Below, piece after piece: positions 1 to 64,000 of a stretch of 64,000 nucleotides of DNA. This DNA is from Bryobacterales bacterium (lineage in GTDB: Bacteria > Acidobacteriota > Terriglobia > Bryobacterales > Bryobacteraceae). Each line of letters opens with the position of its first letter. The first letter of the stretch is position 1. The stretch covers positions 1 to 64,000 of the forward strand of contig SHUD01000005.1 in NCBI GenBank assembly GCA_009697505.1, written 5' to 3'. Below the pieces are notes generated by a model. It searched no databases and was not told the origin of the DNA. It was given only the letters and a program-made list of their open reading frames with translations. The translations under genes were made by a program, and so were the position numbers.

Positions 1-201
1 CGACTCGCTGAGTCTAAGCGGCGGCGAAAACGGTTCTTTCTTTAAGTAAACGCTTATGGGGGTGTCCACCCCCTAGCTTCCCCCGCCGCTTTTTCAAAGC
101 GGACAGTTCATGTGTGAATTCAACCGGACAGATCACATACTAGCGACAGGCAATTCTGTCGCGTCTTGCCCCGAGCCCTTATTCCAGATATGCTCCGTTG
201 T
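1..201. other. Intergenic left edge with possible insertion-sequence end
   Basis: No convincing gene is seen here. It holds a perfect 7-bp inverted repeat (GGGGGTG/CACCCCC, about 58-73) and two copies of an 11-bp motif, CGGACAGTTCA and CGGACAGATCA, about 25 bp apart at 100-110 and 125-135. Spaced short repeats of this type are known at the ends of IS21-like elements, so this may be the end of an element lying outside the window. No transposase is visible and the assignment is weak. Confidence 0.25.
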
Positions 202-1047
202 ATGAAGAAAGCACTTCTTTGCGTGACCGTCCTGCTAGCCGCCGTCGTGCCTGACGCCATGGCGCAACCGGCGAAAGCCCGCCCGCCGAAAACGCCGCGG
301 CTGTACATATTCGATTGCGGAACGCTGTACGCAACCGACACCTCCGCCTACCAGCTCAAGAAGGAAGAAGTGGCCACCACCACCATGTCCATGGCGTGTT
401 TCCTGATCGCCCATCCGAAGGGAAACCTGATTTGGGACGCGGGCGCGATTCCCGACGGCAGTTTCAAGAGCGGCGAGGGCACGATGCGCAATTCCAAATC
501 GACCAAAACGCTGACCGCGCAAATGACCGAAATCGGTTACAGCCCGGCCGATATCAAGTATCTGGCGCTATCGCACTTTCACTGGGATCACGTGGGGAAT
601 GCCAATCTTTTCGCGGGCGCGACGTGGCTGACACCGAAGGCCGAACGGGACGTGATGTTCGGCGACCCGCCGTCTCCGCGAACCGAGCCCGCCAGCTTTA
701 GCGCGCTGAGGAACAGCAAGACGGTCTTCATTTCGAAAGACGAGTACGATGTCTTCGGCGACAAGACGGTCATCATCAAGGCGGCTCCGGGCCACTCACC
801 GGGACATCAGGTGCTGTATTTGAAACTGGCGAAAACCGGGCCGGTGGTGTTGAGCGGCGACCTCTATCACTATCCGGAGGAGCGGACGCTGAGCCGGGTC
901 CCAACCACGGAATTCAACGCCGGGCAAACGGTCATATCGCGGGCGGCCGTGGAGGCGCTGGTGAAGAAAACCGGCGCCCAGCTCTGGATTCAGCACGATT
1001 TCACGGGCAGCGGCAAACTGAAGAAGGCTCCGCAGTTTTACGAGTAG
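202..1047 (+). CDS. Secreted metallo-beta-lactamase-fold hydrolase, N-acyl homoserine lactonase-like
   Basis: The product is about 281 residues with an N-terminal signal peptide ending near AMA-Q. The dinuclear zinc motif HFHWDH is visible at about residues 124-130, followed by downstream metal-ligand candidates in GHSPGHQ, in LSGDLYHY and in a C-terminal IQHDF. This pattern and the size fit the AiiA/AttM lactonase branch of the metallo-beta-lactamase superfamily. The substrate is inferred, since lactones other than acyl-homoserine lactones are possible. The ORF track starts at a TTG at 166; the ATG at 202 is preferred because it begins directly with a clean MKK signal peptide. Export to the periplasm is predicted. 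The gene converges with the minus-strand DUF6152 gene. Confidence 0.85.
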   Translation: MKKALLCVTVLLAAVVPDAMAQPAKARPPKTPRLYIFDCGTLYATDTSAYQLKKEEVATTTMSMACFLIAHPKGNLIWDAGAIPDGSFKSGEGTMRNSKSTKTLTAQMTEIGYSPADIKYLALSHFHWDHVGNANLFAGATWLTPKAERDVMFGDPPSPRTEPASFSALRNSKTVFISKDEYDVFGDKTVIIKAAPGHSPGHQVLYLKLAKTGPVVLSGDLYHYPEERTLSRVPTTEFNAGQTVISRAAVEALVKKTGAQLWIQHDFTGSGKLKKAPQFYE

Positions 1048-1068
1048 CTACTCTGAGCAAGCATTCCG

Positions 1069-1482
1069 TCACTGTTTGCCGGCCGGGGGACTGGCGGGAG
1101 CCGAGCCACCGGAGAACAACTCGCGGCCGTCGGGCAATTTCACCTGCTTGGCGTTCCCCACGGCCTCTCCGCTCTTGGCGCGAAAGCCCTCGATCACAAC
1201 CGGCGTTCCCGGCTCGATCGAATTCTTGCGCCAGCCCATCCTCAGGAGGGCATTGGGCGGGCCCATTTCAAATCGCCAGGTGGTCACCGCGCCACCCGCG
1301 CCTTTTTCGTCGACATAAATCCAGGAATGGGGATTCACCCAGTCCATCTTGTTCACCGTTCCCTTCACGGTGACGGGTTTAGTGGCGTCGAATTCGGCGG
1401 CAAACGAGTGGTGTGAGGCCGCCGGGAACACCATCACAAACAGTCCGCCGATCGCCGCGATCACGCATAGCTTGGTCCGCAT
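1069..1482 (-). CDS. DUF6152 family secreted protein
   Basis: This is a 137-residue protein with a signal peptide whose mature part begins HHSFAAEFD, followed by a KPVTVKGTV strand and a WVNPHSWIYV motif. That arrangement is typical of DUF6152 proteins, small periplasmic domains of unknown function that are common in Acidobacteria and Proteobacteria. It lies 44 bp downstream of, and on the same strand as, two larger secreted proteins (to 3226), so the three probably form one transcript. In my recollection DUF6152 proteins commonly accompany this larger family. No catalytic residues can be assigned. The C-terminus is Pro/Ala-rich and probably disordered. Confidence 0.8.
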   Translation of the reverse strand: MRTKLCVIAAIGGLFVMVFPAASHHSFAAEFDATKPVTVKGTVNKMDWVNPHSWIYVDEKGAGGAVTTWRFEMGPPNALLRMGWRKNSIEPGTPVVIEGFRAKSGEAVGNAKQVKLPDGRELFSGGSAPASPPAGKQ

Positions 1483-1526
1483 GAGAGCTCCTTGTCCATG
1501 CCCGCCCTTAGCCGGCGGGGTTTATG

Positions 1527-2432
1527 TCAGCGCTTGGGCGCCAGTCCGAATCCGAAAACGTTGGGCAGCGTCTGGCTGCCTTCCGCGCAGGCAAATTCCA
1601 TGAGCTCGGTCCCCGGCGCCGCCGCGACAAATGCGCCGGCGATGCGGATGGGCCGCGTGAACAGATTTGAATCCTCAATCGTGATCTGGTAGTCGATCAG
1701 GGTGGGATCCATCCGGGTGAAGCGTTCCACGGTGTGCAGGGCCTCGCTGTGATACGGCACGGTCCGCGCCAACGACGTCTTGTCGTTGTAGTTGGTCGTG
1801 TCGACCACCAGAGTATCGCCCTCCCAGTGGCCCAGCGAGTCTCCCATGAACAAGCGGATGCCCGCTCCCACATGCGGGCGCCCATCGGTGTAAATCACCC
1901 GCGTCACGTGGTTGTACTCATACAGCAGAACGAAGGAATCGGGACGCTGTATGATTTGGTACGGTCCCCGGTTGTCGGCCTCGAGCGGTCCCGGCAGCAC
2001 GCAGCGGGCGTAAGCTTCCAGGTGCTTCAGCGAAGCGGGCGGGAGCATTTGCTTAATGAACTCGCGCCGGGCGGCGTCGGCCTCCGGCCGCCAGGGCAGG
2101 ATGCGATCGGCTGGGTCCACCAGACCAGCCGGGCGGTTCGTCAGAATGGAGCGATTTTGACCCGTGTTCACTTGGGTACTAAAAATCGTTGGATAGGGCT
2201 GGCCGGTGGAACTGAAGTCGTTCAACGCCGAATGGGGCGCGTTGGCTTCCGCGATGGCCACGCCCACGCGAGCCCACGTTCCTTGCAGGTCGGGATGCCC
2301 GTCCTTGGTGCGCGGCGGCGTATATTTCGCGGACGCGGCGGGCTTTGCTTGCGCGCGCGCCGGCAGCGGAGTCATTACGGCGGCCGCCAGGATCGTGGCG
2401 GCGGCCATCATTCCAAAGAACCGGTTCTTCAT
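1527..2432 (-). CDS. Secreted protein of an acidobacterial family with a GHWEGDTLVVDT core
   Basis: The ORF track runs to 2555, but the ATG at 2432 begins a clear signal peptide (MKNRFFGMM...ARAQA) and gives about 301 residues. The mature protein carries the markers PPRTKDGHPDLQGTW, VIYTDGRPH, GHWEGDTLVVDTTNYNDKT and HTVERFTRMD. These recur in the next gene upstream and in the gene at 14468, so the three are paralogues. I know of no established enzymatic activity for this family. Its start overlaps the stop of the upstream paralogue by 4 nt (ATGA), which implies translational coupling. Confidence 0.8.
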   Translation of the reverse strand: MKNRFFGMMAAATILAAAVMTPLPARAQAKPAASAKYTPPRTKDGHPDLQGTWARVGVAIAEANAPHSALNDFSSTGQPYPTIFSTQVNTGQNRSILTNRPAGLVDPADRILPWRPEADAARREFIKQMLPPASLKHLEAYARCVLPGPLEADNRGPYQIIQRPDSFVLLYEYNHVTRVIYTDGRPHVGAGIRLFMGDSLGHWEGDTLVVDTTNYNDKTSLARTVPYHSEALHTVERFTRMDPTLIDYQITIEDSNLFTRPIRIAGAFVAAAPGTELMEFACAEGSQTLPNVFGFGLAPKR

Positions 2433-3226
2433 GGTTGAACTCCCACGGGCTTCGCGTTTCCATATCTCAGGTCCTGGAGATAGTAAACACATTCGTACTC
2501 CAGGAGCCGCACGTTCTTTTCGATCTTCCGATAGAGGGGCATGCCGATTTTCCACGGCCCGGTGAACACCTTGGGATCTTCCAGCGTGGCTTCATACATA
2601 ATGTGATCCGGATTGATCATAGTGTAACGCTCCACCACGTGCAAGGCGTCGCTGTGAAAGTTGCCAGCGTGATCCAGCCAGGTCCGCTCGTCCAGATTCG
2701 TCACATCGATCACCAGCGTATCGCCTTCCCAGCGGCCGCGGGAATCTCCCATCCAGAAATCCGGGAAGCCATCGGGATGCGGCGTCCCATCGGTGAAGAC
2801 GTTGCGCCGGGCGTGGGCGAATTCGTAGGCAATGGCGATCAATTTCGGGGTCTGAATAATCTCGAACGGAAAAGGCAGATACGTTGCCCTGGGCACTCCC
2901 GGCATGGAGCAGGTGGTTTCCGCGGGATCATCGGTCGCGCGGTGGGTGAAGTTGTCCTGCTTCTTCTGGGCCGCCGCGGGGCGGTAGGGAATCTGGCCGC
3001 CCACCACGACGCCTTGTCCCGGAGGCACTCCGAGCGCTCCCGTATGATCCTGCAAATCCCAGGCAGCGCTGTTCAGAACTTGCCAGATCCCGTTCAAGTT
3101 GGGTTTGCCGTCCGCGGTTCGTGGCAGCGCGCGGTTGGGAGTCTGCCCGGACGCGGAAATCGAGAGGAGCAGGAACAGCACGCTGGCGGGTCCCGCGCCG
3201 GGTGCAAATTTACGCTGGCGTTTCAT
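2429..3226 (-). CDS. Secreted paralogue, GRWEGDTLVIDV family
   Basis: The ATG at 3226 (MKRQRKF) starts a basic n-region followed by a hydrophobic stretch and ASG-Q, a likely signal peptide; the ORF track start at 3265 adds 13 residues. The protein shares with its neighbour PRTADGKPNLNGIW, NVFTDGTPHPDG, GRWEGDTLVIDVTNLDERTWLD and SDALHVVERY. It differs in having CSMPGVPR, so the family has a conserved Cys-containing middle section. It is the first gene of the 3226-1069 operon and is coupled by ATGA to the next one. Function is unknown; a periplasmic or outer-surface location is inferred from the signal peptide. Confidence 0.78.
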   Translation of the reverse strand: MKRQRKFAPGAGPASVLFLLLSISASGQTPNRALPRTADGKPNLNGIWQVLNSAAWDLQDHTGALGVPPGQGVVVGGQIPYRPAAAQKKQDNFTHRATDDPAETTCSMPGVPRATYLPFPFEIIQTPKLIAIAYEFAHARRNVFTDGTPHPDGFPDFWMGDSRGRWEGDTLVIDVTNLDERTWLDHAGNFHSDALHVVERYTMINPDHIMYEATLEDPKVFTGPWKIGMPLYRKIEKNVRLLEYECVYYLQDLRYGNAKPVGVQP

Positions 3227-3361
3227 TGGGAGGGCCCTCCACACTTGAAATTGACTCACCGTCAATCATACTCCCCGCCGGAGGCGTGCGCGCGGGGGTG
3301 CTTGAGATTATAGCCACTTGAGATTTTGGCCAAGCAGCGCCAACTATTCGATGGCATGCCG

Positions 3362-3547
3362 ATGAAGGTCCGCGAAGTCGTGCGCCTGTTGGAGCAGAAT
3401 GGTTGGGTCGAGATGCGGTCCAAGGGCAGCCACCGGCACTTCAGGCATCCGGCGCGGCCGAGCCTGGTCACCGTTCCCGGCAACGATGGGAAGGAACTGG
3501 CGCCGGGAACGCTGAACGCTATACTCAAGAAGGCAGGCTTGAAATGA
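3362..3547 (+). CDS. hicA: HicA-type mRNA interferase toxin
   Basis: About 61 residues starting MKVREVVRLLEQNGW, with the diagnostic RSKGSHRHFRHP segment that contains the catalytic histidine of HicA double-stranded-RNA-binding-fold toxins, and a C-terminal ELAPGTLNAILKKAGL helix. HicA proteins cleave mRNA and halt translation. The ORF track starts at a TTG at 3326; ATGs at 3356 and 3362 fit the family length better. The stop overlaps the hicB start by 4 nt (ATGA). Order toxin then antitoxin is the usual hicAB order. The module sits between convergent and divergent metabolic genes. Confidence 0.9.
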   Translation: MKVREVVRLLEQNGWVEMRSKGSHRHFRHPARPSLVTVPGNDGKELAPGTLNAILKKAGLK

Positions 3548-3765
3548 ACGGGAAACGTTACCCTATCGTGATCGAGCGGACCAGCACCGGCTTCTCGGCC
3601 TACTCGCCGGATGTTCCGGGATGTGTTGCGGCCGGAGACACGGAAGAAGCGACGCGCAATGACCTCCAGGAAGCGTTGGTCCACCACTTTGAAGCGATGC
3701 GTGAAATCGGCGAACCCATCCCCGAACCAAGCTCTTCGGTCGATTACGTGGAAGTGGCAGCGTAG
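3544..3765 (+). CDS. hicB: HicB-type antitoxin
   Basis: A protein of 73 residues starting MNGKRYPIVIE, coupled to hicA by an ATGA overlap. It shows the HicB partial RNase-H-like fold signature: an N-terminal strand, then GFSAYSPDVPGCVAAGDTEEA, then a helix with EALVHHFEAMREIGEPIPEP. HicB binds and neutralises HicA. This short version ends soon after the fold and has no obvious C-terminal helix-turn-helix or ribbon-helix-helix DNA-binding domain, so autoregulation may be weak or may use another factor. Confidence 0.9.
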   Translation: MNGKRYPIVIERTSTGFSAYSPDVPGCVAAGDTEEATRNDLQEALVHHFEAMREIGEPIPEPSSSVDYVEVAA

Positions 3766-3768
3766 GCG

Positions 3769-6453
3769 TTACTTGCCCGACGGCGCCTTGCGCCGCAGCT
3801 CGTCGGAAAAGTTGAGCAGAAACGTCAGATGCGTAAGTGGCTTCTCGCCCTTCGTATCGTCTGCGACCATCGCCGCAAGCCGCTTGCCGTCGGGCGCAAG
3901 ATCGTAATTGGAAACAACGCCGGTATTCCGCAGACGAGTTTCCGTCCACGCGCGGGGCTTCCCAGCGGCGAACGAGTCGCCCTTCACCGTGTAGCTGACG
4001 GCCATCACGTGCTGGTCCAGGGTCTCAAGAAGCAGTTCACGCCCGGCCCCTGGGGCACCCCAGGACCACGCGGGAAAGTTGCCTCCGCCCGTCGAAACCT
4101 GCCAGCGTCCTCCCGGCCCGGGGAACGGCCGCACGTACACTTCAGCGGTACCCGATTCCCTCGACGCATACGCCAGCCAGCGCCCATCAGGCGAAAACAC
4201 TGGGTCGACTTCGTTGAAAGGCGTTCCCAGGAACAACTCCGCTTTCCCGAGCCGGAACCCGAGAGCTCCCCGCCCGGGATCGACTTCGACAGGCATTGTG
4301 AAAATGTCAAAACTGCCGCCGTTCCGGGTCTGGTGAATAGCCAGGCGCTTGCCGTCCGGTGAAAACGAAGATGGAAACTCTGGAGTCTTGCTCTCGGTCA
4401 GACGCTTCGCCTCGCCCGCTCCATCCGAGCGGACCCCGTACAGCCCGGGGGCAGCCGGGTTGTTGGATTGAAACACGATGTTCTTCCCGTCGGGAGTCCA
4501 CACTGGCAAGCGATTCACGCCCGGCAGGAAACTCAGCCGCGACGGCGTGTCCCGGTCCAGATCCTTCACCCAGATGTCTGCGCCCTTGCCGTTGCTCATC
4601 GAAAACGCCAGCCGCTTGCCGTCGGGCGAGAAGCGCGGCGTGTTGTATACGCCGGGCGGCGCGTGCAGCGGCTGTGTCGCCTTGGACGCCCCAAAGGGGG
4701 CCCCGCCCGAGCCATCCACCCAGGAAATCGACCACCCCGTCTGTGATCCCTTCCCGGAGAGGTAGACAAAAGTTCCCGGCCCCGAGGGCGCCCCCGCGAA
4801 CGCAAAATCCCCGCCCGCTGCCAAGGTGCTGCTGACATCGTCCAAAATGGGCACCGGCGTTCCAGTCGAGACCAGGCGACTGGGGTCGAAGGGCACGGCG
4901 AAAAGCGTGGTCTCGTGCAGGTAAATGAGGTGAACCGTCCCGTTCGAGCCGGTTGCATCGGCGAGATAGCGGGCGGAAAAGCCTCCGCGCTGAATTGTCT
5001 TCCGTTCGCCGGTCTTGAGCGAGATCACATCGATATTCGCATCGTCGTGACCTGCGCCTGCTGCCTGGGTGTTCCAGGTAAACAAGACCGCCTGGCTCCC
5101 CGGCAGAACCTGCGGCCAACGGTGGGTCAGTTCTCCGGAGTTGAACTTGGTCACCGGCACGGGCATCCCGCCTCCGGAAGGGACCCGCGAGAGAACATCG
5201 GTTTGGTTCAGCGCCGCGATGATGTTGCCATCTTCGCCCCAGCTTCCACCATAGCCCCTGGGCGCGTCACACAGCGTGACCGCCGCGCCGCTTTCCACCG
5301 CAATCTTCTTGAGCTTGCCATAGGCGAAGAACCCGATCCAATCCCCCGCCGGAGAAAAGAACGGGCCATGGGCGTTCTCGGTACCCGCCAGCGGGGTGAC
5401 CTGGCTCTGATTCAGCAGGCGGGTGTGGAGGCGCACCTTGCTGTCCGCGCCGCGCAGCGTGAGTGCCAGGCGCGCGCCGTCGGGGGAAAGAGCCAGCATA
5501 TTACCGCCCTTGCTGGTGACGGCGACCCTTGCCAGCGGTGTGTCGGGCGCGATCTCCGCGTTGAGGCGGATCAGCGGTTTGAGTTCAGGAGGGCGCGTCG
5601 CGCGGTACCAACCCGCGAGTCCAAGCGCTGCGACAACCGCCAACAGGGCCGCCGCGATCCACGGCCAGTTTCCGAGCCGCGACTGTGAAGGAGCGGTGGG
5701 GGCCCCATTCTCGCCTACCAGCCGCTTGGCATCTCCGATGTCCCGCAACCGCAGCTTGGGATCTTTCTGCAAACACTCTTCGAGCAGACGCCGCGCTTCT
5801 GGCGGAGCCTTCGCCAGATCCGGCTGTTTGTGGATGACGGCGGCCAGAGTCTCGGCGGCGTCTTCCCCGCTGAACAGCCGTTCGCCGGTGAGCAGTTCGT
5901 ACGGCACCACGCCGAAGCTCCAGATGTCGGCGCGTTTGTCCACCTGTTTGCCCCGAGCCTGCTCCGGGGCCATATACGCGGCCGTTCCAAGAACGACGCC
6001 CACTTCCGTCGCGCCGAGCGTCAGCGTCGGGGAGTCCTCCGGGCTCGCCGATGGCTCCCTCTGATTCGTGAACGCCTTCGCCAGGCCGAAATCCAATAGT
6101 TTGACCAAACCCTCCGGCGTGACCAGGACGTTGGCGGGCTTCAGGTCGCGATGCATGATGCCCTTGTCGTGCGCGTATTCAAGCGCCGCGGCGATTTGGG
6201 AGGCGATCTTCCAGGCCTCGTCGAAGGGCAGAGGCCCTTTAGGTGAACTGCCTTCCACCAACTCCATGACCAGCGCGTGATCGTGGACTCCGTGGATGGT
6301 AGCGATATTGGCGTGGTTCAACGAGGCGAGCACTTCCGCTTCGCGCTGGAAGCGCGCCATGCGCTCCGGGTCGCGCGCAAAGGCGTCGGGCAGAACTTTC
6401 AGCGCCACGTCGCGCTTCAGCTTGGTGTCCTTGGCGCGATACACCTCGCCCAT
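3769..6453 (-). CDS. Ser/Thr protein kinase with transmembrane segment and PD40 beta-propeller; 5' end frameshifted
   Basis: As open here it gives 894 residues: Hanks-type kinase domain (VALKVLP lysine at about 19, HRDLKPAN at about 101-108, DFG at about 121-123, MAPEQ at about 161-165), a single membrane span near 263-283 (WPWIAAALLAVVAALGLAGWY), then repeated SPDGKRLAF/SPDGRWLAY blades of a TolB/PD40-like propeller. Such proteins are abundant in Acidobacteria and are thought to couple an external sensor to phosphorylation. The glycine-rich loop (LIGKGGMGEVY) is encoded just upstream in the same frame but without an in-frame start. A proper ATG at 6521 is one frame off, so a 1-base change probably separates it from the rest. 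Confidence 0.88.
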   Translation of the reverse strand: MGEVYRAKDTKLKRDVALKVLPDAFARDPERMARFQREAEVLASLNHANIATIHGVHDHALVMELVEGSSPKGPLPFDEAWKIASQIAAALEYAHDKGIMHRDLKPANVLVTPEGLVKLLDFGLAKAFTNQREPSASPEDSPTLTLGATEVGVVLGTAAYMAPEQARGKQVDKRADIWSFGVVPYELLTGERLFSGEDAAETLAAVIHKQPDLAKAPPEARRLLEECLQKDPKLRLRDIGDAKRLVGENGAPTAPSQSRLGNWPWIAAALLAVVAALGLAGWYRATRPPELKPLIRLNAEIAPDTPLARVAVTSKGGNMLALSPDGARLALTLRGADSKVRLHTRLLNQSQVTPLAGTENAHGPFFSPAGDWIGFFAYGKLKKIAVESGAAVTLCDAPRGYGGSWGEDGNIIAALNQTDVLSRVPSGGGMPVPVTKFNSGELTHRWPQVLPGSQAVLFTWNTQAAGAGHDDANIDVISLKTGERKTIQRGGFSARYLADATGSNGTVHLIYLHETTLFAVPFDPSRLVSTGTPVPILDDVSSTLAAGGDFAFAGAPSGPGTFVYLSGKGSQTGWSISWVDGSGGAPFGASKATQPLHAPPGVYNTPRFSPDGKRLAFSMSNGKGADIWVKDLDRDTPSRLSFLPGVNRLPVWTPDGKNIVFQSNNPAAPGLYGVRSDGAGEAKRLTESKTPEFPSSFSPDGKRLAIHQTRNGGSFDIFTMPVEVDPGRGALGFRLGKAELFLGTPFNEVDPVFSPDGRWLAYASRESGTAEVYVRPFPGPGGRWQVSTGGGNFPAWSWGAPGAGRELLLETLDQHVMAVSYTVKGDSFAAGKPRAWTETRLRNTGVVSNYDLAPDGKRLAAMVADDTKGEKPLTHLTFLLNFSDELRRKAPSGK

Positions 6454-6644
6454 GCCTCCTTTGCCGATTAAGGTTCGGATTTGGAACGGGCCGAGTTTGT
6501 CGCCGGGAGAGAGAGCGGCATCTTAATGAGTCAGTTTAGTTTACCTGAACGCTGTCCGGCCGTCCGCCAATCTCGCTAGGCCCTTCTCGCAGCCGCGTCG
6601 AGTGATCGTCGTTATTTTATGCTTCGCTTACCGCCACCCGCGGC

Positions 6645-7607
6645 CTACTGCGGCGGAAGCGATCCGACGTAGGCCGAGATCGCGATGATGTCCTCTTCAG
6701 AAAGTTTCGCCACTACCTTTTTCATGAGCGCCGCGGCGGTGCCGGCGCTCGATCCGTTCTGCAAGCAGATGAGTTGCCGGGCGAGATAGACGGGCTGCAT
6801 GCCGGCGATTCTGGGCACTTCGCCGAGACCTTTCAGATCGTCGCCGTGGCAGATCGCGCATGCAATGGTCTTGCCGGAGCCGCCGGTCTTCACCAGCGCC
6901 TCCCCTTTGGCGATGCTGCCGGGCGGGACATAAGCGATATAGCCGGAGTGGGGATCGCGAAGCTGCGTCCGCAGGGGATCATCCGGAACTTGAATGATGC
7001 GGCTGCCGATCGGTTCGGTGCCGCCTCCGGGAACAGGGATGCGGTGCCGGCCCGCCGTGTTGACGTAGGTCTTGGGCGGCGTGGCGGTTTCGATCACTTT
7101 CACGAAGGTGCTGGGCTTGAGCGCCGCATAGTACTCCGCCGACCGCCGCACGTCCTCATCGGAAACGGCTTTCGCGATGGGGCCCATGCGCGAGTCGTCT
7201 TTGCGGGCGCCGCTCTTGAAATAGTTCATCTGGCGTATGAAGTATTCGACGGGGAGGCCCGCGATATCCGCCGCCTCGGGATGCCCTTGCCCGGACATGA
7301 GATGGCAGGAGCCGCACGCCATCAGCGCCACGCCGGCTTCGCCCTTCACGATGCGCGGGGCCGGGCCGTGTTCATTGGGGAACCAATCGGGCGGATTGGC
7401 ATTGCCGGCGATCTTGGCGGCATCATACTCGATTGGACTTCCCGGGACCCGCACGATGCCCTTGGGCTCCGGGCCGGGGGGCTGGACTTTATCGGGAATG
7501 TTAAACGCCCAGGAGGGCAAGCCGTTGGGCACGGTCAGCGGAGTTTGCGCCGGGCTGACCCACGCGAACAGCAAAGCGAGAGACAGAACTACAATCCAGG
7601 TTTTCAT
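6645..7607 (-). CDS. Secreted two-haem c-type cytochrome
   Basis: This is a 320-residue protein with a signal peptide (MKTWIVVLSLALLFAWVSPAQ). It has two haem-attachment motifs, CGSCH at about 98-102 and CAICH at about 250-254, each followed by cytochrome c class I features such as GLPVEYFIRQM and MQPVYLARQL. This two-domain layout fits periplasmic electron-transfer cytochromes of the c4 or alcohol-dehydrogenase-subunit type. The PQQ dehydrogenase 1.6 kb away on the other strand would be a natural electron donor; that link is inferred. The C-terminus ends with a normal helix (AISAYVGSLPPQ). Confidence 0.85.
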   Translation of the reverse strand: MKTWIVVLSLALLFAWVSPAQTPLTVPNGLPSWAFNIPDKVQPPGPEPKGIVRVPGSPIEYDAAKIAGNANPPDWFPNEHGPAPRIVKGEAGVALMACGSCHLMSGQGHPEAADIAGLPVEYFIRQMNYFKSGARKDDSRMGPIAKAVSDEDVRRSAEYYAALKPSTFVKVIETATPPKTYVNTAGRHRIPVPGGGTEPIGSRIIQVPDDPLRTQLRDPHSGYIAYVPPGSIAKGEALVKTGGSGKTIACAICHGDDLKGLGEVPRIAGMQPVYLARQLICLQNGSSAGTAAALMKKVVAKLSEEDIIAISAYVGSLPPQ

Positions 7608-7644
7608 AAGCGTCCAAATTCGACTGGCCGATCCCGCCGTGACC

Positions 7645-8166
7645 CTAGAACAGTTCCACGTTAAAAGCGAGCCAGGGTTTGCCGGGGATATCCTTGAACC
7701 AGTGCACGACGCCGGCGGGCACTACGATGATGCTGCCCTTGTCCAGCGCCCAGGTCTCGCCGCCTAGCACCGTCTCGCCCTTGAATTTCGTGGTGCCTTC
7801 TCCCTCCACGCCCGCCGATGATCCGGACATCTTGCCGCCCGTAACCAGCGTCGCGTTTCCTTCCAGCACGTAGAAGATGTGGGTTTTGAATCTGTGGAAT
7901 TCAGGATCCTGTTTGCGTTCCTTGCGGCGCACCGTCACCTTGTAGCTGGAGGCGCCCTTGAACATCGGGTTCTTTTTCGAATCCAGCAGCTCGCCGAGAA
8001 CCCCGTTGGTGCCGCCTGGGCTGGCAGGATCGATTCCGAACGCTTTCTTCACTTGTTCGGCACTATAGTAAGAAACCTTCTGGTTGCTCGCGTTGTTCTG
8101 CGCCGTTAACGGCAGAATCCCTATCGCCAGCAGCAGCGTTCCCAATACTTTCGGCGTCGTTCGCAT
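7645..8166 (-). CDS. Secreted cupin-domain protein
   Basis: The ATG at 8166 is preferred because AAGGAG lies just upstream and MRTTPKVLGTLLLAIGILPLTAQ is a good signal peptide; the track start at 8220 adds 18 residues. The 173-residue product has a single cupin fold in its C-terminal half (HRFKTHIFYVLEGNATLVTGG and IIVVPAGVVHWFKD), with histidines that could bind metal. The substrate is unknown. It follows the two-haem cytochrome gene's upstream side with 37 bp between them on the same strand, so the two are probably co-transcribed (cupin first). Confidence 0.8.
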   Translation of the reverse strand: MRTTPKVLGTLLLAIGILPLTAQNNASNQKVSYYSAEQVKKAFGIDPASPGGTNGVLGELLDSKKNPMFKGASSYKVTVRRKERKQDPEFHRFKTHIFYVLEGNATLVTGGKMSGSSAGVEGEGTTKFKGETVLGGETWALDKGSIIVVPAGVVHWFKDIPGKPWLAFNVELF

Positions 8167-8336
8167 GGTTAAGTTTTCTCCTTGATACCTACTTCCGGCA
8201 TGCAGGCAGTATACACCCATGGGTTACCGCGAAGTGGACGGGGACCCTCTCGGGCCACGCACGTGATATTTTAGATGCGGGCTGGGCGTGCTTGGAATCC
8301 AGCTCAACCTGAATCTAGAACAAGCAGGAGGCATCC

Positions 8337-9149
8337 GTGAAAATCAATTTCGTAGCTTTATTGCTGGTTGCGGCGCTGACGGCAGGCATCGCGGCCGCGC
8401 AACCGGCTCCGTTCAACACCGCGGGGGTGACCATGGGTCACTTGCATCTGGCGTCGAAGGACGTGGAAGCGAACAAGAAAATCTTTATGGGCATGGGCGG
8501 CAAATTACTCAGCACCGGGCAGGTCATGTTCCCCGGCGTCTACGTCAATTTGTCGGCCAGGAGCGGGAAGGCCGGAGAGGGCGGCAGCCAGGGTTCGGTG
8601 GTGAACCATGTCGGCTTCATTGTCGACGATGTGCAAAAGCGCGTGGCGGAATGGAAAGCCGCGGGCGTGAAAGTGCTCCCCGGCGGCAAGGGCCGGCTGG
8701 ACCAGGCGTTTGTCGAAACGCCGGACGGCTTGCGCATGGAGATCCTGCAGGACAAGGCGCAAGGCATGGCGATCCGCAATGAGCACGTGCATCTCTCCGT
8801 GCCGGAGTCCGAGATCCCCAAGGCGCAGGCCTGGTATGCGAAGACCTTCGGCGGCAAGATCGGCTCGCGCAATAACGCGCCGGTGGTGGATATCCCGGGC
8901 GTGCAGATCCGCTTCGCCAAGGCCGACACCAAGCAGGCGCCGACGCTGGGGCGCGTGCTGGACCATATCGGTTTCGACGTGAAGGACCTCGGGGTCTTTG
9001 TGAAGAAGATCCAGGCGGAAGGGATCAAGCTCGATGAGCCGCCGCGCGGGAATCCGGGCGGCAACCGCGTCACCTATGTCACCGACGCCTGGGGCACGCG
9101 CATCGAGATTGTCCAACGCGCGCCGATTACGGCGCAGGCGCGAAAATAA
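8337..9149 (+). CDS. Secreted two-domain VOC (glyoxalase/dioxygenase-fold) protein
   Basis: A 270-residue protein starting at GTG with an AGGAGG ribosome site 5 nt upstream. It has a signal peptide (MKINFVALLLVAALTAGIAAAQ) and two VOC modules: MGHLHLASKDVEANKKIF...VNHVGFIVDDV, and then EHVHLSVPESEIPKAQAWYAKTFGG...LDHIGFDVKDL...WGTRIEIV. The HLHL/HVHL, H and E positions match the paramagnetic metal site of the fold. Secreted VOC proteins of this type are frequent in Solibacter-like genomes but uncharacterised. It is followed after 75 bp by the PQQ dehydrogenase and may share its transcript. Confidence 0.83.
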   Translation: MKINFVALLLVAALTAGIAAAQPAPFNTAGVTMGHLHLASKDVEANKKIFMGMGGKLLSTGQVMFPGVYVNLSARSGKAGEGGSQGSVVNHVGFIVDDVQKRVAEWKAAGVKVLPGGKGRLDQAFVETPDGLRMEILQDKAQGMAIRNEHVHLSVPESEIPKAQAWYAKTFGGKIGSRNNAPVVDIPGVQIRFAKADTKQAPTLGRVLDHIGFDVKDLGVFVKKIQAEGIKLDEPPRGNPGGNRVTYVTDAWGTRIEIVQRAPITAQARK

Positions 9150-9224
9150 AGGGACCTAGACCGGGCCGCGGGAACGGACTTCGGGTTTCCCGCGGCTGGG
9201 ATGAAAAAACCAAGGGAGAATGCC

Positions 9225-10997
9225 ATGAAACAACCGATGAAGAAAGTTTTCCGGATGACCGCGCTGCTTGCCAGCCTGGCCTCGCTAGGGCATGCCCAGA
9301 CGCCCGTGCCGAGGCCACCGGGAGTGGTGCGGAACTTCATTCCGTTGACCGAACAGGCCATTAAGGCTCCCAAGCCTTCCGACTGGGTGATCCATCGCGG
9401 CAATTATCAGGCCTGGGGCTACAGCCCGCTGGACCAGATCAACAAGACCAACGTCAAGAATCTGCAACTGGTCTGGTCACGCAGCATGGACGCCGGCACC
9501 AACGAGTCCACTCCGCTGGTCTACAACGGCGTGATGTATATCGGGAATCCGGGCGACACCGTGCAGGCCATTGACGCGGCCACCGGCGACCTCATCTGGG
9601 AATACCGGCACCAGGCGCCTGAGATCACCGGGTTTCGCAACGGCCTGGGTCAGCGCAAGCGCAGCATCGCACTCTACGACGACCGTGTGTATATGGTGTC
9701 CTGGGACAATCAGGTGGTCTCGCTGGACGCCCGCACTGGTGAGGTGGCGTGGAAAACCAATCGCGGCGGCGCCCCGCTGGTCAGCAACTCCAGCGGACCT
9801 ATTGTGGCCAGTGGCGTGGTCATAGCGGGCAGCACCTGCCAGTACTCGGCCGAGGGTTGTTACGTCACCGGTCACGACGCCAAGACCGGCCGTGAGCTGT
9901 GGCGCAATGAGATGATTCCGCACCCTGGGCAGCCCGGGGATGAAACGTGGGCCGGTGCTCCGTTCGAGAAGCGCTGGATGACCGGCGTCTGGGGCCAGAT
10001 CACGTACGATCCCGAACTGGATCTGGTGTACTACGGGTCCACCGGCGTCGGACCGGCCTCCGAAGCCCAGCGCGGGATGCCCGGCGCGACCATGGCCGGC
10101 ACCAACACGCGCTTCGCGATCCGGCCCAAGACCGGCCAGGTCGTCTGGAAGCACCAGGTGCTGCCGCGCGATAACTGGGATCAGGAATGCACCTTTGAGA
10201 TGATGATCATCAACACGCCGGTGAATCCCAGCGCGCCGGACTTCCTGGCGGTGAATCCCAACGCGCGCCGTGGGCCGCGCAAGACGCTGACCGGCGTCCC
10301 GTGCAAGACCGGAATCGCCTGGAGCTTCGACGCCGCCACCGGCGAGTTCCTGTGGGCCAAGGCGACCACGCAGCAGAACCTGGTTTCCAAGATCGACCCC
10401 AAGGGGCTGGTCACGGTGAACGAGGACGTGGTGCTCAAGGAGGTCGACAAGACCTATAGTATTTGTCCAACCTACAACGGAGGCCGCGACTGGCCGCAAG
10501 GCGCGTACAACCCGAAAACCAACGTGATGTACATACCGCTATCGAATCTGTGTATAGACACGACGGCGCGCACGGATCGCAACGCCATACCGCAGTACGC
10601 CTACAACACGAACAATGTCGCCAAATTCCCAGCGGGCAAGGATAAGGTGGGGCGCATCGATGCGATTTCAGTGGAAACCGGCAAAACGCTATGGACCTGG
10701 GAGACGCGCGTGACCAACTACTCGCCGGTCCTGGCGACCGGCAGCGGGCTGCTGTTCAACGGTGGAATCGACCGTTATCTGCGGGCGCTGGATGCCGACA
10801 AGGGCCAGGTGGTGTGGCAGACGCGGCTGCCTTCGCAGGTCGCTGCCGGCGCCGTGACCTATTCCATCAACGGCCGCCAATACATTGCCGTCGCCGCAGG
10901 TGGCGGGGCGATCGCCAACACCGGCTTGAGCCTCACGCCCGAAGCGGATGCTCCGGGCGGCAACAACGCCATTTACGTTTTCGCGCTGCCGCAATAA
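9225..10997 (+). CDS. Secreted PQQ-dependent alcohol/sugar dehydrogenase-type quinoprotein
   Basis: The protein is about 590 residues; the ATG at 9225 follows AAGGGAGAATGCC and starts a signal peptide, while the track start at 9201 adds 8 residues. The body is an eight-bladed quinoprotein propeller with W-motif blades such as AIDAATGDLIWEYRH, SLDARTGEVAWKT and SVETGKTLWTWET. A cysteine pair STCQYSAEGC replaces the vicinal Cys-Cys of classical methanol dehydrogenases. There is no C-terminal haem domain, so an external cytochrome must take the electrons. Oxidation of an alcohol or sugar in the periplasm is inferred. The last 99 bp are duplicated at 13696-13794 with only synonymous changes. Confidence 0.9.
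   Translation: MKQPMKKVFRMTALLASLASLGHAQTPVPRPPGVVRNFIPLTEQAIKAPKPSDWVIHRGNYQAWGYSPLDQINKTNVKNLQLVWSRSMDAGTNESTPLVYNGVMYIGNPGDTVQAIDAATGDLIWEYRHQAPEITGFRNGLGQRKRSIALYDDRVYMVSWDNQVVSLDARTGEVAWKTNRGGAPLVSNSSGPIVASGVVIAGSTCQYSAEGCYVTGHDAKTGRELWRNEMIPHPGQPGDETWAGAPFEKRWMTGVWGQITYDPELDLVYYGSTGVGPASEAQRGMPGATMAGTNTRFAIRPKTGQVVWKHQVLPRDNWDQECTFEMMIINTPVNPSAPDFLAVNPNARRGPRKTLTGVPCKTGIAWSFDAATGEFLWAKATTQQNLVSKIDPKGLVTVNEDVVLKEVDKTYSICPTYNGGRDWPQGAYNPKTNVMYIPLSNLCIDTTARTDRNAIPQYAYNTNNVAKFPAGKDKVGRIDAISVETGKTLWTWETRVTNYSPVLATGSGLLFNGGIDRYLRALDADKGQVVWQTRLPSQVAAGAVTYSINGRQYIAVAAGGGAIANTGLSLTPEADAPGGNNAIYVFALPQ
10899..10997 (+). repeat. Copy A of a 99-bp direct repeat (3' end of the PQQ dehydrogenase)
   Basis: The final 99 bp of the PQQ dehydrogenase, from GGTGGCGGG to the TAA stop, recur at 13696-13794 at 95 of 99 positions. 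The four differences are all third-codon or stop-codon changes. The similarity stops at the stop codon on one side and at GGTGGC on the other. Confidence 0.9.
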
Positions 10998-11103
10998 GCT
11001 GCGCGCTTCGCTTGAGCTTGCCTGGGAGCCGTTTGGCGGTCGTAATGCGCTCAGAGAGCTGAGAAGGTCAAAGGCCAAGTCTCGCGAGTAGCCCCCGCGC
11101 TGC

Positions 11104-11976
11104 TCATTTGGCTTCGTTTCGGGTTATTCCAAAGGTTGGCGTGATAGGCCAGCCAACGTACTCGTAGGTCGTATGTTGCACAGCGGGGCTCAGGCCGTTA
11201 TTCGCAAGTCGTTCGTAGATGGTCATATCGCCCAGGGATGGGAGATTGACGAGGTAGGGACCAAACTGCACGGTGCACCCGCGATGCCATGCTGGCTCAA
11301 GCACGCGGAGCACGCGTCGAATTGTCATCGGAAAGTCCGCTTGTGCGTCAGCAACGAAGGTCAGCATGCGTCGTTCATCGCACTCCTGGATCTGTGTTCG
11401 CACGATTTCCATCGCGGGGTCGAGAACAATCTTGTAGCCCTCCATCGCCACTAATGCGAGGTAGCCCGCGCGCAACCAGCTAATGCGCGCACCAAGTTCC
11501 GAATAGCGTTCATGCTCCACTGTCAGCGAGGCACCCGCCCGTCCGAGCCGCTGAAGTGCTTCGCTCATCCCCGGTCTATTGAGATGCCTGGGGATGGTGA
11601 GCGCGTATGAGCCATCCTTCGCATTAAGCTGGCCGTTCACAGTTATTCCGCCGATGGTTGCCTTTATTCGATGCGGTCGATTGGCCCTGCCAGCCATTGC
11701 CAGGCGCACGTCCTCCTTGGTCTTCGCTGACGCATCCAACTTGGTGCCTGCCATGTTGTTGCATGAGGTGCACGTGAGTAGGAGCTCATGACCGCCGACA
11801 CCTTGCGGCGGCACATGCTCCTTCGAAAGGCGGCCGTCGTCTAGCGCCTCCACTGAGAATGGGTTCAGGCAAATCGGGCAGACGTACGTCGGCACAGCGT
11901 ATATCCCCGGACACGCTTGATCATACGCGGCGGCGCCAAGATCAAACCAATCGCGTTTCTTCCCTTGTGCAGACAT
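11104..11976 (-). CDS. HNH-endonuclease-like protein with zinc-finger cysteines
   Basis: A 290-residue protein without signal peptide. Near the N-terminus it has CPIC, then SKEHVPPQGVGG and LLTCTSCNN, which match the Cys4-zinc HNH layout (CxxC, E/D-H-[VI]P, CxxCNN). The remaining 200 residues contain no domain I recognise. HNH proteins with unknown C-terminal parts are often nucleases from defence or mobile contexts. The gene has less GC-rich codon use than its neighbours and lies inside the interval bounded by the two 99-bp repeats, so lateral acquisition is plausible. The actual substrate is unknown. Confidence 0.7.
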   Translation of the reverse strand: MSAQGKKRDWFDLGAAAYDQACPGIYAVPTYVCPICLNPFSVEALDDGRLSKEHVPPQGVGGHELLLTCTSCNNMAGTKLDASAKTKEDVRLAMAGRANRPHRIKATIGGITVNGQLNAKDGSYALTIPRHLNRPGMSEALQRLGRAGASLTVEHERYSELGARISWLRAGYLALVAMEGYKIVLDPAMEIVRTQIQECDERRMLTFVADAQADFPMTIRRVLRVLEPAWHRGCTVQFGPYLVNLPSLGDMTIYERLANNGLSPAVQHTTYEYVGWPITPTFGITRNEAK

Positions 11977-12206
11977 TCACTCTGTCAATTATCGCAAGGA
12001 ACAAATTGGCACACCTTGTTTGCGGCTCGTGAGGCGATTGCGCGCCCGTCGGAATTTGCGGGCGAGAAGTCGGTTTGGGGGAAACGTGGCCGTGATCTCC
12101 TCGAACGCCGTTTTCTGGCCAAGTAATGGCGTCGGCCCAAAAAGTAGCTTAGCGACTATTACGTCGGGGTGACTTCCAGGTAGCTGATTTCGGGCCTAAG
12201 TCCCGG
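11977..12206. other. Intergenic region, no gene seen
   Basis: About 230 bp between the HNH gene start and the SMP-30 gene stop. The short plus-strand ORF there has no recognisable features and no start signal. I see no hairpin or repeat. Confidence 0.4.
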
Positions 12207-13220
12207 CTATTTCGCCCGGCCCTTATACCCTTCTGCGAGCATCGCGACCTGGTACACTGCTCCGCGAGCGACGATGTACAGCATCTTCTTGTCGGGACCC
12301 GCGAAGGCCAAGTTGTTGGGATTCCTCGATACGGGAATGGTGCCCAGGTGCTTGCCCTGTGGGCTGAAGACCTGGATGCCCGCCGCCGTTGCCGCATACA
12401 CGCGGTCCTGGCCGTCGATCGCGAGGCCGTCCCCCCCAAATCTGACATCGGGCGTCCCGTTCGGCCTCTGGGTCACGATTTCATACTTGGCGAAGTTGCG
12501 CCGATTCTTCACAGTCCCGTCGGGCTGGACGTCGAAGGCCAAGATGTACTCACCGCCTTCTTTGGGAAGGTCGGCAATGGAGAGCGTCGTTTTGGCGGCT
12601 CTGCTCTGCGTGGCCACGTAGAGGGTCTTTTCATCTCGACTCAGTGTGATGCCGTTGATCCGCTCGACGGGATCTGCAAACACCGTGATGACCTTCGCAC
12701 CCGGACGGGCATAGAGGACCGTGCCCGAGCCTGAGAGCGTGAAGTAGACGCCATCCCTCTTGTCAACCACGAGATCGTTAGGACCCTCGAAGGGCTTCCC
12801 GTCGATGCTGTCAGCAAGAATCGTCTTCCTGTCCTGGGGCCAGATCACGCCGATTGAGTTGGTTTTCCCGTACTTCAACGAGGTAATGAGACGTCCCTTC
12901 GAGTCGAAGCCGATGGCGCTCGATCCGTCCGTGCCGCTCAGAAATGTCGCAGGTTTTCCGTGGGGATCTACCTTGCCGATACGGCGCGCCATGTAGTCCC
13001 AGTAGAGAAGCGTCCCGTCCGCCATCGTGGCCGGCCCATCGGTGTGCTTCAACCCATCTACGATGACCTGAACCTTGGTTCCTCCCTTCACCACGCCTGG
13101 AATATCCGGTGCGATCGTGTCGGTGGCCGGCGGCGGGAGCGGTGTTTCGCCTTGCTGGCCAAACGCCGTCACGGCGCAACGAAGAACGAATACAACGACA
13201 AATCCTGCCTTCAGCTTCAT
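12207..13220 (-). CDS. Secreted SMP-30/gluconolactonase/LRE-like beta-propeller protein
   Basis: The ATG at 13220 sits 5 nt after AAAGGAGGAG, a strong ribosome site, and starts a signal peptide (MKLKAGFVVVFVLRCAVTAFGQ); the track start at 13247 adds 9 residues. The 337-residue product has six-bladed SMP-30 signatures: EGPNDLVVDKRDGVYFT, INGITLSRDEKTLYVA and GGDGLAIDGQDRVYAATAAGIQVFSPQG. These contain the E, N and D residues that bind the divalent cation in gluconolactonases. The reaction would be hydrolysis of a sugar lactone, perhaps the product of a periplasmic quinoprotein dehydrogenase; that connection is inferred. Confidence 0.85.
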   Translation of the reverse strand: MKLKAGFVVVFVLRCAVTAFGQQGETPLPPPATDTIAPDIPGVVKGGTKVQVIVDGLKHTDGPATMADGTLLYWDYMARRIGKVDPHGKPATFLSGTDGSSAIGFDSKGRLITSLKYGKTNSIGVIWPQDRKTILADSIDGKPFEGPNDLVVDKRDGVYFTLSGSGTVLYARPGAKVITVFADPVERINGITLSRDEKTLYVATQSRAAKTTLSIADLPKEGGEYILAFDVQPDGTVKNRRNFAKYEIVTQRPNGTPDVRFGGDGLAIDGQDRVYAATAAGIQVFSPQGKHLGTIPVSRNPNNLAFAGPDKKMLYIVARGAVYQVAMLAEGYKGRAK

Positions 13221-13695
13221 CGTCTCCTCCTTTGCCTGAGTCGCCAACCGCGCGGTCCCTTACTCACCTTCGACCAAGCCCGCACAGGGCCGGCGCGGCC
13301 CTCCAAACTGCCCAGAAACTCGCGCTGTTCCGCCGCGCCAGGCTCCGTTGTGCGGGCGAGTTCCTTAAAATGCGACGCGATTAGACGAAGCGCCACAAGC
13401 ATACTCCGTCCGCGCCTGAAGCAACAGAGCTATGCGTCCGATTTCTGATGTAGACTCGTCTCGCCAGCGCCATAATTCGGATCAAAATTAGTTTATCTCA
13501 TTGGCCGACACACCAATCGCGCCAGCGCGTTACCCTTGCGCCATCTGCGCCATCTGCGCCATCTGCGCCATCTGCGCCATCTGCGCCACGTTTCCGTGTA
13601 ACGCCCTATCCGCTGATTTGGTCTCAACGCGGTTCAGAAGTCGGCTTTTGGGAAGTTGCCGTCTAACGTATGTCAGCAAACTCCGGGGGCAGACG
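13221..13695. other. Intergenic region with no gene, holding a short tandem repeat
   Basis: About 475 bp. The listed ORFs are low-complexity readings of the 9-bp tandem array (CAICAI or MAQMAQ) and lack start signals or homology. Apart from that array I see nothing functional. Confidence 0.5.
13537..13588. repeat. 9-bp tandem repeat TGCGCCATC, about 5.8 units
   Basis: Five perfect consecutive copies of TGCGCCATC are followed by a partial sixth. The period is a multiple of three, so it reads as CAI or MAQ repeats, but no supported gene covers it. It is likely a slippage-prone microsatellite. Confidence 0.9.
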
Positions 13696-13794
13696 GGTGG
13701 CGGGGCGATCGCCAACACTGGCTTGAGCCTCACACCCGAAGCGGATGCTCCGGGCGGCAACAACGCCATCTACGTTTTCGCGCTGCCGCAATAG
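13696..13794 (+). pseudogene. 3'-terminal relic of a second PQQ dehydrogenase
   Basis: The 99 bp encode the last 32 residues of a quinoprotein (GGGAIANTGLSLTPEADAPG...FALPQ) and end in TAG, whereas the intact gene at 9225-10997 ends in TAA. All four nucleotide differences from the intact copy are synonymous (ACC/ACT, ACG/ACA, ATT/ATC, TAA/TAG). That pattern implies divergence while both copies were still functional, followed by loss of the rest of this copy. No upstream PQQ coding sequence remains. Confidence 0.85.
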
Positions 13795-13871
13795 GTCACT
13801 GGAGTTTGCTGTTCGCGGACTCCGGTTCGCCGTCCTCCGCGCTTTTGCGCGCGTAAGACAACCGCTTTGTT

Positions 13872-13895
13872 TGTATGTGCTATCCTGTACATACA
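13872..13895. promoter_or_regulatory. Inverted-repeat operator upstream of brnTA
   Basis: A perfect 7-bp inverted repeat, TGTATGT/ACATACA, with a 10-bp spacer lies directly before the brnT remnant. BrnA antitoxins are ribbon-helix-helix repressors that bind palindromes in their own promoter, so this is a likely operator. The assignment is inferred from position and symmetry. Confidence 0.55.
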
Positions 13896-13903
13896 CTGCC
13901 CAG

Positions 13904-14115
13904 TTGATTTTCGATGACCCGAACTGTGTCACGTTCATTGAGCGAACCAAAGACGGCGAACCGAGATGGCACGCGATTGGATTCGCGGAGGGATTGATTT
14001 TGCTGGTTGCCATACATACCATCGCGATGTGGGGACGCACGAACTGATCCGCGTTATTTCCGCGCGCCAGGCGACTCGTCACGAAAGGAAACTCTATGAA
14101 GCCACTCTCCACTAA
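13904..14115 (+). pseudogene. brnT: brnT toxin remnant, N-terminally truncated and frameshifted
   Basis: The frame at 13904 reads LIFDDPNCVTFIERTKDGEPRW..GFAEGLILLVAIHT, matching the middle of BrnT ribonuclease toxins. It then shifts, and the other frame continues HRDVGTHELIRVISARQATRHERKLYEATLH to a TAA at 14115, which is the classic BrnT C-terminus. The usual N-terminal FEWDxxKxxxNxxKHGVSF segment is absent; the conserved part begins only a few bases after the operator. The single-base shift lies near 14018. The end overlaps brnA by 20 bp as in normal brnTA operons. The toxin should be inactive. Confidence 0.82.
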
Positions 14116-14359
14116 GAAACGGGTGGAACTGAAGTGCCTTGCCCGAAGACCCGACAGTCAGATCGATCTCTCGGACATCCCGGAGATCCGCCAGTTCCCT
14201 TCAGACGCGGTGATCGGCAGATTCTACCGGCCCAAGAAGCAAAGCGTGACCATCCGTTTGGATGCGGATGTACTCGCGTGGCTGAAGGCGTCCGGCGATG
14301 GATATCAGACCCGTGTGAACAAGTACCTGCGGCAACTCATGGCCAGGCAGCACGCGTGA
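14096..14359 (+). CDS. brnA: BrnA-type antitoxin (ribbon-helix-helix)
   Basis: The product has 87 residues and contains the BrnA core VTIRLDADVLAWLKASGDGYQTRVNKYLRQLM, the DNA-binding and dimerisation ribbon-helix-helix region, preceded by a basic-acidic linker that wraps BrnT. It starts inside the 3' end of the brnT remnant. Although the toxin is broken, the antitoxin frame is intact and the operator is conserved, so it may persist as an autonomous repressor or as an anti-addiction factor for another BrnT. Confidence 0.85.
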   Translation: MKPLSTKKRVELKCLARRPDSQIDLSDIPEIRQFPSDAVIGRFYRPKKQSVTIRLDADVLAWLKASGDGYQTRVNKYLRQLMARQHA

Positions 14360-14467
14360 TGAACACTTCGAGTGAGTCGAGGCGGGGTGGCCGAGGATGC
14401 GAGCCGGCCGGCTCCGCCCCAGTCTTTTTCGTGTATACTGCGTTTGGCCGAAAATAAAGGTGACTCT

Positions 14468-15238
14468 ATGCGCCGCTTCGTACATATTTCCGTTTTGATT
14501 TCCGCGCTGGTGTTCACGCTGCCGGCGGCGGCGCAGTGGGTCAACCAGCCCACGAAAGGGGCTCCGCGAACCAAGGACGGAAAGGTGAATTTGGCGGGGC
14601 CGACGCCCAGGATGGCTAATGGAAAACCCGATTTCTCGGGCATGTGGAGCGCTCCCGGATTCAGCACGAAATATCTGGAGAACCTGGCGGCCGATGGGGT
14701 CGAGGTGCCCATGCTGCCGTGGGCGGCCGCGGTTTACAAAGAGCGCGTGGAAAACCACGGGAAGGACCGGCCCTCGGGGACCTGCCTGCCGCATAGCGTG
14801 ACGGATTTTGACGCGCACCACAACCCCAAGAAGGTGATCCAGTCGCCGGACCTGATGGTGCTGCTGTTTGAGAGTTATCACACGTTCCGGCAGATCTTCA
14901 CCGATGGGCGGGCGCTGCCGGCGCAGCGCGATCCGGCGTGGTTCGGCTACTCGGCGGGGAAATGGGACGGTGACACGCTGGTTGTGGACACGGTGGGCCT
15001 GCATGAAAAGACCTGGCTTGACGACGGAGGCCACCCGCACAGCGATGCGTTGCACGTGATCGAGCGCTTCCGGCGTCCCGACTTCGGGCACATGCAAGTG
15101 GAGTTGACGATCGACGACCCGAAGACGTACTCCAAGCCGTGGACCGTGAAAATTCCGTGGGCCTATATGCCCGATACGGATCTGCTCGACTGGTTCTGCG
15201 AGAACGAGAAAGACACGCAGCACATGGTCGGAAAGTAA
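14468..15238 (+). CDS. Secreted paralogue, GKWDGDTLVVDT family
   Basis: The ATG at 14468 starts a signal peptide (MRRFVHISVLISALVFTLPAAAQ) and gives about 256 residues; the track start at 14372 is unlikely. Shared motifs with the 1.5-3.2 kb paralogues are PRTKDGKVNL, RQIFTDGRALP, GKWDGDTLVVDTVGLHEKTWLD and HSDALHVIERFRR. It also has SGTCLPHSV, a cysteine in the same place as the others. No enzymatic role is known to me. It stands alone here, 60 bp upstream of a truncated LigD. Confidence 0.78.
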   Translation: MRRFVHISVLISALVFTLPAAAQWVNQPTKGAPRTKDGKVNLAGPTPRMANGKPDFSGMWSAPGFSTKYLENLAADGVEVPMLPWAAAVYKERVENHGKDRPSGTCLPHSVTDFDAHHNPKKVIQSPDLMVLLFESYHTFRQIFTDGRALPAQRDPAWFGYSAGKWDGDTLVVDTVGLHEKTWLDDGGHPHSDALHVIERFRRPDFGHMQVELTIDDPKTYSKPWTVKIPWAYMPDTDLLDWFCENEKDTQHMVGK

Positions 15239-15297
15239 AGTAGGAAGACAGGAATCGAGCAAAGGAGAGGAAACTGAACTAATATCCGGAACTCTCC

Positions 15298-16971
15298 GTG
15301 ATGCCGCATCAAGTGCGTGCCCGCCAGGCGATTCTCGACGGTGAGATCACGGCGCTCGACGCCAAGGGACGTCCCAACTTCGAACAGTTGCAGCGGCGCA
15401 TCAATGTGGCGGAACCAGGCGCGATTGCCCGCCTGGCGCGCAGCCATCCCGTGGTGTTTTACGCCTTCGATCTGCTGTACCTGGACGGCCATGATTTGCG
15501 GCCGGTGCTGCTGATCGAACGCAAGAGGTTGCTGCGCGAAATTTTCACGCCGACGGACGTCATCCGCTACTCCGAGCACTTTGCCGCCGAACCCGCGCAC
15601 TTGCTCGACGCCGTGAAAGAGCAGGGACTGGAGGGCATTGTCGGCAAGCGCGCGCGCAGCCGCTATGAATCGCGCCGCTCGGGGGATTGGGTGAAGTGGA
15701 AAACGGCCGACACGTCCGACTTCGTGATCTGCGGCTCCACCGAAGGAAAGCGGCAGGGCTTAGGCGCGCTGGTGCTGGGGATCCGGGATGCGGCGGGAGC
15801 GCTACGGTGGGCGGGCAACGTCGGCACCGGTTTCGACGCAGCCATGGTACGCAGGCTTCAGAAGAAACTCGCGGCGCTGGAAATACAAGAATGTCCGTTT
15901 GCCCCGGTGCGCGGCCTTCCCAAAAATGCCACCTGGGTGCGGCCGGAGTTGATGTGCGAAGTGGGCTTCGCCAACTGGACCGGTGAAGGCCGGCTGCGCG
16001 CGCCGGTGTTTGTGAAATTACGGGACGATATCGGCCCGCCGCCGCGTGCGCGGACGCCGCTGCTCGATGCCAGCGCCAAGGAGGCGATGCTCACGCTGGA
16101 TAGCCATCGCCTCAAGTTCACCAATCTGGACAAACTGTTTTATCCGAACGACGGCTACCGCAAACGCGACTTGCTCAACTACTACGACGCGGTCGCCCCG
16201 CTGATTTTGCCGCATCTGCACGACCGGCCGCTGTCGCTCAAGCGTTATCCCAACGGAATAGAGAAGCCCTATTTTTTTCAGAAGCAGGTGGCGGCGAGTT
16301 TTCCGGCGTGGGTCCCCACCGTGGTGGCGGAGGGCATCCGTTATGCGATGGCGCAGGAGCGGGCGGCGCTGCTGTTCCTGGTCAACCTGGGCTGCATCGA
16401 CCACAACCCATGGATGAGCCGCCGCGGCTCGCTGGAACATCCGGATTACTGGTTGATCGATCTCGACCCGCACGAATGCGGCTACGACAAGATCGTCGAG
16501 GCGGCGCAGTGGGTTCACGGGCGGCTGGACCGGCTGGAGTTGGAAAGCTATCCCAAGACCACGGGCGGCGACGGCATGCACATCTTTGTCCCACTGAAGC
16601 CGGTGTACACGTACGCACAGGTTCGCGCGTTTGCGGAAGCGCTGGCGACCCTGGGCGCCGCAGAACGGCCGGATTTGTTCACCACTCCGCGGGCTGTTGC
16701 GCGACGGGAAAAGGGCAAAGTCTATTTCGACTGGCAACAGATTGCGGAGGGCAAGACCATCTCTGCTCCGTATGTACTACGCGCTTATCCAGGGGCTCCC
16801 GTGGCCACGCCGCTGGCCTGGGCCGAAGTGACTTCACGCCTGCGCCCGGAGCAATTTCATCTGGGCAATGCCCTGGCGCGGTTCGACCGGGTGGGCGATT
16901 TGTTAGCGGGCGTCCTGGAGCGGCCCCAGCGGCTGGAGAAAGCCATTGAGAAACTGGCTACCCGGGTGTAA
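15298..16971 (+). CDS. ligD: DNA ligase D, 5'-truncated (ligase domain without catalytic lysine, plus polymerase domain)
   Basis: The reading frame begins inside the ligase domain: motif III LDGEI at about 13-17, FYAFDLLYLDG, motif IV EGIVGKR at about 112-118, motif V WVKWK at about 131-135, then the OB domain. A complete LigD polymerase domain follows from about residue 262 (LKFTNLDKLFYP, DLDP, TTGGDGMHIFVPL, VYFDWQQ). The phosphoesterase domain and the KxDG motif with the adenylated lysine are missing. Homology-like residues (YPEL) continue a few codons upstream to a TAA, so a 5' deletion is likely. The ligase cannot work alone, while the polymerase could. LigD normally acts with Ku in end joining; no ku gene is in the window. 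Confidence 0.85.
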   Translation: MMPHQVRARQAILDGEITALDAKGRPNFEQLQRRINVAEPGAIARLARSHPVVFYAFDLLYLDGHDLRPVLLIERKRLLREIFTPTDVIRYSEHFAAEPAHLLDAVKEQGLEGIVGKRARSRYESRRSGDWVKWKTADTSDFVICGSTEGKRQGLGALVLGIRDAAGALRWAGNVGTGFDAAMVRRLQKKLAALEIQECPFAPVRGLPKNATWVRPELMCEVGFANWTGEGRLRAPVFVKLRDDIGPPPRARTPLLDASAKEAMLTLDSHRLKFTNLDKLFYPNDGYRKRDLLNYYDAVAPLILPHLHDRPLSLKRYPNGIEKPYFFQKQVAASFPAWVPTVVAEGIRYAMAQERAALLFLVNLGCIDHNPWMSRRGSLEHPDYWLIDLDPHECGYDKIVEAAQWVHGRLDRLELESYPKTTGGDGMHIFVPLKPVYTYAQVRAFAEALATLGAAERPDLFTTPRAVARREKGKVYFDWQQIAEGKTISAPYVLRAYPGAPVATPLAWAEVTSRLRPEQFHLGNALARFDRVGDLLAGVLERPQRLEKAIEKLATRV

Positions 16972-17022
16972 ACTTCTGGGTTATCCTAACGTCTATAGAG
17001 GCGAAGGAGTTTTCCAAACGAT

Positions 17023-17511
17023 ATGAAATTACGAGTAGTTGTGATGGCCGTCACGATGGCCACGGCGCTGTTGGCGCAGCCTCCCCGCGACCGTTTCCAG
17101 AACGCCGATGTGCTGCCGCCCACGCCGCAGGAGATGATCGAGCGCCATGTGAAGAGACTGGGTTATTTCCTGACGCTCACCACGGATCAGCAGGCCCAGG
17201 TCACCAGTATTCTCACCGCGGACATCAACAATCTGGCGACGTTGCGCGACGCGGCGAAAACCCAGCGCGAAGCGGTTGTAGCGGCGATTAAAGCGAATAG
17301 TGGCATTCCAGCGGCCGTTACGGCGTTGTCGGCGACGCAGGCCCAGGTCGAGACCATCCATGCCAGCCAGGCCGCAAACATATACGCGATTCTGACGGCG
17401 GATCAGAAAACGAAAATCGGGAATGCCCTTAACCTGCTGGCCGGCGGCGGTGGACCGGGCGGGCCCGGACATGGGCCTCGCGGCCCGCGGGGCGGCGGCC
17501 CTCCTCACTAA
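17023..17511 (+). CDS. Spy/CpxP-like periplasmic LTxxQ protein
   Basis: A 162-residue protein with a signal peptide (MKLRVVVMAVTMATALLAQ), a helical body with LTTDQQAQVTSIL and a second ILTADQKTKI, the LTxxQ-type repeats of the Spy/CpxP/heavy-metal-resistance family. The tail is Gly/Pro/His-rich (GGPGHGPRGPRGGGPPH) and might bind metal or be flexible. Members act as periplasmic chaperones or stress sensors. The stop codon overlaps the convergent YkgJ-like gene by 4 bp. Confidence 0.75.
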   Translation: MKLRVVVMAVTMATALLAQPPRDRFQNADVLPPTPQEMIERHVKRLGYFLTLTTDQQAQVTSILTADINNLATLRDAAKTQREAVVAAIKANSGIPAAVTALSATQAQVETIHASQAANIYAILTADQKTKIGNALNLLAGGGGPGGPGHGPRGPRGGGPPH

Positions 17512-18029
17512 CCGCGGAACTTGGTTAAACCCTTCACCTGTTCCATCCAGTTATAGACGATGGGGCAGTAGGTAGCGCGGTCCACGTGGGCCCACATTTT
17601 TGCCTCCAATGACCCGCTACCTCGCAAAAGGTGAGGGAAACGTTCGCAGTTGCCGGGCCGGGCCTCGTAGACCGTACATTCGTTCCCCTCCAGAAATTCA
17701 CAGCCGCCCTTGGAGTCCCCTGAAGGCGGATTGCGGCGCAAGATCATCTTCCCATCCTCGTCGACAGCCGTGTGTTTTTCTACAAAAGTCTTCTCCGGCA
17801 TCCCCAGAAAGTGCGCCAGCTTTTCCACGTCCCGTTCGGCGATCTGCACGTCGGTGACGCGGCAGCACTCGCCGCACTGGCGGCAGTCGATTTTATCCTG
17901 CACTTCCTCGGCCGCTTTGCGGAACTGGCGTTCCACGAACGTATGCGACTTCAGATATCTGCGGAACTTCAGGTTTTCGTCCCGTTTCTTTTCGCCGAGG
18001 CGCCTGATCTGAACTAAGTCCGTGATCAC
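17508..18029 (-). CDS. YkgJ-family cysteine cluster protein
   Basis: The protein has 173 residues with the diagnostic cluster CRQCGECC at about 49-56 and later cysteines in GGCEFLEGNECTVYEARPGNCERFP and YCPIVY. YkgJ/Fli-B-like proteins carry up to eight conserved cysteines and probably bind zinc or an iron-sulfur cluster; their function is mostly unknown. It is cytoplasmic by absence of a signal. It is divergent from the next gene, with the start regions nearly touching. Confidence 0.85.
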   Translation of the reverse strand: MITDLVQIRRLGEKKRDENLKFRRYLKSHTFVERQFRKAAEEVQDKIDCRQCGECCRVTDVQIAERDVEKLAHFLGMPEKTFVEKHTAVDEDGKMILRRNPPSGDSKGGCEFLEGNECTVYEARPGNCERFPHLLRGSGSLEAKMWAHVDRATYCPIVYNWMEQVKGLTKFRG

Positions 18030-18051
18030 CTCTTCAGGTTACAATCACAGC

Positions 18052-18651
18052 GTGACTGACCGTCTGCTTTTTTCCGGCCGCTTAAAAGGAGCCACTTCCA
18101 CCACGACTCTGCGCCAGTTCGGCAAGATGCTGGGCGTGTTCCCGTTTTCCAAGCTTGCCCAGCGCGGCCCGGTGCTGCGCGTCTACGCCATCGCGTTGAG
18201 CGAGCCGCTCCTGATGGAGCGCGAATTTCCGGTGAGCGAGGATACGGCCGGCATCTCGGCTGATATCCTGAGCGCGGCCGGCGAGTTTCTGAAGTCCGAT
18301 TGCGCCTGCGAGATCGACACCTTCTGGGATCTCTGGCAGTACGACGGAAGCGAATGGAACCTGCGGCCTGCCGCGATTACGCTGGCTTGCTACGGAGCCG
18401 GGTTTGAGAACGAGCACGACGATCACCTGCGGATCGAGTTCGGTCCCGACGCGCGTTTCCTGCCCGTGGCGGGGTTGGAGGGAAGCCCGCGCATGGGCCA
18501 ATCGAACCTGAAGAGCCTCTTGCGGCTGGTCGCTGACCTGGAACGCGCGCTGGACCTGGAGAGCCGCAAAGTATGGTCGGAAAGCGGGGCGAACTTCGCG
18601 GACGTGCTGAAGCAAGCTCTGGGTACATTCACCTTCGACCGCGGCGCGTGA
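18052..18651 (+). CDS. Conserved hypothetical protein
   Basis: I do not recognise this protein. With the GTG at 18052 (VTDRLLFSGRLKG) it has about 199 residues; the track GTG at 18022 would overlap the divergent gene start. It is soluble, mixed alpha/beta, with a region DTFWDLWQYDGSEWNLRPAAITLACYG and a following LRIEFGPDARFLP. It lies 163 bp upstream of the MoxR gene on the same strand and could belong to that cluster, but nothing else supports this. Confidence 0.65.
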   Translation: MTDRLLFSGRLKGATSTTTLRQFGKMLGVFPFSKLAQRGPVLRVYAIALSEPLLMEREFPVSEDTAGISADILSAAGEFLKSDCACEIDTFWDLWQYDGSEWNLRPAAITLACYGAGFENEHDDHLRIEFGPDARFLPVAGLEGSPRMGQSNLKSLLRLVADLERALDLESRKVWSESGANFADVLKQALGTFTFDRGA

Positions 18652-18670
18652 ACGGGCCGGGAGTTTTACC

Positions 18671-18763
18671 CTGAAACGATTCGCGATTATGGCGCTCGCA
18701 CTGGTTTTTCTTACGGGAACCGTCGTGACCACCAGCTTTGCTCAGGAACATGGCCAGCTCTAA
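18671..18763 (+). other. Tiny signal-peptide-like reading frame, possible gene remnant
   Basis: A 30-codon frame not in the ORF track reads KRFAIMALALVFLTGTVVTT then SFAQEHGQL and stops. It looks like a complete secretion signal with an FAQ cleavage site and almost no mature protein. The first codon would be a CTG, preceded by GGGAG; an internal ATG lies at 18689. It may be the stub of a deleted secreted protein, or a very small peptide gene. Confidence 0.3.
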
Positions 18764-18814
18764 GTGTTTTTCCTCCCTGCAATTCCTCCTGCCCGCTGTT
18801 ACATTTGAAACAAG

Positions 18815-19651
18815 ATGATTGTTGAGATCGACGGAGTACAGCTGCACTTGGCGCACCCGGACGAATTGTCCATCACCTGGGTGGGGCAGGAAGAAGTCAT
18901 GCGCCAATTGCTGGCCGCCTGGCTGGTAATCGACGCGCAGGATATGCCCATGCACCCGCGCCTGCTGGGCAAGCCGGGCGTCGGCAAGACTACGCTCGCT
19001 TATGCGGCGGCCAAGCGCCTGGATCGCGAAGTTTATATCATGCAGGCGACGGTCGACACGCGCCCCGAAGACTTGCTGGTCACGCCGGTGATCGAAGGGG
19101 AAGCGCGCCTCCGCTATGTAGCTTCGCCGCTGGTAACGGCCATGCTGCGCGGCGGCATCGTGATCCTGGACGAAGGCAACCGCATGAGCGAAAAGAGCTG
19201 GGCCAGCCTGGCTCCGCTGCTGGACAATCGCAGATACGTGGAGTCCATCGTGGCGGGCATCAAGATCAAGGCGCATCCCTTGTTCCGTCTGGTGGCGACC
19301 ATGAACGACGACGCCAGCACCTTCGATCTGCCCGAGTACATCCACTCGCGGCTGCAGCCGATGATCCTGATCGATTTTCCCGAGCGTCACGAGGAGTTCG
19401 CGATTCTGCGCGAAAATCTCCCCTTCGGCGACGAGCATATTCTCAACTATGTGACGGATTTCCTGCAGCAGGCGCACTCCGCCGACGAGCGCTACACCGC
19501 GCGCGACGGCATCAACATCGCGCGCTTTACCATGAAGCTGGAACAAAGCTACGCCGACCGCGGGTTCGCCGCCAACCGTCAAGAGACTTTGCGAACGGCC
19601 ATCGTGCAGACGCTCGGCGAAGAGGCCCTGCGCTATGTCGCTCGAAACTGA
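18815..19651 (+). CDS. MoxR-type AAA+ ATPase
   Basis: A 278-residue protein with Walker A GKPGVGKTT at about 52-60, Walker B GGIVILDEGNR at about 113-123, the MoxR-type insertion and a sensor 1 region FRLVATMNDD. MoxR ATPases remodel or activate partner proteins, often with VWA-domain subunits and metal insertion. Here the partner encoded next has no VWA motif that I can see. The reading frame overlaps that gene by 17 bp, so the two are translationally linked. Confidence 0.9.
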   Translation: MIVEIDGVQLHLAHPDELSITWVGQEEVMRQLLAAWLVIDAQDMPMHPRLLGKPGVGKTTLAYAAAKRLDREVYIMQATVDTRPEDLLVTPVIEGEARLRYVASPLVTAMLRGGIVILDEGNRMSEKSWASLAPLLDNRRYVESIVAGIKIKAHPLFRLVATMNDDASTFDLPEYIHSRLQPMILIDFPERHEEFAILRENLPFGDEHILNYVTDFLQQAHSADERYTARDGINIARFTMKLEQSYADRGFAANRQETLRTAIVQTLGEEALRYVARN

Positions 19652-21485
19652 ACTGAAATCCGGCGATCTGCGGCGCGGGAATATCCACTATTTCCCGGTG
19701 GTGCCAGGCAAGCTGGAATTCGCGCTGGAGCTGCGCAAGCTGCTGCTGGCCTCGCGGCCGCAGGTGGTCGCGGTGGAGTTGCCGGGGTTCCTGGAGCGCG
19801 CCTACCAACGGGCGCTGGCGCGGTTGCCGGAGATCACCGTGATCTGGTATCACGAGTCTCCGACGGGGAAAGACCAAGACGGTGACGAGCGGGCGATCTA
19901 TGTCCCGGTCGAACCCTGCGATCCCTTTGTGGAAGCCTTGCGCACGGCGGCGGAAATCGGCGCGCAGATTCTGTTTTTAGAGCCCGCTTCGGCCGAGCGT
20001 CCGCATCTGCCGGATACCTATCCGGACACCTACGCGGTCCGGCGAATCGGCCGTGACCCTTACATCGAGGCGTATCGTGTGTATCCACAGACGCGCACGG
20101 AGGAGGTGACCGCGCACGCTTCCGCCATGGCCTGGAAGCTGCAGGGCGCCGATCCGGGAGCGAGCGTGGTGGCCGTGGTGGCGCTCAATATGCTGGATCC
20201 GCTGCTGGACGCGATGGAAGTTCCGCAGCCGGCGCCGGAAGGCGGGCAACGTTATGAGCCCGAGCTGGTCAACCCGCACCCGGATTGCCTGTCGGAGATC
20301 ACCATCGAGTATCCCTACCTGCAGGAGCGCTACGAATTCTTCCGGCTGGGCATGAGCTTTGGCTCCGGTGATGACAACGTGTTAGACCGGCCGCGCGTGC
20401 AATGGGAGCTGATGCGCGAGGCGGAGAGCAAGTACACGCAGTCCACCGGTGAAAAGTTGGCGCATTGGCAGCGGCGGATGATCGGCCGTTACACGCGCAA
20501 CCTGGCGCACATCAGCGGCGAGCTCGTCGCGAGCGTCTACGATCTGGCGGTGGCGGCGCGCTCGGTTGCTGACGACAACTTCGGCTGGGAAGTGTGGCAG
20601 ATGGCGAATCGCTATCTGGCGCAGCAGGAGAAGTCGGATCTGGAGACCGTCCGCCTGAGCGCCAGCGCAATCTGGATCAACACGAAAAGGCTGCGCATCC
20701 GCAGGCGGTTGCCGCGCGCGAAACAGCGCCTGAAGCCCACCGGCTTGAAGCCGCGCAAGAAGGAAAAAGTTCCCGGCGAATGGGCGCGGCAGACCACGGG
20801 CGAAGCGATCTGCTCCTATCCGCCCGAGGATCTGGTCATCGAAGAGTATGGCCGCTTCGTCAAACACAGGGCCAAGGCGCTGCTTTCCGAAGAGCGGGTG
20901 CGCGTGGAACCGTTCACGACTTCGATTTTGGACGGCATCGACATCCGCGAAACCATCCGCAACTGGCACCGGCGCAAGATTTTCGTGCGCCAGGCGGACC
21001 GCCTGGCCGGCGAAGTGGGCGCCGTGGTGATTATTTTTGACGAAGACCATGAGGACCGTTATACGTACCTCACGACGTGGCTCGGCGAGCATCAGAACGA
21101 ATCCGACATGGCCTACTATTCGACCCATCCGTTCGACAACATTGTGGGTCCGGGGATCGGGCGCGCCGAATACGGAGGCCTGCTGATGACGCTGCCTCCG
21201 CGGCGCATGTACGACGTGTGGTCGGATCCCGACTACGATTTTGCGGAGTCCAAGCCGGAGCGCCTGTTGATGGCCGCTCTGGATTACTCGGTCCAGCGCT
21301 TTGTGGTCTACGTGGCGGCCAAGCCGCCGCGCTCGATCTTCCGTTCCATTGCGGCGCATCTGAACCGCAAGATTCTCTACGTTCCCATCGGCCAGCTTTC
21401 CCCCACCAAGGTGAAAAAGCTGCGCGTGGTGCACGTGCTGGATAGCTACGCCCGGCGCGCTGAGGCGAAGGAGTATATTTGGTAG
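19635..21485 (+). CDS. Large uncharacterised MoxR-associated protein
   Basis: I do not recognise a named family for this 616-residue protein. The N-terminal ~130 residues (LRKLLLASRPQVVAVELPG, then VIWYHESP) resemble the ELP-type motif of TraB/EreA or DUF5682-like domains. The middle is helical with a basic patch (RLRIRRRLPRAKQRLK) near 350-390, and the C-terminal ~220 residues are alpha/beta (GAVVIIFDEDHEDRYTYLTTW; RMYDVWSDPDYDF). No signal peptide or membrane span. The 17-bp overlap with moxR and zero-gap junction with the DUF4159 gene make it a core part of one complex or pathway; its function is unknown. Confidence 0.75.
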   Translation: MSLETELKSGDLRRGNIHYFPVVPGKLEFALELRKLLLASRPQVVAVELPGFLERAYQRALARLPEITVIWYHESPTGKDQDGDERAIYVPVEPCDPFVEALRTAAEIGAQILFLEPASAERPHLPDTYPDTYAVRRIGRDPYIEAYRVYPQTRTEEVTAHASAMAWKLQGADPGASVVAVVALNMLDPLLDAMEVPQPAPEGGQRYEPELVNPHPDCLSEITIEYPYLQERYEFFRLGMSFGSGDDNVLDRPRVQWELMREAESKYTQSTGEKLAHWQRRMIGRYTRNLAHISGELVASVYDLAVAARSVADDNFGWEVWQMANRYLAQQEKSDLETVRLSASAIWINTKRLRIRRRLPRAKQRLKPTGLKPRKKEKVPGEWARQTTGEAICSYPPEDLVIEEYGRFVKHRAKALLSEERVRVEPFTTSILDGIDIRETIRNWHRRKIFVRQADRLAGEVGAVVIIFDEDHEDRYTYLTTWLGEHQNESDMAYYSTHPFDNIVGPGIGRAEYGGLLMTLPPRRMYDVWSDPDYDFAESKPERLLMAALDYSVQRFVVYVAAKPPRSIFRSIAAHLNRKILYVPIGQLSPTKVKKLRVVHVLDSYARRAEAKEYIW

Positions 21486-22307
21486 GTGCTTCGCCGGGCC
21501 CACCGTTTCCCTTTCGCCGGATTCGCGTTGGCCATGGTTTTTCTGGGTGCGATTGGCATCCTATACGCCCAGCGGCCGTTCCGCGAATATCCGGGGCGCG
21601 AGTACCGCAACTTCCCGCTGCCCCCGGATTGGAACCGGCCCGCTGAATGGACCCGTGCGCGTCTGCGCGTCCCCGGGCTGTTCACGATGGGTTACCGCGG
21701 AGGCGACTACAACTGGACCACGGACTATCCGCGCTCGGACCGGCACCTGTTGCAAGGCATCCGGCGGCTGACGCGCATCGACACGCGGTCAGTGGAGCAG
21801 GTCGTTGATCTGGACGACAACGACGACGTCTACCACTGGCCGGCGATGTACGCAGTCGAAGTCGGCTACTGGCGCGTGCCGGACGGTCAGGCCCGCCAGT
21901 TGCGTGAGTATTTGTTGCGTGGTGGATTTCTGATGGTCGACGACTTCCACGGCTCGCAGGAGTGGGAGAACTTCGTCGACGGCATTCACAAAGTGTTCCC
22001 CGACCGGGAGATCGTCGACATCAACGATAACGACCCGATCTTCCACACGATTTACGATTTGGAGTCGCGCTTCCAGGTGCCGGGCGCGCAATATCTCTAC
22101 ACCGGCCGCACCTATCAGCGCGACGGCTACCAGGCGCACTGGCGCGGCATCTATGACGACAAGGGCCGTATCATGGTCGCCATCTGCCACAACATGGATC
22201 TGGGCGACTCCTGGGAATGGTCCGACGACCCGCGCTACGACGAACGCTTCGCGGGCTTAGCTTACCGGATCGGCGTCAATTACTGGATCTACGATTTGAC
22301 GCATTAG
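21486..22307 (+). CDS. DUF4159 domain-containing secreted protein
   Basis: The GTG start follows the previous stop codon without a gap. The 273-residue product has an N-terminal hydrophobic segment (FAGFALAMVFLGAIGILYAQ) acting as signal or anchor, then the DUF4159 core with LLRGGFLMVDDFHG, DIND and GRIMVAICHNMDLGDSWEW. DUF4159 proteins often sit with MoxR ATPases and DUF58/VWA genes, and the fold is related to glutamine-amidotransferase-like domains. Periplasmic location suggests that the cytoplasmic MoxR module affects an exported partner. Confidence 0.88.
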   Translation: MLRRAHRFPFAGFALAMVFLGAIGILYAQRPFREYPGREYRNFPLPPDWNRPAEWTRARLRVPGLFTMGYRGGDYNWTTDYPRSDRHLLQGIRRLTRIDTRSVEQVVDLDDNDDVYHWPAMYAVEVGYWRVPDGQARQLREYLLRGGFLMVDDFHGSQEWENFVDGIHKVFPDREIVDINDNDPIFHTIYDLESRFQVPGAQYLYTGRTYQRDGYQAHWRGIYDDKGRIMVAICHNMDLGDSWEWSDDPRYDERFAGLAYRIGVNYWIYDLTH

Positions 22308-22339
22308 GAGGCGGCCCCGAGAAATCGGTAGTAGGTGTG

Positions 22340-22445
22340 GTGGAGCGGGCTTTAGCCTGCCACGGTGGCTTTAGCCACCGCGAAGTGCGGGATCAGCTAA
22401 AGATCGGGGACTGAAGTCCCCGTTGCAGGCTAAAGCCTACTCCAC
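22340..22445. repeat. Compound palindromic intergenic repeat, copy 1
   Basis: Outer arms GTGGAGCGGGCTTTAGCCTGC (22340-22360) and GCAGGCTAAAGCCTACTCCAC (22425-22445) are inverted repeats with two mismatches. Between them are two smaller palindromes, CGGTGGCTTTAGCCACCG and CGGGGACTGAAGTCCCCG. A second element with the same plan is at 62669-62774. It resembles a REP/BIME-type dispersed element and could fold into a cruciform or RNA hairpin array. Confidence 0.85.
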
Positions 22446-22531
22446 CCGACGCCACTTCCACGTGTGTCCATCCGCGTTCATTCGCGAGCCACATTTCCCG
22501 GAAGTGGCACGCAGGAGTGCTGGCGCTACCT

Positions 22532-25500
22532 TTAAACCGCCGCCATTGCGGTGGCCATCGCGGGCGGCGCGGCGGCCACCGGCAGCGGGTCGAATTTCAC
22601 GCTCACCAGTTTGGAGACGCCAGGCTCCTGCATGGTCACGCCATAGAGCGACTGCGCGGCTTCCATAGTGCGCTTGGCGTGCGTGATAACGATGAACTGC
22701 GTGTCGTGCGACATTTCTTTGAGCAGGCGCGTGAGGCGCTGAATGTTAGGCTCATCGAGCGGCGCGTCCACTTCGTCGAGGATGCAGAACGGACTCGGCG
22801 TGTAACGGAAGATGGCCATCAACAGCGCCATCGCCGTCAGCGATTTCTCGCCGCCCGAAAGCAGCGCGATATGCTGCAGGCGCTTGCCGGGAGGCGACGC
22901 CATGATGTCGATGCCGCTTTCGGCGAGGTTGCTTTCGTCGGTTAGACGCATCTCGCCCACGCCGCCGCCAAACAGGGTCTGGAACATCTCCTTGAAATTG
23001 GTGTTGATGTTCTCGAAGGCTTCCTGGAAGCGCTTGCGGGATTCCGTGTCGAGTTCCTGAATGGCCTTCTCGGTGTCGCGAATCGAATCGAGCAAGTCCT
23101 GCCTCTGCGTGTTCAGGAATTCGTAGCGCTGCTGCGCTTCCTGATACTCTTCGAGCGCCTGCGGATTCACCGGTCCCAGCGCTTCGATGCGCGCGCGCAC
23201 TTCCTGATAACGCTGCTCGGATTCTTCGACGCCCATGGCCTTGACCGCTGCCGCGTGGTTTTCCGTCCTGGCACTTTCCAGCAGCGCCGCGATCTCCTGC
23301 GCTCCGGCACTCAGTTCCTTGTGGCTGGTTTCGTCGAGATACTTGAGCTCCGCTTGCTTGCGCACCAGTTCGAGCTCGATCCGCGAGCGCTGTTCCTGCG
23401 CGGCCTGCGCGTCGCCGCGCAACGTCTTCAGTGCTTCATCGAGCGCCGCCAGAGCCTCGCGGCCGCCGGCTTCCTGCGCGGTGAGCAATTCGACCCGTCC
23501 GGTGGCTTCCGCGGTGTGCTCGTGGAGTTGCTGGGCGCGCTGGTCCAGCTCGATATTATCCGTAAGGAGATGCGCGCGCTCCACGCCCATGCGTTCCAGG
23601 TCACGGGCAAGTTGTTCCCGGCGCGCGGTGAGCTGTTGGATCTGGGCTTCCAGGCGTCCTGCCGCGGTTTTTTCCGCGCGGGCACGCTCTTCGAGTCCCG
23701 CGAGTCCAGCGCGCAACACCGAGTATGCCTCGCCGATGGCGTGGACTTGCGCTTGCAATCCATCGAATTCGCCGCGTGCCACTTCGACGGTCTTTTCCTG
23801 ATCGAAGCGGGCCTGCTCTTTTTCGGCGACCAGAGTCTGATTGATTTCGCGCTGGGCGCGCGCCTGTTGGTCCTGCCGTGCGAGGCGTTCCAACTCCAGG
23901 CGGGCGGCGGAGAGGCGCGAACCCGCGCGGGCGTATTCCTCGGCCAGCTTGCGCTGTTCGTGGTCCATCGCCAGCGCGTCTTTTTCCTGCGTCTGCTGCA
24001 AGCCGCGCACCTGCTCCAGTTCTTCGGCGAGCAGGGCCGCGCTGCGCTCCAGTTCTTCGAGCGCGGCGGTACGCTCATCGGCTTCGCGGTCGCGGACTTC
24101 CACCTGCGCCGTCAATTCGCGCAGTTCGCGCTTGAGCGCCAGCGGGCCGCCCGAGGATTTCTTGCCGCCGGTGACGGTGTGGCCGTGGTAGCTGGCTCCA
24201 TCGGGCAGCAGGAAGTAGCAATCCGGGTGCGCTTCGGCCAGGCGCGGAGCGGCGGCGCGGTCATGGACCAGGAAGCAATGCGCCAGGCGCGAGAGGAATC
24301 CTTGCGGCGCGGCGGAAAATCCGTTGGTCAGCCGCACGGCATCACGCAGCGCTCCGGCGACGGAAGGCTCGGAAGAAAGGTCCGGGATCCGTGTCGCCGT
24401 ATCCGTTGCGGAGTGCACCAAGAATGTCGCGCGTCCATCGGATTCCGCGCGCAGTACTTCCACGCCGCGCTCGGCGTCATTCCAGCCGTCGACGACCACG
24501 TACTCAAGCTCTTCGTGCAGGAACTCTTCGCACGCGCGTTCCCAATCCGGGTTGGTGACTTCGACGAAATCCGCCAGCACGCCCAACGGGCGGAAGCCTT
24601 CGGGCTGCTGCTGGAACAAATGCTTCACGGATTCGGTCGTGTACGCGCGGTGCGACAGAATACCTTCGAGCGATTCCTTGCGCGCTTTCTGTTTCGAGAG
24701 CAAATCACGCAGACCGTTGAGCGCTTGGCGCGATTCAATGACGCGCTCGCGCCTCTGCTTTAGCTCATCTTCGACGCGGCGGCGGCGGCCGGTCAGGGAT
24801 TCCAGTTCCAGTTGCCGTGCCGAGAGGCGCGTGGAAAGCTCGGACTTGCTCTGCTCCAAGCGGGCAAGATCCGCCGTGGAGCATTCTTCTTCTTTGCGGG
24901 CGCGGGCCGCGTCGCGTTCCATGGACGCCAGGTACTCGTCGGCTTGCGCGAGTTGGTTGCGCAGGCCTGATGCTTCATTGAGCAACCGAAGAACCGCCTG
25001 ACGGGCGGCTTCGAGTGACTGCTCCCGCTCCCGCAGATGGATCTGCAGAGCGTCGCGCTCCCGGGCCTTCGCGTCGAGCTGTTGGCGGGCGTCCTGGACA
25101 TCGCGCTCCATCCCCGCGATCGACTCCTGATGTGCCGCGATCTCGGTGGACTCGCGCTGGTGCCGCTCGTCCAGTTCCCTGGTTTCGGTCTCGCCCGCGG
25201 CCATGCGCTCTTCCAGCGCCCCAATCTGCCGGGCCTGCAATTCCACGCGGCTGCGCGTGCGCTCGGATTCCAGATTCAACTCGGCAACGCGGCCGCGCGC
25301 GGATGTCAGCGCCGCTTCCACCTGATAACAGGATTCCTGCGTGCGCGTGTACTCCTGCTCCTTGGTTTGCACCTCAGCGGTGAGCGTTTGAAAATTGGTC
25401 TGCGCCTGGCCCAGGTCGAGCGCGAGCTTGGCGGCCTCGCTTTCCAGAAGGCGGAAGCGGCCCGCGACGGCGTGCCGCAAGTGGTTGAGCATCTCCGCGC

Positions 25501-26254
25501 GCAGTTCTTCGTAGCGCTTGGCTTTGGAGGCCTGCCGCTTCAGAGAATTGGCCTGCCGCCCGACTTCTTCCAAAATGTCGAACACGCGCGCGAGATTTTG
25601 CTTGGCACTTTCGAGTTTCGATTCGGCCAGGCGCTTGCGGTTCTTGTACTTTCCGATGCCGGCCGCCTCTTCGATAATGGCCCGGCGGTCGGCGGGCTTG
25701 TTCGACAGAATCTGGCCGATGCGGCCCTGCTCGATAATGGCGTAGCTTTCCGGACCCAGGCCCGTGCCCATGAACAGATCCTGAATGTCGCGCAGGCGGG
25801 CCGTCTTGCCGTCAATTAGGTATTCGCTTTCGCCGGACCGGTACAGCCGCCGCGTGATGGTGATGTCGGCGGGCTTCTGGTGCCCGTTGCCGTGCGCGTG
25901 GTGGCCGTTCGTTCCGCTCGTTCCATTGGTTCCATGCGTCCCGTTGAGCACGCCGGCTTCGAGCAGCTTGTGCTCGCGGTGTGCTTCCGGATCGCTCATG
26001 GTCAGCGTGACTTGCGCCATGCCCAGCGGCTTGCGCTCGCGCGTCCCGGCGAAGATCACGTCTTCCATGCGGGCCCCGCGCAGACTCTTGGCGCTCTGCT
26101 CGCCCAGAACCCAACTGATGGCGTCGCTCAGGTTGGACTTGCCGCACCCGTTGGGACCCACGATCGCGGCCACGCCGGAGCCGTGGAACCGCATTTCGGT
26201 GCGGTCGTAAAACGACTTAAAACCTTGGATGTCAACGCGCTTGAGCTTAAGCAA
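22532..26254 (-). CDS. smc: Chromosome segregation ATPase SMC
   Basis: A 1240-residue protein with N-terminal Walker A GPNGCGKSN at about 33-41, QGRIGQ, long coiled coils rich in E, R, A, L and Q, a hinge domain around 520-650 (LGVLADFVEV), and the C-terminal signature LSGGEKSLTAMALLMAIF and Walker B FCILDEVDAPLDE. It forms the SMC-ScpAB complex that organises and segregates the chromosome. A Gly/Asn/Thr/His-rich stretch at about 103-128 in the head domain replaces the usual beta-strand segment and is unusual. The gene stands alone; no scpA/B nearby. Confidence 0.95.
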   Translation of the reverse strand: MLKLKRVDIQGFKSFYDRTEMRFHGSGVAAIVGPNGCGKSNLSDAISWVLGEQSAKSLRGARMEDVIFAGTRERKPLGMAQVTLTMSDPEAHREHKLLEAGVLNGTHGTNGTSGTNGHHAHGNGHQKPADITITRRLYRSGESEYLIDGKTARLRDIQDLFMGTGLGPESYAIIEQGRIGQILSNKPADRRAIIEEAAGIGKYKNRKRLAESKLESAKQNLARVFDILEEVGRQANSLKRQASKAKRYEELRAEMLNHLRHAVAGRFRLLESEAAKLALDLGQAQTNFQTLTAEVQTKEQEYTRTQESCYQVEAALTSARGRVAELNLESERTRSRVELQARQIGALEERMAAGETETRELDERHQRESTEIAAHQESIAGMERDVQDARQQLDAKARERDALQIHLREREQSLEAARQAVLRLLNEASGLRNQLAQADEYLASMERDAARARKEEECSTADLARLEQSKSELSTRLSARQLELESLTGRRRRVEDELKQRRERVIESRQALNGLRDLLSKQKARKESLEGILSHRAYTTESVKHLFQQQPEGFRPLGVLADFVEVTNPDWERACEEFLHEELEYVVVDGWNDAERGVEVLRAESDGRATFLVHSATDTATRIPDLSSEPSVAGALRDAVRLTNGFSAAPQGFLSRLAHCFLVHDRAAAPRLAEAHPDCYFLLPDGASYHGHTVTGGKKSSGGPLALKRELRELTAQVEVRDREADERTAALEELERSAALLAEELEQVRGLQQTQEKDALAMDHEQRKLAEEYARAGSRLSAARLELERLARQDQQARAQREINQTLVAEKEQARFDQEKTVEVARGEFDGLQAQVHAIGEAYSVLRAGLAGLEERARAEKTAAGRLEAQIQQLTARREQLARDLERMGVERAHLLTDNIELDQRAQQLHEHTAEATGRVELLTAQEAGGREALAALDEALKTLRGDAQAAQEQRSRIELELVRKQAELKYLDETSHKELSAGAQEIAALLESARTENHAAAVKAMGVEESEQRYQEVRARIEALGPVNPQALEEYQEAQQRYEFLNTQRQDLLDSIRDTEKAIQELDTESRKRFQEAFENINTNFKEMFQTLFGGGVGEMRLTDESNLAESGIDIMASPPGKRLQHIALLSGGEKSLTAMALLMAIFRYTPSPFCILDEVDAPLDEPNIQRLTRLLKEMSHDTQFIVITHAKRTMEAAQSLYGVTMQEPGVSKLVSVKFDPLPVAAAPPAMATAMAAV

Positions 26255-26399
26255 AACTTAGCCCTCCAAACATATAGACGCGTCTCGGGGGGACAAATCA
26301 ATCCTAAACTGAATCCAAGGGAAAGTAAAGCGTGAATAGTACTGCCAATTGGGGTTGCCCAAAAAATAGCCCTATATCTTGTGTTGCCAGGGTCTCCCA

Positions 26400-27515
26400 C
26401 TACCGAATGCAGTCGATCATCGCGGCGACCAGCATGTCGACGTTTTCCATGGTCGCCAGCGGACCCATCAAGCCGACGCGGAAGATCTTGTTGGCCAGCG
26501 ATGCGTAGCCTCCCCCGATGTCGATGCCGTACTTATCCACCAGGGCCTTGCGGCTGCGGGCGGGGTCGACTCCGTCGGGCACGTGGATGGCGTTAATGGT
26601 GGTGATCCGGCGGGCCGGATCGGTGACGAACATGCGGAAGCCGGCGGCCTCGATGCGGCGCACGAATTCCGCGTTCACCCGCACGTGGCGGTTGAAGCGG
26701 TTCTGCACGCCTTCCTCGCAGACCAGCGCCAAGCCTTCGTGCAGCGCGTAGAAGGAACTGATGGGCGCGGTGTGATGATAGCGATGCGCGCCTTCGTAGT
26801 ATTCGAGCAGCAGCTTCAAATCCATGTACCAGACCGAAGACGGCTTGGTGCGCGCGCGCAGATTTTCCACGGCGGCGGGAGAAAGCGTGATGGGAGACAG
26901 CCCGGGTGGGCAACTCAGCCCCTTCTGCGTGCAGCCGAAGGCGACGTCGATGCCGGCCGCATCCGTGTTGATGGGGAGCGCTCCGATGGAAGTCACGCAA
27001 TCGGAGATAGTCAGCGCGCCGGTCGCACGCGCGGGGCGCGTGATCGCCAGAGGATCCTGCAGGACGCCCGTGGAGGTTTCCGCGTGCACGAACGCCACCA
27101 CATCGGGGCGCTCTTGGTTCAAGAACTCGGCCGCCTGAGCTTCCGTCACGGCTTCACCAAGAGGCACGGTGAAGCGCACAACCGTCGCGCCATGCCGCTC
27201 GCCCATCTCGGCGATACGTCCGGCGAAAAAGCCGCCCACGAACACCGCGAGTTTCTGGCCCGACTCGACGAAATTGGCGACCGACGCTTCCATGCCCGCG
27301 CTGCCGGTGCCGGAGATCACCTGCACGAAGGAATTCTGGGTGCCATAAACGGCGCGCAAGCCCTGGCGGATTTCCTCGTAGACCTCGAAGAAGAAAGGAT
27401 CGAGATGACCCACGATGGGCTTGGTCATGGCCTCGTAGACGCGGGGGGCAACCTGCGACGGTCCCGGGCCGAATAGAAGGCGGCGTGGAGGGTTCAAATT
27501 GGACATTAAGTCCAT
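26400..27515 (-). CDS. Alanine/serine-glyoxylate aminotransferase family protein
   Basis: A PLP-dependent aminotransferase of fold type I class V, 371 residues. It opens LLFGPGPSQVAPRVYEAM and has SGTGSAGMEASVANF (phosphate loop), ETSTGV, DCVTSIGALP and the lysine motif GCTQKGLSCPPGLSPI around 190-205. It transfers amino groups between alanine, serine or similar donors and glyoxylate; purine-derived ureidoglycine is another substrate in this subfamily, so the precise reaction is open. The start could be 2 codons later (MSNLNPP). Confidence 0.88.
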   Translation of the reverse strand: MDLMSNLNPPRRLLFGPGPSQVAPRVYEAMTKPIVGHLDPFFFEVYEEIRQGLRAVYGTQNSFVQVISGTGSAGMEASVANFVESGQKLAVFVGGFFAGRIAEMGERHGATVVRFTVPLGEAVTEAQAAEFLNQERPDVVAFVHAETSTGVLQDPLAITRPARATGALTISDCVTSIGALPINTDAAGIDVAFGCTQKGLSCPPGLSPITLSPAAVENLRARTKPSSVWYMDLKLLLEYYEGAHRYHHTAPISSFYALHEGLALVCEEGVQNRFNRHVRVNAEFVRRIEAAGFRMFVTDPARRITTINAIHVPDGVDPARSRKALVDKYGIDIGGGYASLANKIFRVGLMGPLATMENVDMLVAAMIDCIR

Positions 27516-27559
27516 AGTTTAGCAATGTGCGGGGATTTCGCGCACACTGGTGCCCATGA

Positions 27560-27565
27560 TATAGT
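27560..27565 (+). promoter_or_regulatory. Candidate -10 element of the tRNA-Val gene
   Basis: TATAGT ends 12 nt before the first tRNA base, which suits a short leader. A good -35 box at the expected distance is not evident, so the site is only tentative. Confidence 0.3.
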
Positions 27566-27577
27566 GAAGTTCTTTCC

Positions 27578-27654
27578 GGGCTCGTAGCTCAGTTGGTTAG
27601 AGCGCCTGCTTGACACGCAGGAGGTCACAGATTCGAGTTCTGTCGAGCCCACCA
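27578..27654 (+). tRNA. tRNA-Val (anticodon GAC)
   Basis: The 77-nt sequence folds as a standard cloverleaf: acceptor GGGCTCG/CGAGCCC, D-arm GCTC-GAGC, anticodon stem CCTGC/GCAGG with loop TTGACAC (anticodon GAC), T-arm ACAGA-TTCGAGT-TCTGT, and encoded ACCA 3' end. GAC decodes GUC and GUU valine codons. The 3' side borders a small accessory patch. Confidence 0.97.
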
Positions 27655-27663
27655 TTTCTCAAT

Positions 27664-27684
27664 GACTTAACGGTTCGTTAAGTC
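27664..27684. terminator. Perfect hairpin just after tRNA-Val
   Basis: GACTTAACG and CGTTAAGTC form a perfect 9-bp stem with a GTT loop, 9 nt after the tRNA 3' end. It lacks a T tract, so it could be a weak terminator, a tRNA-processing structure or a recombination site. Confidence 0.4.
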
Positions 27685-27739
27685 GTCAGACCCCCGGCTC
27701 TGACAGCACAGTATCTCAGTTAGCGTTGTCAAAACGTTG

Positions 27740-28021
27740 TCACCACGCTTGAGCTGCGTTGTTGTCACGTTCGGCCAGCAGATTCTCGCATTGCACGCCC
27801 AAACGCCCCGCAAGGGAATAGGCCTCCATCGCGAGGTTAATGATCGCGTCTGGGTCCGGGATCTCGTTCCGTGGCGACGCTCTATTCAATATCTTGAGGT
27901 GGGTTTGATTCGTGACAAAGTCATAAATCACCAGGGCGTGAACGTAGTCGTTCCGCTTTTGGGCAAGCTCATCGGCCTTGTTTAAAGCCCACGATCGAAT
28001 CGAAACCGGATGGTTTGTAAC
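27740..28021 (-). pseudogene. C-terminal remnant of a HEPN-like protein
   Basis: The minus-strand frame from 28021 to the TGA at 27740 reads NKADELAQKRNDYVHALV followed by a helical tail (PDAIINLAMEAYSLAGRL). R-N-x-x-x-H is the signature of HEPN nucleotide-binding or RNase domains. No start or N-terminal half is present in frame; the adjacent frame ends with SALQDKLQTIRFRFDRGL, which looks like the preceding helix, so a frameshift at about 27985 is likely. The protein is probably nonfunctional. Confidence 0.5.
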
Positions 28022-28140
28022 TTATCCTGAAGGGCGGAGGCACGTGCTCGGCAAGACTGAGACAGGTATCCGGACGGCTGTGCGAGAGGCTTTGCAGTTG
28101 TGCGGGGAAGTCGGCATGTTCGGCGGAGGTTTGATCTAAG

Positions 28141-28407
28141 ATGGAGACAGGGACTTTCTGGATGCCTTTTGAACCGAACGCTTATAAGGATTATCAATGG
28201 ATTGTGGCTGACCCACGGCTTTTGGGTGGCAAGTTAGCGATCCGAGGAACGCGGCTATCGGTCGCCCTGATCCTTGAAGCTCTTGCAAATGGGATGACCC
28301 TCGATGAGATTGATTCTGCATTCGATTATTCTTTCCCTCATGAGGCCTTGCCCGAGGTGTTGAAAGTCGCCTCCGAACTTACCGATTCTTTCCATGTGGC
28401 TGCTTGA
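28141..28407 (+). CDS. DUF433 antitoxin
   Basis: A protein of 88 residues with the DUF433 winged-helix-like pattern: WIVADPRLLGGKLAIRGTRLSVALILEALANGMTLDEI, then a helix. DUF433 proteins commonly pair with DUF5615 PIN-like toxins (VapB45/VapC45 type) and act as antitoxin and repressor. The gene overlaps its partner by 14 bp. It lies 0.5 kb after tRNA-Val in the accessory patch. Confidence 0.88.
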   Translation: METGTFWMPFEPNAYKDYQWIVADPRLLGGKLAIRGTRLSVALILEALANGMTLDEIDSAFDYSFPHEALPEVLKVASELTDSFHVAA

Positions 28408-28735
28408 CGCCAACATGGACGTCCACCTAGTCCGAACGTTGAACCAACTTGGCGTTTCCTGTGACACTGCCGCCAATCGTGGCTGGAAAGCATTGGCGAA
28501 TGGCGAGTTGGTAGCAGCGGCAGTTGCGGCGGGCTTCACCTGTCTATTAACTCGCGACCAACTATTCGGTGAGTCAGCGGCCCGCGCACTGAATGCTTTC
28601 TCGACTTTTGGCGTCGTCGTTGTCGACCTGCCACAGCAGCGCTGGCAGGCGTATCAAGAACATTTCCTTGCAGCATGGGGTGTGAGACCCATCGAACCGG
28701 TAGCTGGTGCCTTGTTTCACCGGCCTCAGAAGTGA
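28394..28735 (+). CDS. DUF5615 PIN-like toxin
   Basis: Protein of 113 residues starting MWLLDANMDVHLVRTLNQLG, with the first acidic residue of the PIN-like fold at D5, then LLTRDQLFGE with a second, and a C-terminal VVVVDLP strand. This matches DUF5615 (Mut7-C/PIN-like) ribonuclease toxins. The gene overlaps the DUF433 antitoxin gene. It appears intact, in contrast to the second DUF5615 copy at 51.5 kb. Confidence 0.85.
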   Translation: MWLLDANMDVHLVRTLNQLGVSCDTAANRGWKALANGELVAAAVAAGFTCLLTRDQLFGESAARALNAFSTFGVVVVDLPQQRWQAYQEHFLAAWGVRPIEPVAGALFHRPQK

Positions 28736-28861
28736 CCGCTCCGCGATACCGCTGGGGAAAACCGAGGGCGGGATTCGGAGTGCCGTGCACGAGGCGCCAC
28801 AGCTTTACGAGGAAAATCGGCTGGGCCAGGAGATTGCGCCAGCGACGGCCTGCCAGCCGCC

Positions 28862-29134
28862 GATTCCGATCTCGCGCCGCCGCCGGTTATCAGCGTCGCA
28901 TTCACGGGCAGCAACTCGAACGTTCCAGTGACGGTCACCGCGGATCTGGCCAACGGCTCCGCCGATGATGGCAATGCGCTGCGCTACAATGCCGCGGACC
29001 AGAGCTGGAAGTTCAATCTCTCGACCAAGAACCTGTCGCAGGCCGGCACGTACACGATCAGCATCGTGTCCGGGAACATTAGCCTGTATACGGTGAATCC
29101 GGCAAACTGCTCCATCGCCTTCGAAAGAAAGTAG
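28862..29134 (+). pseudogene. C-terminal fragment of a secreted protein, PxKF-like domain
   Basis: In the frame that runs on from the toxin stop, the sequence from about 28886 reads VISVAFTGSNSNVPVTVTAD, then GNALRYNAADQSWKFNLSTKNL and AGTYTISIVSGN, ending in AFERK. This is like the C-terminal PxKF-type beta domain of large secreted proteins. There is no start codon or signal peptide and the N-terminal side is non-homologous, so it is likely the stub of a gene removed by deletion or insertion. Confidence 0.55.
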
Positions 29135-29343
29135 GGCGCGGCGCGCCAAAAACTAACAGCCGGATCCTGCCCTAACTATCTGAGCCGATAGGGCATTGAC
29201 TTCAAGTGCATTCTAAGCTAGTCTCGATAGCGGATAGGTCCATCCGTCGGGCCGCCTTTTTTTAAAACAAGTTAGCGGCAAAGGTAAGGATCTGAATCAA
29301 TAGCCGATGCGTATATATTAAGATGACGGGAGGTAGGTTCATA
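29135..29343. promoter_or_regulatory. Leader region of the DUF1592 operon with hairpins and a T tract
   Basis: About 210 bp with GCCCTA/TAGGGC (about 29171-29194), then CGGAT/ATCCG and a run of seven T at 29257-29263, followed by AT-rich sequence and the ribosome site. A hairpin plus T tract ahead of a gene suggests an attenuator or a terminator for the preceding fragment. I cannot match it to a known riboswitch class. Confidence 0.3.
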
Positions 29344-31704
29344 ATGCCCAAGGGTTCGTGGAAGCTATTGATTGGTTGGTTCGCAATCCTATTTGTCGTT
29401 GGTAGTGTTTCGAGCGTCTTTGCCCAGCAACAAGCCGCCAGCGGCGCTGCCGCCGCTCCGCATACCGCGGTGGTGAATCAATACTGCGTCACCTGCCATA
29501 ACAGCAAACTGAAAATCGCGGGATTGCAGCTAGACGCGATCAGCGCCGATGCGGTGACGCAGCATCCGGAAGAGTGGGAAAAAGTAATCCGCAAACTGCG
29601 CGGACGCTATATGCCGCCGCCGGGCTCGCCGCGTCCCGATGACGCAACATATACAAAGGTTCTTTCCTCCTTGGTCGGCTCGCTGAATAGCGCGGCTACG
29701 GCCAAGCCCAACCCAGGGCGTACCAGCGCGGTTCGGCGCTTGACGCGGACGGAATTCCAGAATTCGATCCGCGATCTGCTGGGCGTGGAAGTGGATATCA
29801 CGCCGCTGCTGCCCGCCGATGAGTTGAGCCACGGATTCGACAACATCACGGTGGCCGGCCTGTCGCCGACCTTGCTGGAGAAGTATCTGGGAGCCGCGGA
29901 AAAAATCAGCCGTCTGGCGGTGGGTGGCGTGTTGCCCGCGCCGGGCGGCGATATGATCATGCTGCCTCCGGATCGCACGCAGGAGCAGCGGATCGATGGA
30001 CTGCCGCTGGGCTCGCGCGGTGGAGGGGTGGTCAACTACAACTTTCCAGTGGACGCCGAATACGAACTCCAGTTGCGTCTGGATCGTGACAGCCGCGAAC
30101 TGGTGGCCGGCTTGGATGCGCCGACGGACATGCACGTCATCATGGACCGTGAGCTGATCAAGACATTTAAGGTCATCCCGGCCCAAGGCGAAGACCACAC
30201 CAATGTGGACAAGCAGCTGAATCTCCGCATTCCGGTGAAAGCGGGTCCGCACGCGATCGCCGTGGCTTTTGTGAAGAATAGAGCGTGGACGCTGCTGCCC
30301 ACCGAGCGGCAGCCCTACCAGGCGCACTTCAATATGGACCGCCATCCGCGGACCCAGGTAGCGCTTTACACCATCACGATTAACGGACCCTATGGCCAGC
30401 AGGCTGCGGGAGACACGCCCAGCCGGCGCCGGATTTTCGTGTGCAAGCCGGCCAAGGCTTCCGAGGAAGAGGCTTGCGCCAAGCGTATCCTGACCACACT
30501 GGCCCGGCGGGCCTATCGCCGCCCGGTGACGGACGCCGACCTGCAAGTTCCCATGAAGTTCTATCGCGATGGGCGCGGCGAGGGCAGCTTTGACAGCGGA
30601 ATCGAATCCGGCCTGGCTTCGATACTGGTGAGTCCGGAGTTCATCTTCCGCGTCGAAGCGGATCCGCCGAACGTGGCTTCCGGCGCGGCTTACAAGATTA
30701 GCGATCTGGAATTCGCCAGCCGGCTTTCCTTCTTCCTGTGGAGCAGCATTCCCGACGACGAGTTGCTGACTGCGGCAACCAACGGGAAGCTCAGAACGCC
30801 GGCCGGTCTCGAGCAGCAAGTCCGGCGGCTGCTGACCGATCCGCGTTCGCGCGCGCTGGTCAACAATTTTGCTTCGCAATGGTTGTACCTGCGCAATCTT
30901 GCCGGGACCACTCCGGACATGCGCCTGTTCCCGGATTTCGACGACAATCTCCGCCAGGCGTTGCGCGAGGAAACGGAATTGTTCTTCGATAACATCATGC
31001 GCCAGGACCGCCCGATTCCGGAATTGCTGAGCGCGAATTACACCTACGTCAATGAGCGTCTGGCCAAGCATTACGGGATTCCGAATGTATACGGCGACCA
31101 CTTCCGGCGGATCGAGTATGACGGCCGGGGCGGATTGCTCCGGCAAGGCAGCATCCTGATTGTGACTTCTTATGCCACCCGCACCTCGCCGGTGATTCGC
31201 GGCAAATGGATTCTGGAAAATGTTCTGGGAGTTCCGCCACCGCCGCCGCCTCCCGCCGTGCCACCGTTGAAGGAAAACGGCGGCTCGACCAAGAACCTGT
31301 CGGTTCGGGAACGGTTGGCTCTGCATCGCGCCAACATGCCCTGCGCGGGATGCCACCGGCTCATGGACCCGGTCGGATTTTCGCTGGAGAACTATGACGC
31401 CGTCGGCCGTTGGCGAACCATCGAGGAATCCAAACCCATCGATTCGACGGGCGGCCTTCCCGATGGCAGCACCTTTCAGGGCGTCACTGGATTGCAGCAG
31501 GCTCTGATGGGCCGTCAGGATCAGTTCGTTTCCACGTTTACGGATAAGTTAATGACCTACGCGCTGGGACGCGCGGTCGAATATTACGATCAGCCCGCGG
31601 TCCGCGGCATCGTCGCGGATGCAAAGGCAAAGGACTACCGGTTCTCGTCCGTGGTTTTGGGAATCGTCAACAGCACACCGTTTCAAATGAGGAGAACAAA
31701 GTAA
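29344..31704 (+). CDS. DUF1587/DUF1592/DUF1588/DUF1585 multi-domain c-type cytochrome protein
   Basis: The ATG at 29344 follows GGGAGGT; the track start at 29323 adds 7 residues. About 786 residues: signal segment, haem motif CVTCH at about 48-52, DUF1587 (RRLTRTEFQNSIRDLLGV), DUF1595 and DUF1592 (AYRRPVTDADL; SPEFIFRVE; LSFFLWSSIPDDELL), DUF1588 (RQGSILIVTSYATRTSPVIRG), a CAGCH motif in the sequence MPCAGCHRLMDPVGF, and DUF1585 at the end. These planctomycete-type cytochromes occur with DUF1552 proteins in Acidobacteria and Planctomycetes. Their function, perhaps extracellular redox or polymer processing, is not established. It overlaps the DUF1552 start by 1 nt. Confidence 0.93.
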   Translation: MPKGSWKLLIGWFAILFVVGSVSSVFAQQQAASGAAAAPHTAVVNQYCVTCHNSKLKIAGLQLDAISADAVTQHPEEWEKVIRKLRGRYMPPPGSPRPDDATYTKVLSSLVGSLNSAATAKPNPGRTSAVRRLTRTEFQNSIRDLLGVEVDITPLLPADELSHGFDNITVAGLSPTLLEKYLGAAEKISRLAVGGVLPAPGGDMIMLPPDRTQEQRIDGLPLGSRGGGVVNYNFPVDAEYELQLRLDRDSRELVAGLDAPTDMHVIMDRELIKTFKVIPAQGEDHTNVDKQLNLRIPVKAGPHAIAVAFVKNRAWTLLPTERQPYQAHFNMDRHPRTQVALYTITINGPYGQQAAGDTPSRRRIFVCKPAKASEEEACAKRILTTLARRAYRRPVTDADLQVPMKFYRDGRGEGSFDSGIESGLASILVSPEFIFRVEADPPNVASGAAYKISDLEFASRLSFFLWSSIPDDELLTAATNGKLRTPAGLEQQVRRLLTDPRSRALVNNFASQWLYLRNLAGTTPDMRLFPDFDDNLRQALREETELFFDNIMRQDRPIPELLSANYTYVNERLAKHYGIPNVYGDHFRRIEYDGRGGLLRQGSILIVTSYATRTSPVIRGKWILENVLGVPPPPPPPAVPPLKENGGSTKNLSVRERLALHRANMPCAGCHRLMDPVGFSLENYDAVGRWRTIEESKPIDSTGGLPDGSTFQGVTGLQQALMGRQDQFVSTFTDKLMTYALGRAVEYYDQPAVRGIVADAKAKDYRFSSVVLGIVNSTPFQMRRTK

Positions 31705-33068
31705 TGATCATCACGAAGAAGGCTCTACCGCGCCGGACATTCCTGCGGGGTGCGGGTGCGGCTCTGGCGCTTCCTTTACTGGATGCCATGATTCCCGCGC
31801 ATACGGCTCTGGCGGCCACCGCCGGAGCGCCGGTTCGCCGCATGGGCTTTGTCTATGTGCCCATGGGCTCGAATATTAACGCGTGGACTCCCGGTGGCGG
31901 CGGATTCGGGCAGCCGGTAAAAGGGGGTGTGGATACACTCACCGAACTATCGCCCACCCTGCGCACATTGACTCCGGTTATGGACCAGGTCACGGTGCTG
32001 ACCAACTTGGAGCTGCAGAACGCCTACCCCGGCACGCATGCGACCTCCAACGCGTCGTTCCTCAGCGCCGCCAAGGCCAAGTGGACCGAGAGCACGGACT
32101 ACTATCTGGGCACGACGGTCGACCAGATTGCCGCCAAGCAGATCGGTCAAGAGACCGCGCTGCCGTCGCTCGAGCTCGCCATGGACCTGTTGACCACGGT
32201 GGGCCAGTGCGATAACGGCTACGCCTGCGTGTATCAGAACAACCTGGCGTGGTCGTCGCCCACGACGCCGCTGCCTTCCGAAGCCCATCCGCGTATTGTC
32301 TTTGAACGCCTCTTCGGCGAGGGCGGCAATTCGGCGACGCGCCTCAAGGCGCTCAAGAAGCGCGCCAGCCTGCTCGACCGCGTCAACGAAGACGTGACGC
32401 GCCTGCAGAAGAAACTCGGCTCGGGCGACAAGTTGATTGTCGGCGAGTATCTCGACACGGTCCGCGAAGTCGAGCGCCGCATTCAGAAAGCCGAAGGCGA
32501 TGCCACCGATTCCAAGCTTCCCGATCTGGATCGTCCCATCGGCGTGCCGGCTGCTTATGCCGATCACGCCAAGCTGATGTTCGATCTGCAACTGCTGGCT
32601 TTGCAGGGCGACGTCACCCGTATCATTACGTTCCAATTGGCCCGCGAAGTCAGCTTGCGCACGTATCCGGAGATCGGGGTTCCGGAATCGCATCACCCCA
32701 CGTCGCACCACGGCGGCGATGCTGAAAAGCTGGAAAAACTGGCCAAGATCAATGCGTTCCATATCTCGCTGTTCGCCTACTTCATCGATAAGCTGAAGGC
32801 CACCAGGGACGGCGACGGTTCGCTGCTGGATCACACCATGTACATGTACGGCAGCGGCATGGGCAACTCCAGCATCCACAGTCATTCGAATCTGCCGATC
32901 GTGCTGGTGGGCGGCGGCGCCGGCAAGCTGAAGGGCGGACGCCACATCAAATATGCGGAGCCCACGCCGCTGGCGAATCTGCACCTGACCCTGCTCGAAA
33001 AGCTCGGAATCCATTTGGATAAGTTCGGCGACAGCAAGGGCCGCGTGGACGCGCTGCTTACGGTGTAG
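31704..33068 (+). CDS. DUF1552 family protein with Tat-type signal
   Basis: 454 residues with an N-terminal PRRTFLRGAGAALALPLLDAM, a Tat-like twin-arginine signal, followed by the DUF1552 body (FVYVPMGSNINAWTP; SEAHPRIVFERLFGEGG; SHHGGDAEKLEKL; LLDHTMYMYGSGMG). The alkaline-phosphatase-like fold is usual for this DUF. The ATG overlaps the stop of the preceding cytochrome gene by one base (TAATG), so translation is coupled. Tat export implies a folded or cofactor-bearing protein working with the cytochrome. Confidence 0.92.
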   Translation: MIITKKALPRRTFLRGAGAALALPLLDAMIPAHTALAATAGAPVRRMGFVYVPMGSNINAWTPGGGGFGQPVKGGVDTLTELSPTLRTLTPVMDQVTVLTNLELQNAYPGTHATSNASFLSAAKAKWTESTDYYLGTTVDQIAAKQIGQETALPSLELAMDLLTTVGQCDNGYACVYQNNLAWSSPTTPLPSEAHPRIVFERLFGEGGNSATRLKALKKRASLLDRVNEDVTRLQKKLGSGDKLIVGEYLDTVREVERRIQKAEGDATDSKLPDLDRPIGVPAAYADHAKLMFDLQLLALQGDVTRIITFQLAREVSLRTYPEIGVPESHHPTSHHGGDAEKLEKLAKINAFHISLFAYFIDKLKATRDGDGSLLDHTMYMYGSGMGNSSIHSHSNLPIVLVGGGAGKLKGGRHIKYAEPTPLANLHLTLLEKLGIHLDKFGDSKGRVDALLTV

Positions 33069-33095
33069 GCGGGCAGCGAACAGGAGAGAATAGTC

Positions 33096-34637
33096 ATGAA
33101 GCTAATACGGTTAGGCACATGGACCACGATTTCCGCGTTGTCAGCGTGCAGTGTGTTTGGGGCCGGCGTAAATTCGCCGGTCGCGGATGCCGCCGAAGCG
33201 AGCAACAAGACCGTAGTCCAGGCTTTGATCCAGAAAAAGACCGACGTGAACGTGCCTCAGGTGGACGGGATGACCGCTCTGCATTGGGCCGCCCACAAGG
33301 GGAACCTCCCGCTGGCGGAGATGCTGGTGAAAGCCGGCGCCAACGTCAAGGCCGCCAACCGCTATGGTGTCACCCCGGTGTCATCGGCCGCCGAAAACGG
33401 CAACGGACCGATGATGGAGATGTTCCTGAAAGTCGGCGCCGATGCCAATACGGTTATGGCCGGAGGCGAAACTCTGCTGATGACGGCCTCCCGCACCGGT
33501 GACGTTGAAACCATTAAGTCCCTGCTTGCGCATGGGGCCGATGTCAACGCCAAGGAGGCTTTTGCCCAACAGACCGCTCTCATGTGGGCCGCCGCCGAGG
33601 GCAACGCCCAGGCGGTGGAAACCTTGCTCAAAGCGGGGGCGGACTTCAAGCTCCGTGACCGTTACGGATATTCACCGCTGTTGTTCGTGGCGCGCGAAGG
33701 CAAGGGCGACGTGGCCGCGATCCTGGTCAAAGCCGGGGAGGATCCCAGCGAGGTGGTAAAACCCCGCTTCCGGCAGCGCTCACACGGTATCGCCCAGGCG
33801 AGCCGCGGTATCGCCGGCATTTCGCGGCCCGGCATCAGCGCGCTGGCGCTGGCGGTGTCCAATGGCCACTTTGAAGTGGCCACCAAGCTCCTGGACCTGG
33901 GCGCCAATCCGAACGCCGCCGAGCACGGCTGGGCCCCGATTCACTCGATTACTTGGCTCCGCAAGCCCGGCTCGGGCGACAATGCGCCGGCTCCCGAGGG
34001 TTCAGGAGCCATGACCACGCTTGAAATGGTGAAGCAACTGGTGGATCACGGCGCCAACATCAACGCCCGCATGACCAAGAAGGACAACGTCGGGTTGACC
34101 ATTTTGAACACCAGGGGCGCCACTGCGTACTTCCTCGCCGCCAGAACAGCGGATGCCGAACTGATGCGTTATCTGGTCCAGCTCGGCGCGGATCCGAAGA
34201 TTCCCAACGAGGATAACAGCACGCCGTTGATGGCCGCCGCCGGACTCGGCACCCGCTCTCCGGGCGAAGATGCCGGAACGGAAAGCGAAGTCCTGGAAGC
34301 GATCCAGGCCGCGCTCGACCACGGTGGCGACATTAACGCGGTCGACAGCAAGGGCGAGACCGCTATACATGGAGCGGCTTACAAGAACCTCCCCGGCGCG
34401 GTGCAGTTCCTGGCCGACAAGGGCGCCAAAGTGGAGATCTGGAACCAGAAGAACAAGCAGGGATGGACTCCGCTGTGGATTTCACTGGGCAACCGCTTTG
34501 GAAATTTCAAGCCTGCTCCGGAAACGGAAGCCGTCCTGAAGAAACTCATGACCGCGGCCGGCGTATCCACGGAAACCGATGGTATGTCGAACTGCGACAC
34601 GCATTCCAAGGAAGTGTGCAAGCCCGTTAGTAAGTAA
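33096..34637 (+). CDS. Secreted ankyrin-repeat protein
   Basis: A 513-residue protein with a weak N-terminal signal-like segment (ISALSACSVFGAGV; the Cys could be a lipobox) and at least nine ankyrin repeats, for example GMTALHWAAHKGNLPLAEML, GETLLMTASRTGD and KGETAIHGAAYKN. Cysteines near the end (NCDTHSKEVC) may form a disulfide. It is the third gene of the DUF1592/DUF1552 operon and is followed by a clear terminator. It probably acts as a protein-binding partner of that pair. Confidence 0.9.
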   Translation: MKLIRLGTWTTISALSACSVFGAGVNSPVADAAEASNKTVVQALIQKKTDVNVPQVDGMTALHWAAHKGNLPLAEMLVKAGANVKAANRYGVTPVSSAAENGNGPMMEMFLKVGADANTVMAGGETLLMTASRTGDVETIKSLLAHGADVNAKEAFAQQTALMWAAAEGNAQAVETLLKAGADFKLRDRYGYSPLLFVAREGKGDVAAILVKAGEDPSEVVKPRFRQRSHGIAQASRGIAGISRPGISALALAVSNGHFEVATKLLDLGANPNAAEHGWAPIHSITWLRKPGSGDNAPAPEGSGAMTTLEMVKQLVDHGANINARMTKKDNVGLTILNTRGATAYFLAARTADAELMRYLVQLGADPKIPNEDNSTPLMAAAGLGTRSPGEDAGTESEVLEAIQAALDHGGDINAVDSKGETAIHGAAYKNLPGAVQFLADKGAKVEIWNQKNKQGWTPLWISLGNRFGNFKPAPETEAVLKKLMTAAGVSTETDGMSNCDTHSKEVCKPVSK

Positions 34638-34665
34638 CCCGCGCCGAAGTTTTCCGATCCTACAG

Positions 34666-34701
34666 TGCCTGGTTGCGGAACACCCGCAATCAGGCATTTT
34701 T
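34666..34701 (+). terminator. Rho-independent terminator after the ankyrin gene
   Basis: TGCCTGGTTGCGG and CCGCAATCAGGCA pair over 13 bp with a single non-canonical position around a short loop and are followed by TTTTT. It ends the DUF1592-DUF1552-ankyrin transcript. A second short hairpin (GCGGGC/GCCCGC) follows. Confidence 0.85.
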
Positions 34702-34782
34702 CATTGCGGGCGATTTGCCCGCAAGCAGGCATTGATCGCCGCAGGCAACGTAGAATAATAAGATCCTGATCGAGGTGCCCAC

Positions 34783-35781
34783 GTGTCTGCTTCTGACGAG
34801 ATCACAGATGAACTCCGCTTGCGAATGTACCGGCTGCAAGTGGAGATCCGCGAAGCCGAGCAGCGCGCCTACGATTTGTTTTTGCAGAATCTCGTGAAAG
34901 GCACCAGCCACCTGTCGCTGGGCCAGGAAGCCGTGGCCGCGGGCTGCGCGGCGGCGATGCAGCCGGGCGATCTGACGTTCTGCACGTACCGGGGCCACGC
35001 CCACACCATTGCCCGCGGCGCGCCTATCGAAGGGGTGCTGGGAGAACTGATGGGCCGCGACAACGGCCTACTGCGCGGCAAAGGCGGGTCCATGCACCTG
35101 ACCTCGGTGGAGCACGGCGTAATGGGTTCCTACGCGATCGTTGGCGCGCACCTGCCCATCGCCTGCGGGGCGGCTTGGCGGGCGCAGTACCAGGGCGCGG
35201 GCGACGTCACCGCGTGCTTTTTCGGCGACGGCACCACGAACATCGGGGTGTTTCACGAAGCCCTGAATTTTGCCGTGGTCTGGAAACTGCCCGTCGTCTT
35301 CATCTGCGAAAACAACCTGTATATGGAATATACGCCGATTAGTGAAGTGACGGCAGTCGCCGATCCGGCAGCCAGCCGTGCCAGTGCCTACGGACTGGAA
35401 CCCATCACCGCCGATGGCCAGGACGCCGACGTGGTTTATCGCGTCGCCAAGACGGCCTTCGACAAAGCGCGCTCCGGCGGGGGGCCGTCGCTGATCGAGT
35501 TCAAGACCTACCGCTACAGCGGACACTCCCGGGCCGATCCAGCCAAGTACCGGCCGGCGGGTGAGCTGGATCACTGGAAAGAAAATCGCGATCCCATTAA
35601 GATCTACCGCCAGCGTTTGCTGGAGTTGGGCATGCCGCCAGGCAAACTCGCCGCGATCGAGAAGGAAGCCCGTGCTCTTGTCGACGACGCCACCGAGAAG
35701 TGCAAGGCCGCGCCGCCGCCCGATCCCGGTATTCTGTGCAGCGATGTTTATGCGGATGGAGGCTGGGCATGGCGGAACTGA
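34783..35781 (+). CDS. TPP-dependent 2-oxoacid/acetoin dehydrogenase E1 alpha subunit
   Basis: A 332-residue protein starting at GTG after a GAGG site. Conserved features include FCTYRGHAHTIARGA, the TPP/Mg motif GDGTTNIGVFHEALNFAVVWKLPVVFICENN and the phosphorylation-loop-like YRYSGHSRADPAKYR. It pairs with the beta subunit that follows (overlap 13 bp). No E2 or E3 genes are nearby, so the substrate (pyruvate, branched-chain 2-oxoacid or acetoin) is open. Cytoplasmic. Confidence 0.9.
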   Translation: MSASDEITDELRLRMYRLQVEIREAEQRAYDLFLQNLVKGTSHLSLGQEAVAAGCAAAMQPGDLTFCTYRGHAHTIARGAPIEGVLGELMGRDNGLLRGKGGSMHLTSVEHGVMGSYAIVGAHLPIACGAAWRAQYQGAGDVTACFFGDGTTNIGVFHEALNFAVVWKLPVVFICENNLYMEYTPISEVTAVADPAASRASAYGLEPITADGQDADVVYRVAKTAFDKARSGGGPSLIEFKTYRYSGHSRADPAKYRPAGELDHWKENRDPIKIYRQRLLELGMPPGKLAAIEKEARALVDDATEKCKAAPPPDPGILCSDVYADGGWAWRN

Positions 35782-36749
35782 CTTACCGCGACGCGGTAGC
35801 ACGCGGGATCGCCCAGGAGATGGCGCGCGACAACGACGTGGTGCTTCTCGGCGAGGATGTCGGCAAAGCCGGTGGCGTCTTCAAAGCCACGGTCGGGCTG
35901 TTCGAGCGGTTCGGTCCCTTGCGCGTGCGCGACACGCCGATTTCGGAGCAGGCGATTCTGGGCGCGGCCATGGGCGCGGCGATGACCGGCCTCAAGCCGA
36001 TTGCCGAGGTCATGTTCTCCGATTTCATCGCGGTGTGTTTCGATTACTTCGCCAACGAAATGTCCAAGAGCCGCTACATGACCAGCGGACAAGTGAAGTG
36101 TCCTTTGGTGGTGCGGACCGCCAATGGCGGCTCGGCCCGCTTCGGCGCCCAACATAGCCAGAGTGTTGAGAACTGGTGCATGATGATCCCGGGTTTGAAG
36201 GTTGTGGCGCCTTCCACGCCGCGCGATGTTATCGGGCTGCTGGCGGCCTCGGTGCGCGATCCCGATCCCGTGATCTTTTTCGAGCACAAGGGCCTCTACG
36301 CCGCCAAGGGCGAGGTGGAGGACGGCGAGATCGTCGATACGCTGGGTACCGCGAAGATCGTGCGTCCCGGCAAGGATGCGACGGTCCTGGCGCTGGCGCT
36401 GATGGTCCCGCGCGCGCTGGCGGCGGCGGAGGCGCTGAAAGCCCAACACGGCATCGACTGCGAAGTCATCGACGTGCGGTCTTTGGTGCCGCTCGATACG
36501 CGGACGATCCTGGCCTCGGTCGCCCGCACCAGCCGTGTATTCACAGTGGAAGAGAATCCGCGCCTGTGCGGTTGGGGTGCGGAAATCGTGTCGATCATCA
36601 CGGAGGAAGCCTTCTACAATCTGGACGGGCCTCCGGTACGCATCACCACGCCGCACATCCCGCTGCCGGCGGCGGATAGCCTGGAAGACCTGGCCATCCC
36701 GAGCGCCCAGCGCATCGCCGAGACCATCCGCCGGGCATTGGCTGAGTAG
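35769..36749 (+). CDS. TPP-dependent 2-oxoacid/acetoin dehydrogenase E1 beta subunit
   Basis: Start ATG at 35769 (MAELTYRDAVARGIAQEMA) is preferred over the track start; it overlaps the alpha gene by 13 bp. About 326 residues with VVLLGEDVGKAGGVFKAT, RVRDTPISEQAILGAAMGAAMTGLKPI and GLKVVAPSTPRDVIGLLAASVRDPDPVIFFEHKGLY, the normal transketolase-like beta signature, plus the C-terminal VIDVRSLVPLD. It completes a functional alpha2beta2 E1. An E2 must come from elsewhere. Confidence 0.92.
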   Translation: MAELTYRDAVARGIAQEMARDNDVVLLGEDVGKAGGVFKATVGLFERFGPLRVRDTPISEQAILGAAMGAAMTGLKPIAEVMFSDFIAVCFDYFANEMSKSRYMTSGQVKCPLVVRTANGGSARFGAQHSQSVENWCMMIPGLKVVAPSTPRDVIGLLAASVRDPDPVIFFEHKGLYAAKGEVEDGEIVDTLGTAKIVRPGKDATVLALALMVPRALAAAEALKAQHGIDCEVIDVRSLVPLDTRTILASVARTSRVFTVEENPRLCGWGAEIVSIITEEAFYNLDGPPVRITTPHIPLPAADSLEDLAIPSAQRIAETIRRALAE

Positions 36750-36777
36750 GGGCGGCTTAGGGGCCGCATAGGATTTG

Positions 36778-38004
36778 ATGTCTGACGGCAAATGGACACT
36801 GCAAGAACGCCGCGCGTTCACCGCCTGTTTCGGCGGCTGGGCCCTGGATGCCATGGACGTCCAGATCTACAGCTTCGTCATTCCCACCCTGATCGCTTCC
36901 TGGGGCCTCTCGCGCGGACAGGCAGGCGCGCTGGGGACCGCCGCGCTGCTGGTCTCGGCCGCCGGAGGCTGGTTCGCGGGCTGGTCCGCCGACCGCTACG
37001 GACGCGTGCTCACTCTGCAGATCGCGATCGCCTGGTTCTCGGTATTCACGTTCCTCTCCGGACTGGCGCAATCCTACGAGCAACTCTTTGCCGCGCGAGC
37101 GCTACTGGGGTTCGGCTTCGGAGGGGAGTGGGCGGCCGGCGCCGTGTTACTGGGTGAAGTGATACGGCCCGAGCACCGCGGGAAGGCGTTAGGAATGATG
37201 CAGGCGGGCTGGGCGGTTGGTTGGGGCGCGGCTGCAATTCTTTACGCCTTCTTCTTCACCGTGCTTCCGGCCGAGACCGCCTGGCGCGTTCTCTTCCTGG
37301 CCGGAGTCCTGCCCGCGGTACTGGTGTTCTACGTCCGGCGCTACGTGGAGGAGCCGCCGGTATATCTTGCATCGAAGGTAAAACTTGCGGTAAGCGGCCC
37401 ACCCTCCTGGCGCGAGATCTTCCGTCCACCGCTGCTCAAAGTCACGCTTCTGGGAGGCCTGCTGGGCACGGGCGCGCAGGGAGGTTACTACGCGGTGACG
37501 ACGTGGCTCCCGACGTTTCTTCGCACGGAACGCAAGCTGTCGGTCCTGGATTCGGCGGGTTACCTGGCCGTGCTGATCGCGGGGTCATTCTGCGGATACT
37601 TGTCCGGCGGTTTCCTGGCGGATCGCATTGGCCGCCGTTTGGGTTTTCTGGTGTTCGCGATCGGCGCGGGAGTTATCGCGGTGACCTACACCATGATTCC
37701 GTTCGGCAATTCGGCCATGCTGTTATTGGGCTTTCCCCTGGGGTTTTTCGCGTCCGGCGTGTTCAGCGGAATGGGGGCCTTTTTCACGGAGCATTTTCCG
37801 ACGCGCGTGCGCGGCGTCGGCCAGGGCTTCGCCTACAACATCGGCCGCGCCGTTGGCGCGATGTTTCCCACTCTGGTGGGGATGCTCTCGGCGCACATAC
37901 CGTTGGGAGAGGCCATCGGCGTGTTCGCCGCGATCGGTTACGCGACCATGGCCATCGCGGCGTTCCTGTTGCCGGAGACGAAGGGGAAAGTGCTCACCGC
38001 GTGA
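36778..38004 (+). CDS. Major facilitator superfamily transporter
   Basis: About 408 residues with 12 predicted membrane segments; the ATG at 36778 is preferred to the TTG at 36775. The characteristic loop motifs GWSADRYGRV (between TM2 and TM3) and GFLADRIGRRLG (between TM8 and TM9), and PETKG at the end, fit the sugar/aromatic-acid/sialate branch of the MFS. It follows the E1 pair by 28 bp and may import its substrate precursor; that is inferred from position. Confidence 0.88.
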   Translation: MSDGKWTLQERRAFTACFGGWALDAMDVQIYSFVIPTLIASWGLSRGQAGALGTAALLVSAAGGWFAGWSADRYGRVLTLQIAIAWFSVFTFLSGLAQSYEQLFAARALLGFGFGGEWAAGAVLLGEVIRPEHRGKALGMMQAGWAVGWGAAAILYAFFFTVLPAETAWRVLFLAGVLPAVLVFYVRRYVEEPPVYLASKVKLAVSGPPSWREIFRPPLLKVTLLGGLLGTGAQGGYYAVTTWLPTFLRTERKLSVLDSAGYLAVLIAGSFCGYLSGGFLADRIGRRLGFLVFAIGAGVIAVTYTMIPFGNSAMLLLGFPLGFFASGVFSGMGAFFTEHFPTRVRGVGQGFAYNIGRAVGAMFPTLVGMLSAHIPLGEAIGVFAAIGYATMAIAAFLLPETKGKVLTA

Positions 38005-38005
38005 A

Positions 38006-38347
38006 CTACTTCGGAATCCGCGGCACCACTAAATGGAACAACTTTGCCGTGCCGCCGGACGGCGCTGAAAGCGTCGCGCTTTCCCGCGGCCCCAGATACA
38101 CGCCCGCGCCTTTCGTGACGTCGTAGTCCTGGTTCTCCAGGCGAATGCGCGCCGCGCCTTCCATCAGGTAGATGAGTTGGTGTTTGTCACAAGCCTCGGC
38201 GGTGAACGTCTCGCCGGATTGTATCCAGCGCAGCGTCCCTAGGACGTTTTTGGCGCCCGCCAGGTGCTGGTTAAGAATTTCCGTTACCTCGCCCTGCGGC
38301 GTTTTCACTCGCGGGAGTTGGTTGGTGTCGATGAAAGTGAGTGCCAT
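38006..38347 (-). CDS. Small cupin protein
   Basis: The ATG at 38347 (MALTFIDTNQLPRVKT) gives 113 residues; the track start at 38416 falls inside the upstream gene. Single cupin fold: GEVTEILNQHLAGAKNVLGTLRWIQSGE, LIYLMEGAARIRLE and the YLGPRESATL turn. A few metal-ligand histidines (HQLIYLM) remain. It ends the operon 40947-38006. Function unknown, and probably related to the second cupin just upstream. Confidence 0.78.
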   Translation of the reverse strand: MALTFIDTNQLPRVKTPQGEVTEILNQHLAGAKNVLGTLRWIQSGETFTAEACDKHQLIYLMEGAARIRLENQDYDVTKGAGVYLGPRESATLSAPSGGTAKLFHLVVPRIPK

Positions 38348-38354
38348 GATGCCT

Positions 38355-38771
38355 CTAGGTCTGGACCCACACGCGCCCATCGACGCGCTCCCAGCGCAAG
38401 TCATCGGGAGTGCCATCGAGGATCGTAGTCACGAAGCGATTGGGCGCCTGAAATTCGAAGTAGAACAGCGGAGATTCCGTCGCGCGCAGGCGGTGCTTGT
38501 CCTCGGGCGGGATAAAGACCATGTCGCCGGGACCGACTTTCCGGACGCCGTCCTCCGTCTCAACCGTGCCGCGCCCTTCCATGATGAAGTAGAAATGCTC
38601 GCAGTTCTCATGCAAGTGATAGGGAGATGCCGCGCCCTGTTTATAGCGCATGATTCCGGCCAACATGTCGTCGATGTTGGTCAGCTCCTTGTTGACGAAG
38701 AACGTGCGCTCGCGTCCGGGGACAACGGAAACCAACTTCGGCAGTTCGTCTTCATGGAATATGTATGCCAT
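38355..38771 (-). CDS. Cupin protein
   Basis: 138 residues with a canonical cupin core: YRGAASPYHLHENCEHFYFIMEGRG-type motif 1 (YHLHENCEHFYF, with two His and Glu ligands) and motif 2 PGDMVFIPPEDKHRLRA. It probably binds a divalent metal and could act on a small organic acid. It is separated by 7 bp from the next cupin and by 11 bp from the M24-family gene, so co-transcription is likely. Confidence 0.85.
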   Translation of the reverse strand: MAYIFHEDELPKLVSVVPGRERTFFVNKELTNIDDMLAGIMRYKQGAASPYHLHENCEHFYFIMEGRGTVETEDGVRKVGPGDMVFIPPEDKHRLRATESPLFYFEFQAPNRFVTTILDGTPDDLRWERVDGRVWVQT

Positions 38772-38782
38772 TCCCGCGCCTC

Positions 38783-40051
38783 CTATTCACGCACCGTCGA
38801 GAGCGGTCCGTTGACCGTGAAATATTGTTTGCCCACCACCAGAAGTTCCTCCGCCGGGAACCGGGTGATGATTTCGGCGCCGGTTTCCGTGACTACAATT
38901 TCCTCTTCGATGCGCGCCGCGCGCCAGCCATCCTTGGCGGGCCAGAAGGTTTCGAGCGCGAACACCATGCCGGGCTTGATCACGTGCGCGTGCTCGAGCG
39001 ACACCATCCGGCTGATCACGGGTTTCTCCCAGATGGCCAGTCCGATGCCGTGGCCGAACTGGAGCGCGAACGCGGCCTCTTCATTGGGGAATCCGAATTC
39101 CTCTGCCTTGGGCCACACGGATGCGATCTCCGCCGTGGTGCGGCCGGGCTTCACCAGGGCGATGGCCGCGTCCAAGTAGTCGCGGCAGCGCTTGTAGGCG
39201 TCGATCATGCCCTGCGGCGCGTAGCCGACGGTAAACGTACGGTAGTAGCAGGTGCGATACCCCATGTAGGAGTGCAGAATGTCGTAGTACACCGGGTCAC
39301 CGGGACGCAGCGCGCGGTCGGAAAACACATGCGGATGCGGACTGCAGCGTTCTCCGGAGATTGCGTTCACGCCTTCCACGTATTCCGAGCCGTTGTCATA
39401 GAGAAACTTGTTCACCAGACCCACCGCTTCGTTCTCTTTGAATCCGGGACGCATGGCGTGATACAGCTCGTGGTAGGCGCCGTCGACGAGCATGGCCGAA
39501 TGATTCAGGAGTGAGATCTCATCCTGGGTCTTGATCTCCCGCGCGTCGGACATCAACTGTTGGCCGTCGACCACCGTGATGCCCTCCTTTTGCAGGGCGA
39601 ACAGAATCGGCGGTTCCACGATATCGATGCCCACCGGCTCCTTGAGCAGCCCGCGCATTTCAAGTTCGACTTTGATCTTTCGCGCGACGTTTTCGGCGCG
39701 CCCCATTTCCGGCGACATCGCTCCGCGCAGCAGGGGAATCCCGGCGCGCGACCGGTCGCCCAGCCACGGGCAGTTCTGTTCATGATGCCGCGCGGCCGAG
39801 CCGAAGTCCCAAAGAATCGGTTCATCATTCTGCGGTAACAATGTGAAACGGCTGATCTTATCCTGCGCCCAGGTGCCGATGTGCGTCGAGGTCAGATAGC
39901 GGACATTGTTCATGTCGAAGCACAGCAGGGCGCCCATCTCGGAACGCGCCAGCATCGCCTTGGCGCGGGCCAGGCGTTCTTTCCGCAGCCGGTCGAAGTC
40001 GATGCGCTGCTCCCAGTCGACCGCCATCGACCCGTAGTGCTTGATCGCCAT
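38783..40051 (-). CDS. M24-fold (creatinase/aminopeptidase P-like) protein with altered metal site
   Basis: A 422-residue two-domain protein: an N-terminal creatinase-type domain (DFDRLRKERLARAKAMLARSEMGALLCFD) and a pita-bread domain from about 170. In the usual M24 pattern two Asp lie 11 residues apart; here YYDILHSYMGYRTCYYRTF keeps the first Asp but has Cys/Tyr at the second position, while FGHGIGL and the two C-terminal Glu (FALETFWP; IEEEIVV) remain. It may be a DddP-like lyase or hydrolase rather than a peptidase. It shares a 1-bp overlap with the dehydrogenase gene. Confidence 0.85.
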   Translation of the reverse strand: MAIKHYGSMAVDWEQRIDFDRLRKERLARAKAMLARSEMGALLCFDMNNVRYLTSTHIGTWAQDKISRFTLLPQNDEPILWDFGSAARHHEQNCPWLGDRSRAGIPLLRGAMSPEMGRAENVARKIKVELEMRGLLKEPVGIDIVEPPILFALQKEGITVVDGQQLMSDAREIKTQDEISLLNHSAMLVDGAYHELYHAMRPGFKENEAVGLVNKFLYDNGSEYVEGVNAISGERCSPHPHVFSDRALRPGDPVYYDILHSYMGYRTCYYRTFTVGYAPQGMIDAYKRCRDYLDAAIALVKPGRTTAEIASVWPKAEEFGFPNEEAAFALQFGHGIGLAIWEKPVISRMVSLEHAHVIKPGMVFALETFWPAKDGWRAARIEEEIVVTETGAEIITRFPAEELLVVGKQYFTVNGPLSTVRE

Positions 40052-40947
40052 TACTCGCCTCCCTGTCCTGTCCGCAACCCTGCCATGCGCGCCAGGGCTT
40101 CAAACAGGATCGCAAAATCTTTCTCGGCCAGCCCCATGCCCCGCGCGGCGGTCAGCATTTCATTGGTGACGGCGGTGGTGGGAAGCGGCACGTCCAACTG
40201 GCGCCCCAGTTCCAAGGCCAGCAGCATGTCTTTCTGCATCATGTTGACGTTGAACCAGGCTTCCTCCGGCATGTCCAGCACGAACGGTCCGCGGTACTGC
40301 ACCATGGGCGATCCGATGACGCTGTTCTTCATCACGTCCACGGCTACCTCGCGCCGGATGCCGCTTTTTTCGGCCAACAGGACACCTTCGGAAAACGCGA
40401 GCATCTGCACGGCCAGACTCAAGTTGATCGAGATCTTCATCACCAGTGCCAGCCCATTATCTCCCACGTGCGTCACCTTGGGGCCTAGGTCCAACAACAG
40501 CGGCTTGACGCGCGCGAACGTATCGGCGCGGCCTCCGACCATCACGGAGAGTTTGCCTTGCTGGAGCGTGATCACGCTGCCGGAAACCGGAGCGTCCACC
40601 ATATCCGCGCCTTTCTTGCGAACTGCCGCGGCGAGGTTCCGGCTGACGGCGGGACTCACGGTGCTCATGTCGATCCACACTTTGCCCGCACTGATTGCCG
40701 CGAGCACTCCGTCGGGTCCTTCGGCCACCTGCTGGAGCGCCTCGGAGTTGGTCACCATGGATATAACGAAATCCGCGGCGGCGCAAACGGCTCCTGGAGA
40801 ATCGGCCCAGTGCATGCCCTTGTCGATCAGCCACTGGGCCTTAGAGCGCGTGCGGTTGTAGCCGGTGACCGTATGGCCACGTTGCAGCAGGCGGTCCACC
40901 ATCTGCCCGCCCATCACTCCTAAACCGATAAATCCGACGTTGGCCAT
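40051..40947 (-). CDS. 3-hydroxyisobutyrate dehydrogenase-family oxidoreductase
   Basis: Start ATG at 40947 follows AGGAGA; the track start at 40989 adds 14 residues. The 298-residue protein opens with VGFIGLGVMGGQMVDRLLQRGH, an NAD(P) Rossmann motif, and has VDAPVSGSVITLQQGKLSVMVGG and GLALVMKISINL with the catalytic Lys of beta-hydroxyacid dehydrogenases. It would oxidise a 3-hydroxyacid or reduce a semialdehyde. It leads the operon with the M24-like protein and two cupins. Confidence 0.9.
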   Translation of the reverse strand: MANVGFIGLGVMGGQMVDRLLQRGHTVTGYNRTRSKAQWLIDKGMHWADSPGAVCAAADFVISMVTNSEALQQVAEGPDGVLAAISAGKVWIDMSTVSPAVSRNLAAAVRKKGADMVDAPVSGSVITLQQGKLSVMVGGRADTFARVKPLLLDLGPKVTHVGDNGLALVMKISINLSLAVQMLAFSEGVLLAEKSGIRREVAVDVMKNSVIGSPMVQYRGPFVLDMPEEAWFNVNMMQKDMLLALELGRQLDVPLPTTAVTNEMLTAARGMGLAEKDFAILFEALARMAGLRTGQGGE

Positions 40948-41000
40948 GTACGAGTTCTCCTGAATTGAGAGCAACTGAAATTTTGACACAATGAAGGCTC

Positions 41001-41393
41001 ATGCAGGGTGTCCAGATTTTTGGCGTGAAAAGCTCACCGGCAACCCGCGCCGCCGAACGCTTCTTCAAGGAGCGCCGCGTGCAGATTCATTTCGTGGACT
41101 TAAGCCAGAGGCCCATGTCGCCGGGTGAGATTAAACGGTTCCAAGACCGTTTCGGATTAGAAGGATTGCTGGATCGGGAAGGGAAGCTGTACGCCGACGC
41201 GGGCCTGAAATATTTGAAGATATCCGGCGCGGAGATGCTGTCCCGCTGCGAACGAGAGCCGAGACTGCTGCTCCTGCCTCTGGTTCGCGCGGGCAACCTG
41301 CTCAGCGCCGGACACGATGAAAACGCCTGGAAGGCGATGACCGCGCCGCTCAGTAACGGGCCTAGTAACGGGCCGGCTAAGGGGCCGGCGTAG
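41001..41393 (+). CDS. ArsC/Spx-fold protein lacking the active-site cysteine
   Basis: 130 residues; N-terminal strand-turn VQIFGVKSSPATRAAERFFKERRVQIHFVDLSQRPMSPGEIKRF matches arsenate reductase (ArsC)/Spx glutaredoxin-like proteins. The CxxC or CxxS site is replaced by SSPA, so classical redox activity is not expected. A low-complexity tail (SNGPSNGPAKGPA) ends it. The gene is divergent from the dehydrogenase operon and overlaps the convergent cupin gene by 17 bp. Confidence 0.75.
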   Translation: MQGVQIFGVKSSPATRAAERFFKERRVQIHFVDLSQRPMSPGEIKRFQDRFGLEGLLDREGKLYADAGLKYLKISGAEMLSRCEREPRLLLLPLVRAGNLLSAGHDENAWKAMTAPLSNGPSNGPAKGPA

Positions 41394-41766
41394 CGACCGG
41401 CTTGCCTTTTTCTACATAGAAAACGCCGGAAAGCTTGGCCTGTTGCGAGCCAATGTTCTTGGCGTCGTGTATCTTGCCGGCGGGAATGATGAAGCCCTCG
41501 CCCGCCTTGTACTTCTTGGGAGCCTCGCCGTCGATGGAGATTTCCATCTCGCCTTCAATCACATAGGTGATTTCCTCGCCGGGATGGGTATGCCGGCCCA
41601 CGGCCACGCCCGGGTTGATCTCGATGCGCGCGATCAACGCTTCGCGGCCGGGAAAGGATACGTCCGCCTTTGCTACGATGACCCGCTGAAAGCCGGGATT
41701 CTGCGCCAGCAGCGCCCCGGCGGCGATCACCAGCCCAATAACGGTCCACTTGGAAATTGATTTCAT
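41377..41766 (-). CDS. Secreted cupin-domain protein
   Basis: 129 residues with a signal peptide (MKSISKWTVIGLVIAAGALLAQ) and a complete cupin: GVAVGRHTHPGEEITYVIEGE, then GEGFIIPAGKIHDAKN. The HxH-x5-E ligands and later H are present. The short Pro/Ala tail suggests it ends normally. It is downstream of the HpaI-type aldolase gene but separated from it by a terminator-like hairpin. Confidence 0.85.
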   Translation of the reverse strand: MKSISKWTVIGLVIAAGALLAQNPGFQRVIVAKADVSFPGREALIARIEINPGVAVGRHTHPGEEITYVIEGEMEISIDGEAPKKYKAGEGFIIPAGKIHDAKNIGSQQAKLSGVFYVEKGKPVATPAP

Positions 41767-41783
41767 GTGTTCTCCCTACAAAC

Positions 41784-41811
41784 AGACCCGGACACTCAGG
41801 TGCCCGGGTCT
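41784..41811 (-). terminator. Hairpin terminator between aldolase and cupin genes
   Basis: AGACCCGG and CCGGGTCT flank a CAC/GTG extension; on the minus strand the stem is followed by GTTTGT. It lies just past the aldolase stop codon. The T-tract is short, so efficiency is uncertain. Confidence 0.55.
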
Positions 41812-41826
41812 CTTCTTCTGCCTTCT

Positions 41827-42669
41827 CTAGAACAGCGCGGTTGCCCGGCGGGCCCAGGGCTTGCCCTTTTCCTTGGAAACCTTCTCCACGTCGTTGACGT
41901 AGGCGCCGGTCTGCGTCAGGACGTGATGCAAATCGTTGCCGACGCCGATCAGTGAGAAGCCCTTATCCAGGAACTCGCCCACGCGCGAAGTACCAAACAG
42001 GAAGATGCCCAGGATCACGTTGTTCTTCTTGGCCGCCGCGATCAGCTTGTCGGTGGCGGCGCCCAATTCCGGCGACGTGTACATGTGGGGGAACTCGTAT
42101 TTCTCAAACAAGCCCATGGACATGCACAAGTCGTTTTGCCCCAGGAATAGCATGTCGACGCCCGGAATGGCCGCGATTTCATCCATGTTCTTAATGCAAT
42201 CCGCGGTTTCCACCTGCAACGCGGTGATGATGTTGGCGTTGGCATTGCCCGCGTATCCCAACAATCCAGCCTTGTTCATGCTGCGCTGCGGGAAATACAC
42301 GGAGCGGGTGCCGGTGGTGGGGTAACGCGTGCAGCTCACGGCCTGGCGGGCTTCGTCCGCCGTGTTGATGTAGGGGACTAGAACGCCATCGGCTCCCATG
42401 TCGAGCGCCTGCTGAATCCCGGGCCGGTCCGCATAGCCGCCCACACGCACCAGGGATTTGGCGCCGCCGCTGGCGACGCCCGCCAGCATGGCCGACAAGG
42501 TCTCATAACTCATGGGACCGTGCTGGGTGTCGACCAGAAGCCAGTCATAGCCGCTGTGCGCCAACTGCTCTGCCACCGTCGGGCTATGAGAATTGACGAA
42601 AATTCCGAGTTTCGGGGTTCCTTCCCGCAATTGTTTCTTGAATTCCGCACCGCTCAATACTGCGCTCAT
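41827..42669 (-). CDS. HpcH/HpaI-family aldolase
   Basis: The ATG at 42669 follows AGGAGAAC and gives 280 residues (MSAVLSGAEFKKQL); the track start at 43035 is too far upstream. Motifs of class II aldolases: LGIFVNSHSP, WLLVDTQHGPMSYE, ADGVLVPYINTADEARQAV, QVETADCIKN and GVDMLFLGQNDLCMSMG with the metal-binding Glu and Asp. It cleaves 2-oxo-4-hydroxy acids to pyruvate and an aldehyde. It may act with the E1 pair in the same catabolic region; this is inferred. Confidence 0.9.
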   Translation of the reverse strand: MSAVLSGAEFKKQLREGTPKLGIFVNSHSPTVAEQLAHSGYDWLLVDTQHGPMSYETLSAMLAGVASGGAKSLVRVGGYADRPGIQQALDMGADGVLVPYINTADEARQAVSCTRYPTTGTRSVYFPQRSMNKAGLLGYAGNANANIITALQVETADCIKNMDEIAAIPGVDMLFLGQNDLCMSMGLFEKYEFPHMYTSPELGAATDKLIAAAKKNNVILGIFLFGTSRVGEFLDKGFSLIGVGNDLHHVLTQTGAYVNDVEKVSKEKGKPWARRATALF

Positions 42670-42801
42670 TCTGTGTTCTCCTGATGGATTGCCAGTCTTG
42701 ACTTGGCCGAGGTTCTCAGTATAAGCCAGTGGAAACGGCTTGCACAACAAAGAGGGAACCAGGTGAGTTATGATGATTTGCTGTAGAAGGAGTTTCAGTT
42801 T

Positions 42802-43224
42802 ATGAACCTCACCCAGTTGGTGATCTTGCCCGCGGTTGCGGCCGCTATGCTGATGACTGCCCCCCTCGCCTCGGCGCAGTCTCTCGATTTTGATACGTAC
42901 AAAAGCAAGGTCGAGCCGATCTTCCTGAAGAAGCGTCCGCCGCATGCCCGTTGCGTGGTGTGCCATTCCAACAGCAACAACGCGTTCCGCCTGGAGGCCC
43001 TGCCGAAGGGAGTCAAAGAATATACCCAGGAGCAATCGCGGAAGAACTTCGCTAGCGTGACGAACCTGGTGAAGCCGGGAAATCCGGAGGGCAGCCGTTT
43101 ACTGATTCACCCGCTCACCCGGGAAGCCGGTGGCGATCTGTTCCACAACGGTGGGCGCCAGTTTGCGTCGCAAAAAGATCCGGATTGGCTGACCATCGCC
43201 GACTGGGTCAAGAAGGGCAAATAA
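42802..43224 (+). CDS. Small secreted c-type cytochrome-like protein
   Basis: 140 residues with signal peptide (MNLTQLVILPAVAAAMLMTAPLASAQ) and one haem motif CVVCH, followed by NNAFRLEALP and NPEGSRLLIHPLTREAGGDLFHNGGRQF, typical of the short planctomycete-like cytochrome C (PSCyt1-type) domain. The start follows GAAGGAG at a usable distance. It is convergent with the mutase gene across a hairpin. Confidence 0.82.
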   Translation: MNLTQLVILPAVAAAMLMTAPLASAQSLDFDTYKSKVEPIFLKKRPPHARCVVCHSNSNNAFRLEALPKGVKEYTQEQSRKNFASVTNLVKPGNPEGSRLLIHPLTREAGGDLFHNGGRQFASQKDPDWLTIADWVKKGK

Positions 43225-43238
43225 GTTCCGCTGCAAAG

Positions 43239-43274
43239 AACCCCCGGGGATCCGTGGTGCGGATCGCCCGGGTT
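43239..43274. terminator. Bidirectional hairpin terminator between convergent genes
   Basis: AACCCCCGGGGATCCG and CGGATCGCCCGGGTT form a long imperfect stem around TGGTG, placed between the stops of the cytochrome and mutase genes. No long T tract is present. Confidence 0.55.
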
Positions 43275-44760
43275 AGCTTTCTTGGTACTCTCCAAACACC
43301 TTACGCAGTACGTCGGAGATCTCTCCCACCGTAGCTTTCGCCGCGCAGCATGCCAAGACATGCGGCATCAGGTTGTCTGTTGACCGCGCGGCTTTTTCCA
43401 GTTCCGCCAGGCACGCCGCCCAGATTGCGGCATCCCGGCCCGACCGTAAGTCGCGCACACGCTCGATCTGGCGGCGCTCAATAGTGGGGTCCATCTTAAA
43501 CCCGGGTGGGGTGGCGGATGGCTGCTCCTGGAACTTGTTCATACCCACGACGATGGCTTCGCCGCGCTCGACCTTCTGTTGATAGTCGTACGCCGCGTTC
43601 TGGATTTCACGCTGGATGTAGCCGTCTTCAATGGCGCGCAGCGTGCCGCCCATTTTGTCGATGCGGGCGATGTAGTCCTCGGCCCCGCGCTCGATCTCGC
43701 CGGTCAGCTTTTCGATATACTCGCTGCCGCCCAAGGGGTCGGGCTCGGCGGTGACGCCGCTTTCGTAGGCGATCACCTGCTGGGTGCGCAGTGCGATCCG
43801 CGCCGCGTGTTCGGTGGGAAGTCCCAGCGCTTCGTCCTGGCTGTTGGTGTGCAGGGATTGCGTGCCCCCTAAAACAGCGGCCAAGGCCTGGAGGGTGGTA
43901 CGCACGACGTTCACTTCGGGTTGCTGCGCCGTCAGCGTGGAGCCTGCCGTCTGCGTATGGAAGCGCAGCATCATGGAGCGCGGGTCCTGGGCGGCGAAGC
44001 GTTCCTTCATGATGCGCGCCCACAGCCTGCGCGCCGCGCGGAACTTGGCGATTTCCTCGAAGAAGTTGTTGTGCGCGTTAAAGAAAAACGAAAGCCGCGG
44101 GGCGAACGAATCAATGGCGAGTCCCGCGGCCAGTGCCGCCTCCACGTAAGCAATGGCGTCGGCCAGAGTGAAAGCGACTTCCTGAACTGCCGTGGAGCCC
44201 GCTTCGCGAATGTGATAGCCGCTGATGGATATGGTGTTCCACTCGGGCACTTCGCGGCCGGCCCACGCAAATAGGTCCGTGATAATGCGCATGGCCGGGC
44301 GGGGAGGATAGATGTAGGTGCCGCGCGCGATGTATTCCTTCAGGATGTCGTTTTGGATGGTGCCGTTGAGCTTCCTGCCGTTCGCCCCTTGTCCGCGCGC
44401 CACCAGAACATAGAGTGCCAGCAAAATAGCCGCTGTCGAATTAATCGTCATCGACGTGCTGACCTGCTCCAGAGGGATTTGTTCGAACAGCAACTCCATG
44501 TCGGCGAGGGAAGCGATGGACACTCCCACTTTGCCGACTTCACCGCCGGCGAGAGGATGATCCGGGTCCAGGCCCATTTGTGTCGGCAAGTCGAAGGCGA
44601 CCGAAAGCCCGGTGGTTCCCTGGGAAAGCAGGTACCGATACCGCTGGTTGCTCTCTTCCGCCGAGCCGAAGCCCGCGTACTGGCGCATGGTCCACAGCCG
44701 CGCGCGGTACATGTCTCTGTAGATGCCGCGCGTGAAAGGGAATTCGCCGGGCTTGTTCAT
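43273..44760 (-). CDS. Acyl-CoA mutase large subunit (methylmalonyl-CoA mutase-like)
   Basis: 495 residues: [56 protein letters not shown] and [12 protein letters not shown] form the TIM-barrel substrate domain of B12-dependent acyl-CoA mutases. The B12-binding domain is absent, as in systems with a separate small subunit, which is not nearby. The first ~40-50 residues usual in this family are missing, so the start may be shifted or the gene trimmed. It isomerises an acyl-CoA such as methylmalonyl-CoA; the exact substrate cannot be told. Confidence 0.9.
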
Positions 44761-44770
44761 GCGCGCGGGC

Positions 44771-45043
44771 TCAGGAACGCGAGATCTTGCGGGCCTTGAG
44801 GAAGGAAGTAATGCCGAAGTATCCCATCAGCAAGCCGAACATCCCCGGCATGGCGATGCGGAATAGGCCTTCGATGTCTCCCTGAAACTCGCGCACCGCG
44901 CGGAACACATAGAACGCCGCCAGGACCGTGAAGATCATGAAGAGAAAGCCGATGACCTCGTTCCACAGGGCATGCAAGGGGCGCACCACGTTGGGCCACA
45001 CATGCTGTATGAACTTGGAAATCAAACGCCCCATCGGTTTCAT
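44771..45043 (-). CDS. Small membrane protein
   Basis: About 90 residues starting [11 protein letters not shown] at 45043, with two membrane spans: [19 protein letters not shown] and [21 protein letters not shown]. It ends in a basic tail (KARKISRS). The family is not known to me. It lies 10 bp upstream of the mutase gene on the same strand and may be co-transcribed. The track ORF to 46060 is an artefact of a long open frame. Confidence 0.65.
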
Positions 45044-45169
45044 CCTACCAGACCTGCGGCAGCGGGACGGCTGGCGGGAAACCTCTGTCGAAAGCCTGGT
45101 TTTCCGTCGATATGATGGTATTCTGTAGGTGCAAAGAGAGGCCATCTGGACGACCGGCTCAAAGATCTG

Positions 45170-45466
45170 ATGAAGGAACTCGGCGACGCGATTAACGAGT
45201 CCCTTTCCGATTCCGACCGCATCGCGGCCGCGATCGGGGAAATTAAGAGCGCCGGTTATGACGTTTTCCTGGTGCTCGAAGCCACCATCGGCTTCAATAA
45301 ACGCGAAGAGGGCGACCAGGAAGACGGTTCCGAGCAGGATGAAGCAGTCGAGTTTGACGCCGCACCGGAAACCGGCCGCCGCAAGCTCAGCAAGATCAAG
45401 CTCACCTCCCAGGATCAGAAGTTCCTGCGCGCCCTCAAGATTTCCGTCGAAGACGAAAAGCACTAG
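45170..45466 (+). CDS. Small acidic hypothetical protein
   Basis: 98 residues, starting MKELGDAINESLSDSD. N-terminal helix, then SAGYDVFLVLEATIGF and an acidic linker, then TSQDQKFLRALKIS. Soluble. A few codons of the same frame upstream (LDDRLKDL) look like part of the helix, so the start may be earlier with a rare codon. Function unknown. Confidence 0.6.
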   Translation: MKELGDAINESLSDSDRIAAAIGEIKSAGYDVFLVLEATIGFNKREEGDQEDGSEQDEAVEFDAAPETGRRKLSKIKLTSQDQKFLRALKISVEDEKH

Positions 45467-45493
45467 GGCGCCAGTTCTTGTAAACTGGTTCCG

Positions 45494-46306
45494 TTGCATC
45501 CCGCACTTGGGAAGGCTTTGCGCGGTGGTCCGCACGAGGCGTCCCTGGCGATTGAGCGTTTTCTCAAGGCCAGTAAGAAACCCGTTCTCATCGAGCCCGG
45601 ACACGATCCGTTTACGATCCTTCCCGATGCGTTCGTGGCGACCGTGCGCCCGTCCGCGCTCACGATCGAATGCTGGGATGAGAAACGGAATCTCGCGCGG
45701 CGAGTGACCCGCGTCAGGCTGGAGCGGCCGGGGCGCCTGGAACTCGCAGTCGAGCACTTTGGTGGAGCCACGGGCACGTTGACCCTGGTCGATCTGGATC
45801 GCACCGTGCACCGCGACGCCGCCCGCAAAGGCGCGCGTCTCAAGTATCGCGAGCGTTTCCGGCAATCGCTCCACCGGCAGTTCCCGGATTGGCGCCTGGT
45901 GGAACTGAGCACCGAACAGGATTTGCACCACAGCCTGTCTCCTGCTTATCCGCGGGCGCTTCTGCGGAGGGGGCGAACCGCGATTGCGGCCATCGGAGTG
46001 GCGGAAGACTCGCCGTTGCCCGAACAGGCGCTGAGTTTCGGCCTGATCTGGCTGGATCACCTGCGGCGGCGGGAGCCGAAACTAGCGATGGAAGCTTTGG
46101 CCATCTTTGTCCCGGCAGGCAAGGAGAACCACCTCTGCCATCGTGTCCGCTGTCTCGATCCCCAGGCGGCACGCTACTTCGTATTTGTCCATGATGGCGT
46201 CAGCTATGAGCAACAGGTGGACCCGCTGGACTACACGAATCTGGACACGAAACTCGACCCGGGCGGCAGCGGGCGGCGAAAGCACCGCGAACCCCATACC
46301 GGCTAG
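45494..46306 (+). CDS. N-terminal part of a PD-(D/E)XK-associated hypothetical protein (interrupted gene)
   Basis: 270 residues from a TTG start to an in-frame TAG at 46304-46306. It contains an alpha/beta domain (AIERFLKASKKPVLIEPG; LELAVEHFGGATG; ARYFVFVHDG) of unknown type. The same frame continues without any further stop into the nuclease-like part at 46352-46774, so the two were one protein of about 425 residues. Around the junction an alternative frame reads GGESTANPIPAS, which suggests two nearby compensating indels rather than a simple nonsense change. Confidence 0.7.
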   Translation: MHPALGKALRGGPHEASLAIERFLKASKKPVLIEPGHDPFTILPDAFVATVRPSALTIECWDEKRNLARRVTRVRLERPGRLELAVEHFGGATGTLTLVDLDRTVHRDAARKGARLKYRERFRQSLHRQFPDWRLVELSTEQDLHHSLSPAYPRALLRRGRTAIAAIGVAEDSPLPEQALSFGLIWLDHLRRREPKLAMEALAIFVPAGKENHLCHRVRCLDPQAARYFVFVHDGVSYEQQVDPLDYTNLDTKLDPGGSGRRKHREPHTG

Positions 46307-46351
46307 CCCGAGGCGCTGTTTGAAGCGCGCATCCGCGCCGACATTGAATCT

Positions 46352-46774
46352 TTGGATGCCACCCTCCACGCTCAGCCCGTGTATGGCCAGGTTACGGAAT
46401 TCGCCGGAGGCGACCGGGGCATCATCGACCTGCTGGCTGTGGATCGGGACGGACGACTGGCCGTGATCGAGCTCAAAGTCGACCAGGACATCCACCTGCC
46501 GTTGCAGGCACTGGATTACTGGATGAGGGTCCACTGGCACCTGGAACGGGGAGAGTTCGCGGAGCGGGGATATTTTAGCGGGATTCCGTTGCGAGCCGGC
46601 CCGCCGCGGCTGTTGCTGGTGGCGCCCGCCCTGGAGTTCCATCCGTCCAAAGAAACCGTACTAGGCTTTTTCCGTCCGGATATCCCCGTGGAAAGGGTTG
46701 GACTCGGGATACAATGGAGGCAGGAGCTAAAGGTGATGTTCCGGGCTCCCGGGAAGACGAATTCCGGCACGTAG
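46352..46774 (+). CDS. C-terminal PD-(D/E)XK nuclease-like part of the interrupted gene
   Basis: 140 residues counted from a TTG; the same frame opens at 46307 with PEALFEARIRADIESLDATLHAQ. The core GGDRGIIDLLAVDRDGRLAVIELKVDQDIHLPLQALDYW contains the D...E-x-K arrangement of restriction-endonuclease-like folds. Its start is probably not a real initiation site; it is the downstream half of the gene interrupted at 46304. The biological role is unknown, possibly DNA repair. Confidence 0.68.
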   Translation: MDATLHAQPVYGQVTEFAGGDRGIIDLLAVDRDGRLAVIELKVDQDIHLPLQALDYWMRVHWHLERGEFAERGYFSGIPLRAGPPRLLLVAPALEFHPSKETVLGFFRPDIPVERVGLGIQWRQELKVMFRAPGKTNSGT

Positions 46775-46787
46775 CTTTTTGGCAGAC

Positions 46788-47648
46788 ATGTCCCTGGTTG
46801 TCCTCCGCGAAATCAAACACGCACTCTCCGCGCTGAATCCGCGCGAGCTACGCCAGGAGGCTGAGCGTCCGGTGCGCGTGGGAATCTTGGCTCCGTCGGC
46901 CGACGTGCTGGGCCAGATGGAAACCTACTTCGTTCCTAGGCATTATTCCCCCAAACGCCGTGCCGAAGCATTAAAATTGCTGGTCCGGGGCGGGGGACCG
47001 TCCTGCGATCTGGAGATCTACGATGCTTCGATCCTGCGTCCGGCGAGTGCGTTTTCCTTGGACGCGGAATCTCCCGACACCTGCATCCGCAAGATCCTGC
47101 GCGCCCGCCCGGAATTGACGCTGCCCTTGGCCCGCCGCCTGTATCCGTTCCGCAAGCCGGCGGCCCATCGCGTCATCCGCACTGTCGCGAAAGAGAACGC
47201 CCTGTTTTGCCTGGCGACCGCCATTCCCGATGTCATCCCCAGCCTGGCGATGATTCCCTGGGCGGCCGGCGAATTCGCCTCCGATACCATTTTCCTCACG
47301 GTCAATCAGATCCGCATGGCCTTCATGTTGGCAGCCGCCAGCGACCGCGCCATTGGTTATCGCGAGCAGCGCTCCGAGATTGCCTCGATTGTCGCCGGGT
47401 CGTTCGGCTGGCGCGCGATTGCCCGCGAACTGATCGGCAAAGTCCCCTTTGGGGGCGGCCTGATTCCGAAGGCCGCTATCGCTTACGCCGGCACCTTCGC
47501 CGTCGGGCTGTCGATCGAACGACTTTACCGGTTGGGCTATGGATTCACGCGTGACGAGCGCCGGGCGGCTTATGAAGAGGCCTATGAAAATGGCAAGCAG
47601 ATTGCGAACATGCTGTTGGAAACGTTCCGGCATCAGAGGGCCAGTTGA
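46788..47648 (+). CDS. DUF697-like membrane-associated protein
   Basis: The ATG at 46788 (MSLVVLREIKHALSAL) is preferred over the TTG at 46779; about 286 residues. The C-terminal half has membrane-prone segments (ALFCLATAIPDVIPSLAMIPWAAGEF; TIFLTVNQIRMAFMLA; KAAIAYAGTFAVGL) in the pattern of DUF697/YcjF-type domains. It has no GTPase motif of its own. The C-terminus is rich in Glu/Ala. Function unknown. Confidence 0.65.
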   Translation: MSLVVLREIKHALSALNPRELRQEAERPVRVGILAPSADVLGQMETYFVPRHYSPKRRAEALKLLVRGGGPSCDLEIYDASILRPASAFSLDAESPDTCIRKILRARPELTLPLARRLYPFRKPAAHRVIRTVAKENALFCLATAIPDVIPSLAMIPWAAGEFASDTIFLTVNQIRMAFMLAAASDRAIGYREQRSEIASIVAGSFGWRAIARELIGKVPFGGGLIPKAAIAYAGTFAVGLSIERLYRLGYGFTRDERRAAYEEAYENGKQIANMLLETFRHQRAS

Positions 47649-47694
47649 AACGCATCCCGCCTGGGACGCATCTACTATTGCAAGGAGGAGTCTC

Positions 47695-48033
47695 GTGCGA
47701 ATCTTAACCCCATTCTTGTTACTGGCTAGCCTTGGATTACTGGCAAGCCTTGGGCTGGCCGATACGGTCACCTTCCGCGATGGACATAGCGTTAACGGAT
47801 CATTTCTAGGCGGCGACGCCAGGAGCGTCCGCATCGCCGTAGGCGACCGCGTGGAGACCTACTCGCTGGGCGAAATCACGCGTATTTCCTTCGGGGACAC
47901 GGCACAGACGGCGGTGGCGCCGCCGGTCCTGCGCACGCCTCCCGAGCCCACCAGCCACCCCGCGCCGGCAACTGGCATCCCCGGAGCGTACCATTCCCAC
48001 GGGCACGGTGTTCACCATCCGCATGGTGGATAG
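47695..48033 (+). CDS. N-terminal part of a secreted SH3-like/glycine-zipper protein (frameshifted gene)
   Basis: GTG at 47695 after AAGGAGGAG starts a signal peptide (MRILTPFLLLASLGLLASLGLAD), followed by TVTFRDGHSVNGSFLGGDARSVRIAVG. The frame runs out in a His/Gly-rich tail ([11 protein letters not shown]). The next frame continues [19 protein letters not shown], which is the expected continuation, so a 1-base shift at about 47970-47990 divides the gene. Confidence 0.68.
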   Translation: MRILTPFLLLASLGLLASLGLADTVTFRDGHSVNGSFLGGDARSVRIAVGDRVETYSLGEITRISFGDTAQTAVAPPVLRTPPEPTSHPAPATGIPGAYHSHGHGVHHPHGG

Positions 48034-48490
48034 CGTGGATTCCGAGCGCGACCGGGTAGGCCAGACCTTCAAGGCTTCCATGGATGAACCCGTGACAGAC
48101 GGCGCTGGGAACACCGTCATTCAGCGGGGAGCGGATGTAACCGTGAAGTTGGTTGACGATAAGCAATCCGGCAAGATTGAAGGCAAGACCATCCTGACGT
48201 TGGACATCGTGTCCGTAAAGGTGGGCGGACGTGAGGTGGAAATCGATACCACGTCAATTACCCAGGAGAGCGGATCCCGCACGGCCCGCAGCGGCAAGGT
48301 GATTGGCGGCACGGCGGCAGTCGGCGCCATCATCGGGGCGATTGCCGGCGGAGGTAGAGGCGCCGCGATCGGAGCGGGCGCCGGCGCCGGCGCGGGTACA
48401 GCCGTGCAAATGGCCACCAAGGGGCAACGCGTCCGCGTTCCTTCGGAAACCCGGCTGACCTTCACTCTCCAGCAGGCCGTCCGGCTCTAG
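48008..48490 (+). CDS. C-terminal part of the frameshifted secreted protein, with glycine-zipper
   Basis: 160 residues from a GTG, frame-shifted relative to the part above. It reads [43 protein letters not shown]-like strands and then a glycine-rich membrane-inserting segment ([36 protein letters not shown]). Such proteins are thought to sit in the outer membrane or periplasm. The start codon is probably not natural. Confidence 0.68.
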
Positions 48491-48524
48491 ACCAAGTCAG
48501 AACCCTGCTACACTGACAGATGTT

Positions 48525-48695
48525 ATGGCTATCAGTAAGGATCTGCTGGAGATCCTCGTCTGCCCGTTGTGTAAAGCCGCACTCGAGCTAAAGCAAGACG
48601 AGAATGGCCTGAAATGTGTGAAGTGTAAGCGGGTTTACCCCATTCGCGACGACATCCCCGTGATGCTGGTCGATGAAGCCCGCGTCGAAGATTAG
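48525..48695 (+). CDS. Trm112-like zinc-ribbon protein
   Basis: A 56-residue gene too short for the ORF track: [20 protein letters not shown], then [23 protein letters not shown] and CVKC form the zinc ribbon and the [11 protein letters not shown] tail is typical of Trm112/YcaR proteins. It overlaps the next gene by 23 bp if that gene starts at 48673. Bacterial members often accompany lipid A or cell-envelope genes, which fits the glycosyltransferase and MsbA neighbours. Confidence 0.85.
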
Positions 48696-49614
48696 GCGGC
48701 GACTAGGCGTCACGCGAAAAATGAAGAACTTACTGGAGCGGCTTCCTCCACGCTCCCGGATCGCTGTGATTCGTTTGCGGTCGCTCGGCGACTGCGTTCT
48801 CACCACTCCTGCCCTCGCTCTCCTCAAGGCCCACCGTCCCGATCTGCATGTTTCCGTGGTCGTCGAACGACGTTTTGCTGAGATGTTCGAAGACAATCCC
48901 GATGTTGACGCCATCGGGGAGAAGCCCAACCACCCGCTGCTTGCGCTGAACCTGCATGGTGGCACGCGGAGCATGATGCTTACGGCGACCTCCGGCGCCA
49001 AGTATCGCGTGGGCTTCGGGCATCATAGTTTCAGCTTCGTTTATACCCACAAGATTCCCAGAGCGCAGGAGATCCTCGGCGAGGAAAGGCCCGTGCATAC
49101 CGCCGAACATTTGGCATCAGCCATGTTCTGGTTGGGAGTTCCGCGCGTCGAGATTCCGCGGGCGAAACTGGTGGCGCGCAGCAAGCCGAACTATCCGCCG
49201 TATGTGGTGGTCCATCCCTTTGCTTCCGCGCCTCCGAAAGCCTGGCCGCGGGAGCGCTTTGCCGCGCTGGCGGCGCAGTTGCAGTCGCAGGGGTGGGAGC
49301 CGATGATTCTGGCGGGCCCCGCCGACGATGCATCCGCGTTTTCGCAATTCCAGGTTTTTCGTAACGCGCCCTTGAGCGACGTGAAGAATCTGATGTCCGG
49401 CGCGACGCTGTTCGTGGGTAACGACAGCGGCCCGGCGCACATCGCGGCGGCGTTCGGAGTTCCCGTGGTGGTGCTGTTTGGTCCGTCCAACCCCGTCACT
49501 TGGGCTCCGTGGCGCACCGAAGCGCGGGTGTTGACGTCGCAGGGCTCCATTGACAAGATCGCGTTGGCCGAAGTCAGCGCGGCGGCGGAGAGCCTGGTGA
49601 GGACGGCTCAGTGA
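48673..49614 (+). CDS. Glycosyltransferase family 9 (heptosyltransferase-like)
   Basis: 313 residues, or 297 if the ATG at 48721 ([10 protein letters not shown]) is used. Features: [103 protein letters not shown]. These are the GT9 ADP-heptose-LPS heptosyltransferase motifs. It would extend the LPS core. It is next to an MsbA-type exporter. Confidence 0.92.
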
Positions 49615-49624
49615 GAACAACCCA

Positions 49625-51442
49625 GTGAGAGAACTGTCGCGGTTGTTGCGCTATTCGCACCCCTACACGCCGCACCTGCTGGCGTCCGTGGTGCTGATGG
49701 CTTGCGTCGGCGCCGCGCAAGCCCTCACGGCGCTCCTGATCGGGCCCATCTTCGACCGGGTTCTAGATCCGAGCTCGGTCGAAGCACCGGTACGGCTGTT
49801 CACCATCCCGATCTTCCGGTACGCTGTGTACCTTTCCGACCTGATGCCGGCCTCGATCCATAACGTTTGGACTATGGTGGCCACCGGAATCCTGACGGTG
49901 TTCTTCATTAAGGGCCTGTGCGACTACATCGCCAACTACCTGATCAATTACGTTGGATATTCGGCCATAACGGATTTGCGCCAGACGGTGTTTGACCGCG
50001 TGGTCCATCAGGATGCGCACTTTTTCGAAGCCAACTCGACGGCGCGCGTGATGTCGTCGATCATGAACGATCTGGAGAAGATCCAGGTGGCGCTGTCGCA
50101 TATCCTTGCCGACTGGCTGCGGCAGAGTTTTACGGCGGTGGGGCTGCTCGCGGTTGTGCTGCAAACCGACTGGCGGCTGGCCATTGTGAGCCTCACGGTC
50201 CTGCCCTTCGTTCTGGTTCCGACGCTGCGCCTGGGCAAGAAGATCCGCCGCAGCACCCGCCGTGCTCAGGACGATGCCGCCGAGCTGAACCAGGTTTTGC
50301 AGGAGACGCTAACCGGCCATCAGGTCGTGAAGTCCTTTGGAGCGGAAGAGGTTGAATCCAACCGTTTCCGTGCGCGGGCCGAGAAACTGCGCGATAGCAA
50401 TTTGCACTATGTCGCCCAGCAGGCCATTGCCAGTCCCATCATCGAATTTTTCGGCGCGGTGACCATTGTCGGATTGCTGACGTATGCCCGCACGCAGATC
50501 AAATCCGGGGCCATGACCACGGGCGAGTTCACCGGTTTCGTGATCGCACTGCTGATGCTCTATGAGCCTGTCAAACGCCTGACCGGTATCCACAATATCT
50601 TTCAGCAGGCGCTGGGCGCGTCGCAAAAAGTATTCGAATACCTGGATCGCGACCAGCACGTTACAGAGAAGCCCGGTGCGGCCAAGCTGGCGCGCTTTGA
50701 AAAATCGATTCAGTTCGATCACGTTGGCTTCCGCTATCCCAGCGTTCCGGACGGCTTCAAACTGGATGCCGTGGATCTTGAAGTCAAGCGCGGACAAGTG
50801 GTGGCGTTAGTGGGTTCCAGCGGCGCCGGCAAGACGACGCTGGCGAATCTGGTTCCACGCTTCTATGATGTGACGTCCGGCGCGGTGCGCATCGACGGGC
50901 GCGACGTGCGCGATCTTCGGCTGGCCTCGCTGCGCGACAAGATCAGCCTGGTCGCGCAGGATACGTTTCTGTTCAACGATACGGTGGCGGCCAATATCGG
51001 CTATGGCCTGCGCCACGCGACTCGGGAGCAGATTCACGAGGCCGCCCGCAATGCCATGGCCGAGGAGTTCATTGTTCGTCTTCCGCAGGGTTACGACACC
51101 ATCATCGGCGAGCGCGGCACGAAGCTCTCCGGCGGCCAGCGGCAGCGGCTGGCCATTGCGCGGGCGCTGCTGAAGAACGCTCCCATCCTGATTCTGGATG
51201 AAGCGACCTCGCACCTGGATACCGAATCCGAGCGTCTGGTGCAGAGCGCGCTGCAGAACCTGATGGCGCACCGCACGGTGATCGTCATCGCGCACCGGCT
51301 ATCCACGGTGCGGCGCGCGGACAAGATCGTGGTCCTGGACCGCGGCGGCGTCGCCGAAACGGGGACGCACGATGAATTGATCAGCCGTGGCGGAATCTAC
51401 CAGCGCCTCCACGACATGCAATTTTTGGAAGCGGACGCGTAG
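49625..51442 (+). CDS. msbA: MsbA-type lipid A/LPS ABC exporter
   Basis: 605 residues from a GTG: six membrane helices (for example LLASVVLMACVGAAQALTALLIG; WTMVATGILTVFFIKGL), then an ATPase with Walker A VGSSGAGKTTL, Q-loop LVAQDTFLFNDTVAANI, signature LSGGQRQRLAIARALLKNAPILILDEATSHLDTESE and H-loop. This is the homodimeric flippase that moves lipid A-core across the inner membrane. It follows the glycosyltransferase by 10 bp, so the two are co-transcribed. Confidence 0.9.
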   Translation: MRELSRLLRYSHPYTPHLLASVVLMACVGAAQALTALLIGPIFDRVLDPSSVEAPVRLFTIPIFRYAVYLSDLMPASIHNVWTMVATGILTVFFIKGLCDYIANYLINYVGYSAITDLRQTVFDRVVHQDAHFFEANSTARVMSSIMNDLEKIQVALSHILADWLRQSFTAVGLLAVVLQTDWRLAIVSLTVLPFVLVPTLRLGKKIRRSTRRAQDDAAELNQVLQETLTGHQVVKSFGAEEVESNRFRARAEKLRDSNLHYVAQQAIASPIIEFFGAVTIVGLLTYARTQIKSGAMTTGEFTGFVIALLMLYEPVKRLTGIHNIFQQALGASQKVFEYLDRDQHVTEKPGAAKLARFEKSIQFDHVGFRYPSVPDGFKLDAVDLEVKRGQVVALVGSSGAGKTTLANLVPRFYDVTSGAVRIDGRDVRDLRLASLRDKISLVAQDTFLFNDTVAANIGYGLRHATREQIHEAARNAMAEEFIVRLPQGYDTIIGERGTKLSGGQRQRLAIARALLKNAPILILDEATSHLDTESERLVQSALQNLMAHRTVIVIAHRLSTVRRADKIVVLDRGGVAETGTHDELISRGGIYQRLHDMQFLEADA

Positions 51443-51448
51443 ACTTGT

Positions 51449-51798
51449 TCAGATCGGGAGGAATATGAGTTGATCGCGCCATTCTTCCTCCTCGGATGCG
51501 GCCCAGATCAACACGATCTCCTCGACCGCCGGGCCTTTGTCGAGATCCTGGGCCACGATGACGACGCCCGGGCTTGACCGTACCTTTAAAAGTGGGCCAG
51601 ATGCGCGGGCATCGTTTTGCGATCGTGCGAAACGAGAATACGTCCCTGATCGGCCGCTTTTCGCAAAACTTCTTCGTCGCGTATCCCGGTTATGCCGGCC
51701 TCGTGGGCGCTCCGTATATCGATGGCCGGTTCCTTGCGGCGCAGCGCAAGAACGATCTTGTGATTGAAATCCGCATCCGCCTGAAAGCGCGGCTTCAT
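51449..51798 (-). pseudogene. DUF5615 toxin, frameshifted
   Basis: The first part (51798-51586) reads MKPRFQADADFNHKIVLALRR...EEVLRKAADQGRILVSHDRKTMP then hits TAA in an AAAA/TTT run. One base off, the sequence continues SSPGVVIVAQDLDKGPAVEEIVLIWAASEEEEW to a TGA at 51449. Together they equal a normal PIN-like DUF5615 toxin of about 116 residues, so a 1-base deletion near 51580-51590 has broken it. It pairs with DUF433 (4-nt overlap). Confidence 0.85.
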
Positions 51799-52112
51799 TG
51801 ACTATGCCGGTGGCCTGTGTGCCGAGCCGCAGTCAGCTTTGCGTAAAGACGTGGGTTGCTTTGGCGGGCCTGGGCCCGCAAATGTTCGAATTCCCGCTTG
51901 CCCTCATCGAGGTATCGATCCACCGCGCTGCGGTTGGCGAGATAATATGTCAGAGCGCCAAATACTTGTTCCAAAGTGAGCACCGGGAAGGACTCCGCGA
52001 TTCCTTCGGGCGATTCTCCGCGCAGAAACGCATAGGCAAGCGAGTCCAGCGACACGCGTGTGCCCTCGACAAAGTAACCGCCGTCCCGCTTCTGAACGTA
52101 CTCTTTGATCAT
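51795..52112 (-). CDS. DUF433 antitoxin
   Basis: The ATG at 52112 (MIKEYVQKRDGGYFVEG) gives 105 residues; the track start is too far upstream. DUF433 pattern: GTRVSLDSLAYAFLRGESPEGIAESFPVLTLEQVFGALTYYLAN. A longer-than-usual C-terminal tail follows (RAQARQSNPRLYAKLTAARHTGHRHSQ). It overlaps the broken DUF5615 toxin gene by 4 nt. The antitoxin frame is intact. Confidence 0.85.
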   Translation of the reverse strand: MIKEYVQKRDGGYFVEGTRVSLDSLAYAFLRGESPEGIAESFPVLTLEQVFGALTYYLANRSAVDRYLDEGKREFEHLRAQARQSNPRLYAKLTAARHTGHRHSQ

Positions 52113-52257
52113 GGTTGAACTACCGTAAGTATAAACAGGGAAGCCGCAGCCGGTGTTGGGTGGGCCGGCCAACCTCCTATTCCAGAACGAAGCTGAGTAT
52201 CAGCGGCGCTCGCACGTCAGGAAGCTCTTGGCCGTTGATCGGAGATGTGTCGCAGTG

Positions 52258-52299
52258 CAGCGGCGATACAGCAGCGGCGATACAGCAGCGGCGTTACAG
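52258..52299. repeat. 14-bp tandem repeat CAGCGGCGATACAG, three units
   Basis: Three adjacent copies (the third with one change) and a degenerate fourth, in the intergenic region 40 bp before the yicC start. It could alter promoter spacing by slippage. Confidence 0.85.
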
Positions 52300-52341
52300 C
52301 ATCGCCGATACCACATCGTTGATAATAGGTAAACCTCTTCT

Positions 52342-53244
52342 ATGGGTGCTCCTTTACGCAGCATGACCGGGTTCGCACGCGTGCGGCGGCCACTGGAACA
52401 AAGCGAACTCATGGTCAGCGTGAAGAGCGTGAATCATCGGGCTCTCGATCTGGTCATCCAGTCATCGGCGGCGATCGACCCGTTCGAGGCCATGATTCGG
52501 GCCATGGTCAAGGCGCAGGTGGTACGCGGACACGTGGAAGTGCGGGTGTCGTTGCCTAAGAGTTCCGGCGGCGTCTCCGCTCTCACCCTAAACCGGGAGT
52601 TTTTCGAGGAGTACCTGCGGATTTTTCGCCAGGAAGCGGAAAACCACGATCTCGACTCCAAACCCGATCTCAATGCCGCGCTGCGGATTGCCGGGATGTT
52701 GGATGAAGTCGAAAGCGCGGGACCTCCGGAAGGCACGGAAACGGCCCTGCAAGAGGCGCTCGCGCGGGCGCTCGACGAACTCAACGTCTTTCGTTCCCGC
52801 GAAGGCAGTGAGCTGGCTGCGGAGGTACGCGCCCACAATACTCGCCTTGGCGAAGCCGCGGAACAGATGGAACAGTTGCGCGACAGCGCCCGCGAATATT
52901 TTCACAAGCGCCTTTCCGATCGGTTGCGGGATGTTGCCGCGGGAATTCAGATCGATCCGCAGCGCCTGGCGCAGGAAGCCGCTCTGCTGGCCGATCGCAG
53001 CGATATCGGAGAAGAGCTGGCCCGCTTGAAGATTCACTCCGGACAATTGGCCGCGCTCATGGAAGCGGGCGGGGAAGTGGGCAAGAAGCTCGATTTCCTG
53101 TTGCAGGAAATGAACCGGGAGACCAATACGATTCTCTCTAAGACCAGCGGTTCCGGCGAACCCGCGATGAAGATCACGGACCTGGCTTTGGGCGCCAAGG
53201 CCGCCATTGAGAAAATTCGAGAGCAGTCCCTGAATCTGGAATGA
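52342..53244 (+). CDS. yicC: YicC-family endoribonuclease
   Basis: 300 residues with SMTGFARVRR at the start, VKSVNHRALDLVIQ, GHVEVRVSLP and a C-terminal RLKIHSGQLAALMEAGGEVGKKLDFLLQEMNRETNTILSK, all classic YicC/YloC hallmarks. Members are endoribonucleases implicated in RNA decay and stress survival. The stop overlaps gmk by 4 nt (ATGA), the common bacterial arrangement. Confidence 0.93.
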   Translation: MGAPLRSMTGFARVRRPLEQSELMVSVKSVNHRALDLVIQSSAAIDPFEAMIRAMVKAQVVRGHVEVRVSLPKSSGGVSALTLNREFFEEYLRIFRQEAENHDLDSKPDLNAALRIAGMLDEVESAGPPEGTETALQEALARALDELNVFRSREGSELAAEVRAHNTRLGEAAEQMEQLRDSAREYFHKRLSDRLRDVAAGIQIDPQRLAQEAALLADRSDIGEELARLKIHSGQLAALMEAGGEVGKKLDFLLQEMNRETNTILSKTSGSGEPAMKITDLALGAKAAIEKIREQSLNLE

Positions 53245-53861
53245 GCCTTTCTCCCAACGCCACCGTTTTCATCATTTCGGCGCCCTCCGGCTCCGGTAAG
53301 TCCACCCTCGTCGGCGAACTCATGCGGCAGGTGCCCAAGCTGCGCTTTTCGGTGTCCTACACCACACGCTATCCCCGTGGAAACGAACGGGATGGCGAAG
53401 ATTATTATTTTATTTCGCGCGCCGAATTTGAGGCCCGTATTGCCCAGGGCGAATTTCTGGAACACGCCGAAGTCTTTGGCAATTACTACGGTACGCACTG
53501 GAGCGAGCGGGAACGCGCCGCCGCCGCTGGCTGCGACCTCGTGCTCGACATCGATGTGCAGGGTGCGCGACAATTAAAAGAGAAGATTCCCGACGCGGTG
53601 TCGATTTTTATTTTGGCGCCGGGCCGGCAGGTTCTCGAGGAGCGCTTGCGGGCGCGCAGCCAGGACCAGGAGTCAGTGATCCTGCGGCGATTGCATGACG
53701 CTGCCGGGGAGATCCGGAATTATACTTTGTATGACTATGTGCTGGTAAACCGGGAAGTCGCGGCTTCCGTGGATACGCTGGTGTCCATTGTGAAAGCGAC
53801 CCGCAGCCGGCGCGACCGGATGGAAAATGAGATCCGTCCGATACTGGAAACATTCTCGTAG
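53241..53861 (+). CDS. gmk: Guanylate kinase
   Basis: 206 residues: P-loop SAPSGSGKSTLVGEL, the GMP-binding RxNERDGEDYYFISRAEFEARIAQGEFLEHAEVFGNYYGTH segment and a DIDVQGARQLKEKIP region. It converts GMP to GDP. It is translationally coupled to yicC and followed by rpoZ after 35 bp. Confidence 0.95.
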   Translation: MSLSPNATVFIISAPSGSGKSTLVGELMRQVPKLRFSVSYTTRYPRGNERDGEDYYFISRAEFEARIAQGEFLEHAEVFGNYYGTHWSERERAAAAGCDLVLDIDVQGARQLKEKIPDAVSIFILAPGRQVLEERLRARSQDQESVILRRLHDAAGEIRNYTLYDYVLVNREVAASVDTLVSIVKATRSRRDRMENEIRPILETFS

Positions 53862-53896
53862 TCCTTTCTGAGAGCAAACGGAGCAGAGCAATCCAC

Positions 53897-54142
53897 ATGG
53901 CTGAAAGCAATCTGAGACAAACCGCCCAGAGCGTGATTCCGGACGACCCGGAAGCCAGCGCGTACCGCTTCATCATCGTGGCGGCGAAGCGCGCCCGCCA
54001 GTTGCAGAACGGCGCCCGCAGCGTGCTGCCGAGCACCTCGAAGAAGCCCACCATCGCGGCTATGGAAGAAGTGCGGCGCGGGCTGGTGCCTTACGAAGAC
54101 ACCGCCATTGGCAAGACGGTTGAGGCCGCTCCGGAATCCTAA
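53897..54142 (+). CDS. rpoZ: RNA polymerase omega subunit
   Basis: 81 residues with EASAYRFIIVAAKRARQLQNGAR, the omega-type helix that clamps the beta' C-terminus, and KKPTIAAMEEVRRGLV. It helps RNA polymerase assembly and ppGpp response. The gmk-rpoZ order is widely conserved in bacteria. Confidence 0.88.
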   Translation: MAESNLRQTAQSVIPDDPEASAYRFIIVAAKRARQLQNGARSVLPSTSKKPTIAAMEEVRRGLVPYEDTAIGKTVEAAPES

Positions 54143-54157
54143 CCGGGGCATGGAGCG

Positions 54158-55396
54158 ATGAACGTCGCGCTGGGCGTCGGCGGAGGCATTGCCGCTTATA
54201 AAGCGGCGGAGTTGGCCCGCGCTCTGATGGAGCGAGGCTTCACTGTCGATGTTGTGATGACCCGCGCGGCGGAAGAATTCATCCGCCCTCTGACTTTTGC
54301 CGCACTCACCGGACGCAAGGTGCATACGCAACTGTTTTCCGCGGCCAGCGCGGACGACACGCTCTCCAGCGCCATCGATCACATGCGCATCGCGCAGGAG
54401 CACGAGTTGATGGTGGTCGCGCCCGCCACCGCGGATCTCATCGCGAAGTTCGCCAACGGGCTGGCGGACGATCTGCTGACCACTACGTATCTGGCTTTTA
54501 CGGGTATCGTCGTGGTGGCCCCCGCCATGAATACCAGCATGTGGAACCACCCGGCAACGCAAGCCAATATGGCGAAGCTGCGCGAGCGCGGGCATGTGAT
54601 TGTCGAACCAGGCGAAGGTCTGCTGGCGTGTGGCGTGATCGGTCCGGGACGTCTGGCGGAACCCGAAGTGATCGCCGAGGCGGTCCTGGCCGCCAGCCGC
54701 GCGAAGCAGCCCCGGCAGGACCTGGAAGGCGAGACCATCTTGTTGACCGCCGGACCGACGCAAGAGCCCATCGATGGGGTGCGCTATATCAGCAATCGCT
54801 CTAGCGGCAAGATGGGATACGCAATTGCCGAAGAAGCCGCCGCGCGGGGAGCCCGCGTGGTGCTGATTTCCGGGCCGGTGAATCTGGCTCCCCCCAAGGG
54901 CGTGACGATGGTGGCTGTGCGCACCGCGCTCGAAATGCGCCAGGCGGTGATGGACCACCTGAACGAAGCGACCATCGTGATCAAGGCCGCCGCCGTGGCT
55001 GATTATCACGTCGCTAATGCGCCTGCTCAGAAAGTGAAGAAGACCGCGGCGCGGCTTTCGCTGGACCTGGAACCCACCCCGGATATTCTGGCCGAAGTCG
55101 GCTCGAAAAAAGGTGATCGCCTGGTGATTGGATTCGCCGCGGAAACCGGCGACCTGGTGGCGGAAGCGCGCCGGAAGTTGGAACAAAAGAATTGCGACAT
55201 GATCGTCGGGAACGTGGTTTCTCAGCCCGGCGCCGGAGAGCCGGCGACCGGCTTTGAGTCCGACGACAACGCAGTGGTTCTGGTGACGCGCTCCGGAGAG
55301 ACGATTCCCGTGGAGCGAGCATCCAAACGCGCCATCGCCGCGCGAATTCTGGATGAGGCTCTGCGCGTGCGCCTGGCCCTGCACGCTTCGCACTAA
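54158..55396 (+). CDS. coaBC: Bifunctional phosphopantothenoylcysteine decarboxylase / phosphopantothenate-cysteine ligase
   Basis: 412 residues. CoaC part: GVGGGIAAYKAAELARALMERG, then HMRIAQEHELMVVAPATADLIAKFANGLADDLL and PAMNTSMWNHPATQANM. CoaB part from about 190: LLTAGPTQEPIDGVRYISNRSSGKMGYAIAEEAA and VIKAAAVADYHVAN, later GFAAETGDL and NVVSQPGAG. It performs two steps of coenzyme A biosynthesis. In the same run as gmk and rpoZ, 15 bp after rpoZ. Confidence 0.95.
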   Translation: MNVALGVGGGIAAYKAAELARALMERGFTVDVVMTRAAEEFIRPLTFAALTGRKVHTQLFSAASADDTLSSAIDHMRIAQEHELMVVAPATADLIAKFANGLADDLLTTTYLAFTGIVVVAPAMNTSMWNHPATQANMAKLRERGHVIVEPGEGLLACGVIGPGRLAEPEVIAEAVLAASRAKQPRQDLEGETILLTAGPTQEPIDGVRYISNRSSGKMGYAIAEEAAARGARVVLISGPVNLAPPKGVTMVAVRTALEMRQAVMDHLNEATIVIKAAAVADYHVANAPAQKVKKTAARLSLDLEPTPDILAEVGSKKGDRLVIGFAAETGDLVAEARRKLEQKNCDMIVGNVVSQPGAGEPATGFESDDNAVVLVTRSGETIPVERASKRAIAARILDEALRVRLALHASH

Positions 55397-55421
55397 CGCT
55401 TGAACCCATGACACTTGAGCC

Positions 55422-56135
55422 ATGACTCCCGAACAGCTTCGGCAGTACCTTACCTTCTATCAGGATCTCGGTGTGAAAAATATTTACCGGCGCACGCCGG
55501 CTTCGAAACCGGCGCCAGCTGAAACATCCGCGCCCATGGAATTACCGGCACTCTCACCGTCCGGCGATACGCTGCTCCGGATTCGCGAGGATATCGGCGA
55601 TTGCCGCCGCTGCGGGTTGTGCCAGCAACGCAATAAGATCGTGTTCGGATCCGGCAACCAGCAGGCGCGGCTGGTATTTGTCGGCGAGGGACCGGGCGCC
55701 GACGAAGACGCGCAAGGATTCCCCTTCGTGGGGCGTGCCGGTCAACTGCTGACCCAGATGATTGAGAACACCGCCGCCAAGGAAGGCATTCCCATTCAGC
55801 GCCCGGACGTGTACATCTGCAACGTCGTCAAGTGCCGGCCTCCGGAGAACCGTGCTCCAAGCCCCGAGGAAATGGAAATATGCGGCCAGTTCCTGTACCG
55901 CCAACTGATGGTCCTGCAGCCCACCGCCATCTGCGCTCTTGGTTCGACGGCAGCGAAAGCGTTACTTGCCACCAAGGACGGCGTGACCCGCCTGCGCGGG
56001 AAATGGCACGCATGGCGCGATATCCCGTTGCTGGTGACGTTTCATCCGTCCTACTTGCTGCGCCCCTATAACCAGGATGCCAAGCGCGAAGCCTGGGAAG
56101 ACTTGAAAAAAGTTTTGCACTTTGTTTATGACTAA
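55422..56135 (+). CDS. Uracil-DNA glycosylase, family 4-type (Fe-S)
   Basis: 237 residues. Four cysteines (CRRCGLC near 60-66, CKCRPP-like NVVKCRPPENRAPSPEEMEICG) match the [4Fe-4S] family 4 UDGs, with GEGPGADEDAQGFPFVGRAGQLL (active site) and ALGSTAAKALL, FHPSYLLR at the C-terminus. It removes uracil from DNA. The ~45-residue N-terminal extension (KPAPAETSAPME) is Pro/Ala-rich. Confidence 0.92.
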   Translation: MTPEQLRQYLTFYQDLGVKNIYRRTPASKPAPAETSAPMELPALSPSGDTLLRIREDIGDCRRCGLCQQRNKIVFGSGNQQARLVFVGEGPGADEDAQGFPFVGRAGQLLTQMIENTAAKEGIPIQRPDVYICNVVKCRPPENRAPSPEEMEICGQFLYRQLMVLQPTAICALGSTAAKALLATKDGVTRLRGKWHAWRDIPLLVTFHPSYLLRPYNQDAKREAWEDLKKVLHFVYD

Positions 56136-56772
56136 GCGGAGCCCGTTCATCACGTTGGAAGGCCCCGAGGGCAGCGGCAAATCCACCCAGTTGCGCTTAC
56201 TGGGAAAACGGCTGCGTGGCGCGAATTGCGAAGTGTTGGAAACGGCGGAACCGGGGGGGACTCCGATTGGGTTGCAGATCCGCCGCGTGCTGCTCGACGC
56301 GAAGAACCAGGAGCTATGCCCCACCGCTGAACTGCTGCTCATGTTCGCGGCGCGCGCGCAAAACGTGGATCAGGCGATCCTTCCCGCGCTCGGCGAGGGC
56401 CGCATCGTCATCTGCGACCGCTTCACCGATTCGACGCTGGTCTATCAAGGCGCCGCGCGCGGCATGGGTGCTGAACTGGTCTATGAAGTCGACCGCATCG
56501 CCTGCCGCGGCCTGGTGCCGGACCTCACTTTAATTATTGATATCGACGTCGAAACCGGCCTGGCCCGCGCGCATCGCCGGAATCAGCGCGCGCAGGACGT
56601 GGAGACGCGCCTGGACGAGCAGTCCGCCGATTTCCATCGCAAAGTGCGCGCCGCTTACCACCAGCTCGCCGAGGATGAACCGCGGAGGGTGAAGCTCGTC
56701 GACGGATCACGGAACGAAGCGGAGGTCGCGGCCGATGTGTGGGCGATCGTGGAGCCGTTGTTAGCCAACTAA
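56128..56772 (+). CDS. tmk: Thymidylate kinase
   Basis: The ATG at 56128 (MTKRSPFITLEGPEGSGKSTQ) is preferred to the TTG at 56122; about 214 residues. P-loop GPEGSGKSTQLRLL, the DRFTDSTLVYQGAARGMG region and a LID-like DVETRLDEQS match dTMP kinases. It overlaps the glycosylase gene by 8 bp. Its stop codon lies in a 14-bp tandem duplication shared with the convergent chrA gene end. Confidence 0.95.
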   Translation: MTKRSPFITLEGPEGSGKSTQLRLLGKRLRGANCEVLETAEPGGTPIGLQIRRVLLDAKNQELCPTAELLLMFAARAQNVDQAILPALGEGRIVICDRFTDSTLVYQGAARGMGAELVYEVDRIACRGLVPDLTLIIDIDVETGLARAHRRNQRAQDVETRLDEQSADFHRKVRAAYHQLAEDEPRRVKLVDGSRNEAEVAADVWAIVEPLLAN

Positions 56773-56774
56773 TG

Positions 56775-57293
56775 TTAGCCAACTAATTTCGATCCCAACC
56801 CCACCAGTGCCGCGCCGAGCATCACCCACCAGCTTTCAATGTCGGTAAACGTGAGTACCAAAAAGCTCGCGGCGACCATGGCGGCGGCGAGCGGCCCGGT
56901 CACCGCGTCCATGGTTAGCGGGATTGACGCGGCGATGAGCAAACCCGCGCTCGCCAGAATGATCGCGCGAATGGCGCTGCGGACGCGCGGTTGTCCGGCA
57001 TAGCGGCCGATCCAGTTCATCAAAGGAATGATGAGGAACGCCGGAGTGATCAGCGCAATCAGGCCCGCCATCGCACCGGGCAGCCCGGCTACGATGAAGC
57101 CCACGCTTACCAGGTAGAGGCCATTCGGCCCCGGGCCCGTGCGCCCCGCCACAATGGCCGTGTTGAGCTGGCGATCGGTCAGCACATGGCGCTGGGTAAC
57201 GAAATCGTCGCGCACCATGGGCAGCGACGCCATGCCGCTGAAGGATGTGATCACGGCCTTGAACAGCAGAACATAGAGCAGGAACAGGTTCAT
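56775..57293 (-). CDS. chrA2: Short chromate transporter ChrA, C-terminal-type half
   Basis: The ATG at 57293 (MNLFLLYVLLFKAVITSFSG) gives 172 residues with about six membrane spans and the CHR motif GPGPNGLYLVSVGFIVAGLPGA. Short CHR proteins work as pairs, so this is the second half of a split chromate-type anion transporter. It overlaps the first half gene by 4 nt. Chromate export is the usual role, but substrate specificity is unproven. Confidence 0.85.
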   Translation of the reverse strand: MNLFLLYVLLFKAVITSFSGMASLPMVRDDFVTQRHVLTDRQLNTAIVAGRTGPGPNGLYLVSVGFIVAGLPGAMAGLIALITPAFLIIPLMNWIGRYAGQPRVRSAIRAIILASAGLLIAASIPLTMDAVTGPLAAAMVAASFLVLTFTDIESWWVMLGAALVGLGSKLVG

Positions 57294-57862
57294 TTCCGCG
57301 CGGGCTCCTTCCACAGCAGGCCGGTCAATGCGGCCAGGCCAATGATAGGTAACGGGCTAAGCCCGAACTTCGATAGCGCGGCGAATGCTCCCAGCGTAAT
57401 CACCAGCCCACGCACGGCGCTGGCCCGGCCGCGGAAATACGGGCGCACCAAAGACCAGATGCTGGACCACATCATTCCCGCGACGGCCGCAATCGTGCCC
57501 GCGATGGCCGCCATGGCCCATGTGTTTGTGCGCCAGGTCTCGTAACCTTGCGTGATCAGGATTGCGAGAACCGCGGATGGAACCGTTTCTGACAGCGCCC
57601 CGGCCAGCGCCCCGCGAAATCCCAGAATGCGGGCCCCGGCTGCGGCGCAAAACGCGATTACGTTGGTCCCGGGCGTGACGCGCGACAGAGAAAACGCCAG
57701 CGCGTAGTCTTCCGGGGAAAGCCAGCGGCGTCGATTCACTAACTCGCGCTGCAACGCCGCGATGGTCGGGACGCCGCCTCCGAACGTGGTGTTGCCGACG
57801 CGCAAAAAGATCCCGGTCAAGGCACGAAGAGTGGGTGGGGAATCGGAACGTGGCGCGCTCAT
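57290..57862 (-). CDS. chrA1: Short chromate transporter ChrA, N-terminal-type half
   Basis: 190 residues with FLRVGNTTFGGGVPTIAALQRELVNRRRWLS (the CHR signature), VTPGTNVIAFCAAAGARILGFRGALAGAL and further membrane spans. With the next gene it forms a two-subunit CHR transporter. It overlaps the upstream ntrX gene by 4 nt, an uncommon coupling of a transporter with an NtrYX pair. Confidence 0.88.
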   Translation of the reverse strand: MSAPRSDSPPTLRALTGIFLRVGNTTFGGGVPTIAALQRELVNRRRWLSPEDYALAFSLSRVTPGTNVIAFCAAAGARILGFRGALAGALSETVPSAVLAILITQGYETWRTNTWAMAAIAGTIAAVAGMMWSSIWSLVRPYFRGRASAVRGLVITLGAFAALSKFGLSPLPIIGLAALTGLLWKEPARK

Positions 57863-59223
57863 TCTTTGGGGGCGATGCCCAGGGTCTTCATTTTACGATA
57901 CAGGTGGCTGCGCTCTAGCCCTAATAATTCCGCCGTGCGCGTGACGTTGCCCTTGGCTTCTTCCAGCTTCTTAAGGATATAGTCGCGTTCGGCGCCTTCG
58001 CGCACTTCCTGGAGACTGCCGAAACGTTCCATCGGGCGGTCAAAGACGGCGCGGCGCGAACGGTCCAGCGGAATATGGCGCGCGTCGATGCCGGTCTGCG
58101 GATTCATGATGACGATGCGCTCCATGAGGTTGCGCAATTCACGCACGTTGCCGGGCCAGGGGTAGGCTTCCAGCGTCCGCATCGCTTCCTCCGTCAGTTC
58201 CTTGGGCTTGCGGCCATAAGCGGTGGTAAATTCGCGCAGGAAGTGATCGGCGAGCAGGCGCACGTCTTCGATGCGTTCGCGCAGCGGCGGAACGTGGAAC
58301 GGAATCACGTTCAAGCGGTAGAACAGATCCTCGCGGAAGTTTCCGCGTTCGATTTCCTCTTCGAGATTCTTGTTGGTGGAAGCGACCACGCGTACGTCCA
58401 CCTGAGTCGATTCCGTCGCGCCGACGGGTTCGAAGCGTTGTTCATCGAGCGCGCGCAGCACCTTGGCCTGCGTCTTAAGCGACATGTCGCCGACTTCATC
58501 CAGGAACAGGGTTCCGCCGTCTGCCTTTTGCAACTTGCCCACTTTGTCATCCAGGGCCCCGGCCAGGCTCCCTTTGCGGTGGCCGAAGAGCTCGCTTTCG
58601 ATAAGCTCCTCCGGAATCGCCGCGCAGTTCACTTCCACGAACGCCTCATGCACGCGCGGACTGGCGGCATGGATGGCATGGGCGATCAGTTCCTTGCCGG
58701 TGCCGCTTTCCCCGAAAATCAGCACGCGGCCGTTGGTGGCCGCCATGAGACTCAGTTGCTGGCGCAAGGCTTTCATGGGGACGCTATTGCCGATGATGCG
58801 CAACTTGGCGTCATCGGAATCCTGGAGACGGTTCACTTCGAGTTCCAGGCGCCGCTGCTGCACCGCGTTGTTCAACACCACCAGGACTTTTTCGATGGTG
58901 AGCGGCTTTTCCAGAAAGTCGAACGCGCCGAGTTTGGTGGCTTTCACCGCGGTTTCGATGGTTCCGTGTCCGGAGATGATCACCACTTCGGGGCGCTCCT
59001 CGAACGGCACCTCCTGGATCCGGGCCAGGGTTTCCAGGCCGTCCATGCCCGCCATCCAGACGTCCAGCAGCACCACGTCGTAGTTTTGCCGCGCGAGCTC
59101 CTCTAAACATTTCGCGCCGCACTCCACGGCCTCGCAAACGTAGCCTTCGTCTTCCAGAACGCCCTTGAGCGACTCGCGAATTCCGGGTTCGTCGTCGACG
59201 ATCAGCACGCGCGTGGTCTTCAC
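57859..59223 (-). CDS. ntrX: NtrX-like sigma-54 interaction response regulator
   Basis: 454 residues: receiver with VDDEPGIRESL and phospho-Asp in VVLLDVWMAGMDG (about residue 55), AAA+ domain with Walker A FGESGTGKE, GTLFLDEVGDMSLKTQAKVLRALDEQRFEPVG and R-finger region, and a C-terminal Fis-type helix-turn-helix (RTAELLGLERSHLYRKM). The sigma-54 contact loop, normally GAFTGA, reads GSLAGA here, so sigma-54 activation may be weakened. It overlaps ntrY by 4 nt. Confidence 0.92.
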   Translation of the reverse strand: MKTTRVLIVDDEPGIRESLKGVLEDEGYVCEAVECGAKCLEELARQNYDVVLLDVWMAGMDGLETLARIQEVPFEERPEVVIISGHGTIETAVKATKLGAFDFLEKPLTIEKVLVVLNNAVQQRRLELEVNRLQDSDDAKLRIIGNSVPMKALRQQLSLMAATNGRVLIFGESGTGKELIAHAIHAASPRVHEAFVEVNCAAIPEELIESELFGHRKGSLAGALDDKVGKLQKADGGTLFLDEVGDMSLKTQAKVLRALDEQRFEPVGATESTQVDVRVVASTNKNLEEEIERGNFREDLFYRLNVIPFHVPPLRERIEDVRLLADHFLREFTTAYGRKPKELTEEAMRTLEAYPWPGNVRELRNLMERIVIMNPQTGIDARHIPLDRSRRAVFDRPMERFGSLQEVREGAERDYILKKLEEAKGNVTRTAELLGLERSHLYRKMKTLGIAPKE

Positions 59224-61268
59224 GCGCGCGCCTCGGCTTCAGCCGCGACGGCGGCCGGAACGTCCACGTAGAAGCGCGCGCCGTTGGGCCGGTTGTCCTC
59301 CACGCGCACGCGGGCGCCGTGTTCGGAAAGAATGTGGCTCACGATAGCCAGACCCAAGCCGGTGCCGCGGTCTTTGGTGGAAAAGTATGGCAGGAACAGT
59401 TTTTCCTTGTCTTCTGGAGAAATGCCGCAGCCGGTATCGGCCACCAGTAGTTCGATGGAGTCGGGCGCGGCCAGGTTGGTCCGCAGCAGCAGGCGCTTGA
59501 CCAGTGAATCGCGCATGGCTTCGGCGGCGTTGTCGACGAGATTCACCACCACGCGCTTGAACTGTTCGGGGTCGACATTAACCGCCGGCAGATCGGGCGC
59601 CAGCTCCACGCGCAGATCGATGTCATTGAGGCGCCCCAGAAACACCGCCAGGGCATGCTTGACGATCTCATTCAGGTCGCAAGGCACGGGCTGCGCGGCG
59701 GGGAAGCGCGAGAACTGCGAGAATTCGTCGGCGAGCGCCTTGACCGATTCGACTTCGCGCGAAATAGTGCGCGCGCATTCGCGCAAGACGTGGCGGGTGT
59801 GCGCGGAGGGCGTGCCGGTGTCTCCCATGCGATCCAGAATCCTGCCGATGCGCTCCGCGCTTAAGGCGATCGGTGTCAGCGGGTTCTTGAGTTCATGCGC
59901 GATGCGGCGGGCCACTTCATGCCAGGCCGCCGCTTTCTGGGCCCGCAGCAACTCGCTCGTGTCTTCCAGCACCACCACGAAGCCCTGCTCGGCTGGCGCC
60001 TGTGCGGGTAGCGCGGAGACGGTTACGGAAAGATGCCGCACCTGGGCCGGCGACTGCAGCTCGATTTGGCTCCCGGCCAGGCCCGTGCGCCGCGCCCGCT
60101 TCATCAGATACTGGATTTCCGCGGTGTCTTCCTTGGAAAACAGATCGCCGAGATGAACCGCGCGTTCCACTTGCTCCGGCGGCAACAGTCCCTGCAGCGC
60201 CCGGTTTACCCGTTGGATGCGGCCATCGGCGCTCAGCGACAGCACGCCCGTGGGAATGCTCTCCAGAATGGTTTCGGTGAAGCGCCGCCGGTTTTCGAGT
60301 TCATGGCTGTTGGCCTCGAGTTCCTGCATCATCTCGTTAAAGGCGCGCACCAGCGTGGCCAATTCATCGATGGCCTTGGTGCGGACACGGTGGCCCAGAT
60401 TGCCTTTGCGGATTTCCCCGGCCGCGACCAACAGGGCTGAAATCGGCGAGATGATCTGCCGCGACAGCAGCAGAGCGATCCAGGTGGCGACAAACAGGAT
60501 GAACAGCGCAATGGCGACGATGAACAGCAGGTACAGCGTGCGGATATTTTTCTTCTGGCCGGCCAGTTGCGCGTACTCCGCCATGTAGCGGTCGATCTCG
60601 TCTTGCGTCCGCTGTAAATCCACTTTCGGGCGGACGCCTAGCCGCAGCGATCCGCGGCCCAGCGGAGCGGTGGCGGTAAACAGCCGGCCCGGGCCCGGCT
60701 GGAGCGGGCAGACTACGCTGGGCTTCGCGCCACGCGCAGTCAGCTCCATCATCACGATGCCGTTGTCGCGGCACAGGCGCGCGTAGTTCGCCGAGCCCGC
60801 GTCCCCTTCCGGTAGCGAGGCCACCCAGCGGGCCAGAGCATTGGCGCGGCCCTGTACCTCCGCTGCCAGCGCATTGGTGCTTTGCACCAGATCCGCGCGA
60901 ATTCCTTCCGCGGGACGGCTGAACCACTTCTCCACGTTCCGGTTCAAGATGACGTAGCTGAACAGGGACAGGAACACCACCGGCAACAGACTGAGAGCCA
61001 GCGCGCCCACCAGCAGCTTGGTCTTGATGCGCGACCCCTCGCGGTTGGCCTGCCGCTCAAAGTAGAGTTTGATGGCCGTGCGGAATAGCATGAAGCCGAG
61101 CGTCACGGTCAGCAGGAAAATAAGCGTGGAAATGGCCCAAAAAACGAACGTCTGCGCGGCGTTTTCCGGACCATAGTCGCCAAACGTGAAGGAAACCTGC
61201 CAGACCACCAGCACCGACAGGATTGCCAGCAAGGCGATGCCGGACCAGAATAGATACCGCTTCCGCAT
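59220..61268 (-). CDS. ntrY: NtrY-like sensor histidine kinase
   Basis: 682 residues: three N-terminal membrane spans and a fourth after a periplasmic region (LYLLFIVAIALFILFVATWIALLLS), HAMP domain (ISALLVAAGEIRKGNLGHRV), PAS (TETILESIPTGVLSLSADGRIQRVN), H-box with RRIAHELKNPLTPIALSAERI, and HATPase with N box NLVDNAAEAM, G1 DTGCGIS and G2 DRGTGLGLAIV. This is the membrane sensor for the NtrX regulator. Signals for NtrY include redox and nitrogen status in other bacteria. Confidence 0.92.
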   Translation of the reverse strand: MRKRYLFWSGIALLAILSVLVVWQVSFTFGDYGPENAAQTFVFWAISTLIFLLTVTLGFMLFRTAIKLYFERQANREGSRIKTKLLVGALALSLLPVVFLSLFSYVILNRNVEKWFSRPAEGIRADLVQSTNALAAEVQGRANALARWVASLPEGDAGSANYARLCRDNGIVMMELTARGAKPSVVCPLQPGPGRLFTATAPLGRGSLRLGVRPKVDLQRTQDEIDRYMAEYAQLAGQKKNIRTLYLLFIVAIALFILFVATWIALLLSRQIISPISALLVAAGEIRKGNLGHRVRTKAIDELATLVRAFNEMMQELEANSHELENRRRFTETILESIPTGVLSLSADGRIQRVNRALQGLLPPEQVERAVHLGDLFSKEDTAEIQYLMKRARRTGLAGSQIELQSPAQVRHLSVTVSALPAQAPAEQGFVVVLEDTSELLRAQKAAAWHEVARRIAHELKNPLTPIALSAERIGRILDRMGDTGTPSAHTRHVLRECARTISREVESVKALADEFSQFSRFPAAQPVPCDLNEIVKHALAVFLGRLNDIDLRVELAPDLPAVNVDPEQFKRVVVNLVDNAAEAMRDSLVKRLLLRTNLAAPDSIELLVADTGCGISPEDKEKLFLPYFSTKDRGTGLGLAIVSHILSEHGARVRVEDNRPNGARFYVDVPAAVAAEAEARA

Positions 61269-61276
61269 GGACGTAA

Positions 61277-61705
61277 CTAAATTATAGGACTGAAAGAGCT
61301 CCCGCCTTCAGGCCCGGGCCTTCCAGTGTGATCCTCCAGAATCACCATGGCCAGCGCCTGTTCCTTGGTATGCGTGATGGAGAGAGCCACCCGGGAGACG
61401 CCGAGCTGTGCCGCGATTTCGGCGGCCTTGCCGTGGAAGCGAAGTGTGGGGCGTCCCGAGGGGAGATTGGCCACTTCAAAATCCCGCCACGCGATGCCGC
61501 CGCGCCAGCCCGTGCCCAGCGCCTTCATGCCGGCTTCTTTGGCCGCGAAGCGCGCCGCGTAACGCTCAAAACGGTTGGCTTTACTTTCGGCGTAGGCGAT
61601 TTCCCGCTCTGTGTACACCCGCTCCACGAAGCGCTGGCCATGGCGCGCGATGGCTGCCGCGATGCGCGGGACTTCACAGATATCCACGCCTGTGCCCAGG
61701 ATCAT
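61277..61705 (-). CDS. acpS: Holo-[acyl-carrier-protein] synthase
   Basis: The ATG at 61705 (MILGTGVDICEVPRI) gives 142 residues; the track start at 61810 reads through a 15-bp tandem repeat (LGYADLGYAD). Motifs: GVDICEV with the Mg-binding Asp, RFAAKEAGMKALGTGWR and LSITHTKEQALAMVIL. It adds the phosphopantetheine arm to acyl carrier protein. AAGGG lies upstream of the ATG. It probably shares a transcript with dtd. Confidence 0.92.
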   Translation of the reverse strand: MILGTGVDICEVPRIAAAIARHGQRFVERVYTEREIAYAESKANRFERYAARFAAKEAGMKALGTGWRGGIAWRDFEVANLPSGRPTLRFHGKAAEIAAQLGVSRVALSITHTKEQALAMVILEDHTGRPGPEGGSSFSPII

Positions 61706-61725
61706 TGCAAGAACCCTTTCACTGT

Positions 61726-61770
61726 GATCAGCGTAACCAAGATCAGCGTAACCAAGATCAGCGTAACCAA
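61726..61770. repeat. 15-bp tandem repeat GATCAGCGTAACCAA, three units
   Basis: Three identical units lie between the acpS start and the dtd stop. It reads as (LGYAD)n on the minus strand but precedes the acpS ATG and so is non-coding in my annotation. Confidence 0.88.
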
Positions 61771-61775
61771 GGCCC

Positions 61776-62234
61776 TTAGCGGGCCGCAAGGCGCGAGGGG
61801 CTCTCCACAATCAGCGTTACCGGACCGTCGTTCACCAGCGATACGTCCATATGCGCCTGGAATACGCCGGTGGCGATCCGCAGATCACTGCGGCGCGCGA
61901 TCTCGACAAACACTTCATATAAGGCCCGCGCCTGCCCTGCGGGAGCGGCATCGTCGAAGCTGGGGCGGCGTCCCTTGCGGCAATCGCCATACAGCGTGAA
62001 CTGGGAAACCACCAGCATGCTGCCCCGGCTATCCAGCAAACTGCGATTCATCTTGCCGGCATCGTCGGCAAAGATGCGCAGATTCACCAGCTTGTCTACC
62101 AGAAACTCCGCATCTACGGCCGTGTCCGTCTTGGTCACTCCCAGCAGCACCAGCATGCCCGCGCCGATTTCGCCGGTGACTACGCCGTCCACTTTCACCC
62201 GCGCTTCCGCAACCCTCTGAATAACCGCCCGCAT
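61776..62234 (-). CDS. dtd: D-aminoacyl-tRNA deacylase
   Basis: 152 residues: [17 protein letters not shown], the [17 protein letters not shown] motif and C-terminal [16 protein letters not shown], which supply the catalytic and cis-peptide residues of DTD. It hydrolyses D-aminoacyl-tRNAs for quality control. The usual GxPVTxxxxS signature reads [11 protein letters not shown]. Confidence 0.95.
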
Positions 62235-62317
62235 TCTTCTAGGGTAGATGCTGGAGGCGCTCTAGATCATTTGCCTGATCGAAGCCCGTGCGCGCGGCAC
62301 GCATAATTGAGATATCT

Positions 62318-62602
62318 ATGTACAGCAGGCACCGGAAACACTCCCCTCTGCCGGGCGGTTTCTTCCACCTGGAAGAAGAGAAGACGCGCACCCGGGTTAC
62401 CGGCCATGGCTACGGCGACAACATCAGGCTCAAGGATGACTACGGCAATGTCTGGCAGGGCCGAGCCGAGCGCATGGACGATGCGACTGTGATCTACCGT
62501 TTTCGCGACGGCAATGGGCGCTCCCTGAGCGGCGTTTCCGATAGCACCGCAATCACGTTGCTCGACGACAAGGGCTGTACCTGGAAAGGTTTTATCGATT
62601 AG
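62318..62602 (+). CDS. Small conserved hypothetical protein
   Basis: The ATG at 62318 gives 94 residues (MYSRHRKHSPLPGGFFHLEEEKTR). It looks like a compact beta-rich protein with repeated DDYGNVWQGRAERM, DGNGRSLSG and DDKGCTWKGFI units. I do not recognise a named family. It is divergent from dtd and followed by a palindromic repeat. Confidence 0.6.
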   Translation: MYSRHRKHSPLPGGFFHLEEEKTRTRVTGHGYGDNIRLKDDYGNVWQGRAERMDDATVIYRFRDGNGRSLSGVSDSTAITLLDDKGCTWKGFID

Positions 62603-62668
62603 CGCAGGGCTTTATTGACTAGCCTGCATTTCGCACACGAGATTGCTTACGGAGGAGCAGATCCCAAC

Positions 62669-62774
62669 GTGGAGCGGGCTTTAGCCTGCGACGGGGACTT
62701 GAGTCCCCGGTTCGAAGTGTGGTTATACCGCTGCGGAGGCTGAAGCCTCCGTTGCAGGCTAAAGCCCGCTCCAC
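62669..62774. repeat. Compound palindromic intergenic repeat, copy 2
   Basis: Outer arms GTGGAGCGGGCTTTAGCCTGC (62669-62689) and GCAGGCTAAAGCCCGCTCCAC (62754-62774) are a perfect 21-bp inverted repeat. Inside are GGGGACTTGAGTCCCC and GGAGGCTGAAGCCTCC palindromes. The plan matches copy 1 at 22340-22445. Confidence 0.9.
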
Positions 62775-62843
62775 GCTGGGCCCCGGTATGGCTCTTTCTG
62801 ATCTACCTTGGGACGTTGTGAGAAATGCAGGCTAGCGCCCGGC

Positions 62844-63542
62844 CTAGCTGAGTTGCACCAGGATTTGTTGGGCTGCCTTCTGGCCGGCGCTTTTCTTGGA
62901 AAGTCCCTGGGCCTGGCTCACCCAGTCCTTACCCACGCGTACCTCGACGGTAAAGGTCTTGGCGTGCTCCGGCCCTTCTTCAGCCACAACACTGTAACGC
63001 GGAGGAGGCAACTTCAGCGACTGCGCCGTTTCCTGCAGCGCGCTCTTGTGATCGGTGGAGGCCGTCGTCTCGATCTCTTCCAGTGGATCATAGGGTTCGA
63101 TGACGTGGGCCTTGATGAACTGGCGAGCCGCTTCGAGTCCGGCATCCAGATACAGGGCCGCGATCAGAGCCTCCAGCGCGTCGGAGAGCAGGGCCTTCTT
63201 CATGCGCCCTCCGCTCAGTTCCTCGCCGCGGCCGAGCAACAGGTAATCTCCCAAGTTCAGCGATTGCGCGACCTCATGGAGGTGAGCGGCGCTGACCAGA
63301 CGGGCCTTCAGCTTGGACAGCCGGCCTTCGGGATACGTGGAAAAGCGCCGGACCAGAAACTCGCTGACGGCGAAGCCCAGGATGGCGTCGCCCAGGAATT
63401 CCAGGCGTTCATTGTCGGTGGCGCTGCCGTCGCCGGGCTTTTCATATGCCCGCGATTTATGGGTGAGCGCGCGGCCCAACAGTTCCCGGTCTTGAAACCC
63501 GTGCCCCAGTACCCGCTCGAGGCCCGCCAGATCCGCGCTCAT
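62844..63542 (-). CDS. rnc: Ribonuclease III
   Basis: 232 residues: RIIID signature NERLEFLGDAILGFAVSEFL at about 45-65, catalytic E/D residues including SDALEALIAALYLD, and a C-terminal dsRBD (DHKSALQETAQSLKLPPPRYSVVAEEGPEHAKTF; KKSAGQKAAQQIL). It processes rRNA and double-stranded RNA. Confidence 0.95.
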   Translation of the reverse strand: MSADLAGLERVLGHGFQDRELLGRALTHKSRAYEKPGDGSATDNERLEFLGDAILGFAVSEFLVRRFSTYPEGRLSKLKARLVSAAHLHEVAQSLNLGDYLLLGRGEELSGGRMKKALLSDALEALIAALYLDAGLEAARQFIKAHVIEPYDPLEEIETTASTDHKSALQETAQSLKLPPPRYSVVAEEGPEHAKTFTVEVRVGKDWVSQAQGLSKKSAGQKAAQQILVQLS

Positions 63543-63562
63543 CCGAGCCGCCGTGGTAGCAG

Positions 63563-64000
63563 TTACTGGCCACCTTTGAGTTTGGCGATGCGCGCCTTTT
63601 CTTCCTGCGCGATCTTTTTCAGGGCTTCCGGAGTGCCGGCCATCGCCAACACCCGGTCCACCGTCGCGTTGGCTTCATCGAACCGTTTGGTGTTGGTGTA
63701 GGCCACGGCAAGCCGTATCATGACCGCTGGCTCAGGCGTAGCGCCGGCCTCGACGGCGGTCTTGAATTCAGCGATCGCCACATCGTACTTCTTGTCGACG
63801 GCCGCGAGCATCCCCAGCGTCTCGTGCCCGCGCGAGATCATGTCTTTCTTGATGCTGATCCATTGCTCGTCGGGAAGCTGCGGGTTGGGCTTTTCCGCGG
63901 TATTGATGATGGCGATGGCGTCGCCGGCCATTTTCGTGGCTTTTTTGACCTTTTCGTCCTTGTCGAGATCGAATTCCTTGGTGCCCTGCGCCATCGTCGA
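63563..64000 (-). CDS. TPR-repeat protein, 5' end outside the window
   Basis: The visible C-terminal part has TPR-type helices (GHETLGMLAAVDKKYDVAIAEFKTAVEAGA; VMIRLAVAYTNTKRFDEANATVDRVLA). The ORF track starts at the ATG at 63994, but the frame is open to the window edge and that Met is probably internal. It ends with a Lys-rich tail (ARIAKLKGGQ). Partial. Confidence 0.75.
   Translation of the reverse strand, partial: STMAQGTKEFDLDKDEKVKKATKMAGDAIAIINTAEKPNPQLPDEQWISIKKDMISRGHETLGMLAAVDKKYDVAIAEFKTAVEAGATPEPAVMIRLAVAYTNTKRFDEANATVDRVLAMAGTPEALKKIAQEEKARIAKLKGGQ

Follow-up and report, generated by a model that had tools for sequence, protein, structure and literature searches.

Does an open reading frame that has kept the polymerase domain of LigD and lost the catalytic lysine region of its ligase domain encode a stand-alone primase-polymerase, or is it what is left of a deleted NHEJ gene? 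The question is raised by a locus in the 64,000-nucleotide stretch of DNA analysed here (the window), which belongs to a Bryobacterales bacterium whose metagenome assembly, G000, comprises 2.56 Mb in 87 contigs and is 65% complete. An initial annotation had described the truncation and raised the chance that the polymerase is retained on its own. Comparison with the genus, and above all with the nearest relative of the window genome (G002, 94% complete), indicates that the frame is the remnant of a conventional NHEJ locus cut by a deletion of about 2.3 kb, and most likely a young pseudogene. The features of the locus are as follows.

14459..15238, plus strand: upstream gene for a putative secreted protein, an intact frame ending in TAA; left flank of the deletion
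15239..15282, plus strand: leader and ribosome-binding site of the presumably lost cupin gene, GGAATCGAGCAAAGGAGAGGAAACTG; aligns to the pre-cupin sequence in G002 (L032)
15283..15297, plus strand: ligD codons Y-P-E-L-S, the 3' edge of the deletion; match the genus LigD in frame
15298..16971, plus strand: truncated ligD of 557 aa (back part of the nucleotidyltransferase domain, OB and POL), from Pfam, full-length and PDB alignments
17023..17511, plus strand: right flank gene, LTXXQ / metal-resistance-like (match below cut-off), intact and at the same place in G002

The frame opens with a GTG at 15298, followed by an ATG at 15301, and neither stops nor frameshifts are found in its 557 codons, which correspond to roughly the C-terminal two thirds of a LigD according to Pfam and full-length comparison. 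Pfam matched only profile positions 70-204 of 204 of DNA_ligase_A_M (PF01068), a complete DNA_ligase_A_C (PF04679, the OB part) and positions 2-253 of 254 of LigD_Prim-Pol (PF21686), that is a complete POL preceded by about 257 aa of ligase remnant. Ligase motifs III, IV and V are kept. When the remnant was aligned with LigD-POL and LigD-LIG structures of the PDB, its POL catalytic aspartates, in DLD and VYFD, fell in register with those of 5dmu and 2iru. The catalytic lysine motif KxDG is not present in the remnant, and the description of a LigD deprived of its lysine region with the polymerase domain kept was therefore correct. It had left unremarked a further loss: the 3'-phosphoesterase domain (PE; LigD_N, PF13298) was not found by Pfam in the remnant and is present in the full-length relative. 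Named relatives of this ligD belong to Candidatus Sulfopaludibacter and to other bins of Bryobacterales, and the remnant is 65-75% identical over its length to intact LigD of the genus. Since these intact orthologues, of the Candidatus Sulfopaludibacter type, are PE-LIG-POL proteins with LigD_N, DNA_ligase_A_M from position 1 (with EVKWDG upstream of the deletion point) and POL, the PE domain was also lost from the window gene. In all, about 267 codons are missing, which comprise the whole PE domain and the N-terminal portion of the nucleotidyltransferase domain.

The edge of the deletion can be read in the sequence. Codons 15283-15297, immediately 5' of the frame, spell Y-P-E-L-S, and a TAA stands before them at 15280. 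YPELS, mostly as QYPELS or a close variant, occupies the matching place in intact relatives (plus-strand loci readable in frame), in agreement with the YPEL noticed earlier. The start at 15239 did not hold, as that base directly follows the upstream gene's stop codon, and the stretch from there to about 15280 is cupin leader, not ligD. A Pfam profile match stretched across two stops had offered bases 15223-15282 as ligD homology; it was discarded, since this stretch aligns instead with the leader of the G002 cupin gene. Set against G002, the leader (GGAATCGAG, AAAGGAGAGGAAACTG) passes straight into TATCCGGAACTC of ligD, with a junction at about 15278-15283 where it is joined directly to the YPEL codons; no cupin gene follows its leader at the window ligD locus. 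Together with the intact relatives, this junction bears out the view that the gene once had its 5' part and lost it by deletion. Distances taken from G002 and from another genus genome, G010, give the size of the deletion as about 0.57 + 1.73 = 2.3 kb.

Both flanks are recognizable. The upstream gene matched no Pfam family, has many paralogues in the genus and is 88% identical in nucleotides to its positional counterpart in G002. On the other side, the second gene 3' of ligD (17508-18029) keeps its place not only in G002 but also in G005, G010 and others. Further upstream, about 2.7 kb of the window (10999-13696, with ORFs 11104-11976 and 12207-13247, both on the minus strand) is missing from G002 at the same place, which means that the locus was rearranged also beyond the upstream gene. 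A cupin paralogue, 59% identical to the cupin of the G002 ligD locus, is found at window 7648-8184 on the minus strand.

In most of the genus, ku adjoins ligD on the opposite strand in a head-to-head, divergent arrangement. A Ku match was obtained in 20 of 23 genus genomes, the exceptions being G000, G002 and G011. A ku or a full-length ligD elsewhere in the window genome was looked for, and no Ku and only one LigD match were found in G000. At 65% completeness, either gene could sit on missing contigs; the absence of ku is weak evidence from G000 alone and stronger when combined with G002, where the genome search returned no Ku over threshold and no LigD beyond a fragment.

In G002, the left flank gene and the cupin gene are followed by a 3' fragment of ku, on the opposite strand, and then by the 3' part of ligD. 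The G002 ku fragment is a 134-aa frame, 65-73% identical to Ku of the genus. Its ligD piece starts at the equivalent of window position 16545, in the last quarter of the gene, and covers only POL profile positions 135-254, without the DLD aspartates. In this sister lineage, half of POL has thus been removed by deletion at the same locus. A single deletion shared by the common ancestor of G000 and G002 was ruled out, since in each genome parts survive that are gone from the other. The retained sequences point instead to two separate, overlapping deletions of one locus, by which NHEJ would have been lost twice.

The ligD stretch that both genomes keep (window 16546-16968, G002 L032 9399-9821; 141 codons) shows 54% third-position identity, against 63-79% in the flanking genes, and the two pieces are not grouped together with support. 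The two alleles may not have descended vertically as simple sisters, and one of them may have been replaced by recombination from another lineage before the deletions.

Other members of the genus show irregularities as well. G011 (95% complete) has neither a Ku nor a LigD match and is probably a further case of NHEJ loss. In G016, ligD (L026 2620-2730) looks broken, with two overlapping tblastn pieces in different frames that meet just before DLD; this was seen in one assembly and could be an assembly error, and the genome has other ku and POL copies.

Selection on the remnant was assessed with MG94-type codon models (F3x4 frequencies) in which omega on the window branch was compared with omega elsewhere. 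For the whole remnant the values were 0.1005 and 0.097, not significantly different. A comparison of polymerase and ligase parts had been proposed at the outset, and it gave a trend toward a tighter POL (0.069 on the window branch versus 0.081 elsewhere, lnL gain 0.14) and a looser ligase part (0.152 versus 0.105, lnL gain 0.55), neither difference being significant. In a two-phase test, the window branch was divided into one phase under constraint and one of neutral evolution, and for the whole remnant the best length of the neutral phase was 0. The log likelihood fell by 1.35 at 0.05 and by 3.5 at 0.1 neutral substitutions per codon for the whole remnant, by 1.2 and 3.1 for POL, and by 0.3 and 0.7 for the ligase part, on a branch of about 2.4-2.7 substitutions per codon in total (about 2.5 for the whole remnant). 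The neutral phase is therefore bounded low in both parts, and no relaxed selection is seen. The G002 remnant, devoid of the POL aspartates, is bounded alike and is equally constrained. When the branch test was confined to the 141 shared codons, saturation was too strong for the window and G002 tips to be told apart. Finally, about 3% of random changes in the frame would create a stop, such that 0.05 substitutions per codon correspond to about 1 stop in 557 codons; zero stops are unsurprising for a young remnant.

These results bear on the alternative in which the shortened ligD is retained for a stand-alone primase-polymerase that carries a non-ligating tail at its N-terminus and acts in Ku-free gap filling during repair in the manner of Prim-PolC. 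Such a protein would be translated from the GTG at 15298 or the ATG at 15301, on a message starting upstream of the previous gene. The complete POL with its aligned aspartate motifs, the open frame and the direction of the omega trend are all what this alternative predicts, and separate Prim-Pols of mycobacteria, which work in base excision repair, are an established case of POL activity in the absence of a ligase domain (PMC5663958). However, the omega differences are not significant, and the G002 remnant is just as constrained yet cannot be an active polymerase, so that constraint on POL is no argument for retention. Misfolding is probable for half a nucleotidyltransferase domain, about 135 aa long. 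Moreover, about 25 bases, a long spacing, separate the first start codon from the ribosome-binding site of the lost cupin, and no sigma-70-type promoter match was found near the start of the remnant. With no Ku found and a sister that lacks half of POL, retention, as the initial annotation had envisaged it, appears unlikely. More doubtful still is a very recent conversion, by the deletion, of an NHEJ ligase into an expressed and used Ku-free primase-polymerase; if true, LigD would here be caught in the act of giving rise to a stand-alone Prim-Pol.

It is equally improbable that the metagenome assembly fused separate sites, of one genome or of two strains, and that the real genome carries an intact ku-ligD locus: the assembly is incomplete and in many contigs and the remnant is as constrained as expected for an intact gene, but both flanks follow the G002 order, the window contains no Ns, the junction has no long word shared between the G002 leader and relatives' ligD that could mislead a graph assembler, and the separate G002 assembly also has a broken ku-ligD locus.

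The young pseudogene is thus the preferred reading. The ancestral locus would have held ku and a PE-LIG-POL ligD, divergently transcribed, and one deletion would have run from the region of the cupin start codon through all of ku to about ligD codon 267. The window lineage would formerly have had the cupin gene, the deletion would have occurred in one step and the product of the remnant would not be used. The frame would be open, with its POL residues kept, only because little time has passed since the deletion. Against this, the 557 open codons and the unraised omega of POL would be expected under retention too, and it is a coincidence in need of a cause that each of two sister lineages should recently have suffered its own deletion at the one locus. 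No new mechanism is required, as this is ordinary gene loss, and NHEJ has been gained and lost many times across bacteria (PMC7719229). The wider importance of the case is small. It does caution that a polymerase need not be retained where a metagenome bin shows an intact-looking POL frame.

Compared with a PE-LIG-POL LigD in the domain order of Pseudomonas aeruginosa, the remnant shares the LIG-POL order, all POL motifs and ligase motifs III-V, whereas its PE domain and ligase lysine region are deleted and its ku partner was not found. With mycobacterial Prim-PolC and PolD2 it has in common a POL without a working ligase domain in the protein and without Ku. However, Prim-PolC is a separate family encoded beside LigC, while in the window a POL of the NHEJ type sits on a shortened LigD, with a putative use only. 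The closest parallel is the repeated loss of NHEJ in bacteria (Genome Biol Evol 2020, PMC7719229), where Ku and LigD are likewise gone from a lineage of a mostly positive group. To that picture the window and G002 add visible deletion boundaries, one set in each of two sister lineages at a single locus. They show clearly how a repair pathway of two genes can vanish, through overlapping deletions centred on a divergent ku-ligD pair.
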